From Hyphococcus sp. (GTDB taxonomy: Bacteria; Pseudomonadota; Alphaproteobacteria; Caulobacterales; Parvularculaceae): 64,000 nucleotides of DNA. The DNA is taken from NCBI GenBank assembly GCA_028289605.1, contig JANQON010000003.1:310001-374000 (forward strand). The letters are read 5' to 3'. The notes beneath the pieces are model-generated. The model was not told the origin of the DNA. It saw only the letters and a program-made list of their open reading frames with translations, and ran no database searches. Shown piece by piece: positions 1-64,000 of the stretch (within the stretch, counting starts at the first letter, position 1; every line of letters starts with the position of its first letter). The translations under genes were made by a program, and so were the position numbers.

Positions 1-1
1 T

Positions 2-220
2 CGCTGGCGAGACCCTTCCTATATTGAAAACCTGAAGGCGCTTTGCGTCGCTTTGAACCTTGAAGCCTGCAGCGCCGCGTTCGGCGAAATCGCCGCCGAC
101 AGGGAAGACGCCGCATGGCTTTCGCCTGACGTGATCACCGGTTTCCTCGGTCATCGCCAGTCGGTGCTGCGCTACACGAAAGCGACGCTCCAGGACTGGC
201 GTCGCGCTTTGCTAGGGTGA
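2..220 (+). CDS. C-terminal end of an unidentified protein (5' end outside window)
   Basis: An open frame of 72 codons runs from the window edge to a TGA at 218-220. The visible tail is rich in Arg, Trp, Leu and Ala and ends in a helical stretch with the residues RYTKATLQDWRRALLG. I see no catalytic motif and do not recognise the family. Codon use is like the neighbouring genes, with GC-rich third positions. It is followed by a 141-base gap and then a gene on the same strand. The start and most of the protein lie outside the window, so no function is assigned. Confidence 0.6.
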   Translation, partial: RWRDPSYIENLKALCVALNLEACSAAFGEIAADREDAAWLSPDVITGFLGHRQSVLRYTKATLQDWRRALLG

Positions 221-361
221 CCCGCCGGGGCGCCTGATCGACGCCAGGCCACAGCGCAACAAATGCGCTGCGGTATGCTATTTGCACTTTTCCAACGCTG
301 ATGGGGGATTGGGATTAGAACCGCCGCACGCGCGAGGCCGTCGCGGCGGCAGGGGTTTACG

Positions 362-1093
362 GTGAGCCAACTCGCTCAGACGCATCTGCAGCTCATACGC
401 CAGGCCCGAGAGGCCGGTTTCAGCCGTGCGGAGGTTTTTGACCTGCGGCGCGACTATGAGACCGCCTATCGCCTTCACGGGCACCTGGCGCGGTACAACG
501 GCAGACCGTTTGTGTGCCACCTCATCGGCACCACCAGCGCGCTGATCAGCGAAAAGCGGCCGCTGCCCCTGGTGCGCGCCGGCCTTAACCATGCGGCTTA
601 TGCGGTCGGCCGCTTTCCCAGCGGCGCCCGCGGCCGCCGCGGCGATCATCGACGATGGCTGATCTCGCGTCTCGGCGCCGAGGTCGAAGGCATCATCAGC
701 GAGATTACCGATTTTCCCGAACTGGACGATTTGTTCAAAGGCGAGGTCGCCATCCCCGACGAGGACGGATCCGGCCGGGTCGGGGACATTCTCATCCAGG
801 AAGTCTGCAACGAGGTCGACGACGGTCACTGTTTCGGCGCCTCCCTCGAGATCGGCGCCAAGTGGCGCCGCGACGGCTATATCGATTTTCTGCAGGGCTT
901 CGCCCGGCGTTACGATCTTGATTTTTGTCTGCGGTCCCTGGAACAAATTCGCGCCGAACTCGCCGACGCCGAATGGCTGACGCCGCAAACCCATTTCACT
1001 TATTCGACCCATCGCCAGTCTGTGCCGCGCTATGTGAAAAACACTGCGCTCGCTTTTGGCAAAAAGCTGATCGGGCGATCCTATCATTATTGA
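362..1093 (+). CDS. HD-like (DUF6817-type) protein
   Basis: 243 aa from a GTG start; no other in-frame start fits the N-terminus better. Residues about 35-85 contain a His-rich pattern (LHGHLARYNGRPFVCHLIGT, then GLNHAAYAVG) like the metal-binding His/Asp clusters of HD-superfamily phosphohydrolases, and most like the uncharacterised DUF6817 group. There is no signal peptide or membrane segment, so it should be cytoplasmic. A catalytic role is inferred only from the His pattern; the substrate is unknown. A long open frame on the opposite strand (278-1087) is a GC-rich shadow. Followed by a family A repeat. Confidence 0.65.
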   Translation: MSQLAQTHLQLIRQAREAGFSRAEVFDLRRDYETAYRLHGHLARYNGRPFVCHLIGTTSALISEKRPLPLVRAGLNHAAYAVGRFPSGARGRRGDHRRWLISRLGAEVEGIISEITDFPELDDLFKGEVAIPDEDGSGRVGDILIQEVCNEVDDGHCFGASLEIGAKWRRDGYIDFLQGFARRYDLDFCLRSLEQIRAELADAEWLTPQTHFTYSTHRQSVPRYVKNTALAFGKKLIGRSYHY

Positions 1094-1106
1094 TGAGGGC
1101 TTTCGG

Positions 1107-1236
1107 CCGCTCGTCCCGACGAAAGTCGGGATCTCGTGAAACTTGCTCAGGAATATGCCGTAGGAGGTCCCGACCCGACCGCAAAGCGGTCAATCTATAG
1201 TCTGCGCGCCTTCGCGCGCGGGCCGGGATGAGCGGG
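1107..1236. repeat. Family A palindromic repeat, copy 1 (long form)
   Basis: Outer arms CCGCTCGTCCCGAC / GGGATGAGCGGG enclose a smaller inverted repeat. The right half carries an inserted module with two short hairpins (gaccgcaaagcggtc and gcgcgccttcgcgcgcg). It lies between convergent genes. The same design recurs at least ten more times in this window, always between genes. Confidence 0.9.
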
Positions 1237-1248
1237 AAACTAAAGAAC

Positions 1249-1950
1249 CTACCCCGCCGCTTGAATGGCGGGAACAGCGTCGGCCTTGTCATGCCATTCG
1301 TGATGGACCGCGCAGGCGAGAAGGTGATCGAGGATCTTCTCGTCTCCAGACAGGGTCATGCGCTGTTTCGCTTCTGCGAGGGTGAGTTCGCCGCGATAGG
1401 CTTTCATCATGGTTTCAACGTCTGTCGACAATTTCGCTGCGGCCGGGGCGTCGGCGCCGCGCCGGGCGATCATCTCGTTGTTCATGTAGTAAAGCGTATA
1501 CGGATAATCATCGATCACCACATGAGCCACATAGGACAGCCCCGGCGCCGCGCAGTAATTGGCGAACAGCTCCAGGGCGAGGGCGACCGAATCCGGCTGC
1601 AGATCGTCTGAATAAATGCAGTCGCGGGCCGGCGAGGGGTCCGGGTGCGTCTTGAAATACTGGATCGACCAGCTCATCAGCTGGCGGATCGCCGGGCGCA
1701 ACGCCTCGCCCATTTGCGACAGGCGGTAGCCGCCGCGGGCGTCCGTCGGGGCGTCGATGATCCCCGCCTCATCCAGCTCCTTCAGGCGCTTGGACAACAA
1801 ATTCGCTCCGATTCCAGGCAAACCGGCCTGAAGGTCCCCGAACCGGCGCGGGCCCAGAAACAGGTCGCGCAGGATGAGCAGCGTCCAGCGCTCGCCCAGA
1901 ATGTCCAGGGCGTGGGCCAGAATACAGTCCTGATTATAACGTCTCGCCAT
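1249..1950 (-). CDS. HxlR-family winged-helix transcriptional regulator
   Basis: 233 aa. The start is placed at 1950 because AAGGAA lies just upstream of that ATG; a longer frame reaches 2037 but its first 29 codons look non-native. Residues about 1-90 match the HxlR wHTH domain (CILAHALDILGERWTLLILR, then GISANLLSKRLKEL-like text reading GIGANLLSKRLKELDEAGII). Members bind DNA as dimers and usually respond to small electrophiles or oxidants. The C-terminal 130 residues are longer than in minimal HxlR proteins and may hold a ligand-binding part. It is divergent from the small secreted protein at 2182 across an AT-rich region, which may be its operator. Confidence 0.88.
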   Translation of the reverse strand: MARRYNQDCILAHALDILGERWTLLILRDLFLGPRRFGDLQAGLPGIGANLLSKRLKELDEAGIIDAPTDARGGYRLSQMGEALRPAIRQLMSWSIQYFKTHPDPSPARDCIYSDDLQPDSVALALELFANYCAAPGLSYVAHVVIDDYPYTLYYMNNEMIARRGADAPAAAKLSTDVETMMKAYRGELTLAEAKQRMTLSGDEKILDHLLACAVHHEWHDKADAVPAIQAAG

Positions 1951-2039
1951 TGATTTCCTTATCTTTATTGGCGCAGCGCCGTTTTCGGCGCCGACCGCTC
2001 CCTCACGGCCTTGGTTCTTCCTTACTCCATCTGTCATGA

Positions 2040-2125
2040 CAGTGTCATATCATGAATGGTAGCAAAAATGTGAAAAAAAAGACTTTACACTAAAAAAAGA
2101 TATAGTAAACTCTATCGTGTCAGAA
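2040..2125. promoter_or_regulatory. AT-rich divergent promoter region
   Basis: A strongly AT-rich stretch, including runs of A and the sequence TTTACAC...GATATAGTAAA, separates the divergent HxlR and small secreted protein genes. It is far poorer in GC than its surroundings and is the natural place for both promoters and an HxlR operator. I could not fix a -35/-10 pair with good spacing. Confidence 0.4.
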
Positions 2126-2181
2126 TGAGTAGCCGTCTTATCGCAGCCCGACCCGGGCTATCAAAGAAAAGGACTTTCGCC

Positions 2182-2469
2182 ATGACTGTTAAATCGCTCA
2201 CCGTGACGTCAATCGCCGCACTCGCCGCTGCAGCCGTCGCTGCGCCGCTTCCCGCCGCCGCCGAGAGCTGGGGCGAGAAAATTGAAATGTGCGCGTTCGC
2301 CGCCGAAGAAGAAGGCGTTGTGGACCTCAACGAGTACGAGCCGCAGTTTGACGGCGGCACCTCCCGGCGGGTTTCGCTGGTGTTCGACCACAATCGCGGC
2401 GAGGATGTGATCAATGTTGAATGCCGGATTTCGCGCGGCCGCGTCGTTTCCATCGACGTCGTCTCGTAG
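2182..2469 (+). CDS. Small secreted protein of unknown function
   Basis: 95 aa from the ATG at 2182, chosen because AAGAAAAGGA lies upstream; a longer frame begins at 2125. Residues 1-25 form a classical signal peptide (Lys near the start, Ala/Val-rich core, AAAES cleavage site). The mature part of about 70 residues has one CAFAAEEEG cysteine and a second Cys in VECRISRG, which could form a disulfide in the periplasm. I do not recognise a family. It is divergent from the HxlR regulator, so it may be its target (inference). A terminator-like hairpin lies 157 bases downstream. Confidence 0.7.
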   Translation: MTVKSLTVTSIAALAAAAVAAPLPAAAESWGEKIEMCAFAAEEEGVVDLNEYEPQFDGGTSRRVSLVFDHNRGEDVINVECRISRGRVVSIDVVS

Positions 2470-2625
2470 CCGTCATTGCAGCGGGATAAAAACGCGACAG
2501 GGGAATTCAGTTTAATGACCCCAAGCGTCCAATAGTCTTCCTCAGCGGGTCGGCGCATCGCCGCTGCGCCGCTAAGGCAAGCCCCGCGCCGCGGTTTCCG
2601 CGGCGCATACTCCCTGAACTTGAAT

Positions 2626-2655
2626 GCGCCCGCATCCTTTGCGGGCGCTTTTTTT
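2626..2655 (+). terminator. Rho-independent terminator
   Basis: A 9-bp GC-rich stem (GCGCCCGCA / TGCGGGCGC) with a five-base loop, followed by seven T residues. It is placed to end transcription from the small secreted protein gene. Confidence 0.8.
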
Positions 2656-2724
2656 GGGGTGAGCGGATAAATTGTCGGCGCCGGGATGAGCGGTGTAGCA
2701 AACGGCATTCTTGAAGAGCATCCT

Positions 2725-2806
2725 TGTCGTCCTCGGGCTTGTCCCGAGGACCTCTAGAGACGGTCGCTGCGGCCTGAGATCGTCGGAACAAGTCCGACGA
2801 TGACAG
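2725..2806. repeat. Family B palindromic repeat, copy 1
   Basis: A left hairpin built from TGTCGTCCTCGG and CCGAGGACC, a short spacer, then a second hairpin with GTCGGAACAAGTCCGAC. The same layout recurs at 9620, 24515 and 26691. Confidence 0.88.
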
Positions 2807-2831
2807 ATGTGATTTTCTATTTTGCTTTCCG

Positions 2832-2958
2832 CCGCTCATCCCGGAAGCCTCATTTTCCGAAATCTTTGATTTCGCTGAAAATGAGAGCTGTCCGGGATCC
2901 ATTAGCTCGGACGATCGCGCGAAAACCTGGATCCCCGCTTTCGCGGGGATGAGCGGGG
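2832..2958. repeat. Composite family D palindromic repeat
   Basis: Starts CCGCTCATCCCGG and ends GGATCCCCGCTTTCGCGGGG-ATGAGCGGGG. The middle holds a further inverted repeat (CATTTTC / GAAAATG) not seen in the simple copies, so it looks like a repeat with an extra insert. Confidence 0.75.
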
Positions 2959-2985
2959 AAGTATCGAATTGAGCAGAAGGACGCG

Positions 2986-3020
2986 ATTGTCATCGTCGGA
3001 ACAAGTCCGACGATGACAAT
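2986..3020. repeat. Family B half element
   Basis: A near-perfect palindrome (ATTGTCATCGTCGGA, then TCCGACGATGACAAT) matching only the right hairpin of family B. It lies 24 bases beyond the stop of the hydrolase gene and could act as its terminator or mRNA 3' stabiliser. Confidence 0.8.
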
Positions 3021-3043
3021 CGCAAATAAAATCCTTACCCCGC

Positions 3044-3946
3044 TTACTCAGCCGTCAAAGACGCATGTGCGGCGCGCACCATGGTTTCGCCGTTGATGAA
3101 GCCTTGGCCCCATTTGCCGTTGAGGTCCTTCAAGGGATCGGCGGCGACGGCGGCGTCGGCGTCGGCGCCGTCGTCAATCAGCGCCTGCACCCGGTCGCGC
3201 ACCTCGTTCAGCATGTCCACCGTCGCTTGCAGGTCCGCTTTCGAGGCGAGGGGCCCGTGCCCCGGAATGATTTTTGTTTCGTCATCGGTTTTTTCGAGGA
3301 CTTTTTCACTGGCGGCGATATAGCCGTCCAGGTCGCCGCCGGACGCGAGGTCGACAAAGGGATAGCCGCCGTTAAAAAAGACGTCGCCCATGTGAACGAC
3401 GTTGACGTCCTTGAAAAAGACGATGGCGTCGCCGTCCGTATGCGCATTTTCCGGATGCCAGATGCGAATGTTGCGGTCGTTCCAGTGAAACGACATGGCT
3501 TTGGCGAAGGTGATGACCGGCAGCGCCGCGTCCGGCGCCGGCGGCGTCACGCGACCCGACGCCCTCGTCAGTCCTTCCTTCAGGCGCACGCGCACATTGT
3601 CATGGGCGACGATATGGGCGCCGGCCGCGCCGAATGCTTCGTTGCCGCCGGTATGGTCGCCGTGCCAGTGCGTGTTCAGGACGAACACGACCGGCTCGTC
3701 CGTGACCGCCGAGATCGCCGCCATGATCTTTCCGGACAGGGGCGCGAACTGATCATCGATCACGAATGCGCCGTCCTCGCCGGTCGACAGCCCGATATTG
3801 CCCCCGGCGCCTTCCAGCATATAGACGCCGTCCACCAGTTTGGTCGTCTTGATCTCGACGCTCAAAAAGTCCCGCTGGGCCTTGGCCGTCTCCCCGAGGC
3901 CTGCAGCGGCGGCGACGGCGGCGACGCCTGCAAAAACCTGTTTCAT
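3044..3946 (-). CDS. Secreted metallo-beta-lactamase-fold hydrolase
   Basis: 300 aa with an N-terminal signal peptide (MKQVFAGVAAVAAAAGLG, cleavage near AKA). The zinc ligand motif HWHGDHTGG lies at about residues 97-105, with later motif residues HMGDVFF and IPGHGPLA, as expected for the MBL fold. Periplasmic members like this often act on lactones, sulfatides, cyclic compounds or as quinoprotein relay/SoxH-like hydrolases; the substrate cannot be read here. GGGAGCG serves as ribosome site. Stands alone on the minus strand, divergent from aroG across 150 bases. Confidence 0.88.
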   Translation of the reverse strand: MKQVFAGVAAVAAAAGLGETAKAQRDFLSVEIKTTKLVDGVYMLEGAGGNIGLSTGEDGAFVIDDQFAPLSGKIMAAISAVTDEPVVFVLNTHWHGDHTGGNEAFGAAGAHIVAHDNVRVRLKEGLTRASGRVTPPAPDAALPVITFAKAMSFHWNDRNIRIWHPENAHTDGDAIVFFKDVNVVHMGDVFFNGGYPFVDLASGGDLDGYIAASEKVLEKTDDETKIIPGHGPLASKADLQATVDMLNEVRDRVQALIDDGADADAAVAADPLKDLNGKWGQGFINGETMVRAAHASLTAE

Positions 3947-4096
3947 GACATATCGCTCCCGCTCTTAGTGTCTTCCTGTCTTATCAGCGAGCGGTCCGGG
4001 CTTGAAATCACGAAGGCGTAACCCGTCGCGACAGCGTTTTGTTGCGGTGCAGCGGCGCGCTTGCTAAGGACGGTCCTTCGACGGAGCGAAGAAAAA

Positions 4097-5467
4097 ATGA
4101 GCTGGACGCGGGACAGCTGGCGCGACAAGCCGGCGCGGCATATTCCGAATGACTATCCGAACCCGGAAGCGGTGGCGGCGGTGGAAGCCGAGCTCGCCAC
4201 CTATCCTCCGCTGGTGTTCGCCGGCGAGGTGCGCCGTTTGCGGGACTCGCTCGGCGCAGTCTCGCGGGGCGAGGCGTTTCTGCTCCAGGGCGGGGACTGC
4301 GCGGAAAGCTTTAAAGAGTTTCATCCCAACAATATCCGCGACACGTTTCGCGTGTTGCTGCAGATGGCGGTGGCGTTGACCTTCGGCGCGGCCATGCCGG
4401 TGGTCAAAGTCGGGCGCATCGCCGGCCAGTTCGCCAAGCCGCGCTCAGCGCCCACCGAAACCAAGGACGGCGTCACGCTGCCGAGCTATCGCGGCGACAA
4501 TATCAACGGCATGGAGTTCGACGAAAAGGCGCGCACGCCCGACCCCCAGCGGTTGCTTCGGGCCTACGGGCAGGCGGCGGCGACGCTGAACCTTATTCGC
4601 GCTTTCGCCACCGGCGGCTACGCCGATCTTCGAAACGTGCACAAATGGAATCTCGAATTCGTGTCCGGCAACGCCCAGGAAGGGCGCTACCGCGTGCTCG
4701 CCGACAAGATTTCCGAAGCGATCACGTTCATGGAAGCGTGCGGCGTCGAAGGCGAAGACGTGCGCGCTATTCGCGAAGTCGACTTCTACACCAGCCACGA
4801 AGCGTTGCTTCTGGGCTATGAGTCGGCGATGACCCGCGTCGATTCCACCACGGGACGCTGGTATGACACCTCCGCGCATCTGGTCTGGATCGGGGACCGC
4901 ACCCGTCAGCCCGACGGGGCGCATGTTGAATTCTGCCGCGGCATCGAAAATCCCATCGGGATCAAATGCGGCCCGTCCCTGGATCCGGGGGAGCTTTTAA
5001 CGCTGCTGGACCTGCTCAATCCGAAAAACGAGCCCGGCCGGATCGTGCTGATCGCCAGGTTCGGCGCGGATCATGCGGGCGAGGGGCTGCCGCCGCTGGT
5101 GCGCAAGGTGGTGGCCGAGGGGCGCGATGTCGTCTGGTCGTCGGACCCGATGCACGGCAACACGATCAAGGCGTCGAGCGGCTACAAGACCCGGCCCTTC
5201 GATGCGATCCTGTCGGAGGTGAAGACGTTCATCGACGTCTGCCGGGCGGAAGGCGCCTTTCCCGGCGGCGTCCATTTTGAGATGACGGGCCAGAACGTGA
5301 CGGAATGCCTCGGGGGCTCGCAGGAGATATCGGAAGACGACCTCTCCTGGCGCTATCACACCCATTGCGATCCGCGCCTTAACGCCACGCAGTCCCTTGA
5401 GCTTGCTTACATTCTCGCAGATCGTTTCAAATCATTCCGGTCTGACGCGATGAACCAACACTTGTAG
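4097..5467 (+). CDS. aroG: 3-deoxy-7-phosphoheptulonate synthase, class II
   Basis: 456 aa, typical of plant-type (class II) DAHP synthases. The ATG at 4097 follows GGAGCGAAG; a longer frame starts at 4061 but adds no family sequence. The enzyme condenses phosphoenolpyruvate with erythrose 4-phosphate, the first step of the shikimate pathway, in the cytoplasm. Family marks include the N-terminal [11 protein letters not shown] (metal-binding Cys), [14 protein letters not shown] (PEP site), [14 protein letters not shown] and DPMHGNT. No other shikimate gene is adjacent. Feedback control by aromatic amino acids is common in the family, but I cannot judge it here. Confidence 0.96.
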
Positions 5468-5616
5468 AATATTTGCAACAGACCGAAACATAGTTTGATC
5501 GTTATTGATCAACGGGTTCACGCCGCCCACTCGTTTTGCTCCTATGCCGGCGGTAGAGACAACGGGGTGGCGGAGAACCGGGCACGCCGACCGCGGCGCG
5601 AAAGACGGAGCAGGGT

Positions 5617-6561
5617 GTGACTGCATTGAGGTTGGGCGTCGCAGGCGCAGGAGTTTTCGGCTCGTACCACGCCGCAAAAATCGATGATCTCGACGGGGCC
5701 GTATTGGCCGGCGTTTTCGACCGCCATAAGGACCGCGCCGAGCGTTTGGCCGTAAGGCACGGGTCGGTGGCGTTCGATGACTATGCGGCTTTTTTGAACG
5801 CCGTTGACGCGGTCACGATCGCATCGCCGGCGACCACCCACTTTGAGCTGGGCGAGGCGGCGATCGCCGCGGGCAAGCACGTCTTCATTGAAAAACCGCT
5901 GGCGTCCTCGCGCGGCGCTGCTGAGGCGCTTGTCGACGCGGCTGAGCGCCGCGGGCTCATTCTCCAAACCGGGCATCAGGAACGCTATGTCTGCGAGGCG
6001 ATTGGCCTGTTTTCCAGGTCGTCGCCGCCGCAACGGATCGAGTGCGTGCGGCATGTGCCCTATACGGGCCGCTGCGACGACGTCTCCGCGGTTATGGACC
6101 TGATGGTCCATGACCTTGATCTGGTTCGCCGCCTCACCGGCGGCGACATCCTGCATGTGTCCGCGGCCGGCGAGTTTGAGCGGGTGGCGGCCGAGTTGTT
6201 CCTGTCGACGGGAACACTGGCGACGTTGAGCGCGCGCCGGTCGGAAAAAACGTCGGACCGGCGGATGACCATTTTGTATGACGACGGCGCGATCGAATTC
6301 GATTTCATCAGGCGCACGCTGTCGAATACGACCGCGGCCGAGATTTCGTCCGTCTTTGAGACAGGCGCCGCCCCGCTTGCGGTTCGCGATCCCCTTGCCT
6401 ATGGGGCCGAATTGTTCGCTAATAGCATTCGAAGAGGTGTAACCCTTGGGGTCAGCGGCGGGGAGGCGGCTGAAACGGTAGACTGGGCGCGAAAGATCGA
6501 AGAAGCGGCGGGGTTGAGCGTCGCCAGCGATGTCGATCTGCGCAGACGGGTGCTCAAATGA
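5617..6561 (+). CDS. Gfo/Idh/MocA-family sugar dehydrogenase
   Basis: 314 aa, GTG start preceded by GGAG. Residues 5-12 hold the NAD(P) Rossmann loop (GVAGAGVFG), residues about 93-98 the hallmark EKPLA loop, and a C-terminal alpha/beta domain follows. Such enzymes oxidise or reduce a sugar hydroxyl. The stop overlaps the start of a DegT/DnrJ aminotransferase by four bases, so the two are translationally coupled. That pair matches the oxidation plus amination steps that build 3-amino sugars on nucleotide donors, as in the WlbA/WlbE-type route. The exact sugar is not known. It probably supplies surface polysaccharide. Confidence 0.9.
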   Translation: MTALRLGVAGAGVFGSYHAAKIDDLDGAVLAGVFDRHKDRAERLAVRHGSVAFDDYAAFLNAVDAVTIASPATTHFELGEAAIAAGKHVFIEKPLASSRGAAEALVDAAERRGLILQTGHQERYVCEAIGLFSRSSPPQRIECVRHVPYTGRCDDVSAVMDLMVHDLDLVRRLTGGDILHVSAAGEFERVAAELFLSTGTLATLSARRSEKTSDRRMTILYDDGAIEFDFIRRTLSNTTAAEISSVFETGAAPLAVRDPLAYGAELFANSIRRGVTLGVSGGEAAETVDWARKIEEAAGLSVASDVDLRRRVLK

Positions 6562-7724
6562 ATGGTGTCGCGAATATCTCGCTTGCGTCGGAATCGCGCC
6601 TGGGGCGGATTTCTTTCATTGACCTGCCGGCGCAACAGCGCCGCATTCGCACGGCGGTGGAACGGCGCATCCAGACGGTCTTAGATCACGGCCGCTATAT
6701 CGCCGGTCCGGAAATCGACGAATTGGAAGAACGCCTCGCCGAACGCGCCGGCGCGGCCGCGGCGGTGACCTGCGCCAGCGGCACCGCTGCGCTGATCATT
6801 CCGTTGTTCGCCCTCGGCGTCGGCGCCGGCGATGCGGTTTTCATTCCGGCTTTCACGTATAATGCGACGGCGAACGCGGTTCTCGTGACCGGCGCAACGC
6901 CGGTCTTCATCGACATCGATCCGGCGACCTTCAATATTGATCCGCGCGACTTAAAGGCGCAAATCGCCGCCGTCCGCGCGGAAGGGAAATTAACCCCCAA
7001 GGTCGTCATCCCGGTCGACATGTTTGGTTCGCCTGCGGACTATCCGGCGATTTCGGCGCTGGCCGCCGAAGAAGGGCTGTCGGTCCTTTCCGACGCGGCG
7101 CAGAGCTTCGGCGGCGCGCTCGGCCCGCGCAAGGTCGGCAATCTTGCGACAGCGACCTCGACCAGCTTCTTTCCGGGCAAGGCGCTCGGCGCCTATGGCG
7201 ACGCCGGCGCCATTTTCGCGCAGAACGCCGACGACGTCGAAAAGTGGACGTCAATCCGCTGGCACGGGACGGACCAGTTGCGGAAAACCTCCGTCCGGGT
7301 TGGTTTCAACGGGCGCATGGATACCTTTCAGGCCGCGGTGCTTTTGGAAAAGCTCAATATCTTCGATGACGAGTTAGCAGCGCGTCACCACATTGCAGAT
7401 GTCTACAACACGCGCCTGTCGCCGATCGCGCGACCGCAGCGTCATCTTCCGGGGGCTGTGTCCGGCAGCGCCTACTATTCCTTGTGCGTCGCGAACCGCG
7501 ACGACGTTGTCGCCCGCGTCAACGAGATGGGCGTGCCGACGGCGATCTACTACACGACGCCGCTGCACAAGATGCCGGCTTTTGAGCCCTACGCGCCCGA
7601 AGGCGGGCTGCCGGCCACCGAACAGGTCTGCAAAGAGATCTTCTCGTTGCCCATGCATCCCTATTTAACCCCGGACCAGGTTGATTATATCTGCGGCGTG
7701 GTAGAAGAGGCGGCGGGCGTCTGA
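6558..7724 (+). CDS. DegT/DnrJ/EryC1/StrS-family PLP aminotransferase
   Basis: 388 aa. The fold-type I signature is visible: SGTAALIIPLFALG near residues 74-87, DAAQSFGG (PLP-pyridine Asp) near 180, and the Schiff-base lysine K208 in SFFPGKALGAYGDAG. The C-terminal part (YYTTPLHKMPAFEPY) is typical of sugar aminotransferases, which move an amino group from glutamate to a keto-sugar nucleotide. It overlaps the upstream oxidoreductase by ATGA, so both probably act in turn on one sugar. No glycosyltransferase is adjacent, so the final polymer is unknown. Confidence 0.93.
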   Translation: MNGVANISLASESRLGRISFIDLPAQQRRIRTAVERRIQTVLDHGRYIAGPEIDELEERLAERAGAAAAVTCASGTAALIIPLFALGVGAGDAVFIPAFTYNATANAVLVTGATPVFIDIDPATFNIDPRDLKAQIAAVRAEGKLTPKVVIPVDMFGSPADYPAISALAAEEGLSVLSDAAQSFGGALGPRKVGNLATATSTSFFPGKALGAYGDAGAIFAQNADDVEKWTSIRWHGTDQLRKTSVRVGFNGRMDTFQAAVLLEKLNIFDDELAARHHIADVYNTRLSPIARPQRHLPGAVSGSAYYSLCVANRDDVVARVNEMGVPTAIYYTTPLHKMPAFEPYAPEGGLPATEQVCKEIFSLPMHPYLTPDQVDYICGVVEEAAGV

Positions 7725-7763
7725 CGGGCCGGGCGCCCTCTTAAGACGAAGGCGCATCCGGAC

Positions 7764-9425
7764 ATGACCGAAACCCTTTCCATCGCTATCGCGCAGGTCT
7801 CGCCCATTGTCGGCGACGTGGACGGCAATGTCGCCAAGGCAAGGCGGGCGCGGGAAGAGGCCGCCGAAGCGGGCGCCGATCTCATCGTTTTCTCCGAGCT
7901 TTTTGTCTGCGGATATCCGCCGGAAGACCTCGTGCAAAAGCCGTCTTTTCAGCGCGCCTGCCGTCATGCGGTCGAAGCGCTCGCGGAAGACACAAGCGAC
8001 GGCGGACCGGCGATCATCATCGGCGCGCCCTGGCGCGAGGGTCCGCATCTTTATAACGCCGGCGCGCTTTTGAAAGACGGCCGCGTCGACGCGGTGCGAT
8101 ACAAGCGGCATTTGCCCAATTACGGCGTCTTCGACGAGCCGCGCCGCTTTGCGCCGGGTCCGGTTCCGCCGGAGCCGGTGGACGTGAAGGGGTTCAAGGT
8201 CGGCCTCATGATCTGCGAGGACATGTGGCTGCCGGGCCCCGGCGAGCATCTGTGCGGCGCGGGCGCGGAGATGTTCATCGTGCCTCACGGTTCGCCCTTC
8301 CGGGAGACGGCGCTCAACGAACGGGTCGGCGCGGCGCGGGACCGTTTGCGCGCCTGCGGAACGCCGCTCATGTTCGTGAACCAACTCGCCGGCCAGGACG
8401 AGGTTCTGTTCGACGGCGCCAGTTTCGTCATGGGCGCGGACGGCGCCGTTCAGTTTCGATGTCCTCAGTTTACGGAAGGCCTCTTTCTCACGTCATGGGA
8501 GCGCAAGGACGGCGCGGTCCAATGCGTCGACGGCCCGCGCTTCGCCTGGGTGGGCGGTGAGGAAATGATCTATCGCGCCGTCGTCATGGGCGTGCGCGAT
8601 TATGTCCTGCGCAACAAGTTCAAAGGGGTCGTCATCGGCCTTTCCGGCGGGGTCGATTCCGCGCTCACCGCCGCCATCGCCGTTGACGCTCTTGGCGCGG
8701 ACGCCGTCCATTGCGTGATGATGCCGTCGCAATACACGTCTGCTGAGAGCCTGGAAGACGCCGCCGCCTGCGCCGGCGCCCTCGGCGTTTCATATCGGAC
8801 GATCCCGATCGGGCCCGGCGTGGACGCGTTCGACGCCATGCTCGCCGATGCTTTCAAAGGCACGCAGGCGGATACGACGGAAGAAAATATCCAGTCGCGC
8901 CTGCGCGGCGTCATTCTAATGGCGCTCTCCAACAAGTTCGGGGACATGGTGCTGACCACCGGCAACAAATCGGAAATGTCGGTCGGCTATGCGACGCTCT
9001 ATGGCGATATGAACGGCGGCTACAATCCGCTGAAGGACATCTACAAGATGGACGTTTTTGCGCTCTGCCGCTGGCGCAACACTCATCACGCCGAGGGCCT
9101 GAACGGCCCGACAGGCGAGGTCATCCCGGAACGGATCATTACAAAACCGCCCAGCGCGGAGTTGCGCGAAGACCAGAAAGACGAAGACTCCCTGCCGCCA
9201 TACGAGGTATTGGACCCAATTCTCGAGGCGCTGGTCGAAAAGGAAATGGGCGTTTCCGACATCGTCGCGCAAGGGTTCGACGAAGCGACCGTGCGCCGGA
9301 TCGAGCATCTGCTCTATGTCGCCGAATACAAACGCCGCCAGGCGCCGCCGGGCCCGAAAGTCACCGCGGTCAATTTCGGCCGCGATCGACGGTACCCGAT
9401 TACGAATGGCTGGCGGGATCGGTAG
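7764..9425 (+). CDS. nadE: Glutamine-dependent NAD+ synthetase
   Basis: 553 aa. Residues 1-260 form a nitrilase-type glutaminase: catalytic Glu in FSELFVCGYPPEDL, Lys in YKRHLPNYGVFDE and Cys in GLMICEDMW. Residues about 285-553 are the ATP-pyrophosphatase synthetase domain with the P-loop GLSGGVDSALT. It amidates deamido-NAD+ to NAD+ with ammonia released from glutamine. Length and order fit the two-domain bacterial form. It lies 39 bases after the aminotransferase and may be read from the same transcript, but the functions are unrelated. Confidence 0.97.
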   Translation: MTETLSIAIAQVSPIVGDVDGNVAKARRAREEAAEAGADLIVFSELFVCGYPPEDLVQKPSFQRACRHAVEALAEDTSDGGPAIIIGAPWREGPHLYNAGALLKDGRVDAVRYKRHLPNYGVFDEPRRFAPGPVPPEPVDVKGFKVGLMICEDMWLPGPGEHLCGAGAEMFIVPHGSPFRETALNERVGAARDRLRACGTPLMFVNQLAGQDEVLFDGASFVMGADGAVQFRCPQFTEGLFLTSWERKDGAVQCVDGPRFAWVGGEEMIYRAVVMGVRDYVLRNKFKGVVIGLSGGVDSALTAAIAVDALGADAVHCVMMPSQYTSAESLEDAAACAGALGVSYRTIPIGPGVDAFDAMLADAFKGTQADTTEENIQSRLRGVILMALSNKFGDMVLTTGNKSEMSVGYATLYGDMNGGYNPLKDIYKMDVFALCRWRNTHHAEGLNGPTGEVIPERIITKPPSAELREDQKDEDSLPPYEVLDPILEALVEKEMGVSDIVAQGFDEATVRRIEHLLYVAEYKRRQAPPGPKVTAVNFGRDRRYPITNGWRDR

Positions 9426-9461
9426 GGTTTGTTCTGAGGTTGGGGGGAGGATCCAATCTCT

Positions 9462-9591
9462 CCGCTCATCCCGGCGAAGGCCGGGATCTCGTACGGCATA
9501 TTCCGAAGCAAGTTTCCTGAGGTCCCGGCCCGCGCGCGAAGGCGCGCAGACTTTAGATTGACCGCTTCGCGGTCGGGCCGGGATGAGCGGG
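9462..9591. repeat. Family A palindromic repeat, copy 2 (long form)
   Basis: Outer arms CCGCTCATCCCGGCG / CCGGGATGAGCGGG. The inner two-hairpin module (gcgcgcgaaggcgcgc and gaccgcttcgcggtc) sits in the right half, in the reverse orientation compared with copy 1. Confidence 0.9.
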
Positions 9592-9619
9592 TATTAGGTC
9601 ATGGAAGAAAAAACCTCCA

Positions 9620-9701
9620 TGTCGTCCGCGGGCTTGTCCCGAGGGCCTCAGGCGACGAGTCCATCGGCCTGAGATCGTCGGAACAAGTCCGACGATGACA
9701 A
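9620..9701. repeat. Family B palindromic repeat, copy 2
   Basis: Same two-hairpin layout as at 2725 (TGTCGTCCGCGGGC...CCGAGGGCC, then GATCGTCGGAACAAGTCC). It follows family A copy 2 by 28 bases, a pairing also seen at 24401 and 26586. Confidence 0.88.
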
Positions 9702-9764
9702 TCGCGCTTTGCTGGAGTTTGAGGTGGTGTTGATGTCGCCGGGATGAGCGGTTGAGAGATTTAA

Positions 9765-9804
9765 GTCCCCCTCTCCCTTCAGGGAGAGGGGATAGGGGTG
9801 AGGG
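9765..9804. repeat. Family F repeat, left copy
   Basis: A 40-base element with an internal hairpin (CCCTCTCCCTTCAGGGAGAGGG) and tail GGTGAGGG. Its inverted copy lies at 10208, so the two bracket the DUF559 nuclease gene. Confidence 0.88.
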
Positions 9805-9837
9805 TGCAAGCGCTCAATCAAGTGCTATGTTGGCGGT

Positions 9838-10191
9838 ATGGCAAAATCGCAGCCGCAATCCATCGCTCTCGCACGGCGACTTCGCAAAGACGCCAACACG
9901 CCGGAAAAAATCGCCTGGAACACGCTTCGGCAATTGCGCCGCCGGGGATATCCGGTGCGCCGCCAACATCCGGTTGGTCGCTACATCGTAGATTTTGCAA
10001 TCGTTAAGGCGCGGCTTGTCATTGAGATTGACGGCGGCGTTCACGGCCTCGATTTTGTCAAAGAACGAGATGAAATACGCCAAAATGAAATCGAAGATAT
10101 GGGATGGCGAGTTTTGCGAGTGGACGCGGAGACGGCGTTGTCGCCGGATCATTTGTTTGCGCTCGTTTGTGGGAAGCTCGATATTGATTAG
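9838..10191 (+). CDS. DUF559 (Vsr-like) endonuclease-fold protein
   Basis: 117 aa. The family match is clear: an N-terminal helix (LRKDANTPEKIAWNTLRQLR), then VRRQHPVGRYIVDFAI, then VIEIDGGVH and a helix leading to GWRVLRVDA. DUF559 shares the Vsr/very-short-patch-repair and restriction endonuclease-like fold, and the acidic residues around VDF and EIDG are the likely metal site. Its cellular role is not established. The gene is enclosed by inverted copies of a 40-base palindrome (9765 and 10208), which makes a compact cassette of about 480 bases. That bracket suggests movement or maintenance as a unit (inference). Confidence 0.88.
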   Translation: MAKSQPQSIALARRLRKDANTPEKIAWNTLRQLRRRGYPVRRQHPVGRYIVDFAIVKARLVIEIDGGVHGLDFVKERDEIRQNEIEDMGWRVLRVDAETALSPDHLFALVCGKLDID

Positions 10192-10207
10192 ATGCTGATG
10201 GCGCAGG

Positions 10208-10246
10208 CCCTCACCCCGGCCCTCTCCCTAAAGGGAGAGGGAGGAG
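10208..10246. repeat. Family F repeat, right (inverted) copy
   Basis: Reads CCCTCACCCCGG, then CCCTCTCCCTAAAGGGAGAGGG; it is the reverse complement of the copy at 9765 apart from a few changes. Confidence 0.88.
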
Positions 10247-10325
10247 ACCGAGTCCCCCCAGTTTGACCCCTCCGTCGCCCTCGGCTAATTCCTCGCGGCT
10301 TGAACCCGGAACCGAAAAAGACCTC

Positions 10326-11654
10326 ATGACCGTCACCGTCCGTTTTGCGCCGTCACCCACCGGCAAGCTTCATGTGGGCAATGTCCGCGCCGCGCTTTGG
10401 AACTGGCTCCTCGCCCGCAAGGAAGGGGGCAAGCTTATCCTGCGCGTCGACGACACCGACGCGGAGCGCTCGACCAAGGAGTATGAGGACGCGATCAAGG
10501 CGGACCTCCAGTGGCTGGGCCTTTCCTGGGACGAAACTGTCAACCAGTCGGACCGCTTTGCGCAATATGACGCCGCCCGGGACAAGCTGATCGCGGACGG
10601 GCTGCTCTATCCCTGTTACGAAACGGCCGAAGAGCTTGACCGTAAACGCAAGCTGCAGCGCGCCCGTGGGCTGCCGCCGGTCTATGACCGCGCGGCGCTC
10701 ACTCTTACGCATGATGAAAAACAAGCCCTGGAGGCCGAGGGCCGGAAACCCCATTGGCGCTTTAAGCTTTCGCGCACGCCCGTCGCCTGGACTGATCTCA
10801 TCCGCGGCGAGACCACTGTCGATACGGCGAGCGTGTCTGACCCGGTGCTGATCCGCGCGGACGGGATGTATCTCTACACCCTGCCGTCCTGCGTCGACGA
10901 TATCGATTTGAAGATCACCCATGTCATGCGCGGCGAGGACCACGTCACCAACACCGGCGTGCAGATCGAAATTTTCAAGGCCCTCGGCGGCGCGGCCCCG
11001 GCCTTCGCCCATCACTCTTTGCTCGTCGGCAAGGACGGCGAGGGCCTGTCGAAACGGTTCGGCTCCCTCTCGGTCGAAGCGATGCGCGAGGACGGTCTTG
11101 AGCCTGCGGCGATCACTAGTCTGCTTGCAAAACTTGGCACCGCCGATCCGGTAACGCCGGTTGCCGACTTGCGCGCGCTCGCCGAGACGTTCGATTTCGA
11201 CCGCGTCGGCCGGGCGCCGGCGCGGTTCGACATGGGCGAGCTCACCGCGCTCAACGGCAAGCTCCTTCATGATACAGATTACAGCGCCGTGGGCGAGCGC
11301 CTTGCCGCCATGAGTGTCGATGAAGCGCTGTGGCTCGCCGTGCGCGGCAATATCGAAAAACTGGAAGACGCAGCCCGCTGGGCCGGCGTCGTCAGCGGCG
11401 AAATCGATCCGGTGATTGAGAACGCCGCCTTTACCGACCAGGCCGCCGAGCTGGTGCCGGATGCGCTGAACGCGGCGAGCTGGGGCGACTTCACCGCGGC
11501 CCTCAAAGAAAAAACCGGGGCGAAAGGCAAGGCCCTCTTCATGCCCTTGCGCCTGGCGCTTACGGGCGAAAAACACGGGCCGGAAATGGCGGCGATCTTC
11601 CCGTTGATCGGGGCGGACAAGGCCCGGGCGCGACTGAAGGGCGAGCGGGCTTAG
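10326..11654 (+). CDS. gltX: Glutamate-tRNA ligase
   Basis: 442 aa. The ATG at 10326 starts directly before the family N-terminus (VTVRFAPSPTGKLHVGNVRAA); a longer frame from 10263 adds 21 non-family residues. The class I signature HVGN (HIGH-like) lies at residues 16-19 and LSKRFG (KMSKS-like) near residue 240. It charges tRNA-Glu, and in alphaproteobacteria lacking GlnRS often tRNA-Gln as a substrate for GatCAB. Alphaproteobacteria commonly carry two gltX copies, and at about 440 residues this is of the shorter kind. I cannot tell from the sequence which tRNA it prefers. Confidence 0.95.
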   Translation: MTVTVRFAPSPTGKLHVGNVRAALWNWLLARKEGGKLILRVDDTDAERSTKEYEDAIKADLQWLGLSWDETVNQSDRFAQYDAARDKLIADGLLYPCYETAEELDRKRKLQRARGLPPVYDRAALTLTHDEKQALEAEGRKPHWRFKLSRTPVAWTDLIRGETTVDTASVSDPVLIRADGMYLYTLPSCVDDIDLKITHVMRGEDHVTNTGVQIEIFKALGGAAPAFAHHSLLVGKDGEGLSKRFGSLSVEAMREDGLEPAAITSLLAKLGTADPVTPVADLRALAETFDFDRVGRAPARFDMGELTALNGKLLHDTDYSAVGERLAAMSVDEALWLAVRGNIEKLEDAARWAGVVSGEIDPVIENAAFTDQAAELVPDALNAASWGDFTAALKEKTGAKGKALFMPLRLALTGEKHGPEMAAIFPLIGADKARARLKGERA

Positions 11655-11664
11655 GGAATATGGC

Positions 11665-11790
11665 CGTCATCCCGTGCGCGCCGCATCATCTTGAAGATGC
11701 GGCGCAGACACGGGATCGCTCTCGGCATGCTGACACAGGTCCCGTGTCTGCACCGCAACGATAAATCGCTGCGGCGCGCACGGGATGACG
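11665..11790. repeat. Family E palindromic repeat, copy 1
   Basis: Outer arms CGTCATCCCGTGCGCG / CGCGCACGGGATGACG enclose inner hairpins (gcatcatcttgaagatgc and acacgggat...cccgtgt). A second copy lies at 32135 inside the GTA cluster. Confidence 0.88.
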
Positions 11791-11877
11791 AAATCCCCCC
11801 TCGCAACAAACCATTAACCTTCGGTCCATGGAATTTGCGTAGCCTGCGGTAAGAGCAGGACAAGCGCACATCTTTGC

Positions 11878-13017
11878 ATGACGGAAAGCGGGAACAGGAT
11901 ACGCGGTCTAGACGGCGTGCGGGCGTTCGCCGTGATCGCCGTGGTGTTGTCGCATATCGGGTTGCTGAAGAGCCTTAGAGAAAACGGCCTGATGTCGGAC
12001 GGCGTCTATTATTCCGTGCGCGGGGCGGTCGGCGTCGAAGCGTTCTTCGTGCTGTCCGGTTTCCTGATCACGCATCTGCTTATTCGCGAACACCGCAAGA
12101 CCGGCGATGTGTCGCTGCGCAATTTCTTCGTGCGCCGCGTGTTGCGGATTTTCCCGGTCTATTACCTGATGCTGGTGCTGACGCTCCTCATTCATCTCTC
12201 AGGCGCCGGGGCCACGGATCTCAAACACCTGGCCATGTCGTTTCTCTATATTTCGAACTACGTGCCCCAGGCGAACAACAGCCCGATGCTCGACCACACC
12301 TGGTCCCTGGCGGTGGAGGAGCATTTTTACCTGCTCTGGCCCGCCGTGTTCCTGCTCTTCGCCGCGCGGTTGCGGCTGTTGGCGGCGATCAGCGTTGCCT
12401 TCATTGCAGGCGCTCTCGGGCTTGCCGGATTTCTGTTGCAGAACCCCGGCCTCGCCGGTGGCGAGAATTTCTTCCGGTGGAGCCATATCGCCGGGTTCGA
12501 CATCATGATCGGCTGCGCCGCCGCCCTGTTCATCAACATCGCGCGTCCCGGCGGCGTCTTCGCGTCCGTAACGGCGAGCCGACCCGCTTTGGCGTTGGGC
12601 GTCCTGTTCTGGTTCAATCAGGCGACGCCCTTTTTTGACGGAACGATCACGCACGTTCTGTTGCGCGGGGTCGGCTTCGCGCTCATCATTCTGTGGATAT
12701 ACGGCCGGCAGCGGTCCCGCGTGGTCGCGGCGCTGGAATGGACGCCGCTCGCCTATGTCGGGCAAATCTCATACGGCGTTTACATCTGGCAGGGTTTTTA
12801 CCTCACCAACGCGCCGGACCGGCCCGCCGACATGCTCTGGCCCCTGCCCATGGAAATCGGGGTCTTCCTGCTGATGGCGACGGCGCCCTTGTCCTATCAT
12901 TTCCTGGAGCGGCCGATCCTGCGGATGAAAGACAGGTTTCGAAAGGCGCGGCCTCGTCCCGGCGCGCGGCCCGCGACGCCTGCCGACGCGAAGGGCCGCT
13001 TAGGCGCTAAGCCGTAA
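11878..13017 (+). CDS. Acyltransferase 3 family membrane protein (OafA/YrhL type)
   Basis: 379 aa with about ten hydrophobic helices. The N-terminus shows the family start (IRGLDGVRAFAVIAVVLSHIGLL, with the conserved Arg and His), followed by GVEAFFVLSGFLITHLL and RRVLRIFPVYY, then DHTWSLAVEEHFYLLWP. Members move acyl groups, usually acetyl, onto sugars of LPS, exopolysaccharide or peptidoglycan from the cytoplasmic side. There is no fused SGNH domain. The last 30 residues are basic and Pro-rich. It overlaps the convergent small gene by 11 bases. Confidence 0.92.
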   Translation: MTESGNRIRGLDGVRAFAVIAVVLSHIGLLKSLRENGLMSDGVYYSVRGAVGVEAFFVLSGFLITHLLIREHRKTGDVSLRNFFVRRVLRIFPVYYLMLVLTLLIHLSGAGATDLKHLAMSFLYISNYVPQANNSPMLDHTWSLAVEEHFYLLWPAVFLLFAARLRLLAAISVAFIAGALGLAGFLLQNPGLAGGENFFRWSHIAGFDIMIGCAAALFINIARPGGVFASVTASRPALALGVLFWFNQATPFFDGTITHVLLRGVGFALIILWIYGRQRSRVVAALEWTPLAYVGQISYGVYIWQGFYLTNAPDRPADMLWPLPMEIGVFLLMATAPLSYHFLERPILRMKDRFRKARPRPGARPATPADAKGRLGAKP

Positions 13018-13225
13018 CGGCGATCCGGCCTTCGGCCACATGCTGCAGAAACGCGTCATGAGACAGCGTGAAAAAACAGGCGCCGTCGCAGGGACAGAAC
13101 TCAACGCCCGTCTCGCCGTCCTGAATTTCGTATTCCCCTTCCGGCGCGAGGCTTTTTTCCTTCGCGTTTCCATACGGCACTGGGTTTTTAAGAATCGCGG
13201 TTGCGCAATTTGCTTTCGTCGCCAT
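13007..13225 (-). CDS. Small Cys-containing protein, possible CDGSH-like iron-sulfur protein
   Basis: 72 aa with GAGGACGTC before the ATG, so translation is credible. It contains GVEFCPCDGACFFTLSHDAFLQH. The spacing C-x-C-D-G-x-C with a following His three to seven residues on recalls metal-binding CDGSH-type zinc/iron-sulfur motifs, but it is not an exact match (the canonical site is C-x-C-x2-(S/T)-x3-P-x-C-D-G-x2-H). There is no signal peptide. It overlaps the 3' end of the acyltransferase gene on the other strand. Function is unknown; the metal site is inference. Confidence 0.6.
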   Translation of the reverse strand: MATKANCATAILKNPVPYGNAKEKSLAPEGEYEIQDGETGVEFCPCDGACFFTLSHDAFLQHVAEGRIAVTA

Positions 13226-13380
13226 GACGTCCTCGTTCGCCTTCCCCGGCTGTCATTTAGTTACGATACCAACAATGGACAGTGATTTGGTTCAACAGGC
13301 GATTAAAATTAGGCCATTTTCGGAAACAGGTTCACAACGGCGAGAGAGGGGGGGTGGATTTCATCATCAGCAAAATATTC

Positions 13381-13492
13381 CGCTCATCCCGACGAAAGTC
13401 GGGATCTCATGAAACTCGCTCCGGAATGTGCCGTAGGAGGTCCCGGCTTTCGCCGGGATGAGCGGGGTATATTTTGGCGCCGGGATGAGCGG
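13381..13492. repeat. Family A palindromic repeat, copy 3 (short form)
   Basis: CGCTCATCCCGACGAAAGTC at the left, CCCGGCTTTCGCCGGGATGAGCGGG at the right, followed after 15 bases by an extra partial arm (CGCCGGGATGAGCGG). It lacks the inner module. It lies just beyond the stop codon of the PBP gene. Confidence 0.88.
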
Positions 13493-13501
13493 AAGAAGAT
13501 A

Positions 13502-15586
13502 CTACCGCTGTCGCCGCGCCCGCCGTGGGTTGCCGTCGTCGGCGACGCGCGACAGGCCGCGCGAGACGTCGTTGTAGAATTCAAGAAGCGTGTTTTCTTC
13601 CCGATATGTCGCCGCCGGATAAGCGCCGTCCAGCGCGTAGACCGGCAGGCCCTGATGGGCCGAGACCATGAAATTCTTCCAGATTTCCGCGGGGATCGAG
13701 CCGCCGGTCACTTTGTCCATGGGCCGGTAGTCGTCATTGCCGACCCAGACGCCGGCGGTCAGTTGCGCCGTGTACCCCATAAACCAGGCGTCGCGCCAGT
13801 CATTGGTGGTGCCGGTCTTGCCCGCCGCCGGACGCCGCCCCAGGGAGGCGCGCCGGCCCGTGCCCGAATGCATCACCTGATAGAGCATGTGGGTCATGTT
13901 TTTCGCCACCGCCTCGTCCATCACCTGTTCCGGCGCGGGCGTGTCGCGGGCGTAGAGAACTTCGCCGTCCCGGGTTTCGATCGTTTCGATCGCGTAAGGG
14001 GCGGGTTTGCGCCCGCCCTGGGCGAAGGGCAGATAGGCGGCGGTGAAATCCATCAGGGTGGTGTCGACCGCGCCGAGCGCGATGGCGCGAAAGGCGGGCA
14101 CCTCTTTGACGCCGAATCGCATCGCCGCGGCGGCGACTTTGCTGGGCCCGACCCGTTCGGTGACCTGGGCGGCGACGGTGTTGATCGACTGCGCCATCGC
14201 CTCGGTCAGGCGCACCGCGCCGCGATAGGTGTCGGTGTAGTTGGTGGGCGCCCAATCGCCGAACTGCACCGGCTGGTCGACAAAGCGGGTGTTGGGCGTA
14301 AGGCCTGACTCCATCGCCGCCACATAGACGAAGGGCTTAAACGCCGAGCCCGGCTGTCGGGTCGCCTGGACCGCGCGGTTGAACTGGCTCTCTTTGTAAG
14401 CGCGCCCGCCGACCATGGCGCGCAACGCGCCGTCCGCGTCATAGGCGACGAGGGCGGCCTGGTCGGCGCCTTTCAGGCGCGCATCGACGGTGAGGCCCGC
14501 CTTGACGGCGGTTTCCGCATCGCGCTGCAGTTTCTGGTCGATGGTGGTGCGCACGATGATGTCGCCGGCGACGGTCGGGGCGAGGGTCTTGGTCCTGGCC
14601 GCGACAAAATCGAAAAAGTAGCCGAGATCATTATCCGTATTCTGAAAGATCACCTGGGCCGGCTGTTGGCGCGCCTCGCGCGCCTCAAAAGGCGTCACCG
14701 CATGGGTTTCCAGGAGGTTATCGATGACAACGCCGGCGCGGCGTTCCGCGCCCTTGGGGTTTTGGGTCGGCGCATAGGTTGACGGCGCCTTGGGCAGGCC
14801 GGCGATCATCGCCGCTTCGGCAAGGTTCACATCCCGGGCGGATTTGCCGAAATAGGTGAGCGCGGCCGATTCAACGCCGTAAGCGCCGGCGCCGAGATAG
14901 ATCCGGTTAAGATAGAGCGACAGAATTTCGTCTTTTGAAAAATGCCCTTCAAGCCACAAGGCGAGCAGCGCCTCGCGGATCTTGCGCGTATAGGTCTGCT
15001 CCGGCGACAGAAATAAGTTGCGCGCCAGCTGCTGCGTGATGGTGGAGCCGCCCTCGACGACGGCGCCGGATTTGGCGTTCGCTGTCGCCGCGCGCAAGGT
15101 GCCGCGAATGTCGACGCCGGCGTGATCGTAAAAGCGGCGGTCCTCAGTGGCGAGAATGGCGTCGATGAAAAAGCCCGGCAGCTCTTCGGGAAACACTTGC
15201 GCACCGTAGCGGGCGCCCCGCGCGGCGATCTCTTCGCCATTGCGGTCAAGGACGATGATCGCTGACTGGCGGTTAACGTTCCAGAGATCGACATCCGCCG
15301 GCGCCCGCGGCGCCATGACGATGAACGCGAAGGCAAGCCCGGCGCCGGCGCCGAGAAAGGTCAGGGAGCCCGCGGCGGCCGCAAGGCTGCCGTAAAGATC
15401 GCGCCAGGCGCGCCCTTCGCCGGGCTCTTTTTTGTATTTTTTCGCTTCGGCGTAAGGGGAGGCCTTTGCTTCCGTCTTGTCGCCGCGCCCGGTCAGACGG
15501 GCGACGACGCCGCGGGCGTCCGCAACGACATTGCGGATGATCGCGTTGAGCCCTGACGGGTCGTGTTGTTTTTTGTCGTCACCCAT
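13502..15586 (-). CDS. Class A penicillin-binding protein (PBP1A-type)
   Basis: 694 aa. A basic cytoplasmic N-terminus of about 75 residues precedes one membrane helix (near 85-100). The GT51 transglycosylase domain follows (EDRRFYDHAGVDIRG with the catalytic Glu, and GGSTITQQLARN). The transpeptidase domain has the nucleophile in PGSAFKPF (SxxK), SIN (SxN) and GKTGTT (KTG). It makes glycan strands and cross-links them in the periplasm. Length fits the shorter alphaproteobacterial PBP1A/1C-like forms; no C-terminal accessory domain is seen. The gene stands alone, followed by a repeat. Confidence 0.95.
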   Translation of the reverse strand: MGDDKKQHDPSGLNAIIRNVVADARGVVARLTGRGDKTEAKASPYAEAKKYKKEPGEGRAWRDLYGSLAAAAGSLTFLGAGAGLAFAFIVMAPRAPADVDLWNVNRQSAIIVLDRNGEEIAARGARYGAQVFPEELPGFFIDAILATEDRRFYDHAGVDIRGTLRAATANAKSGAVVEGGSTITQQLARNLFLSPEQTYTRKIREALLALWLEGHFSKDEILSLYLNRIYLGAGAYGVESAALTYFGKSARDVNLAEAAMIAGLPKAPSTYAPTQNPKGAERRAGVVIDNLLETHAVTPFEAREARQQPAQVIFQNTDNDLGYFFDFVAARTKTLAPTVAGDIIVRTTIDQKLQRDAETAVKAGLTVDARLKGADQAALVAYDADGALRAMVGGRAYKESQFNRAVQATRQPGSAFKPFVYVAAMESGLTPNTRFVDQPVQFGDWAPTNYTDTYRGAVRLTEAMAQSINTVAAQVTERVGPSKVAAAAMRFGVKEVPAFRAIALGAVDTTLMDFTAAYLPFAQGGRKPAPYAIETIETRDGEVLYARDTPAPEQVMDEAVAKNMTHMLYQVMHSGTGRRASLGRRPAAGKTGTTNDWRDAWFMGYTAQLTAGVWVGNDDYRPMDKVTGGSIPAEIWKNFMVSAHQGLPVYALDGAYPAATYREENTLLEFYNDVSRGLSRVADDGNPRRARRQR

Positions 15587-16049
15587 CGCCTTCGGTCCTG
15601 ACGCAAATAGCGACGATTACCAGTGTGGATCGCTTCATCCTGAGGAGCAAACTTCCTTCGTCCTTTGTGACGGGCCTTACAGGCCCTCCTCAGGACGAAG
15701 GAATTTTGCGTCTCGAAGGATGACGCGCCCGATTGTCGTCCATTTTCTACCTCGTCGATAATCGCGGCGGCGTTATGGCGCAAGCGCCGCGATTTTGTGG
15801 CGGGTGAAAGGCGTTGGGTGTTCTGGCTTTTTTCGGATTTGTAAGAAATGCCGCTCATCCTGGCGAAATGATTGGCGACGGCGGCCGTTGGCGAAGCAAA
15901 CACCCGACTTTAAAAGCTACCCTGTCGTCCTCGGACCGTCGATGGTTCCCGTCCATCTCCATCCAAGGACCTCGAGCGGCCCCGCGCGCGGAACATTTAC
16001 TGGCGTGGAAATGAAAGCAGGAGGAGTTCTCACGAACCCCTCCGATTAT
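15587..16049. other. 463-base gap with repeats and a hairpin, no gene seen
   Basis: It holds a family C repeat (15631-15724), a hairpin at 15760-15794 (AATCGCGGCG / CGCCGCGATT), a scrap of family A (CCGCTCATCCTGGCG near 15853) and a decayed family B copy (15922-15979). The short open frames here have no start signals or family sequence. The hairpin could end transcription from nhaA on the minus strand. Confidence 0.6.
15631..15724. repeat. Family C palindromic repeat, copy 1
   Basis: Left part CTTCATCCTGAGGAG, middle hairpin GGGCCTTACAGGCCC, right part CTCCTCAGGACGAAGG and tail TGCGTCTCGAAGGATGACG. The same modules recur at 62776 and 63222. Confidence 0.85.
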
Positions 16050-17267
16050 CTACTCCGCCGGGACCTGTGACGGCGTCGGGGCGCCGTTGCGCTGGCGCGG
16101 CGACCGCGAGGCGAGGGCCAGAACGGTGCAGCCCGCCGCCGCCGAGGCGATGGAGCCTGTGAGCACGCCGAGGCGCACCTGGTTCAATGTGTCTGCATCG
16201 CTGAAGGCGAGGCCGCCGATAAAGAGGCTCATGGTGAAACCGACCCCGGTCAGCCAGGCGACGCCCGCAAGCTGCGCCCAGGTGATGTCCGACGGCAGCC
16301 GGGCGAGCCCCAGCCGCGTCGCCAGGAACGCCATCAACAGAACGCCGACCGGCTTGCCGATAAAGAGGCCGAGGGCGATGCCGATAGGCGCCGGCGCCAG
16401 GATCGCACTGGGCGTCAATCCCTGAAAAGAAAGCCCGGCGTTGGCGAAAGCGAACAGCGGCAGGATCATGAATGCGACCCAGGGGTGCAGGTCATGCTCC
16501 AGCTTGTGCAGAGGCGACTGGCATTTTTCCGTACGCCCCGCAATCGGAATGGCGAGGGCGGTAACGACGCCGGCGAGCGTGGCGTGTACGCCTGATTTCA
16601 GCACGCACACCCAGACGATGGCCCCGATCAGAATATAGGGCGCCGGCGAGCGCACGCCGAACCTGTTGAGGACAAACAGCATGGTTGCGCCCATCAGCGC
16701 GAAGGTCAGCGCCATGAGCGACAGGTCTGCGGTGTAGAACAGCGCGATAATCACGATCGCCGCCAGATCGTCGATAATCGCGACCGCGAGCAGAAAGATT
16801 TTCAGGCTCACCGGCGCGCGCGACGCGGCGAGGGCGAGAAAACCGAGCGCAAATGCGATGTCGGTCGCGGCCGGGATCGCCCAGCCGGCGGCGGTCGCCG
16901 GATTGTCCCAGTTAAAGCCGACGTAAATGAGCGCCGGCGCGGCGATGCCGCCGATCGCGGCGAAGACGGGCAGCGCCGCCTTGTCGAAAGTGGACAGTTC
17001 GCCTTCCAGGATTTCCCGTTTGATCTCGAGGCCAACAAGGAAGAAAAAGACCGCCATCAAACCGTCATTGATCCACAACAGAAGCGGCTTGGCGATTTCA
17101 AGCGCGCCGACCTGCACCACGACGGGGGTCGACAACAGCGCGCCGTAATAATTCGACAGGAAACTGTTGTTAGCGATCAGCGCGAGCAGCGCCGCAAATA
17201 TAAGCAAAACGCCAGCCGATGATTCAAGCCGGAGAAAATCCTGCATGCGGGCGACGATACGGGCCAT
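16050..17267 (-). CDS. nhaA: Na+/H+ antiporter NhaA
   Basis: 405 aa, about 12 membrane helices, standard length for NhaA. Family sequence runs along the protein: LRLESSAGVLLIFAALLALI at the N-terminus, INDGLMAVFFFLVGLEIKRE, AIPAATDIAFALGFLAL (with the transport Asp pair further on in AVAIIDDLAAI) and GVHATLAGV. It exchanges external protons for cytoplasmic Na+ and protects against salt and alkali in the inner membrane. Monocistronic on the minus strand. No NhaR-type regulator is adjacent; the OxyR-like LysR gene 763 bases upstream is divergent and separated by another gene. Confidence 0.96.
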   Translation of the reverse strand: MARIVARMQDFLRLESSAGVLLIFAALLALIANNSFLSNYYGALLSTPVVVQVGALEIAKPLLLWINDGLMAVFFFLVGLEIKREILEGELSTFDKAALPVFAAIGGIAAPALIYVGFNWDNPATAAGWAIPAATDIAFALGFLALAASRAPVSLKIFLLAVAIIDDLAAIVIIALFYTADLSLMALTFALMGATMLFVLNRFGVRSPAPYILIGAIVWVCVLKSGVHATLAGVVTALAIPIAGRTEKCQSPLHKLEHDLHPWVAFMILPLFAFANAGLSFQGLTPSAILAPAPIGIALGLFIGKPVGVLLMAFLATRLGLARLPSDITWAQLAGVAWLTGVGFTMSLFIGGLAFSDADTLNQVRLGVLTGSIASAAAGCTVLALASRSPRQRNGAPTPSQVPAE

Positions 17268-17400
17268 TGTTGTTTTGTTCCTAGCGTTAAAGTCTTTTTC
17301 GTTTTCGTTCAGTCTACGTTCAATCTTGTGTCTTCGGATCCGTATGTCTTCGGATCGATCGTCGCGTTACGTGCGGGCTCGCTTCACAAGGTCGAGGGCC

Positions 17401-17461
17401 AACGCCTTCGTCCTGAAAAACGCCTGCGGGAACGGCGCACTCTCAGGATGAAGGCATTGAC
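17401..17461. repeat. Family C-like inverted repeat (degenerate)
   Basis: GCCTTCGTCCTGA at the left and TCAGGATGAAGGC at the right form the outer stem, with a GC-rich centre. It resembles the outer arms of family C but lacks the CTCGAAGGA tail. Confidence 0.5.
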
Positions 17462-17521
17462 CCGACGCAAGAGACGGCGTGACCCCGTCCCAATCCGGCG
17501 ACCCCCCCCCCCTGCAATCCG

Positions 17522-17917
17522 TTAGGCGGCGCGCTCCCATGTGGTGATCTGATCAAGCGACGCGCGCAGGGCCTGTTCAAACTGCCCCTCGGTGTCGGGG
17601 CCGGCGAGTTGCTTGGCCCCATGATAGTAAAACCGGCAGAGAATGCGGCCGTCCGTTTCCGTCCGCGCGCAATCGACAAGTTCGTAAGGGCCCCAGTTCG
17701 AGACACAGTCGACTTTGTCGCGCAATTCAGCGATGTCGCCTTCCCATGACGCCACCAGATCGAGGGTCGGCGCCGTCGGCGGAATCGCCGGCGGGGAATA
17801 GAGCAGCGGCAGCCCGCGGGACTCGCGCAGCCGGGCGAGATGGTTTTCAACCGTCTCCGGCGTCACGTCGTTGCTTTTTTCCGGCGTCGACACTCTGCGA
17901 GGCGTTGAATCAAACAC
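17522..17917 (-). CDS. Hypothetical cytoplasmic protein
   Basis: 131 aa from a GTG with GGAGTGC upstream. The sequence is charged, with no signal peptide or membrane segment. It has two Cys in short contexts (DCVSNWGPYELVDCAR) and a third in ILCRFYYHG; the Trp/Tyr-rich centre looks like a small folded domain. I do not recognise a family. The gene is divergent from the OxyR-like regulator across 112 bases, the classic layout of a LysR regulator and its target, so it may be controlled by that protein (inference). Confidence 0.65.
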   Translation of the reverse strand: MFDSTPRRVSTPEKSNDVTPETVENHLARLRESRGLPLLYSPPAIPPTAPTLDLVASWEGDIAELRDKVDCVSNWGPYELVDCARTETDGRILCRFYYHGAKQLAGPDTEGQFEQALRASLDQITTWERAA

Positions 17918-18029
17918 GAAAGCGCACTCCTGTCATCTTGCGGAGACACATGGGCGCTTTTCACCCTATTGAAAACCGGATCGCGATCTACATTTTGATA
18001 GAAATTTCCAATGAGCGGAGAAATGGGAC

Positions 18030-18995
18030 ATGGGCGACGCGAGTCATCTCACTTTGAAACAACTTAACTGTCTGATCGCCGTCGAGCAGACGGCGCATTT
18101 TCGCCGGGCCGCGGAAATGTGCGGCATCACGCAGCCCTCGTTGAGCGCCCAGATCGGCAATCTGGAAGAAGCGCTCGGCGTGCGCCTGGTAGAACGCAGC
18201 CGGTCCGGCGTGGCGCTGACCCCGGCCGGACGGGAAGTCGCGACGCGGGCTCGGCGGATCACCGACGAGGCGCAGGGTATCGCCGATTTCGCCGCCGAAG
18301 CCAAACACGGGCTGACCGGCACCTTCCGCCTCGGCTCCAAGCCGACGCTGGGGCCTTACCTTCTGCCACAGGTGGTGGCGGCGCTTCACCGTCAGTATAA
18401 GGACCTCAATCTCTACATTCGCGAAAGCGAGCCGCGCAATCTTGAATTCGAACTGGCCAACGGCGTTCACGATCTCGTGTTGACGCAACTGCCGGCGACC
18501 AACGCCGAACATGTGGAAGCGCCCCTTTTTCAGGAGCCGCTCTATCTCGCCGTCGCCGTCGACCACCCGCTGGCGAAGGAAAAAACCATCAAGGTCGACG
18601 ATCTCGCCGGCCTCGATATCCTGTCGCTCAATCCGAACTTTCACCTCCACGACCGGGTGCACAGCTTGTGCGAGGATTTCGGCGCGCGGCTTGTCGGCGA
18701 CTATGAGGGAACCAGCCTCGACGCGCTGCGCCAGATGGTGGGCATGGGCATGGGCGCTACGTTTCTGCCGGCGCTCTACGCCCATTCGGAAATCTCCGCC
18801 CGCAGCGAAGTGGCGGTGCGGCCGTTGCGCGGGCGCGCCGTCACGCGCTCCATCGGCCTGATCTGGCGCAAGAGCGCCGGGCGCGCAGAGGCCTATAAGC
18901 GTCTCGCCGACATCATTCGCGATGTCGCTGAAAAGCGCTTCAAAGATGTTCGCGTGCTGGGACGCGAGCCTGATAGAAAAAAACGATCAAAATGA
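18030..18995 (+). CDS. LysR-family regulator, OxyR-like but without the peroxidatic Cys
   Basis: 321 aa. Residues 1-62 form the LysR wHTH (LKQLNCLIAVEQTAHFRRAAE, then ITQPSLSAQIGNLEEALG). The effector domain resembles OxyR (GTFRLGSKPTLGPYLLPQVV; GLDILSLNPNFHLHD). In OxyR the segment reads GHCLRD...C with the peroxidatic Cys199 and Cys208. Aligned by eye, this protein has His205 at the Cys199 position and keeps Cys214 at the Cys208 position. A normal OxyR disulfide therefore seems impossible, and it may sense another signal. The C-terminus ends in a basic tail (REPDRKKRSK). Divergent from a hypothetical gene that may be its target. Confidence 0.9.
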   Translation: MGDASHLTLKQLNCLIAVEQTAHFRRAAEMCGITQPSLSAQIGNLEEALGVRLVERSRSGVALTPAGREVATRARRITDEAQGIADFAAEAKHGLTGTFRLGSKPTLGPYLLPQVVAALHRQYKDLNLYIRESEPRNLEFELANGVHDLVLTQLPATNAEHVEAPLFQEPLYLAVAVDHPLAKEKTIKVDDLAGLDILSLNPNFHLHDRVHSLCEDFGARLVGDYEGTSLDALRQMVGMGMGATFLPALYAHSEISARSEVAVRPLRGRAVTRSIGLIWRKSAGRAEAYKRLADIIRDVAEKRFKDVRVLGREPDRKKRSK

Positions 18996-19079
18996 CGGTG
19001 GGCGCGTGATTGTTCGCGATCGCGCCCGCCCTATCTATCCGTCGTAACAACAACGCACCAAAGAAAAGGAACCCACCCC

Positions 19080-19157
19080 ATGACCCGCATCGTCGGCGCC
19101 GCTGCAATCTTCACCCTCATTGCAGGATACGTCGGCGCGATAGCTGCGTTTGTCTGA
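19080..19157 (+). CDS. 25-residue hydrophobic microprotein
   Basis: An ATG with AAGAAAAGGAA at the right distance upstream opens a 25-codon frame that ends in TGA. The product is one hydrophobic helix rich in Ala, Ile and Val (MTRIVGAAAIFTLIAGYVGA then five residues), long enough to span a membrane once. A strong hairpin follows 29 bases after the stop. Good ribosome site, clean transmembrane helix and terminator together argue for a real short membrane peptide. It is not a leader of the downstream protease, which is 468 bases away. Function unknown. Confidence 0.6.
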   Translation: MTRIVGAAAIFTLIAGYVGAIAAFV

Positions 19158-19186
19158 CGGTAACCCCGCCCAACCGTCTAACGCAG

Positions 19187-19227
19187 CGCAATCACGGCCC
19201 CGCTTCCCCTGGCGGGGTCGTATTGCG
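19187..19227 (+). terminator. Terminator-like hairpin after the microprotein
   Basis: A long interrupted stem (CGCAAT..CCCCGC / GCGGGG..ATTGCG) with a short loop, then GTTTGGGG. The T tract is weak, so Rho-independent ending is likely but not certain. Confidence 0.65.
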
Positions 19228-19248
19228 TTTGGGGGGGCATCTTCTGCC

Positions 19249-19334
19249 CCGCTCATCCCGACGAAAGTCGGGACCTCGTGAAACCTGCTCCGGAGTATGT
19301 CGTAGGAGGCCCCGGCCTGCGCCGGGGTGAGCGG
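19249..19334. repeat. Family A palindromic repeat, copy 4 (short form)
   Basis: CCGCTCATCCCGACGAAAGTC at the left; CCCGGCCTGCGCCGGGGTGAGCGG at the right; no inner module. A loose arm (CGGGATGAGCGG) follows at 19357-19368. Confidence 0.87.
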
Positions 19335-19368
19335 AACAAAAAACTTGTGTTTCTTCGGGATGAGCGGA

Positions 19369-19625
19369 GAAAACAGAGCCGCACCATAGTGAGCGGCTTT
19401 ATGGTAAACTCGATTTGCAATTCACCCCTCCCCAATTGTGCAGCGCCATAAAGGCGCCGGCGCCCCAGTCCCCGCGACAACGTGAACTCAATTTGCGACC
19501 AGCCGCTCTTGCTGCTTACCGTGACCATGGCATAGTGCGCGGCGGGGAAACGGGGCGGCGGACGTGACGCAACGTCAGGTTGTCCTGCTTTCATTTCATT
19601 TTGGGGCAACGGAAGAACAACTCTC
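19369..19625. other. Gap upstream of the protease gene, nothing recognised
   Basis: Contains two related phrases (AAACTCGATTTGCAATTC and GAACTCAATTTGCGACC) but no gene with a start signal. The promoter of the downstream protease should lie here, but I could not fix it. Confidence 0.4.
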
Positions 19626-22202
19626 ATGACAATTGACCGAAAAGCCTTTCACCGGGCGCTGACGGCGAGCCTTATGTCCGGCGCCGTATTCGTCTCGACC
19701 GCCGCCTTTGCGCAGGACGACGCTGAAGAAGACGAAGACAAGGGACCGCCGACGATCGAGGACAAGACCGAAGACCTGACAAAGTCCGAGGGGCTTTTCG
19801 CATTCTACACCGATCCGGAAAACGGCGACGTCTATATGGAAGTCGCCGAAAGTCAGCTTGATGACGAATTCGTCGCCTTTTCCTATGCGGAGAACGGCGT
19901 TCTGGAAGCGGGCGCCTTTCGCGGCTTTTATCGCGACCAGCGCGTATTGTCGCTGAACAAGCATTTCAACAAGATTGAGTTCATTGAAGAACCGACGGCG
20001 TTTTACTTCGATGAAAGCAACGCAATTTCCCGCGCCGCTGACGCTAATATTTCGCCGGCGGTCCTGGCGAGCGTTGACATCGCCGCCACGACCGAAGGCG
20101 AGGGCGAGGACGGCGAAGATCGTTACCTCATCAAGGTCAACGGCGTCTTCCTGTCCGAGGCGCTGCACCAGGTGAAACCCTCGCCCAATCCGGACGCCGG
20201 CCCCAACGCCTTTGCAATCGGCGAGCTCGCCGGGGACAGAACGAAGTTTGCGGAAATTCGCAACTATCCGCAAAACTCCGACATTATCGTCGACTATGTC
20301 TTCGCTAATCCTTATCCGCGAAACGGCGGTTCGGCCGCCGTTACCGACGCGCGCTCGGTGACGGTGAAAGTGCAGCACTCGCTGATCGCCATGCCGGAGG
20401 AGGGATTTGTTCCGCGTATTGACGATTATCGCGTCGGCTACTTCTTCGATCAGGTCACGGACTTAACGTCCGACAAGGCCGCGCCCTATCGCGACTTGAT
20501 CAATCGCTGGCGGCTTGAAAAGCAAGACCCGACCGCCGCCGTCTCCGATCCGGTGACGCCGATCACCTGGTGGATTGAAAACACGACGCCCGAAATCTAT
20601 CGCGACACTATTCGCGACGCAGTGCTTGCCTGGAACCCGGCGTTTGAGAAAGCCGGCTTTTCCAACGCCATCGACGTCAAAGTCCAGCCCGACGATGCTG
20701 ACTGGGATGCGGGCGACATTCGCTACAATGTGCTGCGCTGGACCTCGTCGCCGGTCCCGCCCTTTGGCGGCTACGGCCCCAGCTTCACCAATCCGCGCAC
20801 CGGCGAGATCATCGGCGCGGACATCATGCTGGAATACTCCTTTATCACCAATCGCTGGATTTTCGGCGACGTCTTTGAGAGCGCCGGGCTGCAGACCGCG
20901 GCGCCCATCGCGACGCCGGTCAGCGCGTCGAACAAGCACAAATGCGCCGTCGGGGCCCACTTGCACGCCGCGACGAGTTTCGGCGTCGCCGCGCTGCAGG
21001 CGGCCGGCGCCAGCGACGTTGAACTCAACGAGCTGGTCCGGGAAAGCATTTACTACCTCATGCTGCACGAGGTCGGCCATACGCTCGGGCTGAACCACAA
21101 CATGAAAGCCTCGATCATTCATGGTCCTGACGACGTCCATGATGAAGCGGTGACGCAAGGGGCGCCGACGGCTTCCGTCATGGACTATCCGGCGATCAAC
21201 ATCGCCCCGCCGGGCGTCGCCCAGGGCGACTATTACATGACTCGCACAGGGACTTACGACGACTGGGCGATCGTCTTCGGCTATTCGCCGGACATCGAGG
21301 GCGACGCGCGCGATGCGCATCTCGCCCTGTCGTCCGACCCCGGTCACATTTTCGGCAATGACGCCGACGACATGCGCTCGCCCGGCGCCGGCATCGATCC
21401 ACAGGTCATGATCAATGACATGTCGTCCGATCCGGTTGCTTACGGCGTCGACCGTATGGAGCTTGTCAAAGCGACGCTGCCGAAGCTCGTTGAGAAGTAC
21501 AATGACGAACACAGCTGGCAGACCTTGCTGCGTAATTACTTCTACGCCACCAGCCAGCAGGCGGTGATGGCGCAGGTCATGTCGCGCCAGATCGGCGGCG
21601 TCTATGTCGACCGCACGCAACCCGGCCGGGAGGGCGCCATGGACGCGCCGTTCACAGCGGTGCCCGAAGCGCGCCAGAAGGCGGCGATGGAAGCGTTGCG
21701 GAACTATATCTTCGCGCCCGACGCCTTCGCCGCGCCGGAAGAGCTGGTCCGTCACTTACAGGCGCAGCGCCGCGGCTTTAACTTCTTTGGCGGCACCGAG
21801 GATCCGAAGCTGCATGGCCGCGCCCTCGGCATTCAGATGGGCGTCCTTGATCACCTGCTTAATCCGGTGGTCCTGCAGCGCATGACCGACACCGGACTTT
21901 ACGGCAATACCTATGCGCCGGCGGAAATGATCCTTGATCTGAACAGCGCCGTTTTCGGCGGCGACCTCGCGGGGTCGCCCAACGCGTTCCGGCGCAATCT
22001 GCAGACGGCGTATCTGGAACGCCTGGTCGCGATGGTCGACAACCCGGCCTACGACCCGACAGCCCGGGCCGCCGCACTCGCTGGCGTTGAGAACGTCAAA
22101 TCCCGCCTCGGTCTCTTCGGCGGCATGATCGAGTTCGGCATGTCGACCGAAACGAGAGCCCACCGGGCCCAGATCAAGCGGATCCTGGCCAAGCTGGGCT
22201 AG
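19626..22202 (+). CDS. Secreted zinc metalloprotease, DUF5117/DUF5118 type
   Basis: 858 aa with a signal peptide (basic start, then LMSGAVFVSTAAFA, cleavage near AQDD). The zinc site HEVGHTLGLNH has ligands H481, H485 and H491 and catalytic E482, the metzincin-like HExxHxxGxxH form. A large N-terminal domain (DUF5118/5117 type) precedes it, and the C-terminal domain follows. The mature N-terminus is very acidic (DDAEEDEDKGPP). Members are periplasmic or outer-membrane-linked peptidases with unknown substrates, often in TonB-rich bacteria. It is monocistronic: a strong terminator follows. Confidence 0.93.
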   Translation: MTIDRKAFHRALTASLMSGAVFVSTAAFAQDDAEEDEDKGPPTIEDKTEDLTKSEGLFAFYTDPENGDVYMEVAESQLDDEFVAFSYAENGVLEAGAFRGFYRDQRVLSLNKHFNKIEFIEEPTAFYFDESNAISRAADANISPAVLASVDIAATTEGEGEDGEDRYLIKVNGVFLSEALHQVKPSPNPDAGPNAFAIGELAGDRTKFAEIRNYPQNSDIIVDYVFANPYPRNGGSAAVTDARSVTVKVQHSLIAMPEEGFVPRIDDYRVGYFFDQVTDLTSDKAAPYRDLINRWRLEKQDPTAAVSDPVTPITWWIENTTPEIYRDTIRDAVLAWNPAFEKAGFSNAIDVKVQPDDADWDAGDIRYNVLRWTSSPVPPFGGYGPSFTNPRTGEIIGADIMLEYSFITNRWIFGDVFESAGLQTAAPIATPVSASNKHKCAVGAHLHAATSFGVAALQAAGASDVELNELVRESIYYLMLHEVGHTLGLNHNMKASIIHGPDDVHDEAVTQGAPTASVMDYPAINIAPPGVAQGDYYMTRTGTYDDWAIVFGYSPDIEGDARDAHLALSSDPGHIFGNDADDMRSPGAGIDPQVMINDMSSDPVAYGVDRMELVKATLPKLVEKYNDEHSWQTLLRNYFYATSQQAVMAQVMSRQIGGVYVDRTQPGREGAMDAPFTAVPEARQKAAMEALRNYIFAPDAFAAPEELVRHLQAQRRGFNFFGGTEDPKLHGRALGIQMGVLDHLLNPVVLQRMTDTGLYGNTYAPAEMILDLNSAVFGGDLAGSPNAFRRNLQTAYLERLVAMVDNPAYDPTARAAALAGVENVKSRLGLFGGMIEFGMSTETRAHRAQIKRILAKLG

Positions 22203-22231
22203 GGGCTGGGATCTGGTTTTACGAATTGAGG

Positions 22232-22264
22232 GCGGCGCGAGATTTTCGCGCCGCTTTTTTTTTT
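22232..22264 (+). terminator. Rho-independent terminator of the metalloprotease gene
   Basis: A perfect 9-bp stem (GCGGCGCGA / TCGCGCCGC) with a five-base loop, followed by ten T residues. Confidence 0.9.
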
Positions 22265-22274
22265 GCACTCCTCA

Positions 22275-22344
22275 TCCGCTCATCCCCGCGAAAGCGGGGA
22301 TCCAGAGGCATACGCGAACGCGGGTGGGTGAATATGGATTCCCG
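22275..22344. repeat. Family D palindromic repeat fused to a gene fragment
   Basis: CCGCTCATCCCCGCGAAAGC at the left and ATGGATTCCCGCT at the right. The right end stops short and runs straight into the truncated wHTH frame, so one has been inserted into or recombined with the other. Confidence 0.7.
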
Positions 22345-22518
22345 CTATTATTGAACCGTTTGATAATGGACGCCCTGCGCACCGCCGATGGCCCTATGCG
22401 CACACGGGATTTAGTGAGCGCAATTATGATAACGCTGGGCCATGAAGAAACAGCGCGAACTGCGCTGGTGCCGCGCGTGAAGGGAAACCCTTATTATCTT
22501 CAGCGAACGAAGGCTTAG
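22324..22518 (+). pseudogene. Truncated winged-helix protein fragment
   Basis: A 64-codon frame whose useful part starts near LIMDALRTADGPMRTRDLVSA and ends in PYYLQRTKA. This looks like the DNA-binding half of a wHTH protein of the kind found in mobile regions. The apparent GTG start lies inside a family D repeat and has no ribosome site, and the frame ends abruptly. The natural reading is a gene fragment with its 5' end lost to the repeat. GC content is lower than in the main chromosome, in line with the adjacent islet. Confidence 0.5.
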
Positions 22519-22566
22519 GTGGAGAAGATCGGATCAGGCCGTGAGCTTGGTGGGCATTAGACTTAG

Positions 22567-23040
22567 CTACTGCATTGCCTCAAAATACGCAGCCGCCGCA
22601 TCAAGCACGTCATCGTATAAGTTCCACCCCTTCGGGATCGGAGCCTTTTCCAATAATTCCTCGCCTAACGGGGTGAGTTCGAACTCGTTTTCCAAATCGC
22701 CAGTCATATCACCCTCCTCTAGCGCGTCACGAACAACGGCGCGGGCATATCTAGGGTTAAAGCTATCCGGCAAGTGCCTCTGTACAGACCTCAAGTCATC
22801 AGCGCCCATTTTAACCAGTTGAAAAACAAGGCGTTTTTTTGCGCCCATACGCATTCGGCGCTCTCCGTCGCCAGAGCGCTTTTCGCTAGCCTCGACGGAT
22901 TTTAGGGCGGACTCTAAAGCCTCGATCTTGGCCTTTTGAACGTCAATGCTGCGATCTAGAAGGTCTCGATCAACCTTAAGGCCGTTAAGCTCCTGTTTGG
23001 CTGATTCTATAAGCTTCAACAGGCCTTTGGTGCTGCTCAT
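22567..23040 (-). CDS. Coiled-coil protein with C-terminal winged-helix-like domain
   Basis: 157 aa. Residues 1-60 are heptad-like and highly charged (LLKLIESAKQELNGL, then IDVQKAKIEALESALKSVE), typical of a dimerising coiled coil. Residues about 65-157 look like a wHTH of the type found in small phage or island proteins (RYARAVVRDALEEGDMTG, then LTPLGEELLEKA). No catalytic residues are visible. Base composition is clearly less GC-rich than the neighbours, which suggests acquired DNA. Its start lies 156 bases from the unusual tRNA on the opposite strand. It may be a regulator; function unknown. Confidence 0.7.
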   Translation of the reverse strand: MSSTKGLLKLIESAKQELNGLKVDRDLLDRSIDVQKAKIEALESALKSVEASEKRSGDGERRMRMGAKKRLVFQLVKMGADDLRSVQRHLPDSFNPRYARAVVRDALEEGDMTGDLENEFELTPLGEELLEKAPIPKGWNLYDDVLDAAAAYFEAMQ

Positions 23041-23158
23041 GGCGGAACCCTATAAATTGTCTATGCCAGAACGTATAGGTAAAACCTTACAGAATCAATC
23101 TTACCGCATCGCCGGCCCCGGTTTGTTCCTGCGCGATTCTGTAATAGAGCGCCGCCTA

Positions 23159-23187
23159 TTGACGCATGACGCGTCTTGGGCCATTAT
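23159..23187 (+). promoter_or_regulatory. Sigma70-type promoter of the tRNA-like gene
   Basis: TTGACG at 23159-23164 and CATTAT at 23182-23187 are separated by 17 bases. The expected start, seven to eight bases later, falls on the first base of the tRNA (23196), so transcription would begin at or next to the mature 5' end. Confidence 0.65.
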
Positions 23188-23195
23188 GCGGGCAA

Positions 23196-23282
23196 GATGA
23201 GGTGCCCGAGTAGTCGAAGGGGCCAGTATTGCAAACTGGTGGGTTCATAGCCCCGTCGCAGGTGCAAATCCTGTCCTCATCT
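23196..23282 (+). tRNA. Unusual class II (serine-like) tRNA with anticodon UGC
   Basis: 87 bases fold by eye into a cloverleaf. The acceptor stem is 7 bp (GATGAGG / CCTCATC), the D arm CCC...GGG, and the anticodon arm CCAGT/ACTGG with loop ATTGCAA gives anticodon TGC at 23230-23232. A long variable arm has a GGG/CCC stem, and the T arm is GCAGG/CCTGT with loop TGCAAAT. The D-arm text (TGCCCGAGTAGTCGAAGGGG) is that of tRNA-Ser, but UGC reads the alanine codon GCA. Two conserved positions are changed: G18 is A (23212) and T55 is G (23264). The discriminator base is T and CCA is not encoded (CCG follows). A promoter sits directly in front. It is either a specialised or a decaying tRNA. Confidence 0.75.
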
Positions 23283-23345
23283 CCGATCTTTACCTTGCGT
23301 TAATCAGGCCGGCGGAATATTCTTTAATTGGCTTGCGTTGCTATG

Positions 23346-23441
23346 ACGCTCCTTTTTGGGGTGAGCGTTGGCCAAGCCGATTTAGTCGGCTGGAGATGAG
23401 GCAAAGATTTAAGGCCCAGCAGAAATGCTGGGTCTTTTGTT
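23346..23441 (+). ncRNA. Tandem hairpins ending in a terminator, possible tRNA trailer or small RNA
   Basis: Three successive hairpins: ACGCTC/GAGCGT (23346-23368), AGCCGA/TCGGCT (23375-23391) and CCCAGCA/TGCTGGG followed by TCTTTTGTT (23415-23441). The last is a Rho-independent terminator. GGAGATGAGG at 23392-23401 is the exact reverse complement of the tRNA 3' acceptor strand plus three bases (23275-23284), so it could pair with it. The simplest reading is a structured trailer of the tRNA transcript; an independent small RNA is the alternative. I see no promoter of its own. Confidence 0.45.
23413..23441 (+). terminator. Rho-independent terminator downstream of the tRNA-like gene
   Basis: A 7-bp stem CCCAGCA / TGCTGGG with a GAAA tetraloop and a T-rich tail. 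Confidence 0.8.
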
Positions 23442-23445
23442 GTGC

Positions 23446-23761
23446 GCTTCGTTGCCAATATCCGGTTAAGTCAACGCTCAGCGTGGTTGCAGGCGCATTG
23501 CCTTCAACGCGATTCACTTGGCAGCCATTTGCACGGCGGCGGTGATCTTCACGCCATGAGGCCTCTTGCGCATAGCGGAGAAGATACTGACCGCTAATCC
23601 AGTGGTGACAGCCTTGCTCGGCGCGCCGCAGGCGAGAGAAGAATAACTTAGCTTGGTTTGTGCATGCGAAATCATATGGGAAGCCGACTTCGTCATTGAC
23701 GCGGCGAATCTCAAAACGGGCGTGCAGAATGGTTTCTGAGCGCCCACAAAAGCTATGCTCA
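23446..23761 (-). pseudogene. C-terminal remnant of an IS1595-family (ISXO2-like) transposase
   Basis: The minus-strand frame reads ACTNQAKLFFSRLRRAEQGC, then HHWISGQYLLRYAQEASWRE, then DHRRRANGCQVNRV and GYWQR. This closely follows the C-terminal part of IS1595 transposases, including the final DDE-domain Asn/Glu region. The N-terminal zinc-binding and catalytic Asp parts are absent: the frame is cut at the palindrome at 23762. It is therefore inactive. The upstream frame stays open by chance through palindromic DNA. It marks this islet as a landing site for mobile DNA. Confidence 0.75.
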
Positions 23762-23799
23762 TTAAGGGCTGTAAGCAGAACTCTGCTTACAGCCCTTAA
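23762..23799. repeat. Near-perfect 38-base palindrome
   Basis: Two 18-bp arms (TTAAGGGCTGTAAGCAGA and its reverse complement) flank a two-base centre. It sits exactly where the transposase remnant is cut, so it may be two insertion-sequence ends placed head to head. Confidence 0.85.
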
Positions 23800-23809
23800 C
23801 CAGCATGTT

Positions 23810-23889
23810 TTCCGCACGCTCATCAGGGTCAAGGGGCTAGCCCGCTTCGCGGCGGCGAAGCCGCCCTTGACCCTGATGAGCGTGCGGAA
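23810..23889. repeat. Long hairpin with perfect 26-bp arms
   Basis: Arms at 23810-23835 (TTCCGCACGCTCATCAGGGT then CAAGGG) and 23864-23889 are exact reverse complements. The 28-base centre holds a further small hairpin (TTCGC / GCGAA). It ends 47 bases before the next gene. It is not a copy of families A to F, although GCTCATC is shared. Confidence 0.88.
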
Positions 23890-23936
23890 TACGCGGGGCC
23901 TCGCGCTTCTCCCCAACACAGCGTAAGACTTCTCTC

Positions 23937-24380
23937 ATGACCGCCGCCAAACCCTTCTGGGAAACCAAATCCTTGAGCGAGATGACGCAGGAGGAATGGG
24001 AGTCCCTGTGCGACGGCTGCGGGCGCTGTTGTCTTTATATTCTGCATAATGAGGAAACCGGCGACGTCTTTGAAACCGATGTCGCCTGCAAGCTGTTCGA
24101 CGCGCGCGCGCGCCGCTGCACCGATTATGAAAATCGCACCAAGCGCGTGCCCGACTGCGTGCGGCTCACTCCGCAAAACGCCAAATCTCTCAACTGGATG
24201 CCGGAAACCTGCGCCTATCGCCGGCTCGCCAACGGGAAAGCGCTGCCCGACTGGCACCCGTTGATCACCGGCGATCCGAAAACCGTGGAACGCGCCGGCG
24301 TTGCGGTCCCGCCGGACCTGATCCCGGAAGATGAGATCGACGACGATTTATTGGAGAGCCGGATTACGAAGGCGCGGTAG
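23937..24380 (+). CDS. YcgN-family cysteine cluster protein (UPF0260)
   Basis: 147 aa, the usual length. The Cys cluster LCDGCGRCCLY lies at residues 23-33, with further conserved Cys in DVACKLFD, ARRCTDYENR and VPDCVRL, and the family tail LPDWHPLITGDP. The pattern suggests a zinc or iron-sulfur site, but the biochemical role of the family is not known. It is cytoplasmic. The ATG is the first codon after the long hairpin; the ribosome site is weak. Return to high GC marks the end of the islet. Confidence 0.93.
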   Translation: MTAAKPFWETKSLSEMTQEEWESLCDGCGRCCLYILHNEETGDVFETDVACKLFDARARRCTDYENRTKRVPDCVRLTPQNAKSLNWMPETCAYRRLANGKALPDWHPLITGDPKTVERAGVAVPPDLIPEDEIDDDLLESRITKAR

Positions 24381-24400
24381 GGGGTAGTTTTACTCTCTAG

Positions 24401-24486
24401 CCCGCTCATCCCGACGAAAGTCGGGACCTCGTGCAACAGGTTCTGAGTCTGCCGACGGAGGTTCCGACTTTCGTCGGGATGAGCGG
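24401..24486. repeat. Family A palindromic repeat, copy 5 (short form)
   Basis: CCCGCTCATCCCGACGAAAG at the left; TCCGACTTTCGTCGGGATGA then GCGGG at the right; no inner module. Confidence 0.9.
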
Positions 24487-24514
24487 GAATAACAAAATTC
24501 ATTTAATGCATCCG

Positions 24515-24598
24515 TGTCGTCCTCGGACTTGTTCCGAGGACCTCAAGCGGCGCGCGTTGTGGCCTGAGATCGTCGGAACAAGTCCGACGATGACAATT
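24515..24598. repeat. Family B palindromic repeat, copy 3
   Basis: TGTCGTCCTCGGACTTGTTC, CGAGGACC and the right hairpin with GTCGGAACAAGTCCGAC. It lies between two family A copies. Confidence 0.88.
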
Positions 24599-24606
24599 GA
24601 GTCTCT

Positions 24607-24734
24607 CCGCTCATCCCGGCGCGCGCGCGAGGGCGCGCAGACTCTAGATTGGCCGCTTCGCGGTCGGGCCGGGACCTCGTGCAACAGGTTCTGAGTCTGC
24701 CGACGGAGATCCCGGCCTTCGCCGGGATAAGCGG
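24607..24734. repeat. Family A palindromic repeat, copy 6 (module in left arm)
   Basis: Here the two-hairpin inner module (gcgcgcgcgagggcgcgc and gaccgc-like gccgcttcgcggtc) sits in the left arm rather than the right. The ends are CCGCTCATCCCGGC and CGCCGGGATAAGCGG. Confidence 0.88.
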
Positions 24735-24877
24735 AAGCATCTGAAGCCGCAAAAACCACCCCAAAAACCCCGCACCAAATACGGGAAAGGCGCCCCGTCG
24801 GCGCCCCAATAACCGTAAATTCTTTCATGAATCCCGCATTCGGTGCGTAGTTATGCTCCCCCCTTTTGGGTCGGCGT
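24735..24877. promoter_or_regulatory. Region upstream of the GTA cluster
   Basis: Holds an inverted repeat GGCGCC-N5-GGCGCC (24789-24805) and AT-rich text (ACCGTAAATTCTTTCATGAA). This is the natural place for the GTA promoter and its activator site. No classical -35/-10 is evident, as expected if expression depends on a GafA-like activator (inference). Confidence 0.35.
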
Positions 24878-24889
24878 ATGATGCCCGTC

Positions 24890-25330
24890 ATGACACAGAC
24901 CCATGCGCCATCCGAAGCCCTGGCAAAAGAACCGTACACGAATGAACGTGAGTGGGGCGCCCTCTGCGCCGACATCCGCGCGCTTGCGGCGCGACGGGCC
25001 GCCCGCATGCTCAGCGACGCCGGCGGCGACGACGTGGCCCATGACCGCGACGCCCGCGCGCTGCGCATGCTGATGGCGTCGGCGGAAATCGCCGCGCGCA
25101 TGCAGCGGCAAGATGAAAAGGAACAGCGCCTGAATGACGAACAGCGAGGCCCCCAGCTCCACACCGACGCAGAACTCGAAATCCTGTTCCAGCGGGCCCG
25201 CGCCCGCGTCGACCGCCTCAGAAGCGGGCCCGGACTACACGGAGCGGGAGCTGACGCTGATTCTCGAAAAGATGATGGAGGAAGCGGCCGCGACGCAGAC
25301 CGAACAGATCTGGGGGATGCATGCTCTTAA
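24890..25330 (+). CDS. GTA gp1-like protein, putative small terminase
   Basis: 146 aa from the ATG at 24890 (ATGs at 24878 and 24881 are alternatives; no ribosome site decides). It is helical and highly charged (EREWGALCADIRALAARRAA, then EIAARMQRQDEKEQRLND). Position before the large terminase matches Rhodobacter GTA gp1, which acts as the small terminase and recognises DNA for packaging. The last 35 codons (from about 25225) look non-native, being Gly/Asp-rich text. The terminase frame looks native over the same bases, so gp1 may end earlier in evolution or overlap deeply with gp2. Confidence 0.65.
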   Translation: MTQTHAPSEALAKEPYTNEREWGALCADIRALAARRAARMLSDAGGDDVAHDRDARALRMLMASAEIAARMQRQDEKEQRLNDEQRGPQLHTDAELEILFQRARARVDRLRSGPGLHGAGADADSRKDDGGSGRDADRTDLGDACS

Positions 25331-26537
25331 GCATCAACAACCGCCCGCGGGCGACTGGACGACCTGGCTCATTCTCGGCGGGCGCGGCTGCGGCAAGACC
25401 CGCGCCGGCGCGGAATGGATCCGCGGTCTCGTCAACAAGAGCGCCAATGACGATTGCAATCCGGCCGGCGCCGTCGCGCTGGTCGCTGAAACATACGCCG
25501 ATGCGAGGGAAGTCATGATCGAGGGTCCCTCCGGCATCATCGCCTGCGCCGCCGCGCTGTCGCGGCCCGTTTACGAGGCCTCCCGCCGCCGCCTGGTCTG
25601 GCCCAACGGCGCAGTCGCCCATTGTTTTTCTGCGGAGGATCCGGACGGGATTCGCGGCTATCAGTTTACGGCCGCCTGGAGCGATGAGCTCGTCAAATGG
25701 CGGTATGCGGAGGAAACCTGGTCGAACCTGCAGCTCGCCCTGCGCCTCGGCGCCCGCCCGCGCCAGATCGCGACAACGACGCCGCGCCCGATCGGGCTGA
25801 TCAAGCGCCTGCTCGAAGCGCCGACAACATCGGTCACCCGCGCCACCAGCTACGACAACCGCGCCAACTTGTCCGAAGCGTTCTTTACCGAGATCGCGGC
25901 GATGTACGAAGGCACCGCCCTTGGCCGCCAGGAATTGCTCGGCGAGCTCATCGACGACACGCCGGGCGCCTTGTGGAACTGGGCGATGATCGAAGCGGCG
26001 CGGATTTCGCACTATCCGCCCCTGTCGCGCATCGTCGTCGCCGTCGATCCCCCGGCGACGGCGGGCGAGGGCGCGGACGCTTGCGGCATCATCGTAGCTG
26101 GCGTCGACGCCTCCGGCGAAGCGTGCGAGCGCACCGCCTATGTGCTCGCCGACCGGACGGCGAAGCGGTTGTCGCCGCGGCAATGGGCCGAGCGCGCCGT
26201 CGCCGCGTTTCACGAATTCGAAGCCGACCGCATCGTCGTTGAACTGAACCAGGGCGGCGACATGGTCAAAGCCGTCATCGCCCAGGTCGATGCGGGCGCG
26301 CCGGTCAAAGGCGTATACGCAACCCGCGGCAAAACCCTGCGCGCCGAACCCGTCGCCGCCCTCTATGAGCGCACGCGCGTGCGCCATGTGGGCGCCTTTC
26401 CCGATCTCGAAGAGGAAATGACCCGGTATTGCGGCGCCGGACCATCGCCGGATCGCCTCGACGCCCTCGTCTGGGCGCTGACCGATTTGATGATCCGACC
26501 GCGGGCCCCGCGCCCGGGCGTGACGCGGGTGGATTAG
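25134..26537 (+). CDS. GTA large terminase (gp2), ATPase and nuclease
   Basis: 467 aa from the longest start; ATGs at 25272 and 25317 are also possible, and the first 30 residues look non-native. Walker A is GGRGCGKTRAGAEW, preceded by DWTTWLIL as in other GTA terminases. Walker B-like hydrophobic residues (GYQFTAAWSDEL) and the RNase H-like nuclease part (IVVAVDPPAT with its Asp, then VVELNQGGDM) follow. It pumps DNA into GTA heads; in GTAs this packaging is nearly random host DNA. The gene overlaps gp1 and is followed by family A and B repeats. Confidence 0.93.
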   Translation: MTNSEAPSSTPTQNSKSCSSGPAPASTASEAGPDYTERELTLILEKMMEEAAATQTEQIWGMHALKHQQPPAGDWTTWLILGGRGCGKTRAGAEWIRGLVNKSANDDCNPAGAVALVAETYADAREVMIEGPSGIIACAAALSRPVYEASRRRLVWPNGAVAHCFSAEDPDGIRGYQFTAAWSDELVKWRYAEETWSNLQLALRLGARPRQIATTTPRPIGLIKRLLEAPTTSVTRATSYDNRANLSEAFFTEIAAMYEGTALGRQELLGELIDDTPGALWNWAMIEAARISHYPPLSRIVVAVDPPATAGEGADACGIIVAGVDASGEACERTAYVLADRTAKRLSPRQWAERAVAAFHEFEADRIVVELNQGGDMVKAVIAQVDAGAPVKGVYATRGKTLRAEPVAALYERTRVRHVGAFPDLEEEMTRYCGAGPSPDRLDALVWALTDLMIRPRAPRPGVTRVD

Positions 26538-26585
26538 GGAGGTGCGTGTGCTGATGTTTTGTAGTTCCGCTCAACTTTCTTTCTG

Positions 26586-26660
26586 CCCGCTCATCCCGGC
26601 CCGACCGCGAAGCGGTCAAACTGTAATTCGCGCGCGAAAGCCGGGATCTCGGGCGGCACA
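26586..26660. repeat. Family A repeat, partial copy 7 (between gp2 and gp3)
   Basis: CCCGCTCATCCCGGC, the inner module (gaccgcgaagcggtc) in the left arm, then GAAAGCCGGGATCTCGGGCGG. The right outer arm is lost. Confidence 0.78.
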
Positions 26661-26690
26661 GCAATTTACGCATCGCAAAGAAACAAACGC

Positions 26691-26772
26691 TGTCGTCCTC
26701 GGACTTGTTCCGAGGACCTTTGGCAACGAGTCCAGCGGCCTAAGATCGTCGGAACAAGTCCGACGATGACAA
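26691..26772. repeat. Family B palindromic repeat, copy 4 (between gp2 and gp3)
   Basis: TGTCGTCCTCGGACTTGTTC, CGAGGACC and the right hairpin with GTCGGAACAAGTCCGAC; 37 bases before the portal gene. Confidence 0.88.
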
Positions 26773-26809
26773 TCACTTCGTTCTACGATTGCGAGAAGAG
26801 TAAAAATTC

Positions 26810-27979
26810 ATGCCCTTAATCCCCAATTTCTTTCGCCGGGCCCCCGCTGCGAAGGCCTCCGCCGCCAAGGCGTTGATCGCGCTCCATCGCCTCGGCCAGC
26901 CGGCCTGGACGCCGCGGGATTACGCCGCGCTGGCCCGGGCCGGTTTTGAGAAAAACGTCATCGCCTATCGCTGCGTGCGGCTGGTTGCGGAGACGGCGGC
27001 GTCGGCGCCGCTGGAGATTGTCGAAGGGGGCGCGGCGATGGCCGATCATCCTCTGGCTGCGCTCATGGATACGCCGAACCCGGAACAATCGGGCGCGGCG
27101 CTGCTGGAAGACTTTTACGGGTTCCTGCAGACGGCGGGCAACGCCTATCTCGAAGCCGCGACGATCGACGCCGCCCCGCGGGAGCTTTACGTATTGCGCC
27201 CGGACCGGGTGAAAGCGCGCCTCGGCGCCAATGGCTGGCCCGTGGCGTGGGACTATCGCGTTGGCGCCCGCAGCGTGACGTTCAAAAAGCCGGAAGAGGG
27301 GTTCTCCCCGATCCTGCATCTCAAGCTTTTTCATCCGACCAACGATCATTACGGGCTGTCGCCGCTGGAAGCCGCCGCCGCATCGGTCGATCTGCACAAC
27401 GCGGCGGCGGCGTGGAACAAGGCGCTGCTCGACAATGCGGCGCGGCCTTCCGGCGCGCTTGTCTATCAGGGTCCGGAAGGGGCGGAGAACCTCACCGCGG
27501 AACAATTCGAGCGGTTGAAGTCGGAGCTGGAAGACGCTTATCAGGGCGCGGCCCATGCCGGGCGCCCGCTGGTGCTCGACGGCGGGCTCGAATGGCGGTC
27601 CATGTCGCTGACCCCGGCGGATATGGACTTCATCGAAGCTAAGAACGCCGCCGCCCGTGAAATCGCGCTCGCTTTCGGCGTGCCGCCCATGCTGCTCGGT
27701 ATACCAGGCGATAATACGTATTCGAATTATCGCGAGGCCAATCTCGCCTTCTGGAAACAGACGGTCCTGCCGCTGGTGAAAAAAACCGCCGCCGCGATCA
27801 CCGCCTGGATGCGCCCCGTTTTCCCGCGCGTGTCGGTCGTCTGCGAGACGGCGCGCATCGAAGCGCTGTCGGCGGAACGCGACGCCCTGTGGTCGCGGGT
27901 CTGCCGCGCCGACTTTTTAAGCGACGACGAAAAACGCAGCGCCCTCGGCCTCGCGTCCCGGGACGGGGAGGAGGCTTAG
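26810..27979 (+). CDS. GTA portal protein (gp3), HK97 family
   Basis: 389 aa, the usual length for GTA portals. Family text runs throughout: AYRCVRLVAETAASAPLEI, LLEDFYGFLQTAGNAYLE, ELYVLRPDRV, HLKLFHPTNDHYGLSPLEAA and FGVPPMLLGIPGDNTYSNYR. Twelve copies form the ring through which DNA enters the head and to which the connector proteins dock. GAGAAGAG precedes the ATG. It is followed without gap by the small membrane protein at 27980, so both are co-translated. Repeats separate it from gp2. Confidence 0.95.
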   Translation: MPLIPNFFRRAPAAKASAAKALIALHRLGQPAWTPRDYAALARAGFEKNVIAYRCVRLVAETAASAPLEIVEGGAAMADHPLAALMDTPNPEQSGAALLEDFYGFLQTAGNAYLEAATIDAAPRELYVLRPDRVKARLGANGWPVAWDYRVGARSVTFKKPEEGFSPILHLKLFHPTNDHYGLSPLEAAAASVDLHNAAAAWNKALLDNAARPSGALVYQGPEGAENLTAEQFERLKSELEDAYQGAAHAGRPLVLDGGLEWRSMSLTPADMDFIEAKNAAAREIALAFGVPPMLLGIPGDNTYSNYREANLAFWKQTVLPLVKKTAAAITAWMRPVFPRVSVVCETARIEALSAERDALWSRVCRADFLSDDEKRSALGLASRDGEEA

Positions 27980-28252
27980 ATGCACGCTGTCTCAGCCCCG
28001 CGCCCGCCGGAACGGCCCCAGGAACAGCGCATCACCGTCGCGCTTGGCTCCGCGCTCCTCGTTCAAACGGCGCTTGCGCTGATCTGGACCGGCGCCGCGT
28101 CGGAGCGGATCTCTCAGCTGGAGCGGCGCGCGGAAGCCAACGCCGTCGTCATCGAACGCACCGCGCGGCTGGAAGAACAGGTGGCTTTCATGACCAAGAC
28201 GCTGATGCGCATTGAGGACAAAATTGATCGCCAGGCGGAGGAAGGGGAGTGA
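27980..28252 (+). CDS. GTA gp3.5-like small membrane/coiled-coil protein
   Basis: 90 aa starting directly after the portal stop codon. One hydrophobic helix (ITVALGSALLVQTALALIW) precedes a charged heptad stretch (ERISQLERRAEANAVVIERT then ARLEEQVAFM). The position between portal and protease is that of gp3.5 in Rhodobacter-type GTAs, whose role is unclear. A membrane anchor plus coiled coil could help with assembly or release at the membrane (inference). Confidence 0.75.
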   Translation: MHAVSAPRPPERPQEQRITVALGSALLVQTALALIWTGAASERISQLERRAEANAVVIERTARLEEQVAFMTKTLMRIEDKIDRQAEEGE

Positions 28253-28271
28253 TGGTTGGCTTTTGTTATTT

Positions 28272-28345
28272 CCGCTCATCCCCGCGAAAGCGGGGACCCA
28301 GCAAAGCAAACCAAATGGATCCCCGCTTTCGCGGGGATGAGCGGG
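28272..28345. repeat. Family D palindromic repeat (between gp3.5 and gp4)
   Basis: CCGCTCATCCCCGCGAAAGC at the left and GCTTTCGCGGGGATGAGCGG at the right; complete. Confidence 0.9.
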
Positions 28346-28373
28346 TGTTGAATCATGGAGGGAAAAATCACCC

Positions 28374-28880
28374 ATGACCCACCCCCCGCTCACCGCCGAA
28401 ATCGAAGGGTTCGCCGCCCGTTACGAAGAGCCCGACCGGGCCGGCGACGTTATCGCCCGCGGCGCCTTTCGCAAGACGCTTAAGAAAAGAACCGCGCCGG
28501 TGCGCATGCTCTATCAGCATGGCGTTGATGCGCCGATCGGCAAGTGGACCGATTTTCGCGACACTGCCGCCGGGCTTATTGCAACCGGCGAGTTAATCTT
28601 GTCGTCGCCGCGGGCCCGGGAAATCTATGCGCTGATAGAGGGCGGCGCTCTCGACGGATTGTCGATCGGCTACGAAACCGTGCGCGCGCGAAAAGGCCGC
28701 GCCGGCCGGCGCATCCTTGAAGCCGAATTGTGGGAGGTCTCGATTGTCACCTTCCCCATGGCGCCGAGGGCGCGCGTTACGCGCATCGGTTCGCCCTCGT
28801 CACCCCAAAAGCTTTCGCCGCCGGGCGCGCATCAGTTCGCGGGCGCCTTGCGGAACGCAGCATCCATTCTTTCAGCCTAA
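28374..28880 (+). CDS. GTA prohead protease (gp4), HK97 family
   Basis: 168 aa. The serine protease fold of phage prohead proteases is shown by IEGFAARYEEPDRAGDVIARG, PVRMLYQHGVDAPIGKW (catalytic His), GALDGLSIGYETV (catalytic Ser in LSIG) and LWEVSIVTFPMAP. It cuts the N-terminal scaffold part of the capsid protein during head maturation and then itself. GGAGGGAAA lies upstream. It is followed 15 bases later by the capsid gene. Confidence 0.95.
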   Translation: MTHPPLTAEIEGFAARYEEPDRAGDVIARGAFRKTLKKRTAPVRMLYQHGVDAPIGKWTDFRDTAAGLIATGELILSSPRAREIYALIEGGALDGLSIGYETVRARKGRAGRRILEAELWEVSIVTFPMAPRARVTRIGSPSSPQKLSPPGAHQFAGALRNAASILSA

Positions 28881-28895
28881 GGAGTAAAAAAAGTT

Positions 28896-30137
28896 ATGCG
28901 TATCGAAACAAAAGCAGGCGAGGCGAGCGATGTTCGCAGCGCCATGCACGAATTCTTAAGCGTCTTTGAACAATTCAAGGACGCTAACGATCAGCGCCTG
29001 GCGGCGCTGGAGCAAAAACGCGGCGACGATGTTGTTCTTGGCGAACAGATCGAGCGTCTCAACCGGTCGCTTGACGAACAGCAAGCGAAAGTCGACGCCC
29101 TGGCCTTGAAATCGGCCCGCCCGCAATTGGGGCGAGATGCGTCCGACCGCCGCGACGAACGCCCGGATGAACGCAAAGCCGCGTTCCAGCGCTACATGCG
29201 CGCCGGCGACGGCGCCGCCGCGGCGCTGTTGGAGGAAAAAGCAGCCAATGTGGGGACTGACGCGGAAGGCGGCTACCTCGCGCCGGAACAGACAGAGCGC
29301 ATTATCACCGCGGCGGTGAAAGACATTTCGCCCATTCGCCAGATTGCGTCGGTGCGGGAAATCGGCGCCAATATCTATCGCAAGCCCGTGTCCAACGGCG
29401 ACGCCGCCGTCGGCTGGGTCGGCGAAACCGGCGCGCGGGCCGAGACGACGGCGCCCACCATCACCGCGATCGATTTCCCGACTATGGAGCTATACGCCAT
29501 GCCGGCGGCGAGCCAGACGCTGCTCGATGATGCGGTCGTTGACGTCGAACAGTGGCTCGCGGACGAAGTGCAGACCGAATTCGCCGTTCAGGAGTCCGCC
29601 GCTTTCGTCAATGGCGACGGCGTCAACCAACCCAAAGGGTTTCTCGACTACACGATCGCGGAGGAATCGGTGCGCGCCGCCGGCGAGGTCGGCTATGTCG
29701 CTACCGGCGCCGCCGGCGCATTCCCCGCGTCCGATCCCTCCGACGTGTTGCTCGATCTTATCTATACGCCGAAACAGGCCTATCGCGCGAATGGCCGGTT
29801 CGTGTTGAACCGCTCCGTCCTCGGACAGTTGCGCAAGTTTAAGGACGCCGACGGCAACTATCTCTGGCAGCCGCCGGGTGAAGCGGCGGCGCCGGCGCGC
29901 CTTCTCGGTTATCCGGTGAGCGAGGCCGAAGACATGCCCGATGTGGCGGCGGATGCGCACGCCATCGCCTTCGGCGACTTTCGCCGCTTTTACCTCGTCG
30001 TCGACCGGGTCGGCGTGCGCGTCCTGCGCGATCCCTATTCAGCCAAGCCCTTCGTCCTGTTCTACACGACAAAACGGGTCGGCGGCGGCGTTCAGGATTT
30101 TGACGCGGTGAAGTTGCTGAAGTTTTCGGCGTCGTAG
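28896..30137 (+). CDS. GTA major capsid protein (gp5), HK97 family
   Basis: 413 aa. Residues 1-100 are a charged coiled-coil scaffold (FEQFKDANDQRLAALEQKRG), to be removed by the gp4 protease. The mature HK97 fold then starts near AANVGTDAEGGYLAPEQTE, with GWVGETGARAETTAP, ELYAMPAASQTLLDD and the C-terminal FGDFRRFYLVVDRVGVRVLR. It forms the small GTA head, which holds only a few kb of DNA. TAAGGAGTAAAAAA gives a very strong ribosome site, in line with high copy number. Confidence 0.97.
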   Translation: MRIETKAGEASDVRSAMHEFLSVFEQFKDANDQRLAALEQKRGDDVVLGEQIERLNRSLDEQQAKVDALALKSARPQLGRDASDRRDERPDERKAAFQRYMRAGDGAAAALLEEKAANVGTDAEGGYLAPEQTERIITAAVKDISPIRQIASVREIGANIYRKPVSNGDAAVGWVGETGARAETTAPTITAIDFPTMELYAMPAASQTLLDDAVVDVEQWLADEVQTEFAVQESAAFVNGDGVNQPKGFLDYTIAEESVRAAGEVGYVATGAAGAFPASDPSDVLLDLIYTPKQAYRANGRFVLNRSVLGQLRKFKDADGNYLWQPPGEAAAPARLLGYPVSEAEDMPDVAADAHAIAFGDFRRFYLVVDRVGVRVLRDPYSAKPFVLFYTTKRVGGGVQDFDAVKLLKFSAS

Positions 30138-30150
30138 TTTGATCCAACCA

Positions 30151-30224
30151 CCGCTCATTCCCGCGAAAGCGGGAATCCATTTTCCACCTCAATATGGATC
30201 CCCGCTTTCGCGGGGATGAGCGGG
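30151..30224. repeat. Family D palindromic repeat (between gp5 and gp6)
   Basis: CCGCTCATTCCCGCGAAAGC at the left and GCTTTCGCGGGGATGAGCGG at the right. It follows the capsid stop codon by 13 bases. Confidence 0.9.
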
Positions 30225-30252
30225 AGATGACACGATTTACGAAGGACCACCC

Positions 30253-30798
30253 ATGCCCCTAACCCTGCTTTCCCCGCCGGCGGCGGAGCCGGTCGCGCTT
30301 CAGGACCTGAAAGATCACCTGCGCGTTGACGGCGACGCCGAGGACGGGGTCATCGCCGCGGCGCTGGCGAGCGCGGTGCGCGCCATCGAAGCGCGGGCCG
30401 GGCTCGCCATAATGACGCAAGTATGGCGCCTAACACTCGACGCGGCGCCGGCGGAGACGTTGATCTTGCCGATCGCGCCGGTGACAAGCCTCGATGCAGT
30501 GACCGTATCCGGCGCGGCGGTCTCACTTTCCGCATACGAATTTGCACCTGGCGCGCCCGCTAAGCTGCGCCCCGCAGCGCCCTGGCCGGCGCCGGCGAAT
30601 AGGATCGGCGACGTCGTCATCGACTTCACCGCCGGTTTCGCCAGCGCCGACGACATCCCCGCGTCGCTTACGCAGGCGGTGAAGATGCTCGCCGCGCATT
30701 TTTATGAGAACCGCGAAGGCGCGGTCGCGGCCCGGGTTTACTCCCTTCCCCGCGGCGTTGATGCGCTCATCGCCCCCTGGCGGGAGCTGCGGCTATGA
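30253..30798 (+). CDS. GTA head-tail adaptor (gp6)
   Basis: 181 aa. The start (LLSPPAAEPVALQDLKDHLR) followed by AIEARAGLAIMTQVWRLTLD is typical of the gp6/DNA-packaging adaptor family in GTAs and related phages, which binds under the portal ring. C-terminal MLAAHFYENREG matches the family end. Its stop overlaps the start of gp7 by ATGA, so gp6, gp7 and gp8 form a coupled unit. No signal sequence; structural protein. Confidence 0.9.
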   Translation: MPLTLLSPPAAEPVALQDLKDHLRVDGDAEDGVIAAALASAVRAIEARAGLAIMTQVWRLTLDAAPAETLILPIAPVTSLDAVTVSGAAVSLSAYEFAPGAPAKLRPAAPWPAPANRIGDVVIDFTAGFASADDIPASLTQAVKMLAAHFYENREGAVAARVYSLPRGVDALIAPWRELRL

Positions 30799-31112
30799 TC
30801 GGCGGCTTTCGCAACCGGATCGAGCTGCTCACTTTTTCCCGGACCGCCGACGATGCGGGCGGCGCCGGCATCGCCTGGCTGCCGGGGCCGGAGATCTGGG
30901 CCGACGTCAGCCGCCTGACATCGACCCGCGATGTGACCGGCGACCGCGAGCGCCGCCTCAAACGCATCGCCGCGCGTATTCGGGTGCGCAGCGACATCGT
31001 CCTCGGCCAGCAGATCCGCTTTGACGCGGAGCGCTACGAGGTCGTCAGTATCGAGAGCGACGACGGTCGCGCCCGCCGGTTCACCCTCATCTGCGAGGAG
31101 GTCAGCTCATGA
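30795..31112 (+). CDS. GTA head closure / stopper protein (gp7)
   Basis: 105 aa. GGFRNRIELLTFSRTADDAG at the N-terminus and ADVSRLTSTRDVTGDRERRL match the phage head-tail adaptor (SPP1 gp16-like) family. It seals the head after packaging. ATGA overlaps couple it to gp6 and gp8. Confidence 0.9.
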   Translation: MIGGFRNRIELLTFSRTADDAGGAGIAWLPGPEIWADVSRLTSTRDVTGDRERRLKRIAARIRVRSDIVLGQQIRFDAERYEVVSIESDDGRARRFTLICEEVSS

Positions 31113-31516
31113 GCGACGCATCTTTGTCCCTGCAACGCGCAATCTACGCCCGCCTGAAAGATGACGCAGGCCTTCAAGCCCTGATTGGCGATCCGGCCCG
31201 GCTTTATGACGACCCGCCGCTGGCGGCGACGTTCCCTTACGTCACGTTGGGGGAAGCGCGAACAACCCCGCTCGACGGCGTTGAAGGCGCGCTCGCCCAT
31301 GACGTCCGGCTTTATGCGTTTTCGGCCTATGCGGGGCGTTTTGAAGTGAAGAGCATGCTGGGCGCCCTCTACGACGCGCTGCACGACGCGGCGCTTGTCC
31401 TCAATGGTCATACGCTCATCAGCATACGGTTTGTTTTCGCCGACGCGCTGCGCCGGGTGGACCGCGAGACTTATCAAGGTGTCGCGCGCTTTCGCGCGGT
31501 GACGGAGGCGGCGTGA
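31109..31516 (+). CDS. GTA tail terminator (gp8), DUF3168
   Basis: 135 aa. Family text: LQRAIYARLKDDAGLQALIG, PPLAATFPYVTLGEARTTPL, HDVRLYAFSAYAGRFEVKSM and the conserved C-terminal YQGVARFRAVTE. It caps the tail tube where it meets the head. It overlaps gp7 by four bases and is separated from the tail tube gene by a family A repeat. Confidence 0.92.
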   Translation: MSDASLSLQRAIYARLKDDAGLQALIGDPARLYDDPPLAATFPYVTLGEARTTPLDGVEGALAHDVRLYAFSAYAGRFEVKSMLGALYDALHDAALVLNGHTLISIRFVFADALRRVDRETYQGVARFRAVTEAA

Positions 31517-31542
31517 TGAGAAAGTGGGTGAATTTAGTATTT

Positions 31543-31675
31543 CCCCGCTCATCCCGGCGAAAGCCGGGACCTCCCTCCACTTGCTGTGAGTTTGCCGCAC
31601 GAGATCCCGACCCGACCGCAAAGCGGTCAAACCATAATCTGCGCGCCTTCGCGCGCGGGCGTCGGGATGAGCGGG
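31543..31675. repeat. Family A palindromic repeat, copy 8 (between gp8 and gp9)
   Basis: CCCCGCTCATCCCGGCGAAAG at the left and the long right arm with inner module (gaccgcaaagcggtc, gcgcgccttcgcgcgc), ending GTCGGGATGAGCGGG. It closely resembles copy 1. Confidence 0.9.
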
Positions 31676-31698
31676 ACAGTTTTTAAGGAACCAATTGA

Positions 31699-32121
31699 AT
31701 GTCAGCACAAAGAGGCAAAGACCTCCTTCTCAAAATCGGCGATGGCGGCGCGCCGGAAACCTACGCCGTTGTCGGCGGGCTGAAGACGCGAACCCTGTCG
31801 CTCAACGCCCGAACGGTCGACGTCACCCACGCCAATTCCGCCGGGGGGTGGCGCGAGCTTTTGTCCGGCGCCGGCGTCAGACAGGCGAGCGTCGCCGGCG
31901 CCGGCGTCTTCCTCAATGAAGCTGCGGCGGAGACGGTGCGGTCGGCGTTTTTCAACGGCGCCATCGTCAACTGGCGGATCGTGATCCCCGGCTTCGGCGA
32001 CATCACCGGGCCGTTCCAGATCGGCAATCTCGATTACGCCGGCGACTTCGACGCCGAGGCGACGATGTCGCTGGCGCTGGAGTCGGCGGGGGAACTCATC
32101 TTTGCGCCGGAGAGTGCGTGA
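31699..32121 (+). CDS. GTA major tail tube protein (gp9)
   Basis: 140 aa. The start (QRGKDLLLKIGDGGAPETYA) and LSLNARTVDVTHANSAGGWR, then FQIGNLDYAGDFDAEATMSL match the TP901-1-type major tail protein family used by GTAs. Hexameric rings stack to form the short tail tube. AAGGAA lies upstream. It is flanked by repeats on both sides (families A and E), so it is not translationally coupled to its neighbours. Confidence 0.94.
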   Translation: MSAQRGKDLLLKIGDGGAPETYAVVGGLKTRTLSLNARTVDVTHANSAGGWRELLSGAGVRQASVAGAGVFLNEAAAETVRSAFFNGAIVNWRIVIPGFGDITGPFQIGNLDYAGDFDAEATMSLALESAGELIFAPESA

Positions 32122-32134
32122 TGGATAGATCATG

Positions 32135-32261
32135 CGTCATCCCGTGCGCGCTGCGGAAATGCATTTCCGCAGTGCAGACACGGGATCGGCTTCGTCTAGC
32201 TGAGAGCGGTCCCGCGTCTGCAGCGCATCATCTACGATGCTGCGCTGCGCGCGGGATAACG
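32135..32261. repeat. Family E palindromic repeat, copy 2 (between gp9 and gp10)
   Basis: CGTCATCCCGTGCGCGCTGC at the left and GCGCGCGGGATAACG at the right, with inner hairpins (gcggaaatgcatttccgc and gcatcatctacgatgc). It is related to 11665. Confidence 0.87.
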
Positions 32262-32281
32262 AAAGTGCATGGAAACCCAAC

Positions 32282-32590
32282 ATGACCCAACCCATCAGTA
32301 TACGCATTAACAACGAAGACAAACCCTTACGCCTCACCCTCGGCGCGCTTGCGGAGATCGAGGACGCCTTCGGCGGCGACATCGAAGGCCTGAAAGAGCG
32401 GCTCGCCCGGCCGCGGGTGGGGGACATGCTGATCGTCCTCAACGCATTGTTGCGCGGCGGCGGCGCGGCGTTGTCGATCGAGGCGCTGAAAGCGGCCGAC
32501 ATCGACTTCGCCGCCGCCGCGGGCGCCATCGCCGTCGCTTTCGAAAGCCTGGGAGAGGGGCCGGGAAAGTCTGCCTCGGGGGAGGGGTAG
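32282..32590 (+). CDS. GTA gp10 tail assembly chaperone (Phage_TAC_11/GTA-gp10 type)
   Basis: 102 aa from the ATG at 32282, directly before family sequence (ISIRINNEDKPLRLTLGALA then EIEDAFGGD). GTA-gp10 proteins belong to the tail assembly chaperone clan. Near its end the frame carries the heptamer G GGA AAG (32563-32569), in phase, the same as the slippery site of phage lambda G/GT. A -1 slip there would replace the last seven residues and continue for 72 codons into the TAC frame at 32569-32787. The normal product ends at TAG 32588-32590. In lambda both short and long products are needed to build the tail. Confidence 0.9.
   Translation: MTQPISIRINNEDKPLRLTLGALAEIEDAFGGDIEGLKERLARPRVGDMLIVLNALLRGGGAALSIEALKAADIDFAAAAGAIAVAFESLGEGPGKSASGEG
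32563..32569 (+). other. Candidate programmed -1 frameshift site (GGGAAAG)
   Basis: Zero-frame codons GGA AAG preceded by G give the X XXY YYZ layout of lambda G/GT. It lies 19 bases before the gp10 stop codon. The -1 frame is open on both sides of the site and encodes a known TAC domain downstream. Confidence 0.75.
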
Positions 32591-32787
32591 GCGCATGGCG
32601 CGACGAATTTGTCTTTGCAGTGCTGCGGCTGGGTCTCGCGCCCGCATCGTTCTGGGCGCTGACGGTTGCGGAGTGGCGTTGGCTGCTCGAAGCAACAGCC
32701 TTTGCGGAAGGCGACGCCGATGCGGCGATGACCGCCGAGACCTTGCACGCCCTCATCTCAACCTATCCGGACAAAGCGCATGACTGA
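32569..32787 (+). CDS. GTA TAC-domain reading frame (TIGR02216-like), expressed by -1 frameshift from gp10
   Basis: The frame that is -1 to gp10 encodes, from about 32596, WRDEFVFAVLRLGLAPASFW, ALTVAEWRWLLEATAFAEGD and a tail ending STYPDKAHD. This is the small GTA tail assembly chaperone domain (FW-A-LT--E motif) normally placed between gp10 and the tape measure. There is no ATG, GTG or TTG in frame before the domain; the first is a GTG at 32620, inside it. Expression by slippage at 32563 would give a gp10-TAC fusion of 168 residues, as in lambda gpGT. The stop overlaps the tape measure start by eight bases. Confidence 0.8.
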   Translation, partial: VCLGGGVGAWRDEFVFAVLRLGLAPASFWALTVAEWRWLLEATAFAEGDADAAMTAETLHALISTYPDKAHD

Positions 32788-33325
32788 ACGGTTCACCATC
32801 GCCTATGACGCATCCGGCCTCGGCGACAGCCTCGCCGACGCGGGCGCGGAAATCGAACGGGTCGCCCGCGACCAAATCGCGCCCGCTGCTGTCCTCATCG
32901 ACGAGGCTTTCGCAACGGCGGCCGGATCGATCCAGTCTAATCTCGCCCGCGCCGCCGAACGGGGCGAAGTGTCCTTAAAAAAACTCACCAATGCGATCGC
33001 CCGCGACTTGCGCGGCGCGGCAATCGATTCTTTAGTCCGTAAACCGATCGAATCTCTCATCACGAGCCTACTAGCGGCGCCCTTCGGCGGGGCCCGGGCC
33101 TCAGGCGGCGCTGTGGCGCCGGGACAGTCCTTCCTGGTCGGCGAGCGCGGGCCAGAACTCTTTACGCCCGGCGTCGCGGGACGCATCTCGCCAATGACCG
33201 CCGGCGCCATGACCGTGAACATTCATCTGCCTGGCGTTCAGGATGCGGAAAGCTTCCGCCGGTCCGAGACGCAGATCGCGGCGGCCCTGGCCCGCGCAGT
33301 GGGCAGAGGGCGGAGGAATTTGTGA
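32780..33325 (+). CDS. GTA tape measure protein (gp11)
   Basis: 181 aa, short as expected for the short GTA tail. The N-terminal helix (LADAGAEIERVARDQIAPAA) and SLKKLTNAIARDLRGAAIDS lead to GGARASGGAVAPGQSFLVGE with the very common tape-measure C-terminal phrase GERGPELFTPG. It sets tail length and passes through the membrane during delivery. It overlaps the TAC frame. After its stop a small gene lies on the opposite strand. Confidence 0.9.
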   Translation: MTERFTIAYDASGLGDSLADAGAEIERVARDQIAPAAVLIDEAFATAAGSIQSNLARAAERGEVSLKKLTNAIARDLRGAAIDSLVRKPIESLITSLLAAPFGGARASGGAVAPGQSFLVGERGPELFTPGVAGRISPMTAGAMTVNIHLPGVQDAESFRRSETQIAAALARAVGRGRRNL

Positions 33326-33330
33326 TGCTG

Positions 33331-33564
33331 TTAGTTGTTCCAGTCCAAGAGCGTAAGCTCTCCATCCCGAAACGCGTAAATCGCGCCGTTTACGCTACGG
33401 GCTTTCTCAGACGCCTCGTTAATATCGGCGCAGGCGTATGCCAGAAACGCGAACGGCGGGCGTTCCCGCCCGACCTCGTCAAACCCTTGCACGCCGACAA
33501 CAATGTATTTTGCTCCCGCACAGGTCGGGCACTCCTTAGCGGCGTCGTGATCAACTTCAGACAT
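33331..33564 (-). CDS. Small protein with one CxxC, antisense inside the GTA cluster
   Basis: 77 aa read against the GTA direction. The sequence looks like a real protein (KECPTCAGAKYIVVGVQGFD, then PFAFLAYACADINEASEKAR and a defined C-terminus ELTLLDWNN). The single CPTC pair may bind metal or be redox-active. Ribosome site is weak. Base composition is lower in GC than gp11 and gp12. No family recognised. Such single genes within phage structural operons are called morons; here it sits between the tape measure and gp12 with a family A repeat behind it. Confidence 0.6.
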   Translation of the reverse strand: MSEVDHDAAKECPTCAGAKYIVVGVQGFDEVGRERPPFAFLAYACADINEASEKARSVNGAIYAFRDGELTLLDWNN

Positions 33565-33646
33565 GACGCCAGTCTAGCGGACCAAGATGATTCTTCGCAA
33601 TTGAAGACTGGGGGTGTTGGTAATTCCTGGGTCCGAAAAAAACAAT

Positions 33647-33777
33647 CCGCTCATCCCGGCGAAGGCCGGGACCTCATTCCGCTTGCTCCAAGTCTGCCGC
33701 ACGAGATCCCGGCCCCCGCGCGCGAACGCGCGCGAATTATAGTTTGACCGCTTCGCGGTCGGGCCGGGATGAGCGGG
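33647..33777. repeat. Family A palindromic repeat, copy 9 (between gp11 and gp12)
   Basis: CCGCTCATCCCGGCGAAGGC at the left, inner module in the right arm (cgcgcgaacgcgcgcg and gaccgcttcgcggtc), ending CCGGGATGAGCGGGG. Orientation of the module matches copy 2. Confidence 0.9.
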
Positions 33778-33829
33778 GAAGCTGTTGCCGCCGGATGAGC
33801 AGATTAACCACTGAAAAGACCACAACCCC

Positions 33830-34465
33830 ATGACCAATTTCCACGACGTTCTCTTCCCCGTTGACATCGCCCTCAACTCCGAGGGCGGGCCGGCGCGCAA
33901 GACCGATATTGTCGCCCTCGTCTCCGGCCATGAAGAGCGCAACAGCCCCTGGGCGGGCTCGCGGCGGCGGTTTAACGCCGGCTATGGCGTTAAATCGATT
34001 GACGATATCGAAGACGTCATCGCGTTTTTTGAAGCGCGTCGCGGACGGCTCTACGGGTTTCGTTTTCGCGATCCGTTCGATTTCAAAGGCTGCCGCGTCA
34101 AGGAAACACCGTCGGCGGACGATCAGGCGCTCGGCGAAGGCGACGGCGTAACGACGACGTTTCAGCTCGCCAAGCATTATGCATCGGGCGGCGCATCCTA
34201 TGCGCGAACCATCGCCAAGCCGGTAGCAGGGTCGGTGTCGGTCGCCCTTGACGGCGTCGTCCAGAGCGAAGGCGAAGACTTTGCAATCGATGACACGACC
34301 GGCGCCGTGACGATGACGACCGCGCCGGCGTCCGGCGTCGTCGTGACAGCCGGATTCCTGTTCGATACGCCGGTTCGGTTCGATACGGACGAATTGCGGA
34401 TCAACCTCGCCGCCTTCAGGGCCGGCGACATTCCGTCGATTCCGCTTATTGAGGTGCTCGTTTAA
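33830..34465 (+). CDS. GTA gp12, DUF2460 distal tail protein
   Basis: 211 aa. The start (FHDVLFPVDIALNSEGGPAR) and ERNSPWAGSRRRFNAGYGVK, then FFEARRGRLYGFRFRDPFDF are diagnostic for DUF2460. The distal tail protein caps the tube and carries the baseplate. The middle part (FQLAKHYASGGASYARTIAK) is also conserved. Its last base is shared with the start of gp13, so the two are coupled. Confidence 0.95.
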   Translation: MTNFHDVLFPVDIALNSEGGPARKTDIVALVSGHEERNSPWAGSRRRFNAGYGVKSIDDIEDVIAFFEARRGRLYGFRFRDPFDFKGCRVKETPSADDQALGEGDGVTTTFQLAKHYASGGASYARTIAKPVAGSVSVALDGVVQSEGEDFAIDDTTGAVTMTTAPASGVVVTAGFLFDTPVRFDTDELRINLAAFRAGDIPSIPLIEVLV

Positions 34466-35343
34466 TGCGCACTATCGATCCAGCGCTACAGGCGCATCTC
34501 GACACCGGCGCGACAACGCTCGCCACCTGCTGGCGCATAACCGCGCGAGACGGCCTCGTACTCGGATTCACCGATCACGACCGGACGCTAGTCTTCGAAG
34601 GGACCCAGTTCAGCCCCGAGACCGGCGCCAGCGGCGCGGCGTTCTCCTCCAGCGCCGACCTCGCCGTCGACAACAGCGCCATCAACGGCGCCCTTTCCGC
34701 CGCCGCGCTCGCGGCGGACGATCTGTCGCGTGGTCGTTTCGACGGCGCCCGGGTTGAGATCTTTCGCGTTAACTGGGCGGCGCCGGATGAGCGCGCGCTC
34801 GTCAAGACCGGCGTCATCGGCGAGGTCTCGCGCGCCGGAGCGGCGTTCAAGGCGGAGCTGCGCGGGCTCTCCGCCGCTCTCGACCAGCCGGTGGGCCGCG
34901 TGTTCCAGCGTCTATGCGATGTCAACCTCGGGTCGCCAGCTTGCGGCGTCGATTTGACGGACGCCGCCTTCGCAACAACAGGCGCGGTCACCGCGCTATC
35001 CGGCGACCAGCGTTTCATTGCCAGCGGGTTTTCCAGCTTTGCCGATGAATGGTTCGCCCACGGTGTATTAACCTGGACCTCCGGCGCCAACACGGGCGCG
35101 CGCGCCCACATAAAATCGCAAACAGCGGCGGGCGCGATTTCGTTGTGGCTGCCTTCTGGCGGCGCCATTGCGACAGGCGACGCCTTCACCGCGACCGCCG
35201 GCTGCGACAAGCGCTTCGACACCTGCAAGGAAAAGTTCGCCAACGGCGTCAACTTTCGCGGCTTTCACCTCATGCCCGGCAACGACTTTGCGGTGTCGTA
35301 CCCCTTGCGCGGGGAGCGGAACGATGGGGGGCGGTTGCGGTGA
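34465..35343 (+). CDS. GTA gp13, DUF2163 hub protein
   Basis: 292 aa. Family text: TTLATCWRITARDGLVLGFT-DHD near the start and GCDKRFDTCKEKFANGVNF-RGFHLMPGND at the end. Four Cys (in FQRLCDVNLGSPACGVD and the C-terminal pair) are placed as in hub proteins of the lambda gpL type, which hold an iron-sulfur cluster; that such a cluster forms here is inference. It links the distal tail ring to gp15. Last residues are followed by a family A repeat. Confidence 0.94.
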   Translation: MRTIDPALQAHLDTGATTLATCWRITARDGLVLGFTDHDRTLVFEGTQFSPETGASGAAFSSSADLAVDNSAINGALSAAALAADDLSRGRFDGARVEIFRVNWAAPDERALVKTGVIGEVSRAGAAFKAELRGLSAALDQPVGRVFQRLCDVNLGSPACGVDLTDAAFATTGAVTALSGDQRFIASGFSSFADEWFAHGVLTWTSGANTGARAHIKSQTAAGAISLWLPSGGAIATGDAFTATAGCDKRFDTCKEKFANGVNFRGFHLMPGNDFAVSYPLRGERNDGGRLR

Positions 35344-35353
35344 TTCTATTTGG

Positions 35354-35509
35354 CCCGCTCGTCCCGGCGAAAGCCGGGATCTCAGGAAGCTTGCTCCGGA
35401 GAATGCTGTACGAGTTCCCGGCCCGACCGCGAAGCGGTCAATCCAAAGTCTGCGCGCCTTCGCGCGCGGGGTGGGACGGGGGCCCAACCCCGTCCGACGG
35501 GATGAGCGG
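35354..35509. repeat. Family A palindromic repeat, copy 10 (between gp13 and gp14, enlarged)
   Basis: CCCGCTCGTCCCGGCGAAAGC at the left, the inner module in the right half, then an additional GC-rich hairpin (GACGGGG / CCCCGTC) before GGGATGAGCGG. It is the longest copy, about 156 bases. Confidence 0.87.
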
Positions 35510-35525
35510 ACTGGAGGAAATGTAA

Positions 35526-36002
35526 GTGTCAAAAATCCCCGCCTTCACCTCCACAATCACCCGTATACGGATCATCGACGCGGCCCGCGACTGGCTCGGC
35601 ACGCCGTATGTTCATCAGGCGAGCGCGAAAGGCGCGGGTTGCGACTGTCTCGGCCTTGTTCGCGGCGTGTGGCGCGCTCTTTACGGCGGCGAGCCGGAAA
35701 TCCCGCCGGCTTACACGCCCGACTGGAACGAGCGGCGCTGGAAAGCGGCGGGCGGCGAGGAAGCGCTGCTCGATGCGGCGCGGCGCAACATGACCGCGCG
35801 GGACGATCTCGCCTTTGAGCCTGGCGACGTCCTCATCTTTCGCGTGTCGCCGGACGGGCCGGCGAAACATTGCGGGATCGCGACCGCGCCGGAGCGTTTC
35901 ATCCACGCCTATGCAGGGCGCGCCGTTGTCGAAGGCTGGCTGTCGCCATGGTGGCGCCGGCGCCTCGCGGGGGTTTTTGTTTTTCCGGGGGCGGAGGAGT
36001 AA
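35526..36002 (+). CDS. GTA gp14, NlpC/P60 cell-wall peptidase
   Basis: 158 aa from a GTG with GGAGGAAA upstream. The C40 peptidase domain covers most of the protein: ARDWLGTPYVHQ, the catalytic Cys in GAGCDCLGLVRG, the catalytic His in AKHCGIAT and the third residue region FIHAYAG. It is part of the tail tip and opens the recipient peptidoglycan for DNA entry. The final TAA shares one base with the gp15 start. Confidence 0.94.
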   Translation: MSKIPAFTSTITRIRIIDAARDWLGTPYVHQASAKGAGCDCLGLVRGVWRALYGGEPEIPPAYTPDWNERRWKAAGGEEALLDAARRNMTARDDLAFEPGDVLIFRVSPDGPAKHCGIATAPERFIHAYAGRAVVEGWLSPWWRRRLAGVFVFPGAEE

Positions 36003-39000
36003 TGGCCCAGCTCATTCTCACCGCCGCCGCCAGCGCCGCGTTCTCCGGGGCCGGCATCGGGTCGTTCATCGTCAGTACGGTCGCTTCGACTGCGGCGTCC
36101 TACGCCGGCGGCTATGCGGACCGATTGATCTTTGGCCCGCGCAAACGGCGCGTGGAAGGCCCGCGCCTTGAAAGCTTTACGGTGCAGGCGAGCCAGGAGG
36201 GCGCGCCGGTCCCCCGCGTCTTCGGCCGGGCGCGCATCGCCGGACAATTGATCTGGGCGGCGGATTTTAAGGAAACGACATCCGACACCACGGAGTCCTC
36301 CGGCGGCAAGGGCGGGCGGCCCGCGGCGCAAACAACGTATAGAGAGTATCTCTATTCCATCTCCTTCGCCGTCGGCCTGTGCGAGGGCGAGATCGATCGC
36401 ATCGGTCGGGTCTGGGCCGACGGCAAGCCCCTCGATCTGACCGACAAGAACATGCGCGTTTATCGCGGCGATGAGACGCAAAACCCTGACGCGCTGATCG
36501 AGGCGATCGAGGGGGCGGGGAACGCGCCTGCTTTTCGCGGTCTCGCCTATGTGGTGTTCGAAGACCTTGTCCTGAAAGACTTCGGCAACCGCATCCCGCA
36601 GCTTGCTTTTGAAGTGGAAAAAAGCCTTCGCCATGAAGACGCCGGCGCGCTTGAAAACACGCTGACGGCAGTCACTATGATCCCCGGATCGGGAGAGTTC
36701 GTCTACGGAACAACCAGGGTCTTGCGCGAAATCGAAGAGGGCGTGACCCGTGCGGAAAACGCCCACAGTGCGCCGGGGCAAACTGACTTTACCCGCGCCC
36801 TCGACGCGCTGATCGACGCCGCGCCCAATCTCGCTCATGTCTCGCTGGTGGTTTCGTGGTTCGGCGACTCCATCGACGCGGGGACTTGCAAACTGCGTCC
36901 GGGCGTCGACGCGGCGACAAAGACCACAACGCCCTATGCGTGGAAGGCGGGCGGGGCGACGCGCGCCGACGCCCATCTCATATCGACCCTGAACGGGGTC
37001 CCCGCCTATGGCGGCACGCCGGCGGACCGGGCGGTGATCGAGGCGATCGCGGCGCTGAAAACGCGCGGGCTCACCGTCATGATCCATCCCTTCATCCTGA
37101 TGGATGCGGGCGGTTATCCCTGGCGCGGACGCATCAGCGCCGGCGCCAATGACGCCGCCGCGGCGGCCGCAGCCGACATCGCCGGCTTTTTCGGCGCCGC
37201 CGCGCCTTCTGATTTTTCCATCGCCGGCGGCGAGGTTGCGTATTCAGGGCCCGCGGAATGGTCGCTGCGCCGAATGATTTTGCATTACGCCCATCTTTGC
37301 GTCCTCGCCGGCGGGGTCGACGCGTTTTTGCTGGGATCGGAATTGCGGGGGATCACCACGACCCGCGACGATACGGGCGCCTATCCCGCGGTCGCCCGGT
37401 TGAAAAGCCTCGCGACGGACGTCAAAGCGGTACTCGGCGCCGGAACCGAAATTTCCTACGCGGCCGACTGGTCGGAATATTTCGGTCATCAGCCAACGGA
37501 CGGTTCGGGCGACATATTCTTTCACCTAGACGATTTGTGGTCCCAGTCGTCGATCGACTTTGTCGGGATCGACAATTACATGCCGCTCTCCGACTGGCGC
37601 GACGGGTTCGCCCACGCGGACGCCCTCGCCGGGGCGAAAGGCCCATACGAACTCGACTATCTGAAAAGCAACATCAACGCCGGCGAAGGGTTCGACTGGT
37701 ATTACGCCAGCGCCGCCGACCGCGACGCGCAAGCCCGCACGGCGATTGCAGACGGCGCCCACGGCGAAGATTGGGTCTATCGGTATAAAGACTTATGGGG
37801 CTGGTGGTCGAACGCCCATTACAACCGGCCGGGAGGCGTGCGCGATGCGGCGGCAACGAGCTGGGCGCCGTCCTCGAAGCCTATCGTGTTCACCGAGACG
37901 GGCGTTCCGGCGATCGACAAGGGCGCCAACCAGCCCAATGTATTTGTGGACGCCAAGTCGACGGAAAGCGCTGCGCCCTACTATTCCAATGGGCGCCGGG
38001 ACGACATGGCCCAGCGCCGGGCGATCGAGGCCGCAGCCTCGTTCTGGGCCGATCCTGCGAACAATCCGATCTCAGCCGTTTATGGCGGGCCTATGGTCGA
38101 TGCCGCGCGCTCCTATGTATACGCCGTCGACGCGCGTCCCTTTCCGGATTTTCCGGCCCGCAACGAGGTCTGGAGCGACGGGGCCAATTGGGAGACCGGT
38201 CACTGGCTTAACGGACGATTGGGCCGCGCGCCCCTCGACCTCCTCGTGCGCGCCCTGGCGCTTGAAGCTGACTTTGCCGATATCGATACGTCCGCCCTTG
38301 ACGGCGTCGTCACCGGCTATGTGGTTGACCGGCCGATGTCCGTGCGCGAGATGATCGATCCCCTGGCGGATGTTTTTCAGTTCGACGTCATTGAGACGGA
38401 CGGCGTCCTGAAATGCCAGCCGCGTCGCGGCGCACCGGCGCTCACCCTTGACGCCTCGGCGATGGCCGCGCGCGACGAGGGCGCCTTCACCTTGACGTTG
38501 GCCCAGGAAACGGACCTGCCGGCGGCGTTTCGTCTCGGCTATGTGGACGAAGGCGCGGACTTTTCACCGGCGGTCGCCGAAGCGCGCGATCCGGGCGCCC
38601 GGCCCGCCCGGGAAATCGGCGTCGATATCGCCGCGGTGATCCCGACAGCGGAGGCCGAGGCGCGGGCGCGCTCGGTCCTCGCCGACGCCTGGGTGATGCG
38701 CGAGCGGTTGACCTTCTCCCTGCCGCCGTCGGCCCTGGCTTTGGAACCGGGTGATATTCTCATTATCAATGATCTGGGAACGGATAAACGCTATCGCATC
38801 ACCGATATCGAAGACAGGGAAGATCGGCGCCTCGAGCTCCTGCGCGCCAGTCCCGACGTCTTTGACAGTCCGGCGCCCAAGACGGTGTTCGCCGCGCCGG
38901 CGCTCGCCAGCGCCTACGCGGCCCCGGTCTGGGCGCTCTTGGATTTGCCGTGGCTCGACGGCGCCGACCCGGCGGCGCCCTGGTTCGCGGCCTTCGCCGA

Positions 39001-39850
39001 TCCCTGGCCCGGGGGCGTTGCGCTTTATCGGGGCGGGGGCGATGCGACGCCGGTTCTCTCCGGCCTGGCGCCGGCGCGCGCGGTGATGGGGCGGCTTGTC
39101 GGCGCGCTTGGGCCTGCAGGGGCCGGGCGCTGGATCGGACAGAGCATCGAGGTTTCGCTCTCTTTTGGCGCGTTGGCGTCGCGGGCGGAAGCCGATATTC
39201 TCGACGGCGCCAATCTGTTCGCGGTCCAAAGCGCCGTCGGCGGCTGGGAGCTTGCGCAGTTTCGCGAGGCGACGCTTTTGCAGAACGGAAACTGGCGCCT
39301 GTCTGGCCTGTTGCGCGGGCAAGGAGGGACGGAGGCTGAAGCGCTCGCCGGCGCCGCGGCCGGCGCGCGGTTCGCGCTCATCACCAGCGCCGTCACCCAG
39401 GCGACATTCTCCGCCGACTTGCGCGATATCGCTTTTGAATGGCAGGTGGGACCGGAAAAAGAAATTCCGGATACGGAGAATTTTGCACTAAAGTCTTTGA
39501 CATTGACCGCCCGCGGCCTCAAGCCGCTGTCGCCGGTTCACTTACGCGCGCGGCGCGAAGGCGGCGACCTGCGCTTGTCATGGATACGGCGCACCAGAAC
39601 CGGCGGCGACAGCTGGGCCGGCGAGGTTCCGTTAGCCGAACAATCCGAGCGTTATGCGGTGACAATCTACGATGGCGCGGCTGTTGTGCGAGCGCTCGAA
39701 ACGACGACTCCGGAATATCTTTACGCCGCCGCCGATATCGCGAGCGATTTCGGCCTCGAGGGGCCGGGGGCCGCGATCGAGTTCGCCGTTGCGCAGGTGT
39801 CCGATGCGGTGGGGGCCGGGGCGGCGAGGAGGCGCAGCGTGCGCCTTTAG
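36002..39850 (+). CDS. GTA gp15, megatron tail-tip / host recognition protein
   Basis: 1282 aa from the ATG at 36002; the frame is open further upstream, but this start overlaps the gp14 stop and begins the family sequence. A hydrophobic Ala-rich N-terminal segment (ILTAAASAAFSGAGIGSFIV) is followed by the RVFGRARIAGQLIWAADFKE start of the tail-tip domain. The GTA TIM-barrel-like domain covers roughly residues 430-750 (ADWSEYFGHQPTDGSGDIFF; FTETGVPAIDKG). A phage tail/J-type domain makes up the rest. In RcGTA this protein forms the central spike base. It ends the cluster. Confidence 0.95.
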   Translation: MAQLILTAAASAAFSGAGIGSFIVSTVASTAASYAGGYADRLIFGPRKRRVEGPRLESFTVQASQEGAPVPRVFGRARIAGQLIWAADFKETTSDTTESSGGKGGRPAAQTTYREYLYSISFAVGLCEGEIDRIGRVWADGKPLDLTDKNMRVYRGDETQNPDALIEAIEGAGNAPAFRGLAYVVFEDLVLKDFGNRIPQLAFEVEKSLRHEDAGALENTLTAVTMIPGSGEFVYGTTRVLREIEEGVTRAENAHSAPGQTDFTRALDALIDAAPNLAHVSLVVSWFGDSIDAGTCKLRPGVDAATKTTTPYAWKAGGATRADAHLISTLNGVPAYGGTPADRAVIEAIAALKTRGLTVMIHPFILMDAGGYPWRGRISAGANDAAAAAAADIAGFFGAAAPSDFSIAGGEVAYSGPAEWSLRRMILHYAHLCVLAGGVDAFLLGSELRGITTTRDDTGAYPAVARLKSLATDVKAVLGAGTEISYAADWSEYFGHQPTDGSGDIFFHLDDLWSQSSIDFVGIDNYMPLSDWRDGFAHADALAGAKGPYELDYLKSNINAGEGFDWYYASAADRDAQARTAIADGAHGEDWVYRYKDLWGWWSNAHYNRPGGVRDAAATSWAPSSKPIVFTETGVPAIDKGANQPNVFVDAKSTESAAPYYSNGRRDDMAQRRAIEAAASFWADPANNPISAVYGGPMVDAARSYVYAVDARPFPDFPARNEVWSDGANWETGHWLNGRLGRAPLDLLVRALALEADFADIDTSALDGVVTGYVVDRPMSVREMIDPLADVFQFDVIETDGVLKCQPRRGAPALTLDASAMAARDEGAFTLTLAQETDLPAAFRLGYVDEGADFSPAVAEARDPGARPAREIGVDIAAVIPTAEAEARARSVLADAWVMRERLTFSLPPSALALEPGDILIINDLGTDKRYRITDIEDREDRRLELLRASPDVFDSPAPKTVFAAPALASAYAAPVWALLDLPWLDGADPAAPWFAAFADPWPGGVALYRGGGDATPVLSGLAPARAVMGRLVGALGPAGAGRWIGQSIEVSLSFGALASRAEADILDGANLFAVQSAVGGWELAQFREATLLQNGNWRLSGLLRGQGGTEAEALAGAAAGARFALITSAVTQATFSADLRDIAFEWQVGPEKEIPDTENFALKSLTLTARGLKPLSPVHLRARREGGDLRLSWIRRTRTGGDSWAGEVPLAEQSERYAVTIYDGAAVVRALETTTPEYLYAAADIASDFGLEGPGAAIEFAVAQVSDAVGAGAARRRSVRL

Positions 39851-39866
39851 AGGTCGCGTTTAGTCG

Positions 39867-41006
39867 TCATTCAATGATAAACTTAAAAGCCGTTATCAGG
39901 TTGCGGCCGCATTCGGGCTTAGGCGCGCTGGCAAGCATCCATTCGTTCATTGATTCGACAGCGATTTCGCCAAACTTTGATTTGTTCGGCACTTCGGCGA
40001 GCAGCGTGATGTCTGTAATTTCGGTTCCTTCGATATGGTAGCCGACGAGCACAGCGCCGAGATGTCCCTGCCTCAACTCGTATGTCGGGAACTCCGGGGG
40101 ATCGCGCCGCTGCCAGTCGATGATGCAGGACCCGAGCGGCGGACGCCCCGATATCCATTCAATGCGCTCTGCTGGCGGGAGTTCAGGCGGTTTCTGCGTC
40201 AGCCTGGAACCGGTCTGCTGGCCCCCCGGATTGTCGGAGCTCGCCGCCGCTTCGGTGACCGTGGCCCAGGCGAGAGCGGTCGCCAGCGTTGGGTCGAACG
40301 CCGTGATGCTTTCTTGGGGCGGAAATACGTCGATGGCGTCGCCGAAGTCCCGGATGGCGTCAACGATGTCGCGGTTGTTGCGACTGCTTCCCACAACTCT
40401 GGAAATGCCGCGTGCGATCAGCGTATGTGCGTATTCTCGAGGCGTTTCATCCTTATACGGAATATAGTGTGTGAGTGACGAGGAAAAGCCCTTTCTTGCC
40501 GACGCATAGCGGTTGCGCGACATTTCGTACATGCCAATGTGATACCATCCGCGCGCTGAGAGGAGAGACAACGGTCCTTCCGCCTTGTCCGACGACTCCA
40601 GCAATGTGCGCAGGGCTTTGTTTGCGTTTTTCGAGTCGGGGGACGTCAAGGCCCGCACATAGGCGAGCATCAAGCCCGGGGGATCTTCGACGAACAGGCT
40701 GCTGTCGTCGCCGGCAACGGCGATGACTCGTTCCAGCGGTTCAATCGCTTTCTCAGGCGCCCGGTAATAGATCAGGCGAGCGTAGTTGTAGGCAAGGATC
40801 GCTGTGGTTTGTTGGTCGCCGAGTTCGGTTTCCGCAGCGCGCCACGCCGCTTCGCCGCTTGCGGCGGCGGCGTCGAAATCGCCGCGCTCAATCGCCGCGT
40901 TGTAGCTTTTATAATGGGCTACATGTTCTTTTTGCGCCAGCGCCTGTGCGGTCAAACCCATCCAACAGAGGCACGCAGCAATCGCCGCCAAAAATCCCGT
41001 CTTCAT
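39867..41006 (-). CDS. Secreted TPR-like protein with TonB C-terminal-like domain
   Basis: 379 aa from the ATG at 41006, preceded by GGGGACG. Residues 1-25 form a signal peptide (LAAIAACLCWMGLTAQALAQ). Residues about 30-220 are helical with TPR-like spacing (YNAAIERGDFDAAAASGEAA; ARGWYHIGMYEMSRNRYASA). The C-terminal 100 residues (GAVLVGYHIEGTEITDITLL, then EIAVESMNEWML) resemble the TonB C-terminal fold. There is no membrane anchor, so it should act in the periplasm. It faces the end of the GTA cluster and does not belong to it. Likely a scaffold; function unknown. Confidence 0.82.
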   Translation of the reverse strand: MKTGFLAAIAACLCWMGLTAQALAQKEHVAHYKSYNAAIERGDFDAAAASGEAAWRAAETELGDQQTTAILAYNYARLIYYRAPEKAIEPLERVIAVAGDDSSLFVEDPPGLMLAYVRALTSPDSKNANKALRTLLESSDKAEGPLSLLSARGWYHIGMYEMSRNRYASARKGFSSSLTHYIPYKDETPREYAHTLIARGISRVVGSSRNNRDIVDAIRDFGDAIDVFPPQESITAFDPTLATALAWATVTEAAASSDNPGGQQTGSRLTQKPPELPPAERIEWISGRPPLGSCIIDWQRRDPPEFPTYELRQGHLGAVLVGYHIEGTEITDITLLAEVPNKSKFGEIAVESMNEWMLASAPKPECGRNLITAFKFIIE

Positions 41007-41281
41007 GATCGTCCCCATCGGCCCCAACCGTTTGACTATAGTCTATAGACAGCATTCGGTCGCGCATTTTCCAGCAAAACCGCCCCAATCCGCCCGGTTT
41101 TCTTAACCCTAAACTCTTCAATTCCGGGCAAAATCGCCTAACTGTAGCCACCCGGGCGCGAAGGCGCCCAAACTTGTGCATGGCGCGAATGCGCCCAAAC
41201 TGGAATCAGGGCGCTGTTTTTGCGTATGGCGGGGGCCTTGCCGGCCTCAACCGTTAAAAAAGAGTTGAACGGAAGCGGTCA

Positions 41282-42229
41282 GTGGCGAGAAATCCTTACG
41301 TTGTATTGGGCCTGGCGCCGACGGCGAGCGATTCAGAGATTCGCGCCGCCTTCCGCAAGCTCGCCAAACAATACCATCCGGACCGCAATCCGGATGACAA
41401 AAAGGCTGAAGAGAAATTCAAGGAAGTCTCCGCCGCCTTCGACGTCATCGGCGATGCGGACCGGCGCAAGAAATTCGACCGCGGCGAAATCGATGAAGAA
41501 GGCCGCGAGAAGGCCCATCCCTTCGGGCAATGGTCGACGCGTCCCGGCGCCGGCGCGCGCGGGTCTTATTCCGGCGGCGGGTTCGATACGAGCGGCGCGG
41601 CGTCGGGCGCATCGTTCGAAGATCTCTCCGACATCTTTTCCGATCTCTTCGGCGCCCGCGGCGGACGGCCGGGGCGCAAGCCCGGCGCGCGTCCCGCCGC
41701 GCGCGGCCGCGATGTGCGCTATCGCCTGGAGGTCGATTTTCTCGATGCGGCGCTGGGCGCGAAAAAGCGCGTCACCATGCCGGACGGGCGTTCGCTCGAT
41801 CTGGCCATTCCCGCCGGTCTCGACGACGGTCAGTCCCTGCGGCTCAAAGGCCAGGGCGAAAAGGGGCCGGGCGGCGCCGGGGACGTTTACGTGGACGTCA
41901 CCGTACGCCCGCATAAGCTGTTCGAACGGCGCGGCGACGACATTCATGTCGAGTTGCCGATTTCGCTGAAGGAGGCTGTGCTCGGCGGCAAGGTCACCGC
42001 CCCGACGATCGCTGGCGAGGTGACGCTCACCGTGCCGAAAAATTCAAGCTCCGGCGCTGTCTTGCGCTTACGCGGGCGCGGAGTTGCGAAAGGCTCAGGC
42101 CCCGCAGGCGATCAATATGTTCGCCTCAAAATCGTCCTGCCCGAAGGCGGGGACAAGGAGCTCGAAGCCTTCGTGAAGTCGTGGAAAGGCGCCGATGCGC
42201 CGGCGCGCAAGGACTTCGCTGGCGTTTGA
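41282..42229 (+). CDS. DnaJ-like co-chaperone (CbpA type)
   Basis: 315 aa, GTG start with GGAAGCG upstream. The J domain (residues 1-68) has the HPD tripeptide in KQYHPDRNP and stimulates DnaK ATPase. A Gly-rich linker (residues 80-140) lacks the Cys zinc fingers of DnaJ. The C-terminal substrate domain follows (RYRLEVDFLDAALGAKKRVT; VYVDVTVRPHKLFERRGDDI). This layout equals CbpA rather than DnaJ. Stress-related folding in the cytoplasm is the expected role. Confidence 0.95.
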   Translation: MARNPYVVLGLAPTASDSEIRAAFRKLAKQYHPDRNPDDKKAEEKFKEVSAAFDVIGDADRRKKFDRGEIDEEGREKAHPFGQWSTRPGAGARGSYSGGGFDTSGAASGASFEDLSDIFSDLFGARGGRPGRKPGARPAARGRDVRYRLEVDFLDAALGAKKRVTMPDGRSLDLAIPAGLDDGQSLRLKGQGEKGPGGAGDVYVDVTVRPHKLFERRGDDIHVELPISLKEAVLGGKVTAPTIAGEVTLTVPKNSSSGAVLRLRGRGVAKGSGPAGDQYVRLKIVLPEGGDKELEAFVKSWKGADAPARKDFAGV

Positions 42230-42311
42230 CCCGCCGCTCGCCTATAGATACATGTCGTTGTCGGATTGGCGCGATCGATCCGTACAAGACATAAACCATG
42301 GGACCGGGCCG

Positions 42312-43748
42312 ATGGCGTTGTCGCCGCGCAAACGCGAACAGTTAACAGCCTTTCTTGGCAGTCTGCCGACGGCGACGGCTGTCAAGCTTTTCGCGGCGCT
42401 GGAAGCGGATCGCGCGGCCTCGGCGAGCGGGGCCGGCGGACTTCCCCATAATGAATTGCTTGAGGATTTGCGCGCCCGCCTGATTGCGCAAGGGGCGGTG
42501 CTGCCGGCGCGGCGGACTGACGCGAAACGCCGGTTTTTCACGCCCTTTGAGGACTTTTTTGTGGGCGAGCGCCGCGGCCGTAAACGGTCGGGCGTCATTC
42601 CGCGCTCCTCGCTTGAGCCGATCTGGCGCGTCATGATGCGCGAAACGGCTTTGTCGGAAGCCGCATTCGCAGCAGCCGGTCTCGACGACGCCATCCGCGA
42701 GCGCCGCGACACCGATGATCTGGAGCGTGCGCTCTTTATCGCCGCCGAGGCGGGCCTGGCGCGACTCTGCGATGCGGCCATGGTCGAATCCGGCGTGCGC
42801 GAACGGCTCGCCGAAACCCTTGGCGGCGAAGCGGTGTTCGCCGACATGCAGGAGCTGCGCCGTCTGTTGAGCGGCGTTGACTATCTCAAACACCTGCAGC
42901 GCACCTTGCGCGCCGGCGCCAGCGCCATGTCGGAAGAAGACTTCTACGCATTGCGTACGCTGTTTTTGTCCGCACACGATCAATCGCCGAAGCTTGGCGC
43001 GTTTTTGCTGCTCGCCGTAAAGGGCCGCCTCGACAAGCCGTGGCGGGCGCTGGCGCTCTACTATCACTTTGCGCGCAGCGCCGATGAGCGCCTCGATGTC
43101 GCCCGCGACGCGGCCGCGGCGCTGCCCGAAGCGCTGTTTGAAGATCTCGAAGCGCTGGCCCGTAACCTTGAACGCGACGGCGCCGACGCCGAACAGTTCG
43201 ACGCCCAGGCGGCGCGGATGCGCGTGACCTGGTTCGCCGACTACGCCGACGGTCTCGCCAGCCAGGCCGCCAAGATCGGCGACAATGTCTCCCTTAACCG
43301 GGTTGAAGCCTGCCGCGACGTGGCGGCGGAGGCCTTTGAACGCTTCTGCGAATTAGGGCTGACCGCCATTCGCCGGGCCCTGCCGGTGCGCCAGTCCGGG
43401 GGATCGACGTTGTTGCGGGCGCAACGGCCCGATTTCGCCAACCCGCTCGGGGGCCACGCGGTCGAACAGGCGAGCGAAGCGGCCGCCATGATCGCCGCGG
43501 CGCCGGTGCTGGCGGCGAGGCTCGGCGCCGCCGCCGACGTCGCCGCCTCCATCGCCAAGGACGCCCGGGAAAAAACCACGTCCTTCGCGAACGATCTCGT
43601 CACCGAGATCCGCGCCGCCGAAGGGGCCGAGCGCGTCGCGGCCCGGCGGTTGTTGGATCAGACCCTGATGATCGCCGATCCCTTGCTCGAAAGTGAAGAA
43701 GCAGGCCTTATTCGTGATCGCGCCGATGCTGCCGCGGTGACCGTCTGA
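42312..43748 (+). CDS. Conserved hypothetical alpha-helical protein
   Basis: 478 aa from the ATG at 42312 (an ATG at 42252 is an alternative). Almost entirely helical, rich in Ala, Arg, Glu and Leu, no signal peptide or membrane segment. A basic segment near residues 65-100 (RRTDAKRRFFTPFEDFFVGE then RRGRKRSG) could contact nucleic acid or membrane. The rest has helix pairs such as FEDLEALARNLERDGADAEQ. I do not recognise the family. It follows the DnaJ-like gene by 82 bases on the same strand and ends before a family A repeat. Function not assigned. Confidence 0.8.
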   Translation: MALSPRKREQLTAFLGSLPTATAVKLFAALEADRAASASGAGGLPHNELLEDLRARLIAQGAVLPARRTDAKRRFFTPFEDFFVGERRGRKRSGVIPRSSLEPIWRVMMRETALSEAAFAAAGLDDAIRERRDTDDLERALFIAAEAGLARLCDAAMVESGVRERLAETLGGEAVFADMQELRRLLSGVDYLKHLQRTLRAGASAMSEEDFYALRTLFLSAHDQSPKLGAFLLLAVKGRLDKPWRALALYYHFARSADERLDVARDAAAALPEALFEDLEALARNLERDGADAEQFDAQAARMRVTWFADYADGLASQAAKIGDNVSLNRVEACRDVAAEAFERFCELGLTAIRRALPVRQSGGSTLLRAQRPDFANPLGGHAVEQASEAAAMIAAAPVLAARLGAAADVAASIAKDAREKTTSFANDLVTEIRAAEGAERVAARRLLDQTLMIADPLLESEEAGLIRDRADAAAVTV

Positions 43749-43775
43749 GGGTAGAGTGCGGCGTACCATTATCCT

Positions 43776-43862
43776 CCGCTCATCCCGGCGAAAGCCGGGA
43801 TCTTGGGCGGCACGTTCCGAGCCCAGCTTCCTGAGGTCCCGGCCTGCGCCGGGATGAGCGGG
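43776..43862. repeat. Family A palindromic repeat, copy 11 (short form)
   Basis: CCGCTCATCCCGGCGAAAGC at the left; CCCGGCCTGCGCCGGGATGA then GCGGG at the right; no inner module. Confidence 0.9.
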
Positions 43863-43926
43863 TTGTTGTTTGGGGAGCACCCAAAGAAATCAGAGACCAC
43901 TAACCGCCAACAACAAAGAAGAGACC

Positions 43927-45132
43927 ATGACAGGCGAAACCAGAAAGACCGCATTTGACGGCGCCGGCGGCGAGACGCTCGCCGCTGCGCTTGAACTCCC
44001 CGTCGGTAAGCCGCGCGCTTACGCCCTGTTCGCGCATTGCTTTACCTGTTCAAAGGACATCAAGGCGGCGCGCGAAATCGCCCGCGCCCTGCGCGCGCAA
44101 GGGTTCGCCGTGTTGCGGTTTGACTTTACCGGGCTCGGGGGGTCGGAAGGCGATTTCGCCAACACGAATTTTTCCTCCAACGTTGAAGACCTGATCGCCG
44201 CCGCAGACTTTATGCGCCGCGAGTTTGAAGCGCCGTCGGTGTTGATCGGTCATTCTCTCGGCGGCGCCGCAGCGATCGTCGCCGGCACGCGTATCGACGA
44301 AGTCAAAGCTGTCGCCACCATCGGCGCGCCGGCGGAAGCTGATCACGTGACCCTGCAGATCAAGGACAAGGAAGCGGAGATCCGCGAACGGGGCGCGGCG
44401 GAAGTCCAGCTCGCCGGTCGTCCGTTTACAGTGAAGTCCCAATTCCTCGACGATCTGAAGAACCAGCATGTTCTCGAATGCGCGGGATCGTTAAAAAAAC
44501 CGCTTCTCGTCATGCATGCGCCGCTGGACAATACGGTCGGCATCGAAAATGCGACCAAGATTTTTGTCGCCGCCAAGCATCCGAAGAGCTTCGTTAGTCT
44601 TGATACGGCCGATCATCTGTTGTCGCAGACGCAAGACGCCCGCTACGCCGCCGGCGTGCTCGCGTCCTGGGCCGCCCGCTATATCGATGCGCCGGCCGAC
44701 GCCGATCCGGCCGAGACCCGCCGCGCCGACACCCATGACGGCGGAACGGCGACCATGATCCCCGACAAGCGCATCGCGGTCGCCGCCTCAGCCGGGGGCC
44801 ACCAGATCGTCATCGACGCCGACAAGGAAGACGGCGGTGACGGGCTCGGCCCCAATCCGACGCGGCTGGTGGAAGCCGCGCTCGCCGCCTGTTCGGTCAT
44901 CACGCTCAGGATGTACGCCGCGCGCAAGCGTTGGACCCTCGACGGCCTGACGGTCAAAGTCGAACGGGCCAAGGGCGAAGACGCCCATGTCGCCCGGGTC
45001 CTGGAGAAGACGATCGAGGTCGCCGGCGATCTTGATGAGGCCCAGAAAGCGCGCCTGCACGAGATTTCGGACCGCTGTCCGGTGCACCGCATGCTTGCCG
45101 AGGGCGTGGAGATTCGCTCTGAAATGGCCTGA
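43927..45132 (+). CDS. Alpha/beta hydrolase - OsmC fusion protein
   Basis: 401 aa; start chosen at 43927 after AAGAAGAG. Residues 1-250 form an alpha/beta hydrolase (HCFTCSKDIKAAREIARALR; nucleophile elbow GHSLGGAA; catalytic His near DTADHLLS). Residues about 265-401 are an OsmC/Ohr domain with the peroxidatic Cys pair in AALAACSVITLRMYAARK and SDRCPVHRML. OsmC proteins reduce organic peroxides with thiols. Fusions of this type are known but their substrate is not. Both active sites look intact. It would help against peroxide stress in the cytoplasm. Confidence 0.95.
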   Translation: MTGETRKTAFDGAGGETLAAALELPVGKPRAYALFAHCFTCSKDIKAAREIARALRAQGFAVLRFDFTGLGGSEGDFANTNFSSNVEDLIAAADFMRREFEAPSVLIGHSLGGAAAIVAGTRIDEVKAVATIGAPAEADHVTLQIKDKEAEIRERGAAEVQLAGRPFTVKSQFLDDLKNQHVLECAGSLKKPLLVMHAPLDNTVGIENATKIFVAAKHPKSFVSLDTADHLLSQTQDARYAAGVLASWAARYIDAPADADPAETRRADTHDGGTATMIPDKRIAVAASAGGHQIVIDADKEDGGDGLGPNPTRLVEAALAACSVITLRMYAARKRWTLDGLTVKVERAKGEDAHVARVLEKTIEVAGDLDEAQKARLHEISDRCPVHRMLAEGVEIRSEMA

Positions 45133-45239
45133 TTTTTAACAATTTTTAATGGGAGAATTTGGCTTTGCGCCGGTCTTTGTAGTGCCTATCTGGCCTATAT
45201 CGCGCGGGGCGAATCTGAGCGTATGTAGTTTGAGGAAAC

Positions 45240-46715
45240 ATGGTTGAACGAAAAATGAAGTCTTTCCGCTCCGGATTGTTGGCGGCCTCCGCCGTTATTG
45301 TGTCGCTGGGCGCGGCGACGTCTGTGAACGCCCAGGCGCCGCGGCTGATGGCCCCGCCCGTCGCCGTCGACGGCACGCCGTCTCTGGCGCCGCTGGTCGA
45401 GCGGGTCAGCCCCGCCGTCGTCAGCGTGCTGGTTGAGCGCGAAGTGCAGTCGAGCCCCCTGCCGAGCCAGTTTGAGGAATTTTTCAATTTTCGTTTCGGG
45501 CCGCCCGAGCGCCGCAGCGATCCCTTCGACGACGGCTCGCGCCGCATGCAAGCGGAAGGCTCCGGTTTCTTCATCGACGATGACGGTCATATCGTCACCA
45601 ACAATCATGTGGTCGCCGACGCCGACAAAGTGCGCGTGCGCCTCGCCAACGGCGATGAGGTCGATGCGGAAATTGTCGGCGCCGATCCGCTGACGGATCT
45701 GGCGGTCCTGAAAGTCGAAGAGCAAAAAGACCAGGCCTATGTGGAATTCGCCGAAGGGGTGAATTTGCGCGTCGGCGACTATGTGGTCGCGGTGGGCAAT
45801 CCTTACGGCCTTGGCGGCACGGTCACCAGCGGCATCGTTTCCGCCATCGGCGGCCAGAACCGCGAAAACCAGTATCTCGATTTCATTCAGATCGACGCGC
45901 CGATTAACCGCGGTAATTCCGGCGGACCGACCTTTGACCTCAAGGGCCGCGTCGTCGGCGTCAACACAGCAATATTCTCGCCCAATGGCGGCAGCGTCGG
46001 CATCGGTTTTGCGATCCCCGCCAAGGTCGCGAGCGAAACCGTTTCGCAACTGATCGCCAACGGCTCGGTCACCCGCGGCTGGCTCGGCATCCAATTGCAG
46101 GAGCTGACGACGGAGCTCGCCGCGGCGCTTGAGCTGAAGTCGCGCAACGGCGTCCTTGTCGGCGAAGTGCTCGACGGCACGCCGGCGGCGAAAGCCGGTC
46201 TTGAAGACGGCGATCTGATCACCGACGTTTCCGGCGAAAAAGTCGACACGCCGAACGAGCTGTCGCGACGCGTGGCGTCGTTTGCGCCGGGCGACAAGGT
46301 GAAAGTCAAAGTCGTTCGCGACGGCCGCGAGAAAGTGATCAACGTGACGCTCGGACTGCGCGATGATTCAACGCTCGCCGACAACGACAATGCGCCGCAA
46401 AGCGACGACTCCGACACGCTGTCCTCCGATGTCGGGGTTCGCGTGTCGGAGCTTAACGACACGCTGCGCCAGCAATTCCGCGTGCCCGACGACGTCGAAG
46501 GCGTGATCGTCACCGGCGTGCGGCCGGGCAGCCCGGCGGAGGACGCCGGCTTGCGCCCGGGCGCTGTCATCCTTCAGGTCGAAGGCGAAGACGTCAGAAC
46601 GCGCCGGCAGTTGAGCGACAAAATCGACAATGCGCGAGAATCCGGCAAAGAAGCTGTTTTGATGCGCATGCAGTTCGGCGCGAACCGGCAATTCGGCGCC
46701 TTGTCTCTGGAATAG
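45240..46715 (+). CDS. degP: DegP/HtrA-type periplasmic serine protease
   Basis: 491 aa, start after TTTGAGGAAAC. Signal peptide covers residues 1-30 (LLAASAVIVSLGAATSVNAQ). The trypsin-like domain has H123 (TNNHVVADA), D153 (DPLTDLAVLK) and S227 (NRGNSGGP). Two PDZ domains follow (VLVGEVLDGTPAAKAGLEDG and VIVTGVRPGSPAEDAGLRPG). It degrades or refolds damaged envelope proteins. The downstream response regulator and kinase suggest an envelope-stress unit, a layout common in alphaproteobacteria. The acidic linker between PDZ domains is Asp/Ser-rich. Confidence 0.95.
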   Translation: MVERKMKSFRSGLLAASAVIVSLGAATSVNAQAPRLMAPPVAVDGTPSLAPLVERVSPAVVSVLVEREVQSSPLPSQFEEFFNFRFGPPERRSDPFDDGSRRMQAEGSGFFIDDDGHIVTNNHVVADADKVRVRLANGDEVDAEIVGADPLTDLAVLKVEEQKDQAYVEFAEGVNLRVGDYVVAVGNPYGLGGTVTSGIVSAIGGQNRENQYLDFIQIDAPINRGNSGGPTFDLKGRVVGVNTAIFSPNGGSVGIGFAIPAKVASETVSQLIANGSVTRGWLGIQLQELTTELAAALELKSRNGVLVGEVLDGTPAAKAGLEDGDLITDVSGEKVDTPNELSRRVASFAPGDKVKVKVVRDGREKVINVTLGLRDDSTLADNDNAPQSDDSDTLSSDVGVRVSELNDTLRQQFRVPDDVEGVIVTGVRPGSPAEDAGLRPGAVILQVEGEDVRTRRQLSDKIDNARESGKEAVLMRMQFGANRQFGALSLE

Positions 46716-46857
46716 GGCGCACCGTGAAACAGATGAGCAGCGCATGCATATAGCAGGCAGCTAGCGAACCACCAGCGGCGGAGCGCGCCAGAACGGCGCC
46801 CTCCGCCGCTTGTCTTTTGAAGAGTAGCCGAATTACAAAATTGTCAGGGTAGAAATT

Positions 46858-47541
46858 ATGAGAATACTGTTGATCGAAGATGACGCTGAGGCCGCGGCCT
46901 ACGCCGCAAAGGGTCTGCGCGAGGCGGGTCATGTGGTTGATCATGCGCTTGACGGCGAGTCCGGTCTCAATATGGCGGGCGTCGGCGGTTATGACGCCTA
47001 TATCATCGACCGCATGCTGCCTAAGACCGACGGGCTCAGCCTGCTCGCCAGCCGGCGCGATCATGGGGACGAAACACCGGCGCTGTTTTTGTCCGCACTC
47101 GGAGAAGTTGATGATCGCGTGTCGGGCCTGAACGCCGGCGGCGACGACTATCTCGTCAAGCCCTACGCCATGCAGGAATTGCTCGCCCGGGTGGAGGCGT
47201 TGGGCCGGCGCCGCGCTAGCGAGCCCGCTGCGGTGACCACGCGCTTTAAGGTCGGCGATCTTGAGCTTGATCTCTTAACGCGCACGGTCCGCCGCGCCGC
47301 GCAGAAGATCGATCTGCAGCCGCGCGAGTTTCGCCTGCTGGAGTATCTGATGCGCCACGCCGGCCAGGTCGTCACCCGCACCATGCTGCTGGAGAATGTC
47401 TGGGAGTATCATTTCGATCCGCAGACCAATGTCATCGACGTTCACATCTCCCGGCTGCGCTCCAAGATCGACAAGGATTTCGACAAGCCCTTGTTGAAGA
47501 CGGTTCGCGGCGCAGGCTATACGATTTCAGAGGACGACTAA
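46858..47541 (+). CDS. OmpR/PhoB-family response regulator
   Basis: 227 aa. The receiver domain (residues 1-115) has the acidic pair in LLIEDDAEA, the phosphoacceptor Asp in YIIDRMLP, and Lys in DYLVKPYAMQELL. The winged-helix DNA-binding domain (residues 130-227) ends with the usual NVIDVHISRLRSKIDKDF, RGAGYTI. It pairs with the kinase 110 bases downstream. The gene follows degP and may control it (inference). The gap between regulator and kinase holds no gene. Confidence 0.95.
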   Translation: MRILLIEDDAEAAAYAAKGLREAGHVVDHALDGESGLNMAGVGGYDAYIIDRMLPKTDGLSLLASRRDHGDETPALFLSALGEVDDRVSGLNAGGDDYLVKPYAMQELLARVEALGRRRASEPAAVTTRFKVGDLELDLLTRTVRRAAQKIDLQPREFRLLEYLMRHAGQVVTRTMLLENVWEYHFDPQTNVIDVHISRLRSKIDKDFDKPLLKTVRGAGYTISEDD

Positions 47542-47650
47542 CCGCGATCGCGGCGCCATAGAAGCGTCGCCGGCGGGGAGGGGCGAGACCATGACTGTCG
47601 GCGCCGCCAATATCGAGGCGGCCTTCATTCGCGCCGGTTGGATCGAATAG

Positions 47651-49081
47651 ATGCTGCGCATCTTTCGCACCACCTCGTTTCGCTTCACGCTCTTTTTCGT
47701 CCTCCTCTTCACCTGGGCGGTCGGTGTTCTGGGCGCCTTCGTCTATCGCGCATCCTTTGGCGCCGCGGCGGAACAAACCGACCAGATCATCAATGCCGAG
47801 CTGGACGTCCTGGCGGCGCTCTTCGGGGAACGCGGTCCCGGCGATCTCACCCGCGCCATTCGCCAGCGCACCGGCTGGCGGGACGATGCGATTTACATGC
47901 TGATCGGCGCGCCCTCCGGGGCGGAGCTCGCGGGCAACCTGACCGCGCTGCCTCCTGAAGCGTTGACGGCGGAGGGAGCGTTTTTCGACTTCGTCTATGA
48001 GCGCCCTGAGCTTGACGCCGCCGGGCGCGAGATCGGCGTGCAGCTGCGGCCCGCCCGGGGCAAGCTGGCGCGGTTCCGCGCTTCTCCGGATGCTGAGCAA
48101 TCCTTTCTTGTGGTGGTCGCCAGGGATGTTTCGTCCCGGGAGTTTCTCCGGGACCGGTTGGCGGAAGTCTTCCAACGCATTCTGGTGGCGACGATTGTTC
48201 TCGGCATCATTGTCGGGCTGTTGTTTTCGCGCTCTCTTCTGGCGCGGGTCGAGACCGTCAACAAAACCGCGCGGGCGATCCGCGCCGGGGATTTGTCCCG
48301 ACGCATTCCGCGCACCGGCGCCGGGGACGAGCTCGACCACCTAAGTGAAAACCTCAACGCCATGCTGGATCAAATCGAGCGGCTGATGACCGGTATGCGC
48401 GACGTGTCCGACAATATCGCCCATGACCTTAGATCGCCGCTGACCCGCATCCGCAATCGCCTGACCGACGCCATGGAAGGCGATGTGGAGAAGAAGGAAA
48501 CGGCGCTGCAGGCGACGCTCGAAGACACCGAACGGATGTTGGCGACGTTCAACGCGTTGTTGTCGATTGCGCGTATTCGTTCCGGGGAAGGCGCCGGCGC
48601 CATGGCCCCGATCGATATCGTCGCTGTCGCCGAAGAAATGGCGGAGCTCTATGAACCGGCCGCCCAGGACGCCGGGTTCGCCCTCAATCTCATCACCGCG
48701 CCGACCCCGCCGGTGAAAGGCTCGCGCGAATTGGTCAGCCAGGCCGTGGCCAATTTCCTCGACAACGCGCTGAAATACGCCGAGGGCGGTTCGGTTATCG
48801 AAGTGAAGGCCGGCCCCCATCCAAAGGGCGGCGCGGTGTTAAGCGTCGCTGACGACGGCATGGGGATTGCGCCGGAAGATCGCGAGCGCGTGCTGGAGCG
48901 TTTCGTCCGGCTGGAAGAAAGCCGCTCAACCCCCGGCAGCGGGTTGGGACTGTCCCTTGTGGCGGCGATCGCCCGCGCCCATGGCGCAAGCCTGCGCATT
49001 GAAGACGGGTTGCCTCGGGACGCTGACGGCGGTCGCGGCTTGCGCATGGTCCTGCACTTTCCGGCGACTGTCGCCGGCTAG
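47651..49081 (+). CDS. HAMP-domain sensor histidine kinase
   Basis: 476 aa. Two membrane helices (near residues 12-32 and 175-197) enclose a periplasmic sensor loop of about 140 residues with no known domain. HAMP follows (SRSLLARVETVNKTARAIRA). The phosphoacceptor is H258 in NIAHDLRSPLTRIRNRL, and the ATPase domain has the N box (VANFLDNALKYA), G1 (VADDGMGIAPEDRERV) and G2 (GSGLGLSLVAAI). It phosphorylates the upstream regulator. Signal is unknown; envelope stress is a guess from degP. Confidence 0.95.
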   Translation: MLRIFRTTSFRFTLFFVLLFTWAVGVLGAFVYRASFGAAAEQTDQIINAELDVLAALFGERGPGDLTRAIRQRTGWRDDAIYMLIGAPSGAELAGNLTALPPEALTAEGAFFDFVYERPELDAAGREIGVQLRPARGKLARFRASPDAEQSFLVVVARDVSSREFLRDRLAEVFQRILVATIVLGIIVGLLFSRSLLARVETVNKTARAIRAGDLSRRIPRTGAGDELDHLSENLNAMLDQIERLMTGMRDVSDNIAHDLRSPLTRIRNRLTDAMEGDVEKKETALQATLEDTERMLATFNALLSIARIRSGEGAGAMAPIDIVAVAEEMAELYEPAAQDAGFALNLITAPTPPVKGSRELVSQAVANFLDNALKYAEGGSVIEVKAGPHPKGGAVLSVADDGMGIAPEDRERVLERFVRLEESRSTPGSGLGLSLVAAIARAHGASLRIEDGLPRDADGGRGLRMVLHFPATVAG

Positions 49082-49280
49082 CGGTGACGCGTTGCAGCGA
49101 ATCACATGGCGCCGAATCAGGCGCCTGATTCGTTTGAACAATTTTCATATTTCCTTGCCGCCAAGCGGATTTCTCGCAGAACGCCCTTGCGCGAAAGAGC
49201 AAATCAGCGGCGTTTACAAAGTGAGGCGCAGCGCCGCGCGGGGCCGCGGTCTCAAGTCATCACAAGAGAGGAATAAAAAA

Positions 49281-49565
49281 ATGAGCAAAGCTGACTTCAT
49301 CGCCAACGTCGCCAAATCGGGCGATATGAGCAACGCCGAAGCCAAGCGCGTTGTCGAACTTGTTTTCGGCGAGATCGAAGCAGGCCTGAAGCGCGCCAAG
49401 AAAGACGGTAAGTTCACCATCGGTACTTTCGGCACGTTCACGGTTTCCAAGCGCGCCGCCCGCAAGGGTCGCAATCCGCGCACCGGCGAAGAGATTAAAA
49501 TCAAGGCGTCGAAGTCATTGCGCTTCCGCCCGTCGTCGAGCCTGAAAGGCGCCGCCGGCTGCTAG
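49281..49565 (+). CDS. hupB: HU-family DNA-binding protein
   Basis: 94 aa, strong ribosome site (AGAGAGGAATAAAAAA). The full HU fold is present: the N-terminal helices (KADFIANVAKSGDMSNAEAK), the core (KFTIGTFGTFTVSKRAARKG) and the DNA-binding arm RNPRTGEEIKIKASKSLRFR. It bends and compacts DNA as a dimer. The Lys/Ala C-terminal tail of some HU variants is absent. It is monocistronic, followed by a clear terminator; high expression is likely from its codon use. Confidence 0.96.
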   Translation: MSKADFIANVAKSGDMSNAEAKRVVELVFGEIEAGLKRAKKDGKFTIGTFGTFTVSKRAARKGRNPRTGEEIKIKASKSLRFRPSSSLKGAAGC

Positions 49566-49588
49566 TTTTACCAGCGGTTTGAATGAAG

Positions 49589-49625
49589 AACCGCCGTTCG
49601 GCGCCCCGCCGGCGGCGGTTTTTTT
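49589..49625 (+). terminator. Rho-independent terminator of the HU gene
   Basis: Stem AACCGCCG / CGGCGGTT with a GC-rich loop and seven T residues at the end. Confidence 0.88.
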
Positions 49626-49674
49626 GCGTTCCGCGCTGGCGCTGCGAGCCGGACCGTGATGAGTTTAAAAAACC

Positions 49675-52557
49675 ATGACCGGGTCCAAAGCCCTGTGCGA
49701 TCAAATCCTCCGCGCGCCGCGTCCCTATGACCCGGCCGCCGCCGCGCGGCTTAAGGACGCCTGGGGCGCGCGGTGGGCCTCGCTCAGCGCCAACGAGGCC
49801 GCGCTGGTTGAAGGGGTCGCGGGGTGCTCGCCATATTTGCGCCGCATGATGCAGCGCGACGCCGAAGCGGCAATGGCGATCCTGCGCAGCGCCCCGTCGG
49901 ACGTCCTTGCGCAGATCAACGCCGACATGGCGGGTCTCGCCGCAACCGACGCGGCTGAGGCGATGCAAAAAATGCGGGCTGCGAAGAACAAAGCCGCGCT
50001 CGCCATTGCGCTCGCCGATATCGCAGGCGTGGGCGATGCGATGACTGCTGCGCAGGCGGTTTCGGATTTCGCCGACGCTGCGGTGGACGCGGCGATACGG
50101 ACCGCGGCGCTGAAAAACGGCCTCGGGACCGCCGCCGGGATTGCGGCGCTCGCCATGGGCAAACTCGGCGCACATGAACTCAACTATTCAAGCGACATCG
50201 ATCTGATCGTCATCTATGAACCCTCGGCGATGGCGTTTGCAAACGCTGTCGACGCCAAGGCCGCCGCCGTCGCCGTCGCCAAGGACATGGTCGCAATTCT
50301 ACAAAGTCAGACGGCGGAGGGTTACGTCTTCCGAACAGACTTGCGGCTGCGTCCCGATCCCGGCGTCTCCGCTCTGGCCATCTCCGCCACCGCGGCGGAA
50401 GCCTATTACGAGTCCTTCGGCCAGAACTGGGAGCGCATGGCGTTTATCAAGGCGCGCGCCCATGCCGGCGATATCGCCGTCGGCGAACAGTTTCTGCAAT
50501 CGCTGCGGCCGTTTGTGTGGCGCAAATTTCTCGACTACGCCGCGATCGAAGACGTCAAGGGCGTCAAACGCCAGATCCATTCCGCCAAGGGCGGCGGCGA
50601 TATCGAATTCGCCGGACATGACGTCAAAACCGGGCGCGGCGGCATCCGCGAGATCGAGTTTTTCGCACAGACCCAACAGCTGATCCTTGGCGGCAAGAAC
50701 AAGGCGTTGCGTTCGCGCGGGACGTTGGACGCGCTCGCGGTGCTGGCGGCGCACCGACATGTTTCGTCGAAAACCGAGCGCGAATTGAGCGACGCTTATC
50801 ATTACCTGCGCCATGTCGAGCACCGCTTGCAGATGATCAACGACGAGCAGACCCACAAAATCCCCAAACGAGCGGACGATATTGAACGGGCGGCCGTTTT
50901 TATTGGCGAAGAAAACGCGGCGGCGCTGGAAGAAAAATTGATCGGAACGCTGCAATGCGTGAAAGCCCGATATGACGCGCTCTTCGAAGACGACGCGGAA
51001 GACACTGAACAGCCCGGTCCCCTCGTTTTCACCGGCGTTGAAGGCGATCCTGCGACAATCGAAACGCTGAAGACGCTGGGGTTTGCGCGCGCGGAGGACG
51101 TCAGCGCGATCATCCGGCGTTGGCATGCGGGCGGCTTGCGCGCGACGCGGTCGGAACGGGCGCGCAATATTCTGTCGAAGTTGATGGCGCCGTTGCTGTT
51201 GTCCTTGTCGAAGTCAAACGATCCGGACGCCGCCTTTTTCGCCTTTCACGAGTTTGTCGCCGGCCTGCCCGCGGGCGTTCAGGTCTTTTCGCTCCTGGCG
51301 AACAATGTCGCGCTTTTTGATTCCCTGACGGAGCTCATCGTTATCTCGCCGTTTCTCGGGCGCGAAATGTCTAAACGCGGAAATTTTGTTGAGTCGCTTC
51401 TGGAGAACGGGCTGTCCGCGCCGTTGCGTGGGCTTGAAGACTATGAGCGCGACCTTCAAAGTACGCTCAATACCGTAGAACGCTATGAGGCTATCCTGAA
51501 CGCGGTGCGCCGTTGGGCCGGCGAAGCGAAGTTTCAGATCGCCGCCAAACTAGCAGCGGGAACCGAAACGCCGATGGTCGCCGCGGCGCATTTTACCGCC
51601 GTCGCTGCAGCGTGCATCAGAGCCCTGGCGCCGGCGGCGCAGGCGGAGATGGCGCGGCAGCATGGCGCGATCGACGGCGCCTTGTGCGTCGTCGCGCTCG
51701 GCCGCCTCGGCGCCGGTGAAATGACGGCGGCCTCCGACATCGACATCACCTTCGTTTACAACGCAGCCTACGGCGCCGTATCGGGCGGCGGCGAACTGGG
51801 GCGCGCGCTGGACGCGAAGGAGTATTTTACCAGGCTGGTGCGACGGATCGTGACGGCGCTTTCCGCCGCGACCGAGGAAGGCGGGCTCTACGAAGTGGAT
51901 ATGGCGCTGCGTCCGTCGGGCGGCGCAGGTCCCGCAGCGGTCAGTCTCGGCGCCTTCCGCAACTACTATCGGGACGATGCGTGGACGTGGGAGATCATGG
52001 CGTTGACCAAAGCGCAGGTTCTCAATTTTGACACGGATCTGGGTAAGAGTGTTGATGCGGAAATCGAAACGATCCTGCAACGTTCCCGGGACGCGGCCGT
52101 CACCGCGCGGGACGTGAATGACATGCGCCGTCGCCTGCTTGAGGCCAAACCGGGCGCCGGCCCCTGGGACGTTAAACACACGCTGGGCGGGCTCACCGAT
52201 GTTGAGTTTATCGTTCAGTATCTGACGTTGACGACGGCGGTGAACGGACCGCGCCGGCTCCACAGCATGATCGACGGTATCGACCGGCTGCGCAAACAGG
52301 GAACGCTGACGCCCGAGCAGGCGCAGACATTGCGAAAAGCGCAGGTTCTTTTCGATAATGTACTGCACGCATCGCGTGCAGCGACCGGCGATATCTTCGC
52401 GCCCGGCGCCGCCGGAGAAGCCCTGGCGCAGCGGATGGCCGGGCTGTGCGGGGCTCAGACGCTGGACGACGCGGAAGCTGCCCTTTTGTCCTTGCAAAGA
52501 CGGGTAGCGAATGTTTACCGACAAGTGTTAGGCTTCGACCCTGAAGGGGCAGAGTAA
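49675..52557 (+). CDS. glnE: Bifunctional glutamine synthetase adenylyltransferase/adenylyl-removing enzyme
   Basis: 960 aa, standard length. Two nucleotidyltransferase domains: the N-terminal one with GKLGAHELNYSSDIDLIVIY (adenylyl removal) and the C-terminal one with GRLGAGEMTAASDIDITFVY (adenylylation). The intervening helical parts match GlnE (GGIREIEFFAQTQQLILGG; KHTLGGLTDVEFIVQYLTL). It switches glutamine synthetase off and on according to PII signals. Seven bases separate it from the next gene, so it heads a possible four-gene operon. glnE after a two-component pair is a common alphaproteobacterial order. Confidence 0.97.
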   Translation: MTGSKALCDQILRAPRPYDPAAAARLKDAWGARWASLSANEAALVEGVAGCSPYLRRMMQRDAEAAMAILRSAPSDVLAQINADMAGLAATDAAEAMQKMRAAKNKAALAIALADIAGVGDAMTAAQAVSDFADAAVDAAIRTAALKNGLGTAAGIAALAMGKLGAHELNYSSDIDLIVIYEPSAMAFANAVDAKAAAVAVAKDMVAILQSQTAEGYVFRTDLRLRPDPGVSALAISATAAEAYYESFGQNWERMAFIKARAHAGDIAVGEQFLQSLRPFVWRKFLDYAAIEDVKGVKRQIHSAKGGGDIEFAGHDVKTGRGGIREIEFFAQTQQLILGGKNKALRSRGTLDALAVLAAHRHVSSKTERELSDAYHYLRHVEHRLQMINDEQTHKIPKRADDIERAAVFIGEENAAALEEKLIGTLQCVKARYDALFEDDAEDTEQPGPLVFTGVEGDPATIETLKTLGFARAEDVSAIIRRWHAGGLRATRSERARNILSKLMAPLLLSLSKSNDPDAAFFAFHEFVAGLPAGVQVFSLLANNVALFDSLTELIVISPFLGREMSKRGNFVESLLENGLSAPLRGLEDYERDLQSTLNTVERYEAILNAVRRWAGEAKFQIAAKLAAGTETPMVAAAHFTAVAAACIRALAPAAQAEMARQHGAIDGALCVVALGRLGAGEMTAASDIDITFVYNAAYGAVSGGGELGRALDAKEYFTRLVRRIVTALSAATEEGGLYEVDMALRPSGGAGPAAVSLGAFRNYYRDDAWTWEIMALTKAQVLNFDTDLGKSVDAEIETILQRSRDAAVTARDVNDMRRRLLEAKPGAGPWDVKHTLGGLTDVEFIVQYLTLTTAVNGPRRLHSMIDGIDRLRKQGTLTPEQAQTLRKAQVLFDNVLHASRAATGDIFAPGAAGEALAQRMAGLCGAQTLDDAEAALLSLQRRVANVYRQVLGFDPEGAE

Positions 52558-52564
52558 GCAGTTC

Positions 52565-53863
52565 ATGGCGGCGAATTACGACCTGCTGGTAGTCGGCGAA
52601 GATGCGCCAAGCCTGTGCGCCGCAGCGGCGGCGGCGAAGGCCGGCGCATCCGTTCTGCTCGCCCCGACCCGAAAGGCGCCGGCGCCGCGTGCTCCGTCCG
52701 TATGCGATATTCCAAATTTTGTATGGCGCCGCCTTGAGCTTCAGGATTACGGTCTGCAGCTGGAGCCGATCAGCGCACGGATTACGCTGTTGGAAGACGG
52801 CGTCACCGCCTCGTCCCAGCGCAGTCCCGAAGACACAGCTGACGCGCTCGTCGACATTGACGAGGACGCAGCCGCGCTGTGGCCGGCGTTTGTGGAGGAA
52901 ATGCGCGCGCTCGGCGTCGACGCAGCCGGGGTCGAAACCGACGGCGTCTCTTGCGCCCTGCCGGACGTCATGGACATCGGGGTCCTGTCCGCGCTTGGAC
53001 GCGCCAGCGGCGCGGCGTCGGAGTTGCTCGACGATTATCTGAACGGCGGACCGTTAAGCGCCCATGTGAGCGCCCACGCCTTGTCGCTGTCGGGACAGAG
53101 CGGCGAGGAAGCCGGTTCCGCGCTGGTGTTGCCGGAATTTTTCGACGAGCATGGCTGGCGCGTGCGCGCAGCGCCAGGATCGCGGTCGGTGTTCGGCGCC
53201 TTGCGCCGGGTGTGTGATGCGGCCGGAGTCGAAACGGCGCCGAAGGCTGTCTTGGAAGCCCATGCGGACAGCGGCCGCTACAACAATCTTGTGTTCGGCG
53301 ACGAGGTGAAACGAAAGGCGCGGCGCATTTTCTTCGCAACGCCCGACGCCGCCGAGGCCGTCGGATATGCAGCGCCCGGCGCCTATAACGGCGCGCGCGC
53401 CGTGTTGCGCTTGTCCTTGCGCGGCGAAATCGAGCTTCCCGCCGGCGATGAACACGCGCTCTTTCAGATCATCGACAGTGCAGCGGATCTGCGTGAGGCG
53501 CGCGATGCGGCGCTTGACGGCCGACTGAGCGACCGCCCTCCGGTCGCCTTTGAAATGACGGACAAGGGCGACATCATCGCTTACACGTCATTTGTTCCCA
53601 AACGTTTGCGCGATGACGATGAATGGCGCGACTGGACGGGGCAGGACCGCCAGGCGCTGACCAAAGTCATCATCGACCGGCTGGCGAGCCGGATCGACGG
53701 CTTGCGCGATCGCGTCCGCCGGCGCGAGCTCGTGGTCTTCGCCGAAGAACAGGACGGCGCCGGTCCCTTCGACAATGCGCAGAACATTGTGCTTCAGCCC
53801 AAACGGCACAACGCCGTCGCCGCCGCCGTTTCGCTCGTCGACAAAGTGCTTGCCGATGAGTGA
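52565..53863 (+). CDS. FAD-dependent oxidoreductase-like protein with degenerate nucleotide loop
   Basis: 432 aa. The N-terminus (YDLLVVGEDAPSLCAAAAAA then KAGASVLL) is a Rossmann beta-alpha-beta unit in which the usual GxGxxG glycines are mostly lost, so FAD binding is doubtful. The rest resembles the phytoene-dehydrogenase/amine-oxidase fold (GSRSVFGALRRVCDAAGVET; ARRIFFATPDAAEAVGYAAP). It overlaps the next gene, an intact homolog, by eight bases. It may be a non-catalytic partner subunit of that protein (inference). Substrate unknown. Confidence 0.7.
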   Translation: MAANYDLLVVGEDAPSLCAAAAAAKAGASVLLAPTRKAPAPRAPSVCDIPNFVWRRLELQDYGLQLEPISARITLLEDGVTASSQRSPEDTADALVDIDEDAAALWPAFVEEMRALGVDAAGVETDGVSCALPDVMDIGVLSALGRASGAASELLDDYLNGGPLSAHVSAHALSLSGQSGEEAGSALVLPEFFDEHGWRVRAAPGSRSVFGALRRVCDAAGVETAPKAVLEAHADSGRYNNLVFGDEVKRKARRIFFATPDAAEAVGYAAPGAYNGARAVLRLSLRGEIELPAGDEHALFQIIDSAADLREARDAALDGRLSDRPPVAFEMTDKGDIIAYTSFVPKRLRDDDEWRDWTGQDRQALTKVIIDRLASRIDGLRDRVRRRELVVFAEEQDGAGPFDNAQNIVLQPKRHNAVAAAVSLVDKVLADE

Positions 53864-55424
53864 GGAAGCCGGGGCCGGCGGGCGGTCGCGCATTGAAGGA
53901 GGCGTTGACGCGATTGTCGTCGGCGGCGGCCCGGACGGTCTCGTCGCGGCGGCCTATCTCGCGCGATCCGGTCGGCGTACGGTCATTTTCGAATCGACAG
54001 GCGAGCTCGGGCTGCCGGTGCGCAAACGGGAAATGGGCGCGCGCCGGTTTGCGGGCGCATCGGACGGCGAGCACTTGATCCACGCTCTCGATCCGCATGT
54101 TATTGACGATCTTGATCTCTATCGTCACGGCGTTTCCTATGCGTCGCGGCGTCTTGAAACGACCTATATTTTCAAAACCGGCGAACGTCTCACCCTGCGC
54201 GGCGATCTGCGCGAGCCGATGCACGATCTTGAGGATACGGCGGATGCGTTGGGGCGGTTTGCAACGGGGATGTTCGCCGCCGCCGCCCAATTACGCCCCC
54301 TGACGTCGGGAGCGGCGGGCGGCGCTCAGGAAATTGCAAACGCTCTTTCCGGCGACGTGTCGGAATTTCCCGGCGGCGCCGGCGCTGCGCTTATTCAGTC
54401 TGCAGAGGACGTCTTCGACCGATATTTCGCCGAAGGTCCGCTGCGCGACGCATTGACCGCGGAAGCGGCGTTCCGCAGCGCGTTGCCGCCTCACGAACAA
54501 TCCAGTTTCTCGCAATTGCTGGCGAGGTGGGCCGGCGAGGTGTCGGGATTGCAGGGGGCGGTCGGATATCCCGAAGGCGGCGCCGTCGCCATTGTCGAGG
54601 CGCTGCGGCGCTCAGCACAGAGAACCGGCGTCGATATTCGCGCATCGACGGAAGTCACTGAAATTCTCATTGAAAAGGACGCAGCCGCCGGCGTCGTTCT
54701 CAGCGACGGCGGCCAGGTGCGTGCGCCGATCGTTGTGTCCGCCCTTGATGCGCATACGACCTATATGTCGCTCATCGGTCCGGAGGCGCTCGATGTCGCT
54801 TTTCAGCGCGATATCGCCATGCGGCGCGCACCCATCGCAACGGTGCAACTGCATGTGGTGCTGGCCGATGCGCCGGATGATGAAGACGCGCGGGGAGAAT
54901 TGTCCCGCAGGCTGGTCTACGCGCCGCCGCCCGATGACGTTCGCCGGGCGTTTTCAGCGACGCGCCGGGGCGAGATTCCGAACGACTTGATCATCGAAGC
55001 CATCGCCGTCGACGCCTTCGAAGAAGAGTGGCCGGAAGGCAAAATGCAGCTCTCGGTGCTGGCCCATCCTCTGCCGCTCGACGCAGACGCAAACGAACAG
55101 CGGCGTGAGGAGACGCGGGCCGCGATTGTCGCTTCGCTCGAAAAGATGTTGCCCGGCGCCGGCGAGCGTATCGAAGACGACGCTCTCGTCACGCCGCATG
55201 ATCTCGCAGGACGCGGCGGCGGCGCACTGCATGCGTTTTCCGCAAGGGAGGGATTGTTGCGCCAGTTGTCCCTCGCCGCGGTGACCCGTTCAGCGTGCAA
55301 TATCGGCGGTCTTTATTTTTGCGGCCCGGAAGCGCAGCTTGGTTACGGCCTCAACGGCGCCGCCGGCCGGGCCGCGGCGCGCGCAGCGCTGAAAAAAGCG
55401 AAACGATCCGGAGCCGCGCCGTGA
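53856..55424 (+). CDS. Phytoene-dehydrogenase-like NAD(P)/FAD-dependent oxidoreductase
   Basis: 522 aa from the ATG at 53856, which overlaps the previous stop. An intact FAD loop lies near residues 20-45 (DAIVVGGGPDGLVAAAYLAR). The middle (YPEGGAVAIVEALRRSAQRT) and C-terminus (NIGGLYFCGPEAQLGYGLNG AAGR) match the CrtI/amine-oxidase class. No carotenoid gene is adjacent, so carotenoid chemistry is not implied. It is coupled to the upstream degenerate homolog and the downstream GcvT-like gene. The set suggests oxidation of a C-N or C-C bond with one-carbon transfer (inference). Confidence 0.87.
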   Translation: MSEEAGAGGRSRIEGGVDAIVVGGGPDGLVAAAYLARSGRRTVIFESTGELGLPVRKREMGARRFAGASDGEHLIHALDPHVIDDLDLYRHGVSYASRRLETTYIFKTGERLTLRGDLREPMHDLEDTADALGRFATGMFAAAAQLRPLTSGAAGGAQEIANALSGDVSEFPGGAGAALIQSAEDVFDRYFAEGPLRDALTAEAAFRSALPPHEQSSFSQLLARWAGEVSGLQGAVGYPEGGAVAIVEALRRSAQRTGVDIRASTEVTEILIEKDAAAGVVLSDGGQVRAPIVVSALDAHTTYMSLIGPEALDVAFQRDIAMRRAPIATVQLHVVLADAPDDEDARGELSRRLVYAPPPDDVRRAFSATRRGEIPNDLIIEAIAVDAFEEEWPEGKMQLSVLAHPLPLDADANEQRREETRAAIVASLEKMLPGAGERIEDDALVTPHDLAGRGGGALHAFSAREGLLRQLSLAAVTRSACNIGGLYFCGPEAQLGYGLNGAAGRAAARAALKKAKRSGAAP

Positions 55425-56563
55425 TCTTTCCCGTCGACGACCTGCTTGCGGACCGGCCGAAACCGACCCCCCTTTATGCGGCGGCGGCCTCGGTCAGCGA
55501 AGCGAATATCTGGACGTCGATCAACGGGTTCGCCGCCGCGCGCGTGTTTGACAATGTCGAAACCGAATACCGCGCCGCCAAGGACGGCGCCGTCATCGCC
55601 GACTTCGGTCCGCTGTCGCGTTACGCCGTACGCGGAGAAAGCGCCGCGGCCCTGTTGACGCGGGTCGCCACGGCGCCGGCCTTCACCCTGTCGCCGGGAG
55701 AAAGCGCGCGCGGGCTTATGCTCGACGACGCCGGCGGGGTGCTTGATCTTGCGGAGATTTCCCGTCTGACGGACGATCTTTTCCTGATGACGACGCCGTC
55801 GCCTCAGCCGCGGGCGTTGCAGCTCGCCGCCCGGGGGCTCAATGTCCAGGTCGAGAATATTTCGCGCGCAGTGGCGGCGATCGGCGTTTTGGGCGCCGGG
55901 GCGAATGAGGCGCTGGCGGCGGCCGGCCTGAAAATTCCCGGCGATCATGTCGCCGCCTCCGCCGTGTTGCGCGGGGTGGAAACCGCCGCCCGTCCGGTGC
56001 AGTTCGGCGCCCTGCCGGGGGCGGAGCTGATTTTTCCGGCCGATGACGCGCTCACCGTCTGGGAACGGTTGATGCGCCGCGCGTCGGTGCGCCCGATCGG
56101 CCTCGACGCCATGGAGGTCCTGCGGATTGAAAGCGGCGCGCCGCGGCCCGGATCGGACTTTGTCACCCGTCCGCCGCGGTCGGGCGCGCGCCGCATGCTG
56201 CCGGTGGAAATCGGCCTGCCCCATCTGGCGCCCCTCGACAGCGGTTGGTTCAACGGCCGCCGGTCGCTGCGATACCAGTCGGCGGCGCCGGAGCATTTTC
56301 TGGTCGCCCTGGCGATCGACGGCGACCGGGTCCTGCCGGGCGCGGCGGTCTATTGCGGCGGCAAGCCGGCGGGCCGGATCACCTCGTGCGCCTGGTCGCC
56401 GGCGGTGCGCCGGGCCATCGGATTCGCCTCGATCACGGCGGCAAGTATCGGAAAAAGAGGGGAAATTGCCGTTTCCGACCATCTTGGCGATCTCCGCGGC
56501 GCGCGCCTGTTGGACACCGCCGAAAGCCGTCTCGCCGCGGCGTTTTCCGAGGCCCAGTCCTGA
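55421..56563 (+). CDS. GcvT/YgfZ-like aminomethyltransferase-fold protein
   Basis: 380 aa, GTG start within the overlap GTGA with the previous stop. The aminomethyltransferase fold is shown by FDNVETEYRAAKDGAVIADF, SRYAVRGESAAALLTRVA, GLMLDDAGGVLDLAEISRLT and GLDAMEVLRIESGAPRPGSD, followed by a C-terminal barrel (GRITSCAWSPAVRRAIGFAS). GcvT proteins use tetrahydrofolate to take a one-carbon unit; similar domains occur in sarcosine and dimethylglycine oxidases beside FAD domains. The other glycine-cleavage genes are absent here. With the two FAD genes it probably forms one functional unit. Confidence 0.85.
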   Translation: MIFPVDDLLADRPKPTPLYAAAASVSEANIWTSINGFAAARVFDNVETEYRAAKDGAVIADFGPLSRYAVRGESAAALLTRVATAPAFTLSPGESARGLMLDDAGGVLDLAEISRLTDDLFLMTTPSPQPRALQLAARGLNVQVENISRAVAAIGVLGAGANEALAAAGLKIPGDHVAASAVLRGVETAARPVQFGALPGAELIFPADDALTVWERLMRRASVRPIGLDAMEVLRIESGAPRPGSDFVTRPPRSGARRMLPVEIGLPHLAPLDSGWFNGRRSLRYQSAAPEHFLVALAIDGDRVLPGAAVYCGGKPAGRITSCAWSPAVRRAIGFASITAASIGKRGEIAVSDHLGDLRGARLLDTAESRLAAAFSEAQS

Positions 56564-56641
56564 GCGACGGAATTGGCGTCCCCGCACGTTAAAGATGCGG
56601 CTGGACAATCCGGGCCGAAAAGAAATGGAGACGAGAACGAC

Positions 56642-57064
56642 ATGAAGAAAACAGCAATCGCCCTAGCAGCGGGATTGAGCGCCGCCGCCCTGGCTGCTGC
56701 AGCGTTCGCAGCGCCGGGCGACAAGGGAAGCCGGTTTGAGCGCTTGGACGCCAATGGCGACGGCAAGGTCACCGCTGAAGAGATGGCCGCCCGCAACGAA
56801 GCGTTGATCAATGACGCTGACCGCAATGGCGACGGCGCCCTGACCGAGAGCGAAATGCGCGAATTCCGCGAAGCCAAGCGCGCAGAGATGCGCCGGCTGC
56901 GGAATCCCGATAAAAACAATGACGGCGTTGTCGATCGCGCCGAATATGACAGGGCGTCCGCCGAGCGCTTCGAAAGGCTCGACAAAAACGGCGACGGCGT
57001 TCTGTCGGAAGACGAGCGCGAGCGGCGTCGGGGCCATCGCGGCCATGGTCGTCGCGGCGGCTAA
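56642..57064 (+). CDS. Secreted EF-hand calcium-binding protein
   Basis: 140 aa from the ATG at 56642 after GGAGACGAG. A signal peptide covers residues 1-23 (IALAAGLSAAALAAAAFAAP). Four EF-hand loops follow: DANGDGKVTAEE, DRNGDGALTESE, DKNNDGVVDRAE and DKNGDGVLSEDE, all with the calcium-binding Asp/Asn pattern. The C-terminus is basic (RERRRGHRGHGRRGG). It is likely a periplasmic calcium buffer or sensor. Its stop lies 49 bases before the ECF sigma gene, so it may belong to that stress unit. Confidence 0.93.
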   Translation: MKKTAIALAAGLSAAALAAAAFAAPGDKGSRFERLDANGDGKVTAEEMAARNEALINDADRNGDGALTESEMREFREAKRAEMRRLRNPDKNNDGVVDRAEYDRASAERFERLDKNGDGVLSEDERERRRGHRGHGRRGG

Positions 57065-57112
57065 ACTGAACCTGCGGGGTGCGGCGCCTGATCGGCGCCG
57101 CGGTCTCGCACT

Positions 57113-57727
57113 TTGCGGGCGCGCATCGATTTGGGATTTGCGGCGGACAGCGATGAAGCGCTCGTCAAGCGAGCGGGAGAGGGTGACCGGCAGGCGGCGT
57201 CCTTTCTTGTCGCGCGGCATACGGACAAAATCTATGCAGTGTGTTTTCGGACCCTTCGCAATCGCGCCGCCGCCGAGGATGCAACGCAGGAGACGTTTCT
57301 GCGCCTCTGGGTCAACGCATCGAAATGGCGTCCGCAAGGCGCGAAGTTTGAAACTTGGCTTTATCGGGTGGCCATGAACATCTGTCTGGATCAGTTGCGT
57401 AAGACCAAGCGAGAGGCGCCGGAAGAGGCCGCCCCTGAGCGCGCCGATTCCGCCCCGCGGCAGGACGATGCGCTGCTCGCCGGTGAAAAGCGCCTGGCGG
57501 TGGACGAGGCGCTGGAGACCTTGCCCGCCCGTCAGCGCGCCGCGATCAGTTTGTGCCACTACCAGGAGCTGTCGAATATCGACGCTGCGGAGGTAATGGG
57601 CGTCAGCGTCGAAGCGCTGGAATCATTGCTCGCCAGAGGACGGCGGGCGTTGCGCGATCGGCTGATGCCGATGCGAGAGAGTTTAACCGGAAAGATGAGC
57701 GATGACCCGTCCGCAAACTGGGGATAA
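57113..57727 (+). CDS. ECF-type sigma factor
   Basis: 204 aa from a TTG at 57113; this start is uncertain because no ribosome site is clear and no in-frame ATG precedes region 2. Region 2 is KIYAVCFRTLRNRAAAEDAT, QETFLRLWVNAS, with KFETWLYRVAMNICLDQLRK. Region 4 is AVDEALETLPARQRAAISLC, YQELSNIDAAEVMGVSVEAL. It directs RNA polymerase to a stress regulon. The overlapping downstream gene encodes a membrane protein of the type that holds such factors inactive. Confidence 0.93.
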   Translation: MRARIDLGFAADSDEALVKRAGEGDRQAASFLVARHTDKIYAVCFRTLRNRAAAEDATQETFLRLWVNASKWRPQGAKFETWLYRVAMNICLDQLRKTKREAPEEAAPERADSAPRQDDALLAGEKRLAVDEALETLPARQRAAISLCHYQELSNIDAAEVMGVSVEALESLLARGRRALRDRLMPMRESLTGKMSDDPSANWG

Positions 57728-58181
57728 AGAACTGGCGGCCGCCAAAAACTGCATCGACGCCTATGGCGGCGATATCGAACGGTGGCCGGAAGATGCGCGC
57801 AACGCCTATGGCGCGCTCGCCATGAGCGATGCGCTGGCGTCGGAACGCGAGGCCGCCCTGGCGCTGGACGCATTCCTGGATGCGGCGACGGCGCCGAAAA
57901 CGGCGGATGATCTGCAGCGTCGCATCCTCGCCGATTATCGTCCGCCCGCGGACCGGACTGGCTGGCTCGGCGCAATCTCCGCGTCGCTCTATGGTCTTGG
58001 CGGGTTCTTACGTCCCGCGCCGGTGGGCGCCTTTGCGAGCCTCGCGATTGCGGGCTTTATCGCAGGGGCCGTGACGGACGGCGGCGCTCTCGATCCTGAG
58101 ATCGAAGCCTACGCCTATCTTGAGACGGACGGTTTTGCCGAGGCAGCCGATAACGAGGAGTTTCCATGGGGCGCGGACTGA
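57702..58181 (+). CDS. Membrane protein, probable anti-sigma factor
   Basis: 159 aa, overlapping the sigma gene by 26 bases. A cytoplasmic part of about 100 residues (LAAAKNCIDAYGGDIERWPE then DARNAYGALA) precedes one membrane helix (PAPVGAFASLAIAGFIAGAV) and an acidic periplasmic tail (DPEIEAYAYLETDGFAEAAD). No zinc-binding anti-sigma (ZAS) Cys/His motif is seen. The anti-sigma role is inferred from position, overlap and topology only. Confidence 0.75.
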   Translation: MTRPQTGDKELAAAKNCIDAYGGDIERWPEDARNAYGALAMSDALASEREAALALDAFLDAATAPKTADDLQRRILADYRPPADRTGWLGAISASLYGLGGFLRPAPVGAFASLAIAGFIAGAVTDGGALDPEIEAYAYLETDGFAEAADNEEFPWGAD

Positions 58182-58651
58182 TGATCGTGCTGGCGGCGTC
58201 GTTGGGATTGAATTTCTTCGTCGCGGGCTTCCTTTTTCATGGGCGGGTGAACCCGACGCCGCCGCCGCCGCCGGTTGCGGAAGGAGCCGGATTCGGCAAT
58301 CCGCGCGGCGTCATGCGGCTGGTCGGAGAGCTCCCTCCGGAAAGCCGGCGAGCGTTCCGCCGTGAGATCCGCGGCGCCCTGCCCGGCATGCGCGAGATGA
58401 ACGGCCGCATGCGGATCTTGCAGCAGGAGCTTCGCATGCTGATCGAAGCGGAAGAATGGGACGCGGACGCTGTCGCCGCCAAGATGGCGGAAATTCGCGC
58501 GTTGAGAGCGGCGCAAACCGAGGCTTTTGACGGCGCTTTCGCCGCCGCGCTCGAGGCGGTTTCCGTAGAAGACCGCCGGCGTCTTTTGGAAATGGCTGAG
58601 CGGCGGCGCGCTGAACGCCGCGAACGCTGGCGCGAGCGCCGCGGCGAATAG
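58166..58651 (+). CDS. CpxP/Spy-like periplasmic heavy-metal sensor
   Basis: 161 aa, overlapping the previous gene by 16 bases. An N-terminal membrane helix (MIVLAASLGLNFFVAGFLFH) anchors a periplasmic helical domain (ESRRAFRREIRGALPGMREM; LRMLIEAEEWDADAVAAKMA; LRAAQTEAFDGAFAAALEAV). It resembles the CpxP/Spy/CnrX group of stress sensors and chaperones. It ends in a long Arg/Glu-rich helix. With the sigma and anti-sigma-like proteins it forms a three-gene envelope-stress module. Confidence 0.88.
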   Translation: MGRGLMIVLAASLGLNFFVAGFLFHGRVNPTPPPPPVAEGAGFGNPRGVMRLVGELPPESRRAFRREIRGALPGMREMNGRMRILQQELRMLIEAEEWDADAVAAKMAEIRALRAAQTEAFDGAFAAALEAVSVEDRRRLLEMAERRRAERRERWRERRGE

Positions 58652-58674
58652 GCGCCAGCTTTATTCGGCGGCCC

Positions 58675-60972
58675 CTATTCGGCGGCTTGCGTCGTTCCGA
58701 AAGCGGGCCCCGTTGGCGGTTCCGGCGCCGTCATCACAAAAGCTTCCTTGCGCATGAACTGCGGCAGGCGGACTTTCGCGTCTTTGCGGCGCGGGAATGT
58801 GGCGCAGGCGACGGTGCCTTTGCCGGGCTGGCTGGCGAGGGCGAGGATGCCCCCTTGCATTTCCATCAGCGATTTCGACAGGGCGAGACCAAGGCCCGCG
58901 CCCGCGCCGCCTTTCGCAAAGCTGTTGTCGGCAAGCGAAAACGGTTCGCCGAGCTTTTTCAAGGTCGCCCGGTCAATCCCGGCGCCGGAATCGGCGACGA
59001 TCACGGTAACGCCGTCAAGGTCGGCCTCGGCGGTGAGCGTGACTTCGCCGCCCTTCGGCGTGAACTTGATCGCATTGGAGAGCAGATTGAGCGCGACCTG
59101 TTTCATGGCGCGCGCATCGGCCCAGACCGGCGGCGCATGCCCGACCGACGCGGTCAGCGTGACGCCGGCGTCGCTCGCCCGTTTCGACACCAGCCTTACG
59201 GATTCGCCGAGCACCTTTTCGAGTCCAACGCTCTTCGGTTCGAGCGTCAGCCGGCCCGCTTCGATCTTCGACATGTCGAGAATGTCGTCAATGAGCTCCA
59301 GAAGATGCTTGCCGCTGGCGAGAATGTCGTTGACATATTCCTGGTACTTTTCATCGCCGAGCGGGCCGTAAAGCTCCGACTGCATCACTTCGGAAAACCC
59401 GTTGATAGCGTTCAGGGGCGTTCGAAGCTCGTGACTCATATTGGCGAGAAATTCGCTCTTCGATCGATTGGCTTCCTCGGCGCGATACTTCTCATACTGA
59501 TATTTCTGCATGGCTTCGGAAAGATCGCGGCGCGACGCCTCGAGATCTTCCACGGTGCGTTGCAATTCGCGTTCTTTCTTCTTGTGGGCGGTGGCGCGGC
59601 GTTTCAGGTCGGTGACGTCGCCGCCGATAGCCACCGTGCCGCCCTCGCCGGTGCGCCGGCGCGAGACGTGGGCCCAGCGCTGACCGGGCAGCGCGACTTC
59701 CGACGCGTCCGGGGCGTCGCCGGTGAGCGGTCCGAAATGCTCCACCAGAATGTCGCCGCCGGCGCCGGCGCAGGAGGCGAGGTCTTTCACCGACGCGCCG
59801 GCTTTGATGAATTTCGCCGGGATCTTGAACGTGGAGGCGAAGCGCTTGTTGCAGACCGCAAGACGCCCGCTGGCGTCCCACAGAGCGAAGGCTTCGGGGA
59901 TGGTCTCAATCGCGTCTTTCAGCCGGGTCTCCGCCAGCGCCGCGCCGGGCGCGAGACTGCGGGCGCCGGAAAGATCGAAGGCGACGCCGGACCGTTCAAA
60001 GCGCGTCGCGTCGGCTGCGGTCCGGACATAGGTTCGCGACCATGCGCCCGCGGGATTGCGAAACCGGACCAGGCCCTCCGCCACGCCGGAGGGCTCGCCG
60101 CACAGGACCGCCATCGCCGTGCGCAGGTCCTCCGGGTGAATGATCGCGGAGACCTCGCGCATGGTGAAGCGCCGGTCCCGGGATCCGAGGCCTAAGGGCT
60201 CCAGCAGCGTGCGGGAGAATACGACGCTGCGGTCCTTGCCGTTATAGAACCAGGGCGAACAGCGCCCGCCGGAGAGCGCCGCCTTGAAGTCGGTGAGGGT
60301 CGTCAGGGCGTGGGCGGCGCTGCCGGCCGCCCGGCTCTGGCGGATGAACGCCGCCATGAGCGAAATCACGACGACGCTCAACGCGGCGATCATGACGGCG
60401 AAGGCGACCCAGGCGCGAGGCCGGTCGTATATGTCCCGGGCCGGCGCTGCGGCGAGAATCGCCTCGCCGTTGTCGAGCGGGCGCCAGGTCGCGGCGGTCT
60501 TGCCGCTTTTCAGATCGAGAACGGCGGCGCCGCGCGTGTTCAGCGACAACCCGTGCAGGGATTCCGCAGGGATCTGGACAATATCCGTGCGCCCGGCGGT
60601 GGTGAGAATGTCGCCGTTGGGCGAGAGGTGATAAAGCGCCCCATAGCCGCCGGGCAGCACGGAGTTGAGAACATCCCGAGCCGGCGCGCCTGTCATGATG
60701 GCGATATTCATGGCGTCGGCGCCGTCGCTTGCCGCCTTTTCCAGGCGCAGCTCGGTTTCCGCTTCGCGCAGGGCCGTCTTGTCGCTCATTTCGAAGACGA
60801 GAAGGACTGCCAGAATGGCGATGAAAGCCCCGGTCAGCAGCGACAGTCGGCGCGGCGACAGCGCATCGATGCGGGCCGCCAGATCCAGGCCGGGATTGTC
60901 ACGCGGATCTTTCGTCATGCCAGTAGCGTCGCCAATCCCCGTGATACTGTCTTGGTTTGTTAAAACTCTCAC
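58675..60972 (-). CDS. PAS-domain sensor histidine kinase (PleC/DivJ-like)
   Basis: 765 aa from GTG at 60972; an ATG at 60918 would give 747 aa. Two membrane helices (near residues 43-60 and 190-212) flank a periplasmic sensor of about 125 residues. PAS-like regions follow (residues 235-340 and 355-460, with AFALWDASGRLAVCNKRFAS). A short coiled coil leads to the phosphoacceptor H514 in ANMSHELRTPLNAINGFSEV. The ATPase domain has NLLSNAIKFTPKGG, VADSGAGI and GAGLGLAL. The sequence around the H box resembles the Caulobacter cell-cycle kinases PleC and DivJ, but orthology is not shown. No regulator gene is adjacent. Confidence 0.9.
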   Translation of the reverse strand: MRVLTNQDSITGIGDATGMTKDPRDNPGLDLAARIDALSPRRLSLLTGAFIAILAVLLVFEMSDKTALREAETELRLEKAASDGADAMNIAIMTGAPARDVLNSVLPGGYGALYHLSPNGDILTTAGRTDIVQIPAESLHGLSLNTRGAAVLDLKSGKTAATWRPLDNGEAILAAAPARDIYDRPRAWVAFAVMIAALSVVVISLMAAFIRQSRAAGSAAHALTTLTDFKAALSGGRCSPWFYNGKDRSVVFSRTLLEPLGLGSRDRRFTMREVSAIIHPEDLRTAMAVLCGEPSGVAEGLVRFRNPAGAWSRTYVRTAADATRFERSGVAFDLSGARSLAPGAALAETRLKDAIETIPEAFALWDASGRLAVCNKRFASTFKIPAKFIKAGASVKDLASCAGAGGDILVEHFGPLTGDAPDASEVALPGQRWAHVSRRRTGEGGTVAIGGDVTDLKRRATAHKKKERELQRTVEDLEASRRDLSEAMQKYQYEKYRAEEANRSKSEFLANMSHELRTPLNAINGFSEVMQSELYGPLGDEKYQEYVNDILASGKHLLELIDDILDMSKIEAGRLTLEPKSVGLEKVLGESVRLVSKRASDAGVTLTASVGHAPPVWADARAMKQVALNLLSNAIKFTPKGGEVTLTAEADLDGVTVIVADSGAGIDRATLKKLGEPFSLADNSFAKGGAGAGLGLALSKSLMEMQGGILALASQPGKGTVACATFPRRKDAKVRLPQFMRKEAFVMTAPEPPTGPAFGTTQAAE

Positions 60973-61026
60973 CGCCCGTCGGGCGCACCGGTCTTAGCAA
61001 ACGACCGCGTGACGCGCTACGCAGGC

Positions 61027-61043
61027 GTTTACGATTTGTAAAC
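61027..61043. promoter_or_regulatory. Palindromic site GTTTAC-N5-GTAAAC upstream of argF'
   Basis: A perfect 6-bp inverted repeat with a five-base centre in the 212-base gap between the divergent kinase and argF' genes. It could be an operator. No binding protein can be named. Confidence 0.4.
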
Positions 61044-61184
61044 TATTCCGGTTCGCGCGGCCCTGTCACCTCCGAATCACTAGAGCGGCGGAAATGCTGA
61101 TTCGGGCGGGACTTGGGTATCCTTCCAGAAAGACTTGGCTTTTTTGAGATTGGCGCCCGCGCTTCGGCCCGCTAACGAAAGGGA

Positions 61185-62195
61185 ATGAGACATTTTCTGA
61201 ATACCGCCGACTGGTCCCGCCCCGAACTGCAGGCGATGATCGACGATGCGCGCGCCATGAAAGCCGCGCCCGTCAGCGACGCCCTCAAGGACAAGACCAT
61301 CGCGCTGCTGTTCCTCAACAACAGCCTGCGCACCCGAACCTCGTTCGATATCGGCGCCCGCCAGCTCGGCGCCCATGCGGTCGTCCTGTCGCCGTCCGGC
61401 GGCATGTGGCCGATCGAATTCGAGGACGGCGTCGTTATGGACGGCGAGGCCGAAGAGCACGTGAAGGAAGCGGCCAAAGTGCTGTCGCGCTACGCCGACC
61501 TCATCGGCGTGCGCGCCTTTCCCAAATTCAGCGACTGGGCGGAGGATAGAAAGGACAAAGTGCTCAACGCGTTCTCCAAATACGCCGACGTGCCGGTGAT
61601 CAATATGGAGACGATCACTCATCCCTGCCAGGAGATGGCGCTTGTCATGGCGCTGCAGGAGCGGCTGGAGCTCGACGGTCTCGGCGCCCTCGACGGCAAG
61701 AAGTTTCTGCTGACCTGGACCTATCACCCGAAGCCCCTGAACACCGCCGTCGCCAATTCCGCCCTGATGATCGCGGCGAAGTTCGGGATGGCGCCGACCC
61801 TGCTCTGTCCGACTGAGGATTATGTGCTCGACGAGCGGTATATCGAACAGGCGACGAAGGACGCCGGCGCCCACGGCCAGGCGCTGACCATCAGCCACGA
61901 CATCGACGAGGCCTATGACGGCGCCGACGTCGTCTACGCGAAAAGCTGGGGCGCCTTGCCGTTCTTTGGAAACTGGGCGCCGGAACAAGCGATCCGCGAC
62001 CGGTTCAAGCATTTCATCGTCGACGAAGACAAAATGCGTAAAACCGACAATGCGCTTGTCTCACACTGCCTGCCCATGCGGCGCAATGTGAAGATGACCG
62101 ACGCCGTTTTCGACGGACCGACCTGCATCGCCTACGAAGAAGCGGAAAACCGCCTGCATGTGCAAAAGGCGATTATGAAGGCGTTGTTGGGGTGA
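61185..62195 (+). CDS. argF': N-acetylornithine carbamoyltransferase
   Basis: 336 aa. The carbamoyl phosphate motif is NNSLRTRTSF rather than the STRTR of ordinary OTCase. The protein follows the Xanthomonas AOTCase along its length (HAVVLSPSGGMWPIEFEDGV; RAFPKFSDW; VINMETITHPCQEMA; KSWGALPFFGNW; HCLPMRRNVK). It carbamoylates N-acetylornithine to N-acetylcitrulline in arginine synthesis. Lys and Glu residues that distinguish AOTCase from SOTCase were not checked one by one. The NAGS/K-type gene at 63336 acts earlier in the same pathway. Confidence 0.95.
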   Translation: MRHFLNTADWSRPELQAMIDDARAMKAAPVSDALKDKTIALLFLNNSLRTRTSFDIGARQLGAHAVVLSPSGGMWPIEFEDGVVMDGEAEEHVKEAAKVLSRYADLIGVRAFPKFSDWAEDRKDKVLNAFSKYADVPVINMETITHPCQEMALVMALQERLELDGLGALDGKKFLLTWTYHPKPLNTAVANSALMIAAKFGMAPTLLCPTEDYVLDERYIEQATKDAGAHGQALTISHDIDEAYDGADVVYAKSWGALPFFGNWAPEQAIRDRFKHFIVDEDKMRKTDNALVSHCLPMRRNVKMTDAVFDGPTCIAYEEAENRLHVQKAIMKALLG

Positions 62196-62253
62196 GAAAC
62201 TCAGCCGCTTTTTATTTACTTATACTTAAAATCATGAACAATATTACAGGAGA

Positions 62254-62745
62254 ATGCTGATTTATGCTAAATTCTCGAAAGAACATCTCGGAGGAAGAGT
62301 AGTCCGGTACATGCTCTTCTCGAGTACAATATTGTTTTTGCTTGGCGTCACTCTGCCAACCCTGAAGACCACAAAGTTCTTATTTTTCACAGAGTATCAT
62401 TCGATACTGGGATTTTGCGTTGGCTCCATAATGTCGGGCGACCTCTTTCTCGGCGCGATTGTGGTGCTTTTCTCGATCGTGTTTCCCGCTTGGAAGCTTT
62501 TGACGCTTTTCCAGATCCATTTTGGGCGAAGATCAAACAATCGCTCCAAGGTTTTGCGCAGACTGGAGTTTCTTGGGAAGTGGTCAATGATGGATGTTTT
62601 GGCCATCGCTCTTGTGGTGTTTAGCATGAAGGCGAGCGGACTAGCCTCAGCAGTAACCTTGCCGGGAGCCTACTTATTTGCTGCGTCAGTTGTTCTGGCC
62701 ATGTTGGCTTCCGGCAGGGTCTCCAAAGAAGTTCATGGTCGTTAA
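62254..62745 (+). CDS. Paraquat-inducible protein A (PqiA)-like membrane protein
   Basis: 163 aa with four hydrophobic helices. The start is weakly defined (GGAGAATGCTG nearby). The family phrase FLGKWSMMDVLAIALVVFSM in the second half and FPAWKLLTLF in the first half match the PqiA membrane domain; only one PqiA repeat is present, compared with two in E. coli PqiA. PqiA works with PqiB/MCE proteins in lipid transport across the envelope, but no MCE gene is adjacent. Less GC-rich than its neighbours, which suggests later arrival. Confidence 0.88.
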   Translation: MLIYAKFSKEHLGGRVVRYMLFSSTILFLLGVTLPTLKTTKFLFFTEYHSILGFCVGSIMSGDLFLGAIVVLFSIVFPAWKLLTLFQIHFGRRSNNRSKVLRRLEFLGKWSMMDVLAIALVVFSMKASGLASAVTLPGAYLFAASVVLAMLASGRVSKEVHGR

Positions 62746-62775
62746 TTCCAGCGCAATTCGGCGAAGAAGTAGCCC

Positions 62776-62884
62776 CTTCATCCTGAGGAGCCCTTTCGCT
62801 TCGTCCTTCGTGACGCGCCTTCGGGTGATCGAATTCGATGACCCTCAGGATGAAGCGAAAGGGCGTCTCGAAGGACGAAGGGGC
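62776..62884. repeat. Family C palindromic repeat, copy left of the GIY-YIG gene
   Basis: CCCCTTCATCCTGAGGAGCC at the left, middle hairpin (CGAATTCG), then CCTCAGGATGAAGCG and the tail GCGTCTCGAAGGACGAAGGG. Confidence 0.88.
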
Positions 62885-62896
62885 GGGAGATGAGCG

Positions 62897-63232
62897 ATGA
62901 CGGAGACGCAAGATTGGGTCTACATGCTCCGTTGTTCAGACGGCTCTTACTATATCGGCAAGTATCAGGGCGACGATCTGGAAGTGCGAATCTGGGAACA
63001 CAATAACGCGCACTACCCCAATGCCTACACTTCTAAGCGTCTTCCCGTCGAATGCGTATGGTCAGAACTGTTTTCGCGATTTGATGACGCCGTTGCCTGC
63101 GAGCGCAAGCTGAAGGGGTGGAGCCGGGTCAAAAAGGAAGCGCTCATCAGAGGCGATTTGGATGCATTGAAAGTCTATGCCAAACGCGGCTTTCGTCCGT
63201 CGAAAGTGTCTGGTAAAGCCCCTTTATCCTGA
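62897..63232 (+). CDS. GIY-YIG nuclease-domain protein
   Basis: 111 aa. The single-domain GIY-YIG fold is clear: WVYMLRCSDGSYYIGKYQGD (GIY and YIG equivalents YML and YIG), the Arg in EVRIWEHNNA, AYTSKRLPVECVWSE and the catalytic-type Glu in DAVACERKLKGWSRVKKEAL. It is like the UPF0213-related small nucleases of unknown role. The gene is bracketed by two family C repeats in the same orientation (62776 and 63222), forming a 540-base cassette between argF' and the acetylglutamate kinase gene. This parallels the DUF559 cassette at 9765. Confidence 0.93.
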   Translation: MTETQDWVYMLRCSDGSYYIGKYQGDDLEVRIWEHNNAHYPNAYTSKRLPVECVWSELFSRFDDAVACERKLKGWSRVKKEALIRGDLDALKVYAKRGFRPSKVSGKAPLS

Positions 63233-63319
63233 GGAGGAAAAATCCTTCATGCCCTTCGTGACGGCGCTTTGCGCCTCCTCAGGATGAAGGATTTTTGCGT
63301 CTCGAAGGACGAAGGGGCG
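63222..63319. repeat. Family C palindromic repeat, copy right of the GIY-YIG gene
   Basis: CCCCTTTATCCTGAGGAGG at the left, then GGCGCTTTGCGCC, CCTCAGGATGAAGGA and the tail TGCGTCTCGAAGGACGAAGG. Its first bases overlap the end of the GIY-YIG gene. Confidence 0.88.
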
Positions 63320-63335
63320 GTTCGAAGCTCTGATT

Positions 63336-64000
63336 ATGACCACCAACTCCACCCGCGCGACCATCGTTCAGCTCCTGTCCAATATGTCGGACGGGAAGGA
63401 GATTCGGTCTTATCTCCAGCGTTTTTCGGAGGTCGATCAGTCACGCTTCGCGATCATCAAGATCGGCGGGGCGATCCTCGCCGAACAACTGGAGGAGACC
63501 GCCTCGGCGCTGGCGTTCCTGCACACCGTGGGCTTAACCCCGATCGTCCTCCATGGCGGCGGCCCGCAGCTCGACAGGGCGCTCAAAGACCGCAACATCA
63601 AATCGAACAAGATCGACGGCCTGCGCGTTACCGACGCGGCGATCCTCGACGCGGCCCGGGACGTCTTCATCGGCGAGAATATCAAACTGGTCGAAGCGAT
63701 CCGGGCGCAAGGAACGCAGGCCCACTCGCTGTCCACCGGCGCCATCGAGGCTGATTATCTCGACAAGGAAAAATTCGGGTTTGTGGGCGAGCCGACCAGC
63801 GTGCGCATGGGGCTAATCGATTCGATCGTGAAATCCGGGGCGATCCCGATCCTCACCTGCCTGGGGCTCGCGCCCGGCGGCCAGCTCGTCAACGTCAACG
63901 CCGACAGCGCCACCCGGGCGCTCGTCCATGCCCTGCAGCCCATGAAGATCATCTTTCTCGCCGGCGTCGGCGGCCTGCTCGACGGAAAAGGCGCGGTCAT
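63336..64000 (+). CDS. argB: Acetylglutamate kinase domain, probably bifunctional NAGS/K (3' end outside window)
   Basis: The first 221 codons are visible, from the ATG at 63336; the frame is open at the window end. The N-terminal extension (TIVQLLSNMSDGKEIRSYLQ RF) before the kinase core is typical of the Maricaulis/Xanthomonas bifunctional N-acetylglutamate synthase/kinase. Kinase motifs are IIKIGGAIL, VLHGGGPQLD and ILTCLGLAPGGQLVNVNAD. It phosphorylates N-acetylglutamate and, if bifunctional, also makes it. Whether the C-terminal acetyltransferase domain is present cannot be seen. It fits with argF' upstream. Confidence 0.92.
   Translation, partial: MTTNSTRATIVQLLSNMSDGKEIRSYLQRFSEVDQSRFAIIKIGGAILAEQLEETASALAFLHTVGLTPIVLHGGGPQLDRALKDRNIKSNKIDGLRVTDAAILDAARDVFIGENIKLVEAIRAQGTQAHSLSTGAIEADYLDKEKFGFVGEPTSVRMGLIDSIVKSGAIPILTCLGLAPGGQLVNVNADSATRALVHALQPMKIIFLAGVGGLLDGKGAV

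Follow-up and report, generated by a model that had tools for sequence, protein, structure and literature searches.

A tRNA domain of the phage A18/G55 type followed by a complement of its own mature 3' end in a Hyphococcus genome: a candidate two-state RNA

Introduction

In T-box riboswitches, a UGGN sequence pairs with the NCCA end of a tRNA. The C4 RNAs of phages P1 and P7 and the CI RNA of phage P4 are antisense immunity RNAs of phages; C4 is not a full tRNA, and its targets differ. As to the elbow of tRNA itself, the contact between G18 and psi55 is, to our knowledge, taken as near universal. According to PMC4810234, the T-box is an RNA that captures the 3' end of a tRNA and switches its own fold, and PMC11143913 describes the phage-derived antisense RNA C4 as a regulatory RNA that is processed by RNase P. 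Allo-tRNAs are class II, serine-like tRNAs with mostly non-serine anticodons, and their 12-bp acceptor branch is built as 8/4 or 9/3 (Mukai et al. 2017, cited after the review PMC7609411).

Here, a locus of a Hyphococcus genome is described that has features in common with each of these RNAs. It lies in a stretch of 64,000 nt, the whole of which is called the window, and its features are collected in Table 1. The locus differs from a T-box in that the tRNA is encoded just upstream and the pairing would span the whole acceptor 3' strand. No T-box family was among the four Rfam matches with E values of up to 10 in positions 23000-23500. Allo-tRNA identity was ruled out by acceptor geometry: compared with the branches described in PMC7609411, the window tRNA has a 7/5 branch (7-bp acceptor stem and 5-bp T stem), and it differs further by A18/G55 and by the downstream segment complementary to its 3' end.

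Results

Table 1. Position, strand and basis of the features of the locus in the window.
Feature	Position	Strand	Basis
Lineage-specific insert, about 1.65 kb	22203..23936		Flanking-gene spacing in relatives; G+C about 53% vs about 63% around
157-aa ORF of no known family, beside the RNA	22567..23040	-	Weak PHROG matches
Promoter-like site TTGACG-17-CATTAT	23159..23187	+	Consensus match only; about chance frequency
Class II tRNA domain, anticodon UGC, A18, G55, U73	23196..23282	+	ARAGORN; Infernal 48.3 bits; all stems paired; homolog L010:1439-1529
Acceptor 3' strand CCTCATC + T73 + CCG (no encoded CCA); complementary to the segment downstream	23275..23285	+	Sequence
Hairpin adjoining the segment, 5-6 bp	23376..23390	+	5-bp hairpin of L010 adjoins its segment likewise
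Anti-3'-end segment TGGAGATGAGG, complementary to the 3' end of the mature tRNA with its CCA	23391..23401	+	Conserved as TGGAGACGTCG in L010
Intrinsic-terminator-like hairpin with T-rich tail	23411..23436	+	2 found in the region vs shuffle mean 1.0

An earlier note on this DNA, made from the sequence, had proposed a class II tRNA gene with a UGC anticodon, and the gene proved to be real. ARAGORN called a tRNA-Ala(tgc) at 23196-23284 on the plus strand, and the covariance-model check suggested in the note came out well above the RF00005 gathering score of 29, with 48.3 bits and an E value of 2.3e-9 in a 501-base Infernal search. The whole-genome search again gave 48.3 bits; the default gathering scan of the window did not list the tRNA, an omission for which its fast filters are the probable cause. 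In RF00005, the host genome's other ten class II tRNAs scored 52.0-62.8 bits, and its three weakest tRNA matches 29.7-34. In the ARAGORN drawing, the cloverleaf consists of an acceptor stem of 7 bp, a D stem of 3 bp, an anticodon stem of 5 bp and a T stem of 5 bp, with a long variable arm and without a single broken pair. The anticodon loop ATTGCAA yields UGC, the D loop has A18 with G19 retained, the T loop TGCAAAT has G55, and position 73 is U, followed by CCG, not CCA. The anatomy is as the note had given it, i.e., stems, variable arm, anticodon loop, A18, G55, T73 and the missing CCA. As to the promoter that the note had placed at the tRNA 5' end, the site is present, but at about chance frequency, with one promoter-like site in 22900-23600 against a shuffle mean of 0.6.

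The search for the same gene in relatives, also suggested in the note, revealed a homolog in G029, a genome of another genus of the same family. This tRNA (L010) is likewise class II with UGC, A18, G55, U73 and a long variable arm, and its CCA is encoded. In plain blastn against 60 relatives, only the own copy and short matches were obtained, the best of the latter (E 0.001, G029) lying in the L010 tRNA. Comparison of the two cloverleaves over 20 pairs showed nine altered on both sides, two on one side and none broken. Both-sided changes affected 3/7 pairs of the acceptor stem (a further one on one side), 2/3 of the D stem and 4/5 of the anticodon stem (the fifth on one side), and the five pairs of the T stem were all unaltered. 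Compensatory changes with 0/20 pairs broken argue for selection on the tRNA fold and against decay. The window tRNA is, judged from this one homolog, phage-related and kept by selection on its fold.

The 13 kb around L010 contain integrase, RecT, exonuclease, Cro/CI-type repressor and RusA-like genes and are thus called prophage-like. Two rounds of ten ORFs each covered 13 distinct ORFs, a part of those in the stretch, and none of these 13 was a structural phage gene. No prophage genes could be recognised next to the copy in the window.

The 27 other genomes of the genus had no copy by pattern and gave short matches only in blastn, and the surrounding 421 bases had one further match in 200 genomes of the order, a terminator-like hairpin in G566. 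Phages and plasmids gave short matches only, and those inspected lay in tRNA arms or at chance places; among them, no tRNA call was found around the H67 match in a Ciceribacter plasmid, and a Calothrix plasmid match was an ordinary tRNA-Ser inside an array of 19 tRNA calls. The UGC pattern matched 2/398 genomes of the order sample (the own genome and G029), and a serine-like D loop with G55 matched 1/398 (the own genome). The family sample gave 3/62 matches, the third of which (G670) was not tRNA-like by eye, and the class sample 3/385, the two besides the own genome being judged from the matched letters alone. On genome contigs, the class II UGC pattern matched 10 stretches, two of which (L098 and L101) were class II UGC tRNAs by ARAGORN; this count is a lower bound, since a pattern with a fixed D-loop length was unable to detect G029. 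The former (L098:5493-5589, from a Gammaproteobacteria MAG) has U73 and, by eye, integrase-, IS1595- and ArdC-like ORFs nearby, and the latter (L101:47-133, from a Verrucomicrobia MAG) has G73 and an ordinary serine body. Neither the first viral pattern (five stretches) nor the viral pattern of UGC with G55 (three stretches) returned a UGC tRNA, the former being judged for class II tRNAs.

Viral contigs were also scanned with a pattern that required G55 and left position 18 free. Among 43 stretches, 40 were tRNAs by ARAGORN and one (L140) by eye, and all 41 had A18; the other two stretches were not tRNA-like. The 40 called tRNAs comprised 33 closely similar tRNA-Tyr, three Cys, two Gln and two Ser, so that the cases are far from independent. 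In a set of 519 unique tRNAs, into which some loci had come through patterns demanding A18 and G55 in one tRNA each, the 413 tRNAs with T55 had G18 in 409 cases and A18 in none (four unparsed). With G55 (70 tRNAs), A18 was present in 62; the parser did not place the other eight securely, and in two of these, where it saw GG, an A18-G19 reading is also possible. The remainder had C55 (five) or an unparsed T loop (31). Since A18 never occurs among T55 tRNAs and occurs in 62/70 of the G55 tRNAs, A18 and G55 represent one coupled replacement, not damage. The two bases that the note had described as changed are therefore both there, but as one coupled state instead of separate alterations.

The window tRNA belongs to this A18/G55 phage type. 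With viral members such as L119, L137, L142 and others it shares A18 and G55, often the GAGTAGTC D loop and the TGCAAAT T loop; it differs from them in its 11/11 downstream complement, which occurred in none of those tested, and in that they are ordinary isotypes by ARAGORN. In the viral contig L119 (33-11869), 15 called tRNAs of various isotypes form an array; 13 of them read G55 and have an A18-type D loop, as would be expected if the phage kept its own elbow contact throughout. L228:5522-5604 and L220:2782-2872 are further viral A18/G55 tRNAs with U73; in the former, the variable arm is long and the loop differs by one base from that of tRNA-Tyr, just as the loop of the window tRNA is one base from that of tRNA-Cys. 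A search of the T-loop review PMC7912444 and of the elbow review PMC4810234 for the words "A18" and "G55" gave neither, and among the papers listed in searches of open literature, none was seen to deal with A18/G55 or with a tRNA that has a self-complement.

Downstream of the tRNA, a segment, an adjoining hairpin and a terminator-like hairpin were found that go beyond what the note had seen. The segment is complementary to the acceptor 3' strand, U73 and CCA at 11/11 positions in the window as well as in L010, where TGGAGACGTCG is an 11-nt perfect complement of that tRNA's mature 3' end. Three of the 11 pairs are altered on both sides between the two RNAs, and eight are identical. The L010 segment has an A, forming an A-U pair, where the tRNA's own 5' strand has a G-U wobble; it thus follows the 3' strand and is not a simple copy of the 5' strand. 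The window DNA reads CCG and so lacks the final A of CCA; the eleventh pair there needs the mature tRNA (or a G-U pair in the precursor).

Downstream sequence of 300 nt or more was available for 460 unique tRNAs, whose loci had been compiled by searching for tRNAs and not sampled at random. In this set, an 11/11 complement was found in two, window and L010; four reached 10/11 and the others 9 or less. In the upstream control, 0/464 tRNAs reached 11/11 and two reached 10. When the 200 nt downstream were shuffled 20000 times, 11 was reached by 0 shuffles for the window and by 1 for L010, and 10 by 19 and 33, respectively; the window counts are post hoc, since the segment was sought after inverted repeat I3 had been noticed, and L010 is the independent case. 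I3, formed by the tRNA 3' end and 23392-23410, was equalled by 0/1000 shuffles and contains the segment except for its first base. L098 and L101 have no 11/11 complement, L101 with just 46 nt downstream.

On its 5' side, the segment adjoins a hairpin of at least 5 bp in both RNAs; a hairpin end of this kind occurs at 815 of 63978 window positions. A GC-rich hairpin stands 3' of the segment in both RNAs, and the terminator-like call was obtained for that of the window only. In L010, neither a promoter-like site immediately ahead of the tRNA nor, on that strand, a terminator was called. The 3' modules stand at different distances from the tRNA, and the middles align poorly; in a MAFFT alignment of the whole RNAs, the tRNA domains were joined and the 3' modules were not.

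A stretch of 11 nt that is complementary to the CCA-bearing end of a tRNA resembles a primer-binding site. The tRNA and segment might accordingly serve as primer and binding site for a reverse transcriptase, and the span of the complement, which includes CCA, fits this. Yet none of the seven window ORFs or 13 distinct ORFs of the L010 region that were tested encodes a reverse transcriptase, and this function is regarded as very improbable.

The immediate surroundings of the tRNA are those of an insert. It is flanked by a DUF4953/DUF5117 gene on one side and a CxxCxxCC gene on the other (Pfam); these two are 1734 bp apart, compared to 76 and 70 bp in L063 and L065, i.e., in the two of the 23 relatives' loci that have the first gene within reach. 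The ORF beside the RNA had no Pfam or NCBIfam match, was restricted to the own genome among 28 genus and 289 class genomes, and showed a weak match in one viral contig (34% identity over 55 residues). An IS1595-type transposase fragment (23341-23919) and two strong palindromes (23755-23892) lie directly downstream of the RNA. Farther off, at 25134-32121, a terminase gene (Pfam) is followed by ORFs that are portal-, protease- and capsid-like by eye; these look like a gene transfer agent or a prophage head cluster.

In the host genome, 44 regions gave 46 tRNA calls, including four ordinary tRNA-Ser with G73 and CCA. The canonical tRNA-Ala(UGC) and tRNA-Ile(GAU) are missing among the 46. SSU rRNA was not found in the assembly; since the same search missed 5/14 control genomes, it can only be said that the assembly may lack an rRNA operon. 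Two adjacent irregular tRNAs, an Asp lacking CCA and another whose anticodon is unclear (G000:C1:5649-5794), and a truncated tRNA-Pro-like fragment (G000:C4:29233-29306) were also seen in the host genome.

The note had also considered a decaying copy. A horizontally acquired tRNA gene in decay among mobile-element scraps, with the downstream complement there by chance, would agree with an insert unseen in relatives and lower in G+C, with the transposase fragment and palindromes close by, with the missing CCA, with the lack of a pattern match in the 27 other genus genomes and with the further odd or truncated tRNAs of the host. However, all helices are intact, the homolog keeps every helix by compensatory change, A18 and G55 are coupled in many phage tRNAs, and the complement is 11/11 in both copies. 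Decay is therefore considered unlikely.

With regard to the amino acid, determinants were taken from PMC9976931. Of the seven given there for bacterial tRNA-Ser (G73, C72, G2-C71, R4-Y69, C11-G24, a large variable region and G30-C40), the window tRNA has five, and lacks G73 (here U) and G2-C71 (here A-U). It has U73 and U3-A70 in place of the A73 and G3-U70 of tRNA-Ala. From the U73 and GCA anticodon of tRNA-Cys, it has U73, but the anticodon is UGC on a perfect 5-bp stem.

A model built from eight tRNA-Ser, among them the host's own four, gave the window tRNA 65.7 bits, compared to 91-96 for these four, 71.9 for the own tRNA-Tyr (not in the model), 39.6-52.2 for Leu and 35.5-37.2 for Ala. A model of 11 phage tRNA-Cys gave it 59.2 bits; its score stayed below that of the Ser model for the window tRNA, did not surpass it for the G029 tRNA, and did so for L098. 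A second model, R2, which included the window tRNA, was left out of the results. Over the 28 genus genomes, extra Ser-type matches, among the matches listed, occurred in G001 and G016. The former is a tRNA array (G001:C170, L115) with 23 tRNA calls in 9.9 kb of a 33.9-kb contig, most without encoded CCA, and is probably a phage or other mobile element. The latter (G016:C27, L116) is a disturbed copy, with extra anticodon-arm bases, 1.5 kb from a tRNA-Ser(GCU), as an integrated element might leave.

The phage tRNA-Cys L142 has the D arm, the T-arm core and U73 in common with the window tRNA, and the viral tRNA-Cys L160 has the same acceptor 5' strand, GATGAGG. The label "serine-type" that the note had used is favoured by the higher Ser-model score, but U73, D arm and T arm match phage tRNA-Cys, and the label is not secure. 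Ser-, Cys- and Tyr-type origins all seem possible.

The tRNA could also be a functional one of phage type that reads GCA codons and inserts Ser, Cys or Ala, the complement merely aiding or limiting its maturation. This would account for the perfect cloverleaf and its 48.3 bits; A18/G55 tRNAs of ordinary isotypes occur in viral contigs, and L098 and L101 are class II UGC tRNAs as well. Against this stand the identity sets of PMC9976931, none of which is complete (Ser without G73 and G2-C71, Ala without A73 and G3-U70, Cys without GCA), and the cost that a mistranslating tRNA would probably impose. GCA decoding is rated as rather improbable, though less so than decay, and the note's suggestion that GCA is misread as Ser lost ground with the two missing determinants and a Ser-model score far below those of the own tRNA-Ser. 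None of the note's three proposals, of which the aminoacyl donor is the third, is thus well supported, and for the donor role the data spoke neither way.

Folding of both RNAs was more stable than that of shuffles, with z of -3.31 for 247 nt of the window and -4.89 for 317 nt of L010. In predictions made without proteins or modifications, the free fold of the window RNA was the cloverleaf (-96.9 kcal/mol), and forcing the 3'-end-captured state (-93.7 kcal/mol) cost 3.2 kcal/mol. For L010, the captured state was the minimum (-142.2 kcal/mol) and the cloverleaf had -134.1 kcal/mol.

Discussion

We give about an even chance to the reading that the locus encodes a phage-derived two-state regulatory RNA, made of a tRNA domain and a segment that captures its 3' end, and not an ordinary decoding tRNA for Ser or Ala. 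The structured RNA would be about 245 nt long. Its 5' part would be the tRNA domain, which is intact and of the A18/G55 type of phages, and its 3' part would end in the hairpin, the 11-nt segment complementary to its own mature 3' end and the terminator-like hairpin. Both parts would lie on one transcript, which could adopt a cloverleaf or a 3'-end-captured state. The segment might pair within the nascent transcript (in cis) or with the mature tRNA (in trans), and switching may control how the tRNA domain is transcribed, how it matures or how stable it is, as in a feedback or immunity-type RNA. The parts, their covariation in one homolog and the prophage-like setting of that homolog are observed and form the basis of this reading. 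Two RNAs with tRNA and segment are known, of which the window member lies in an insert with an IS1595 fragment.

The segment might instead act in trans as in antisense immunity or control, with a tRNA-shaped RNA, freed by RNase P, that pairs with phage transcripts wherever these carry copies of the segment. A Cro/CI-type repressor gene near the L010 tRNA and the action of RNase P on the phage antisense RNA C4 (PMC11143913) are in line with this, but no second target is known, a search of the window returned one exact copy of the segment and none further, and no same-strand phage gene was recognised directly after the window locus. Such an antisense function thus appears quite improbable, more so than decay.

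Returning to the two-state RNA, it is conceivable, with somewhat less than even confidence, that it represents a new kind of phage regulatory RNA, i.e., a full tRNA with a trap for its own mature 3' end beside a terminator, self-sensing or self-limiting, cis-encoded and T-box-like, and built on the A18/G55 type.

The A18/G55 replacement means that the elbow contact has an alternative in phages, and its effect on the handling of phage tRNAs by host enzymes or defence nucleases becomes testable. If the pairing with the downstream segment is used, the tRNA gene would regulate itself through its own 3' end, a mode of which we know no other case.
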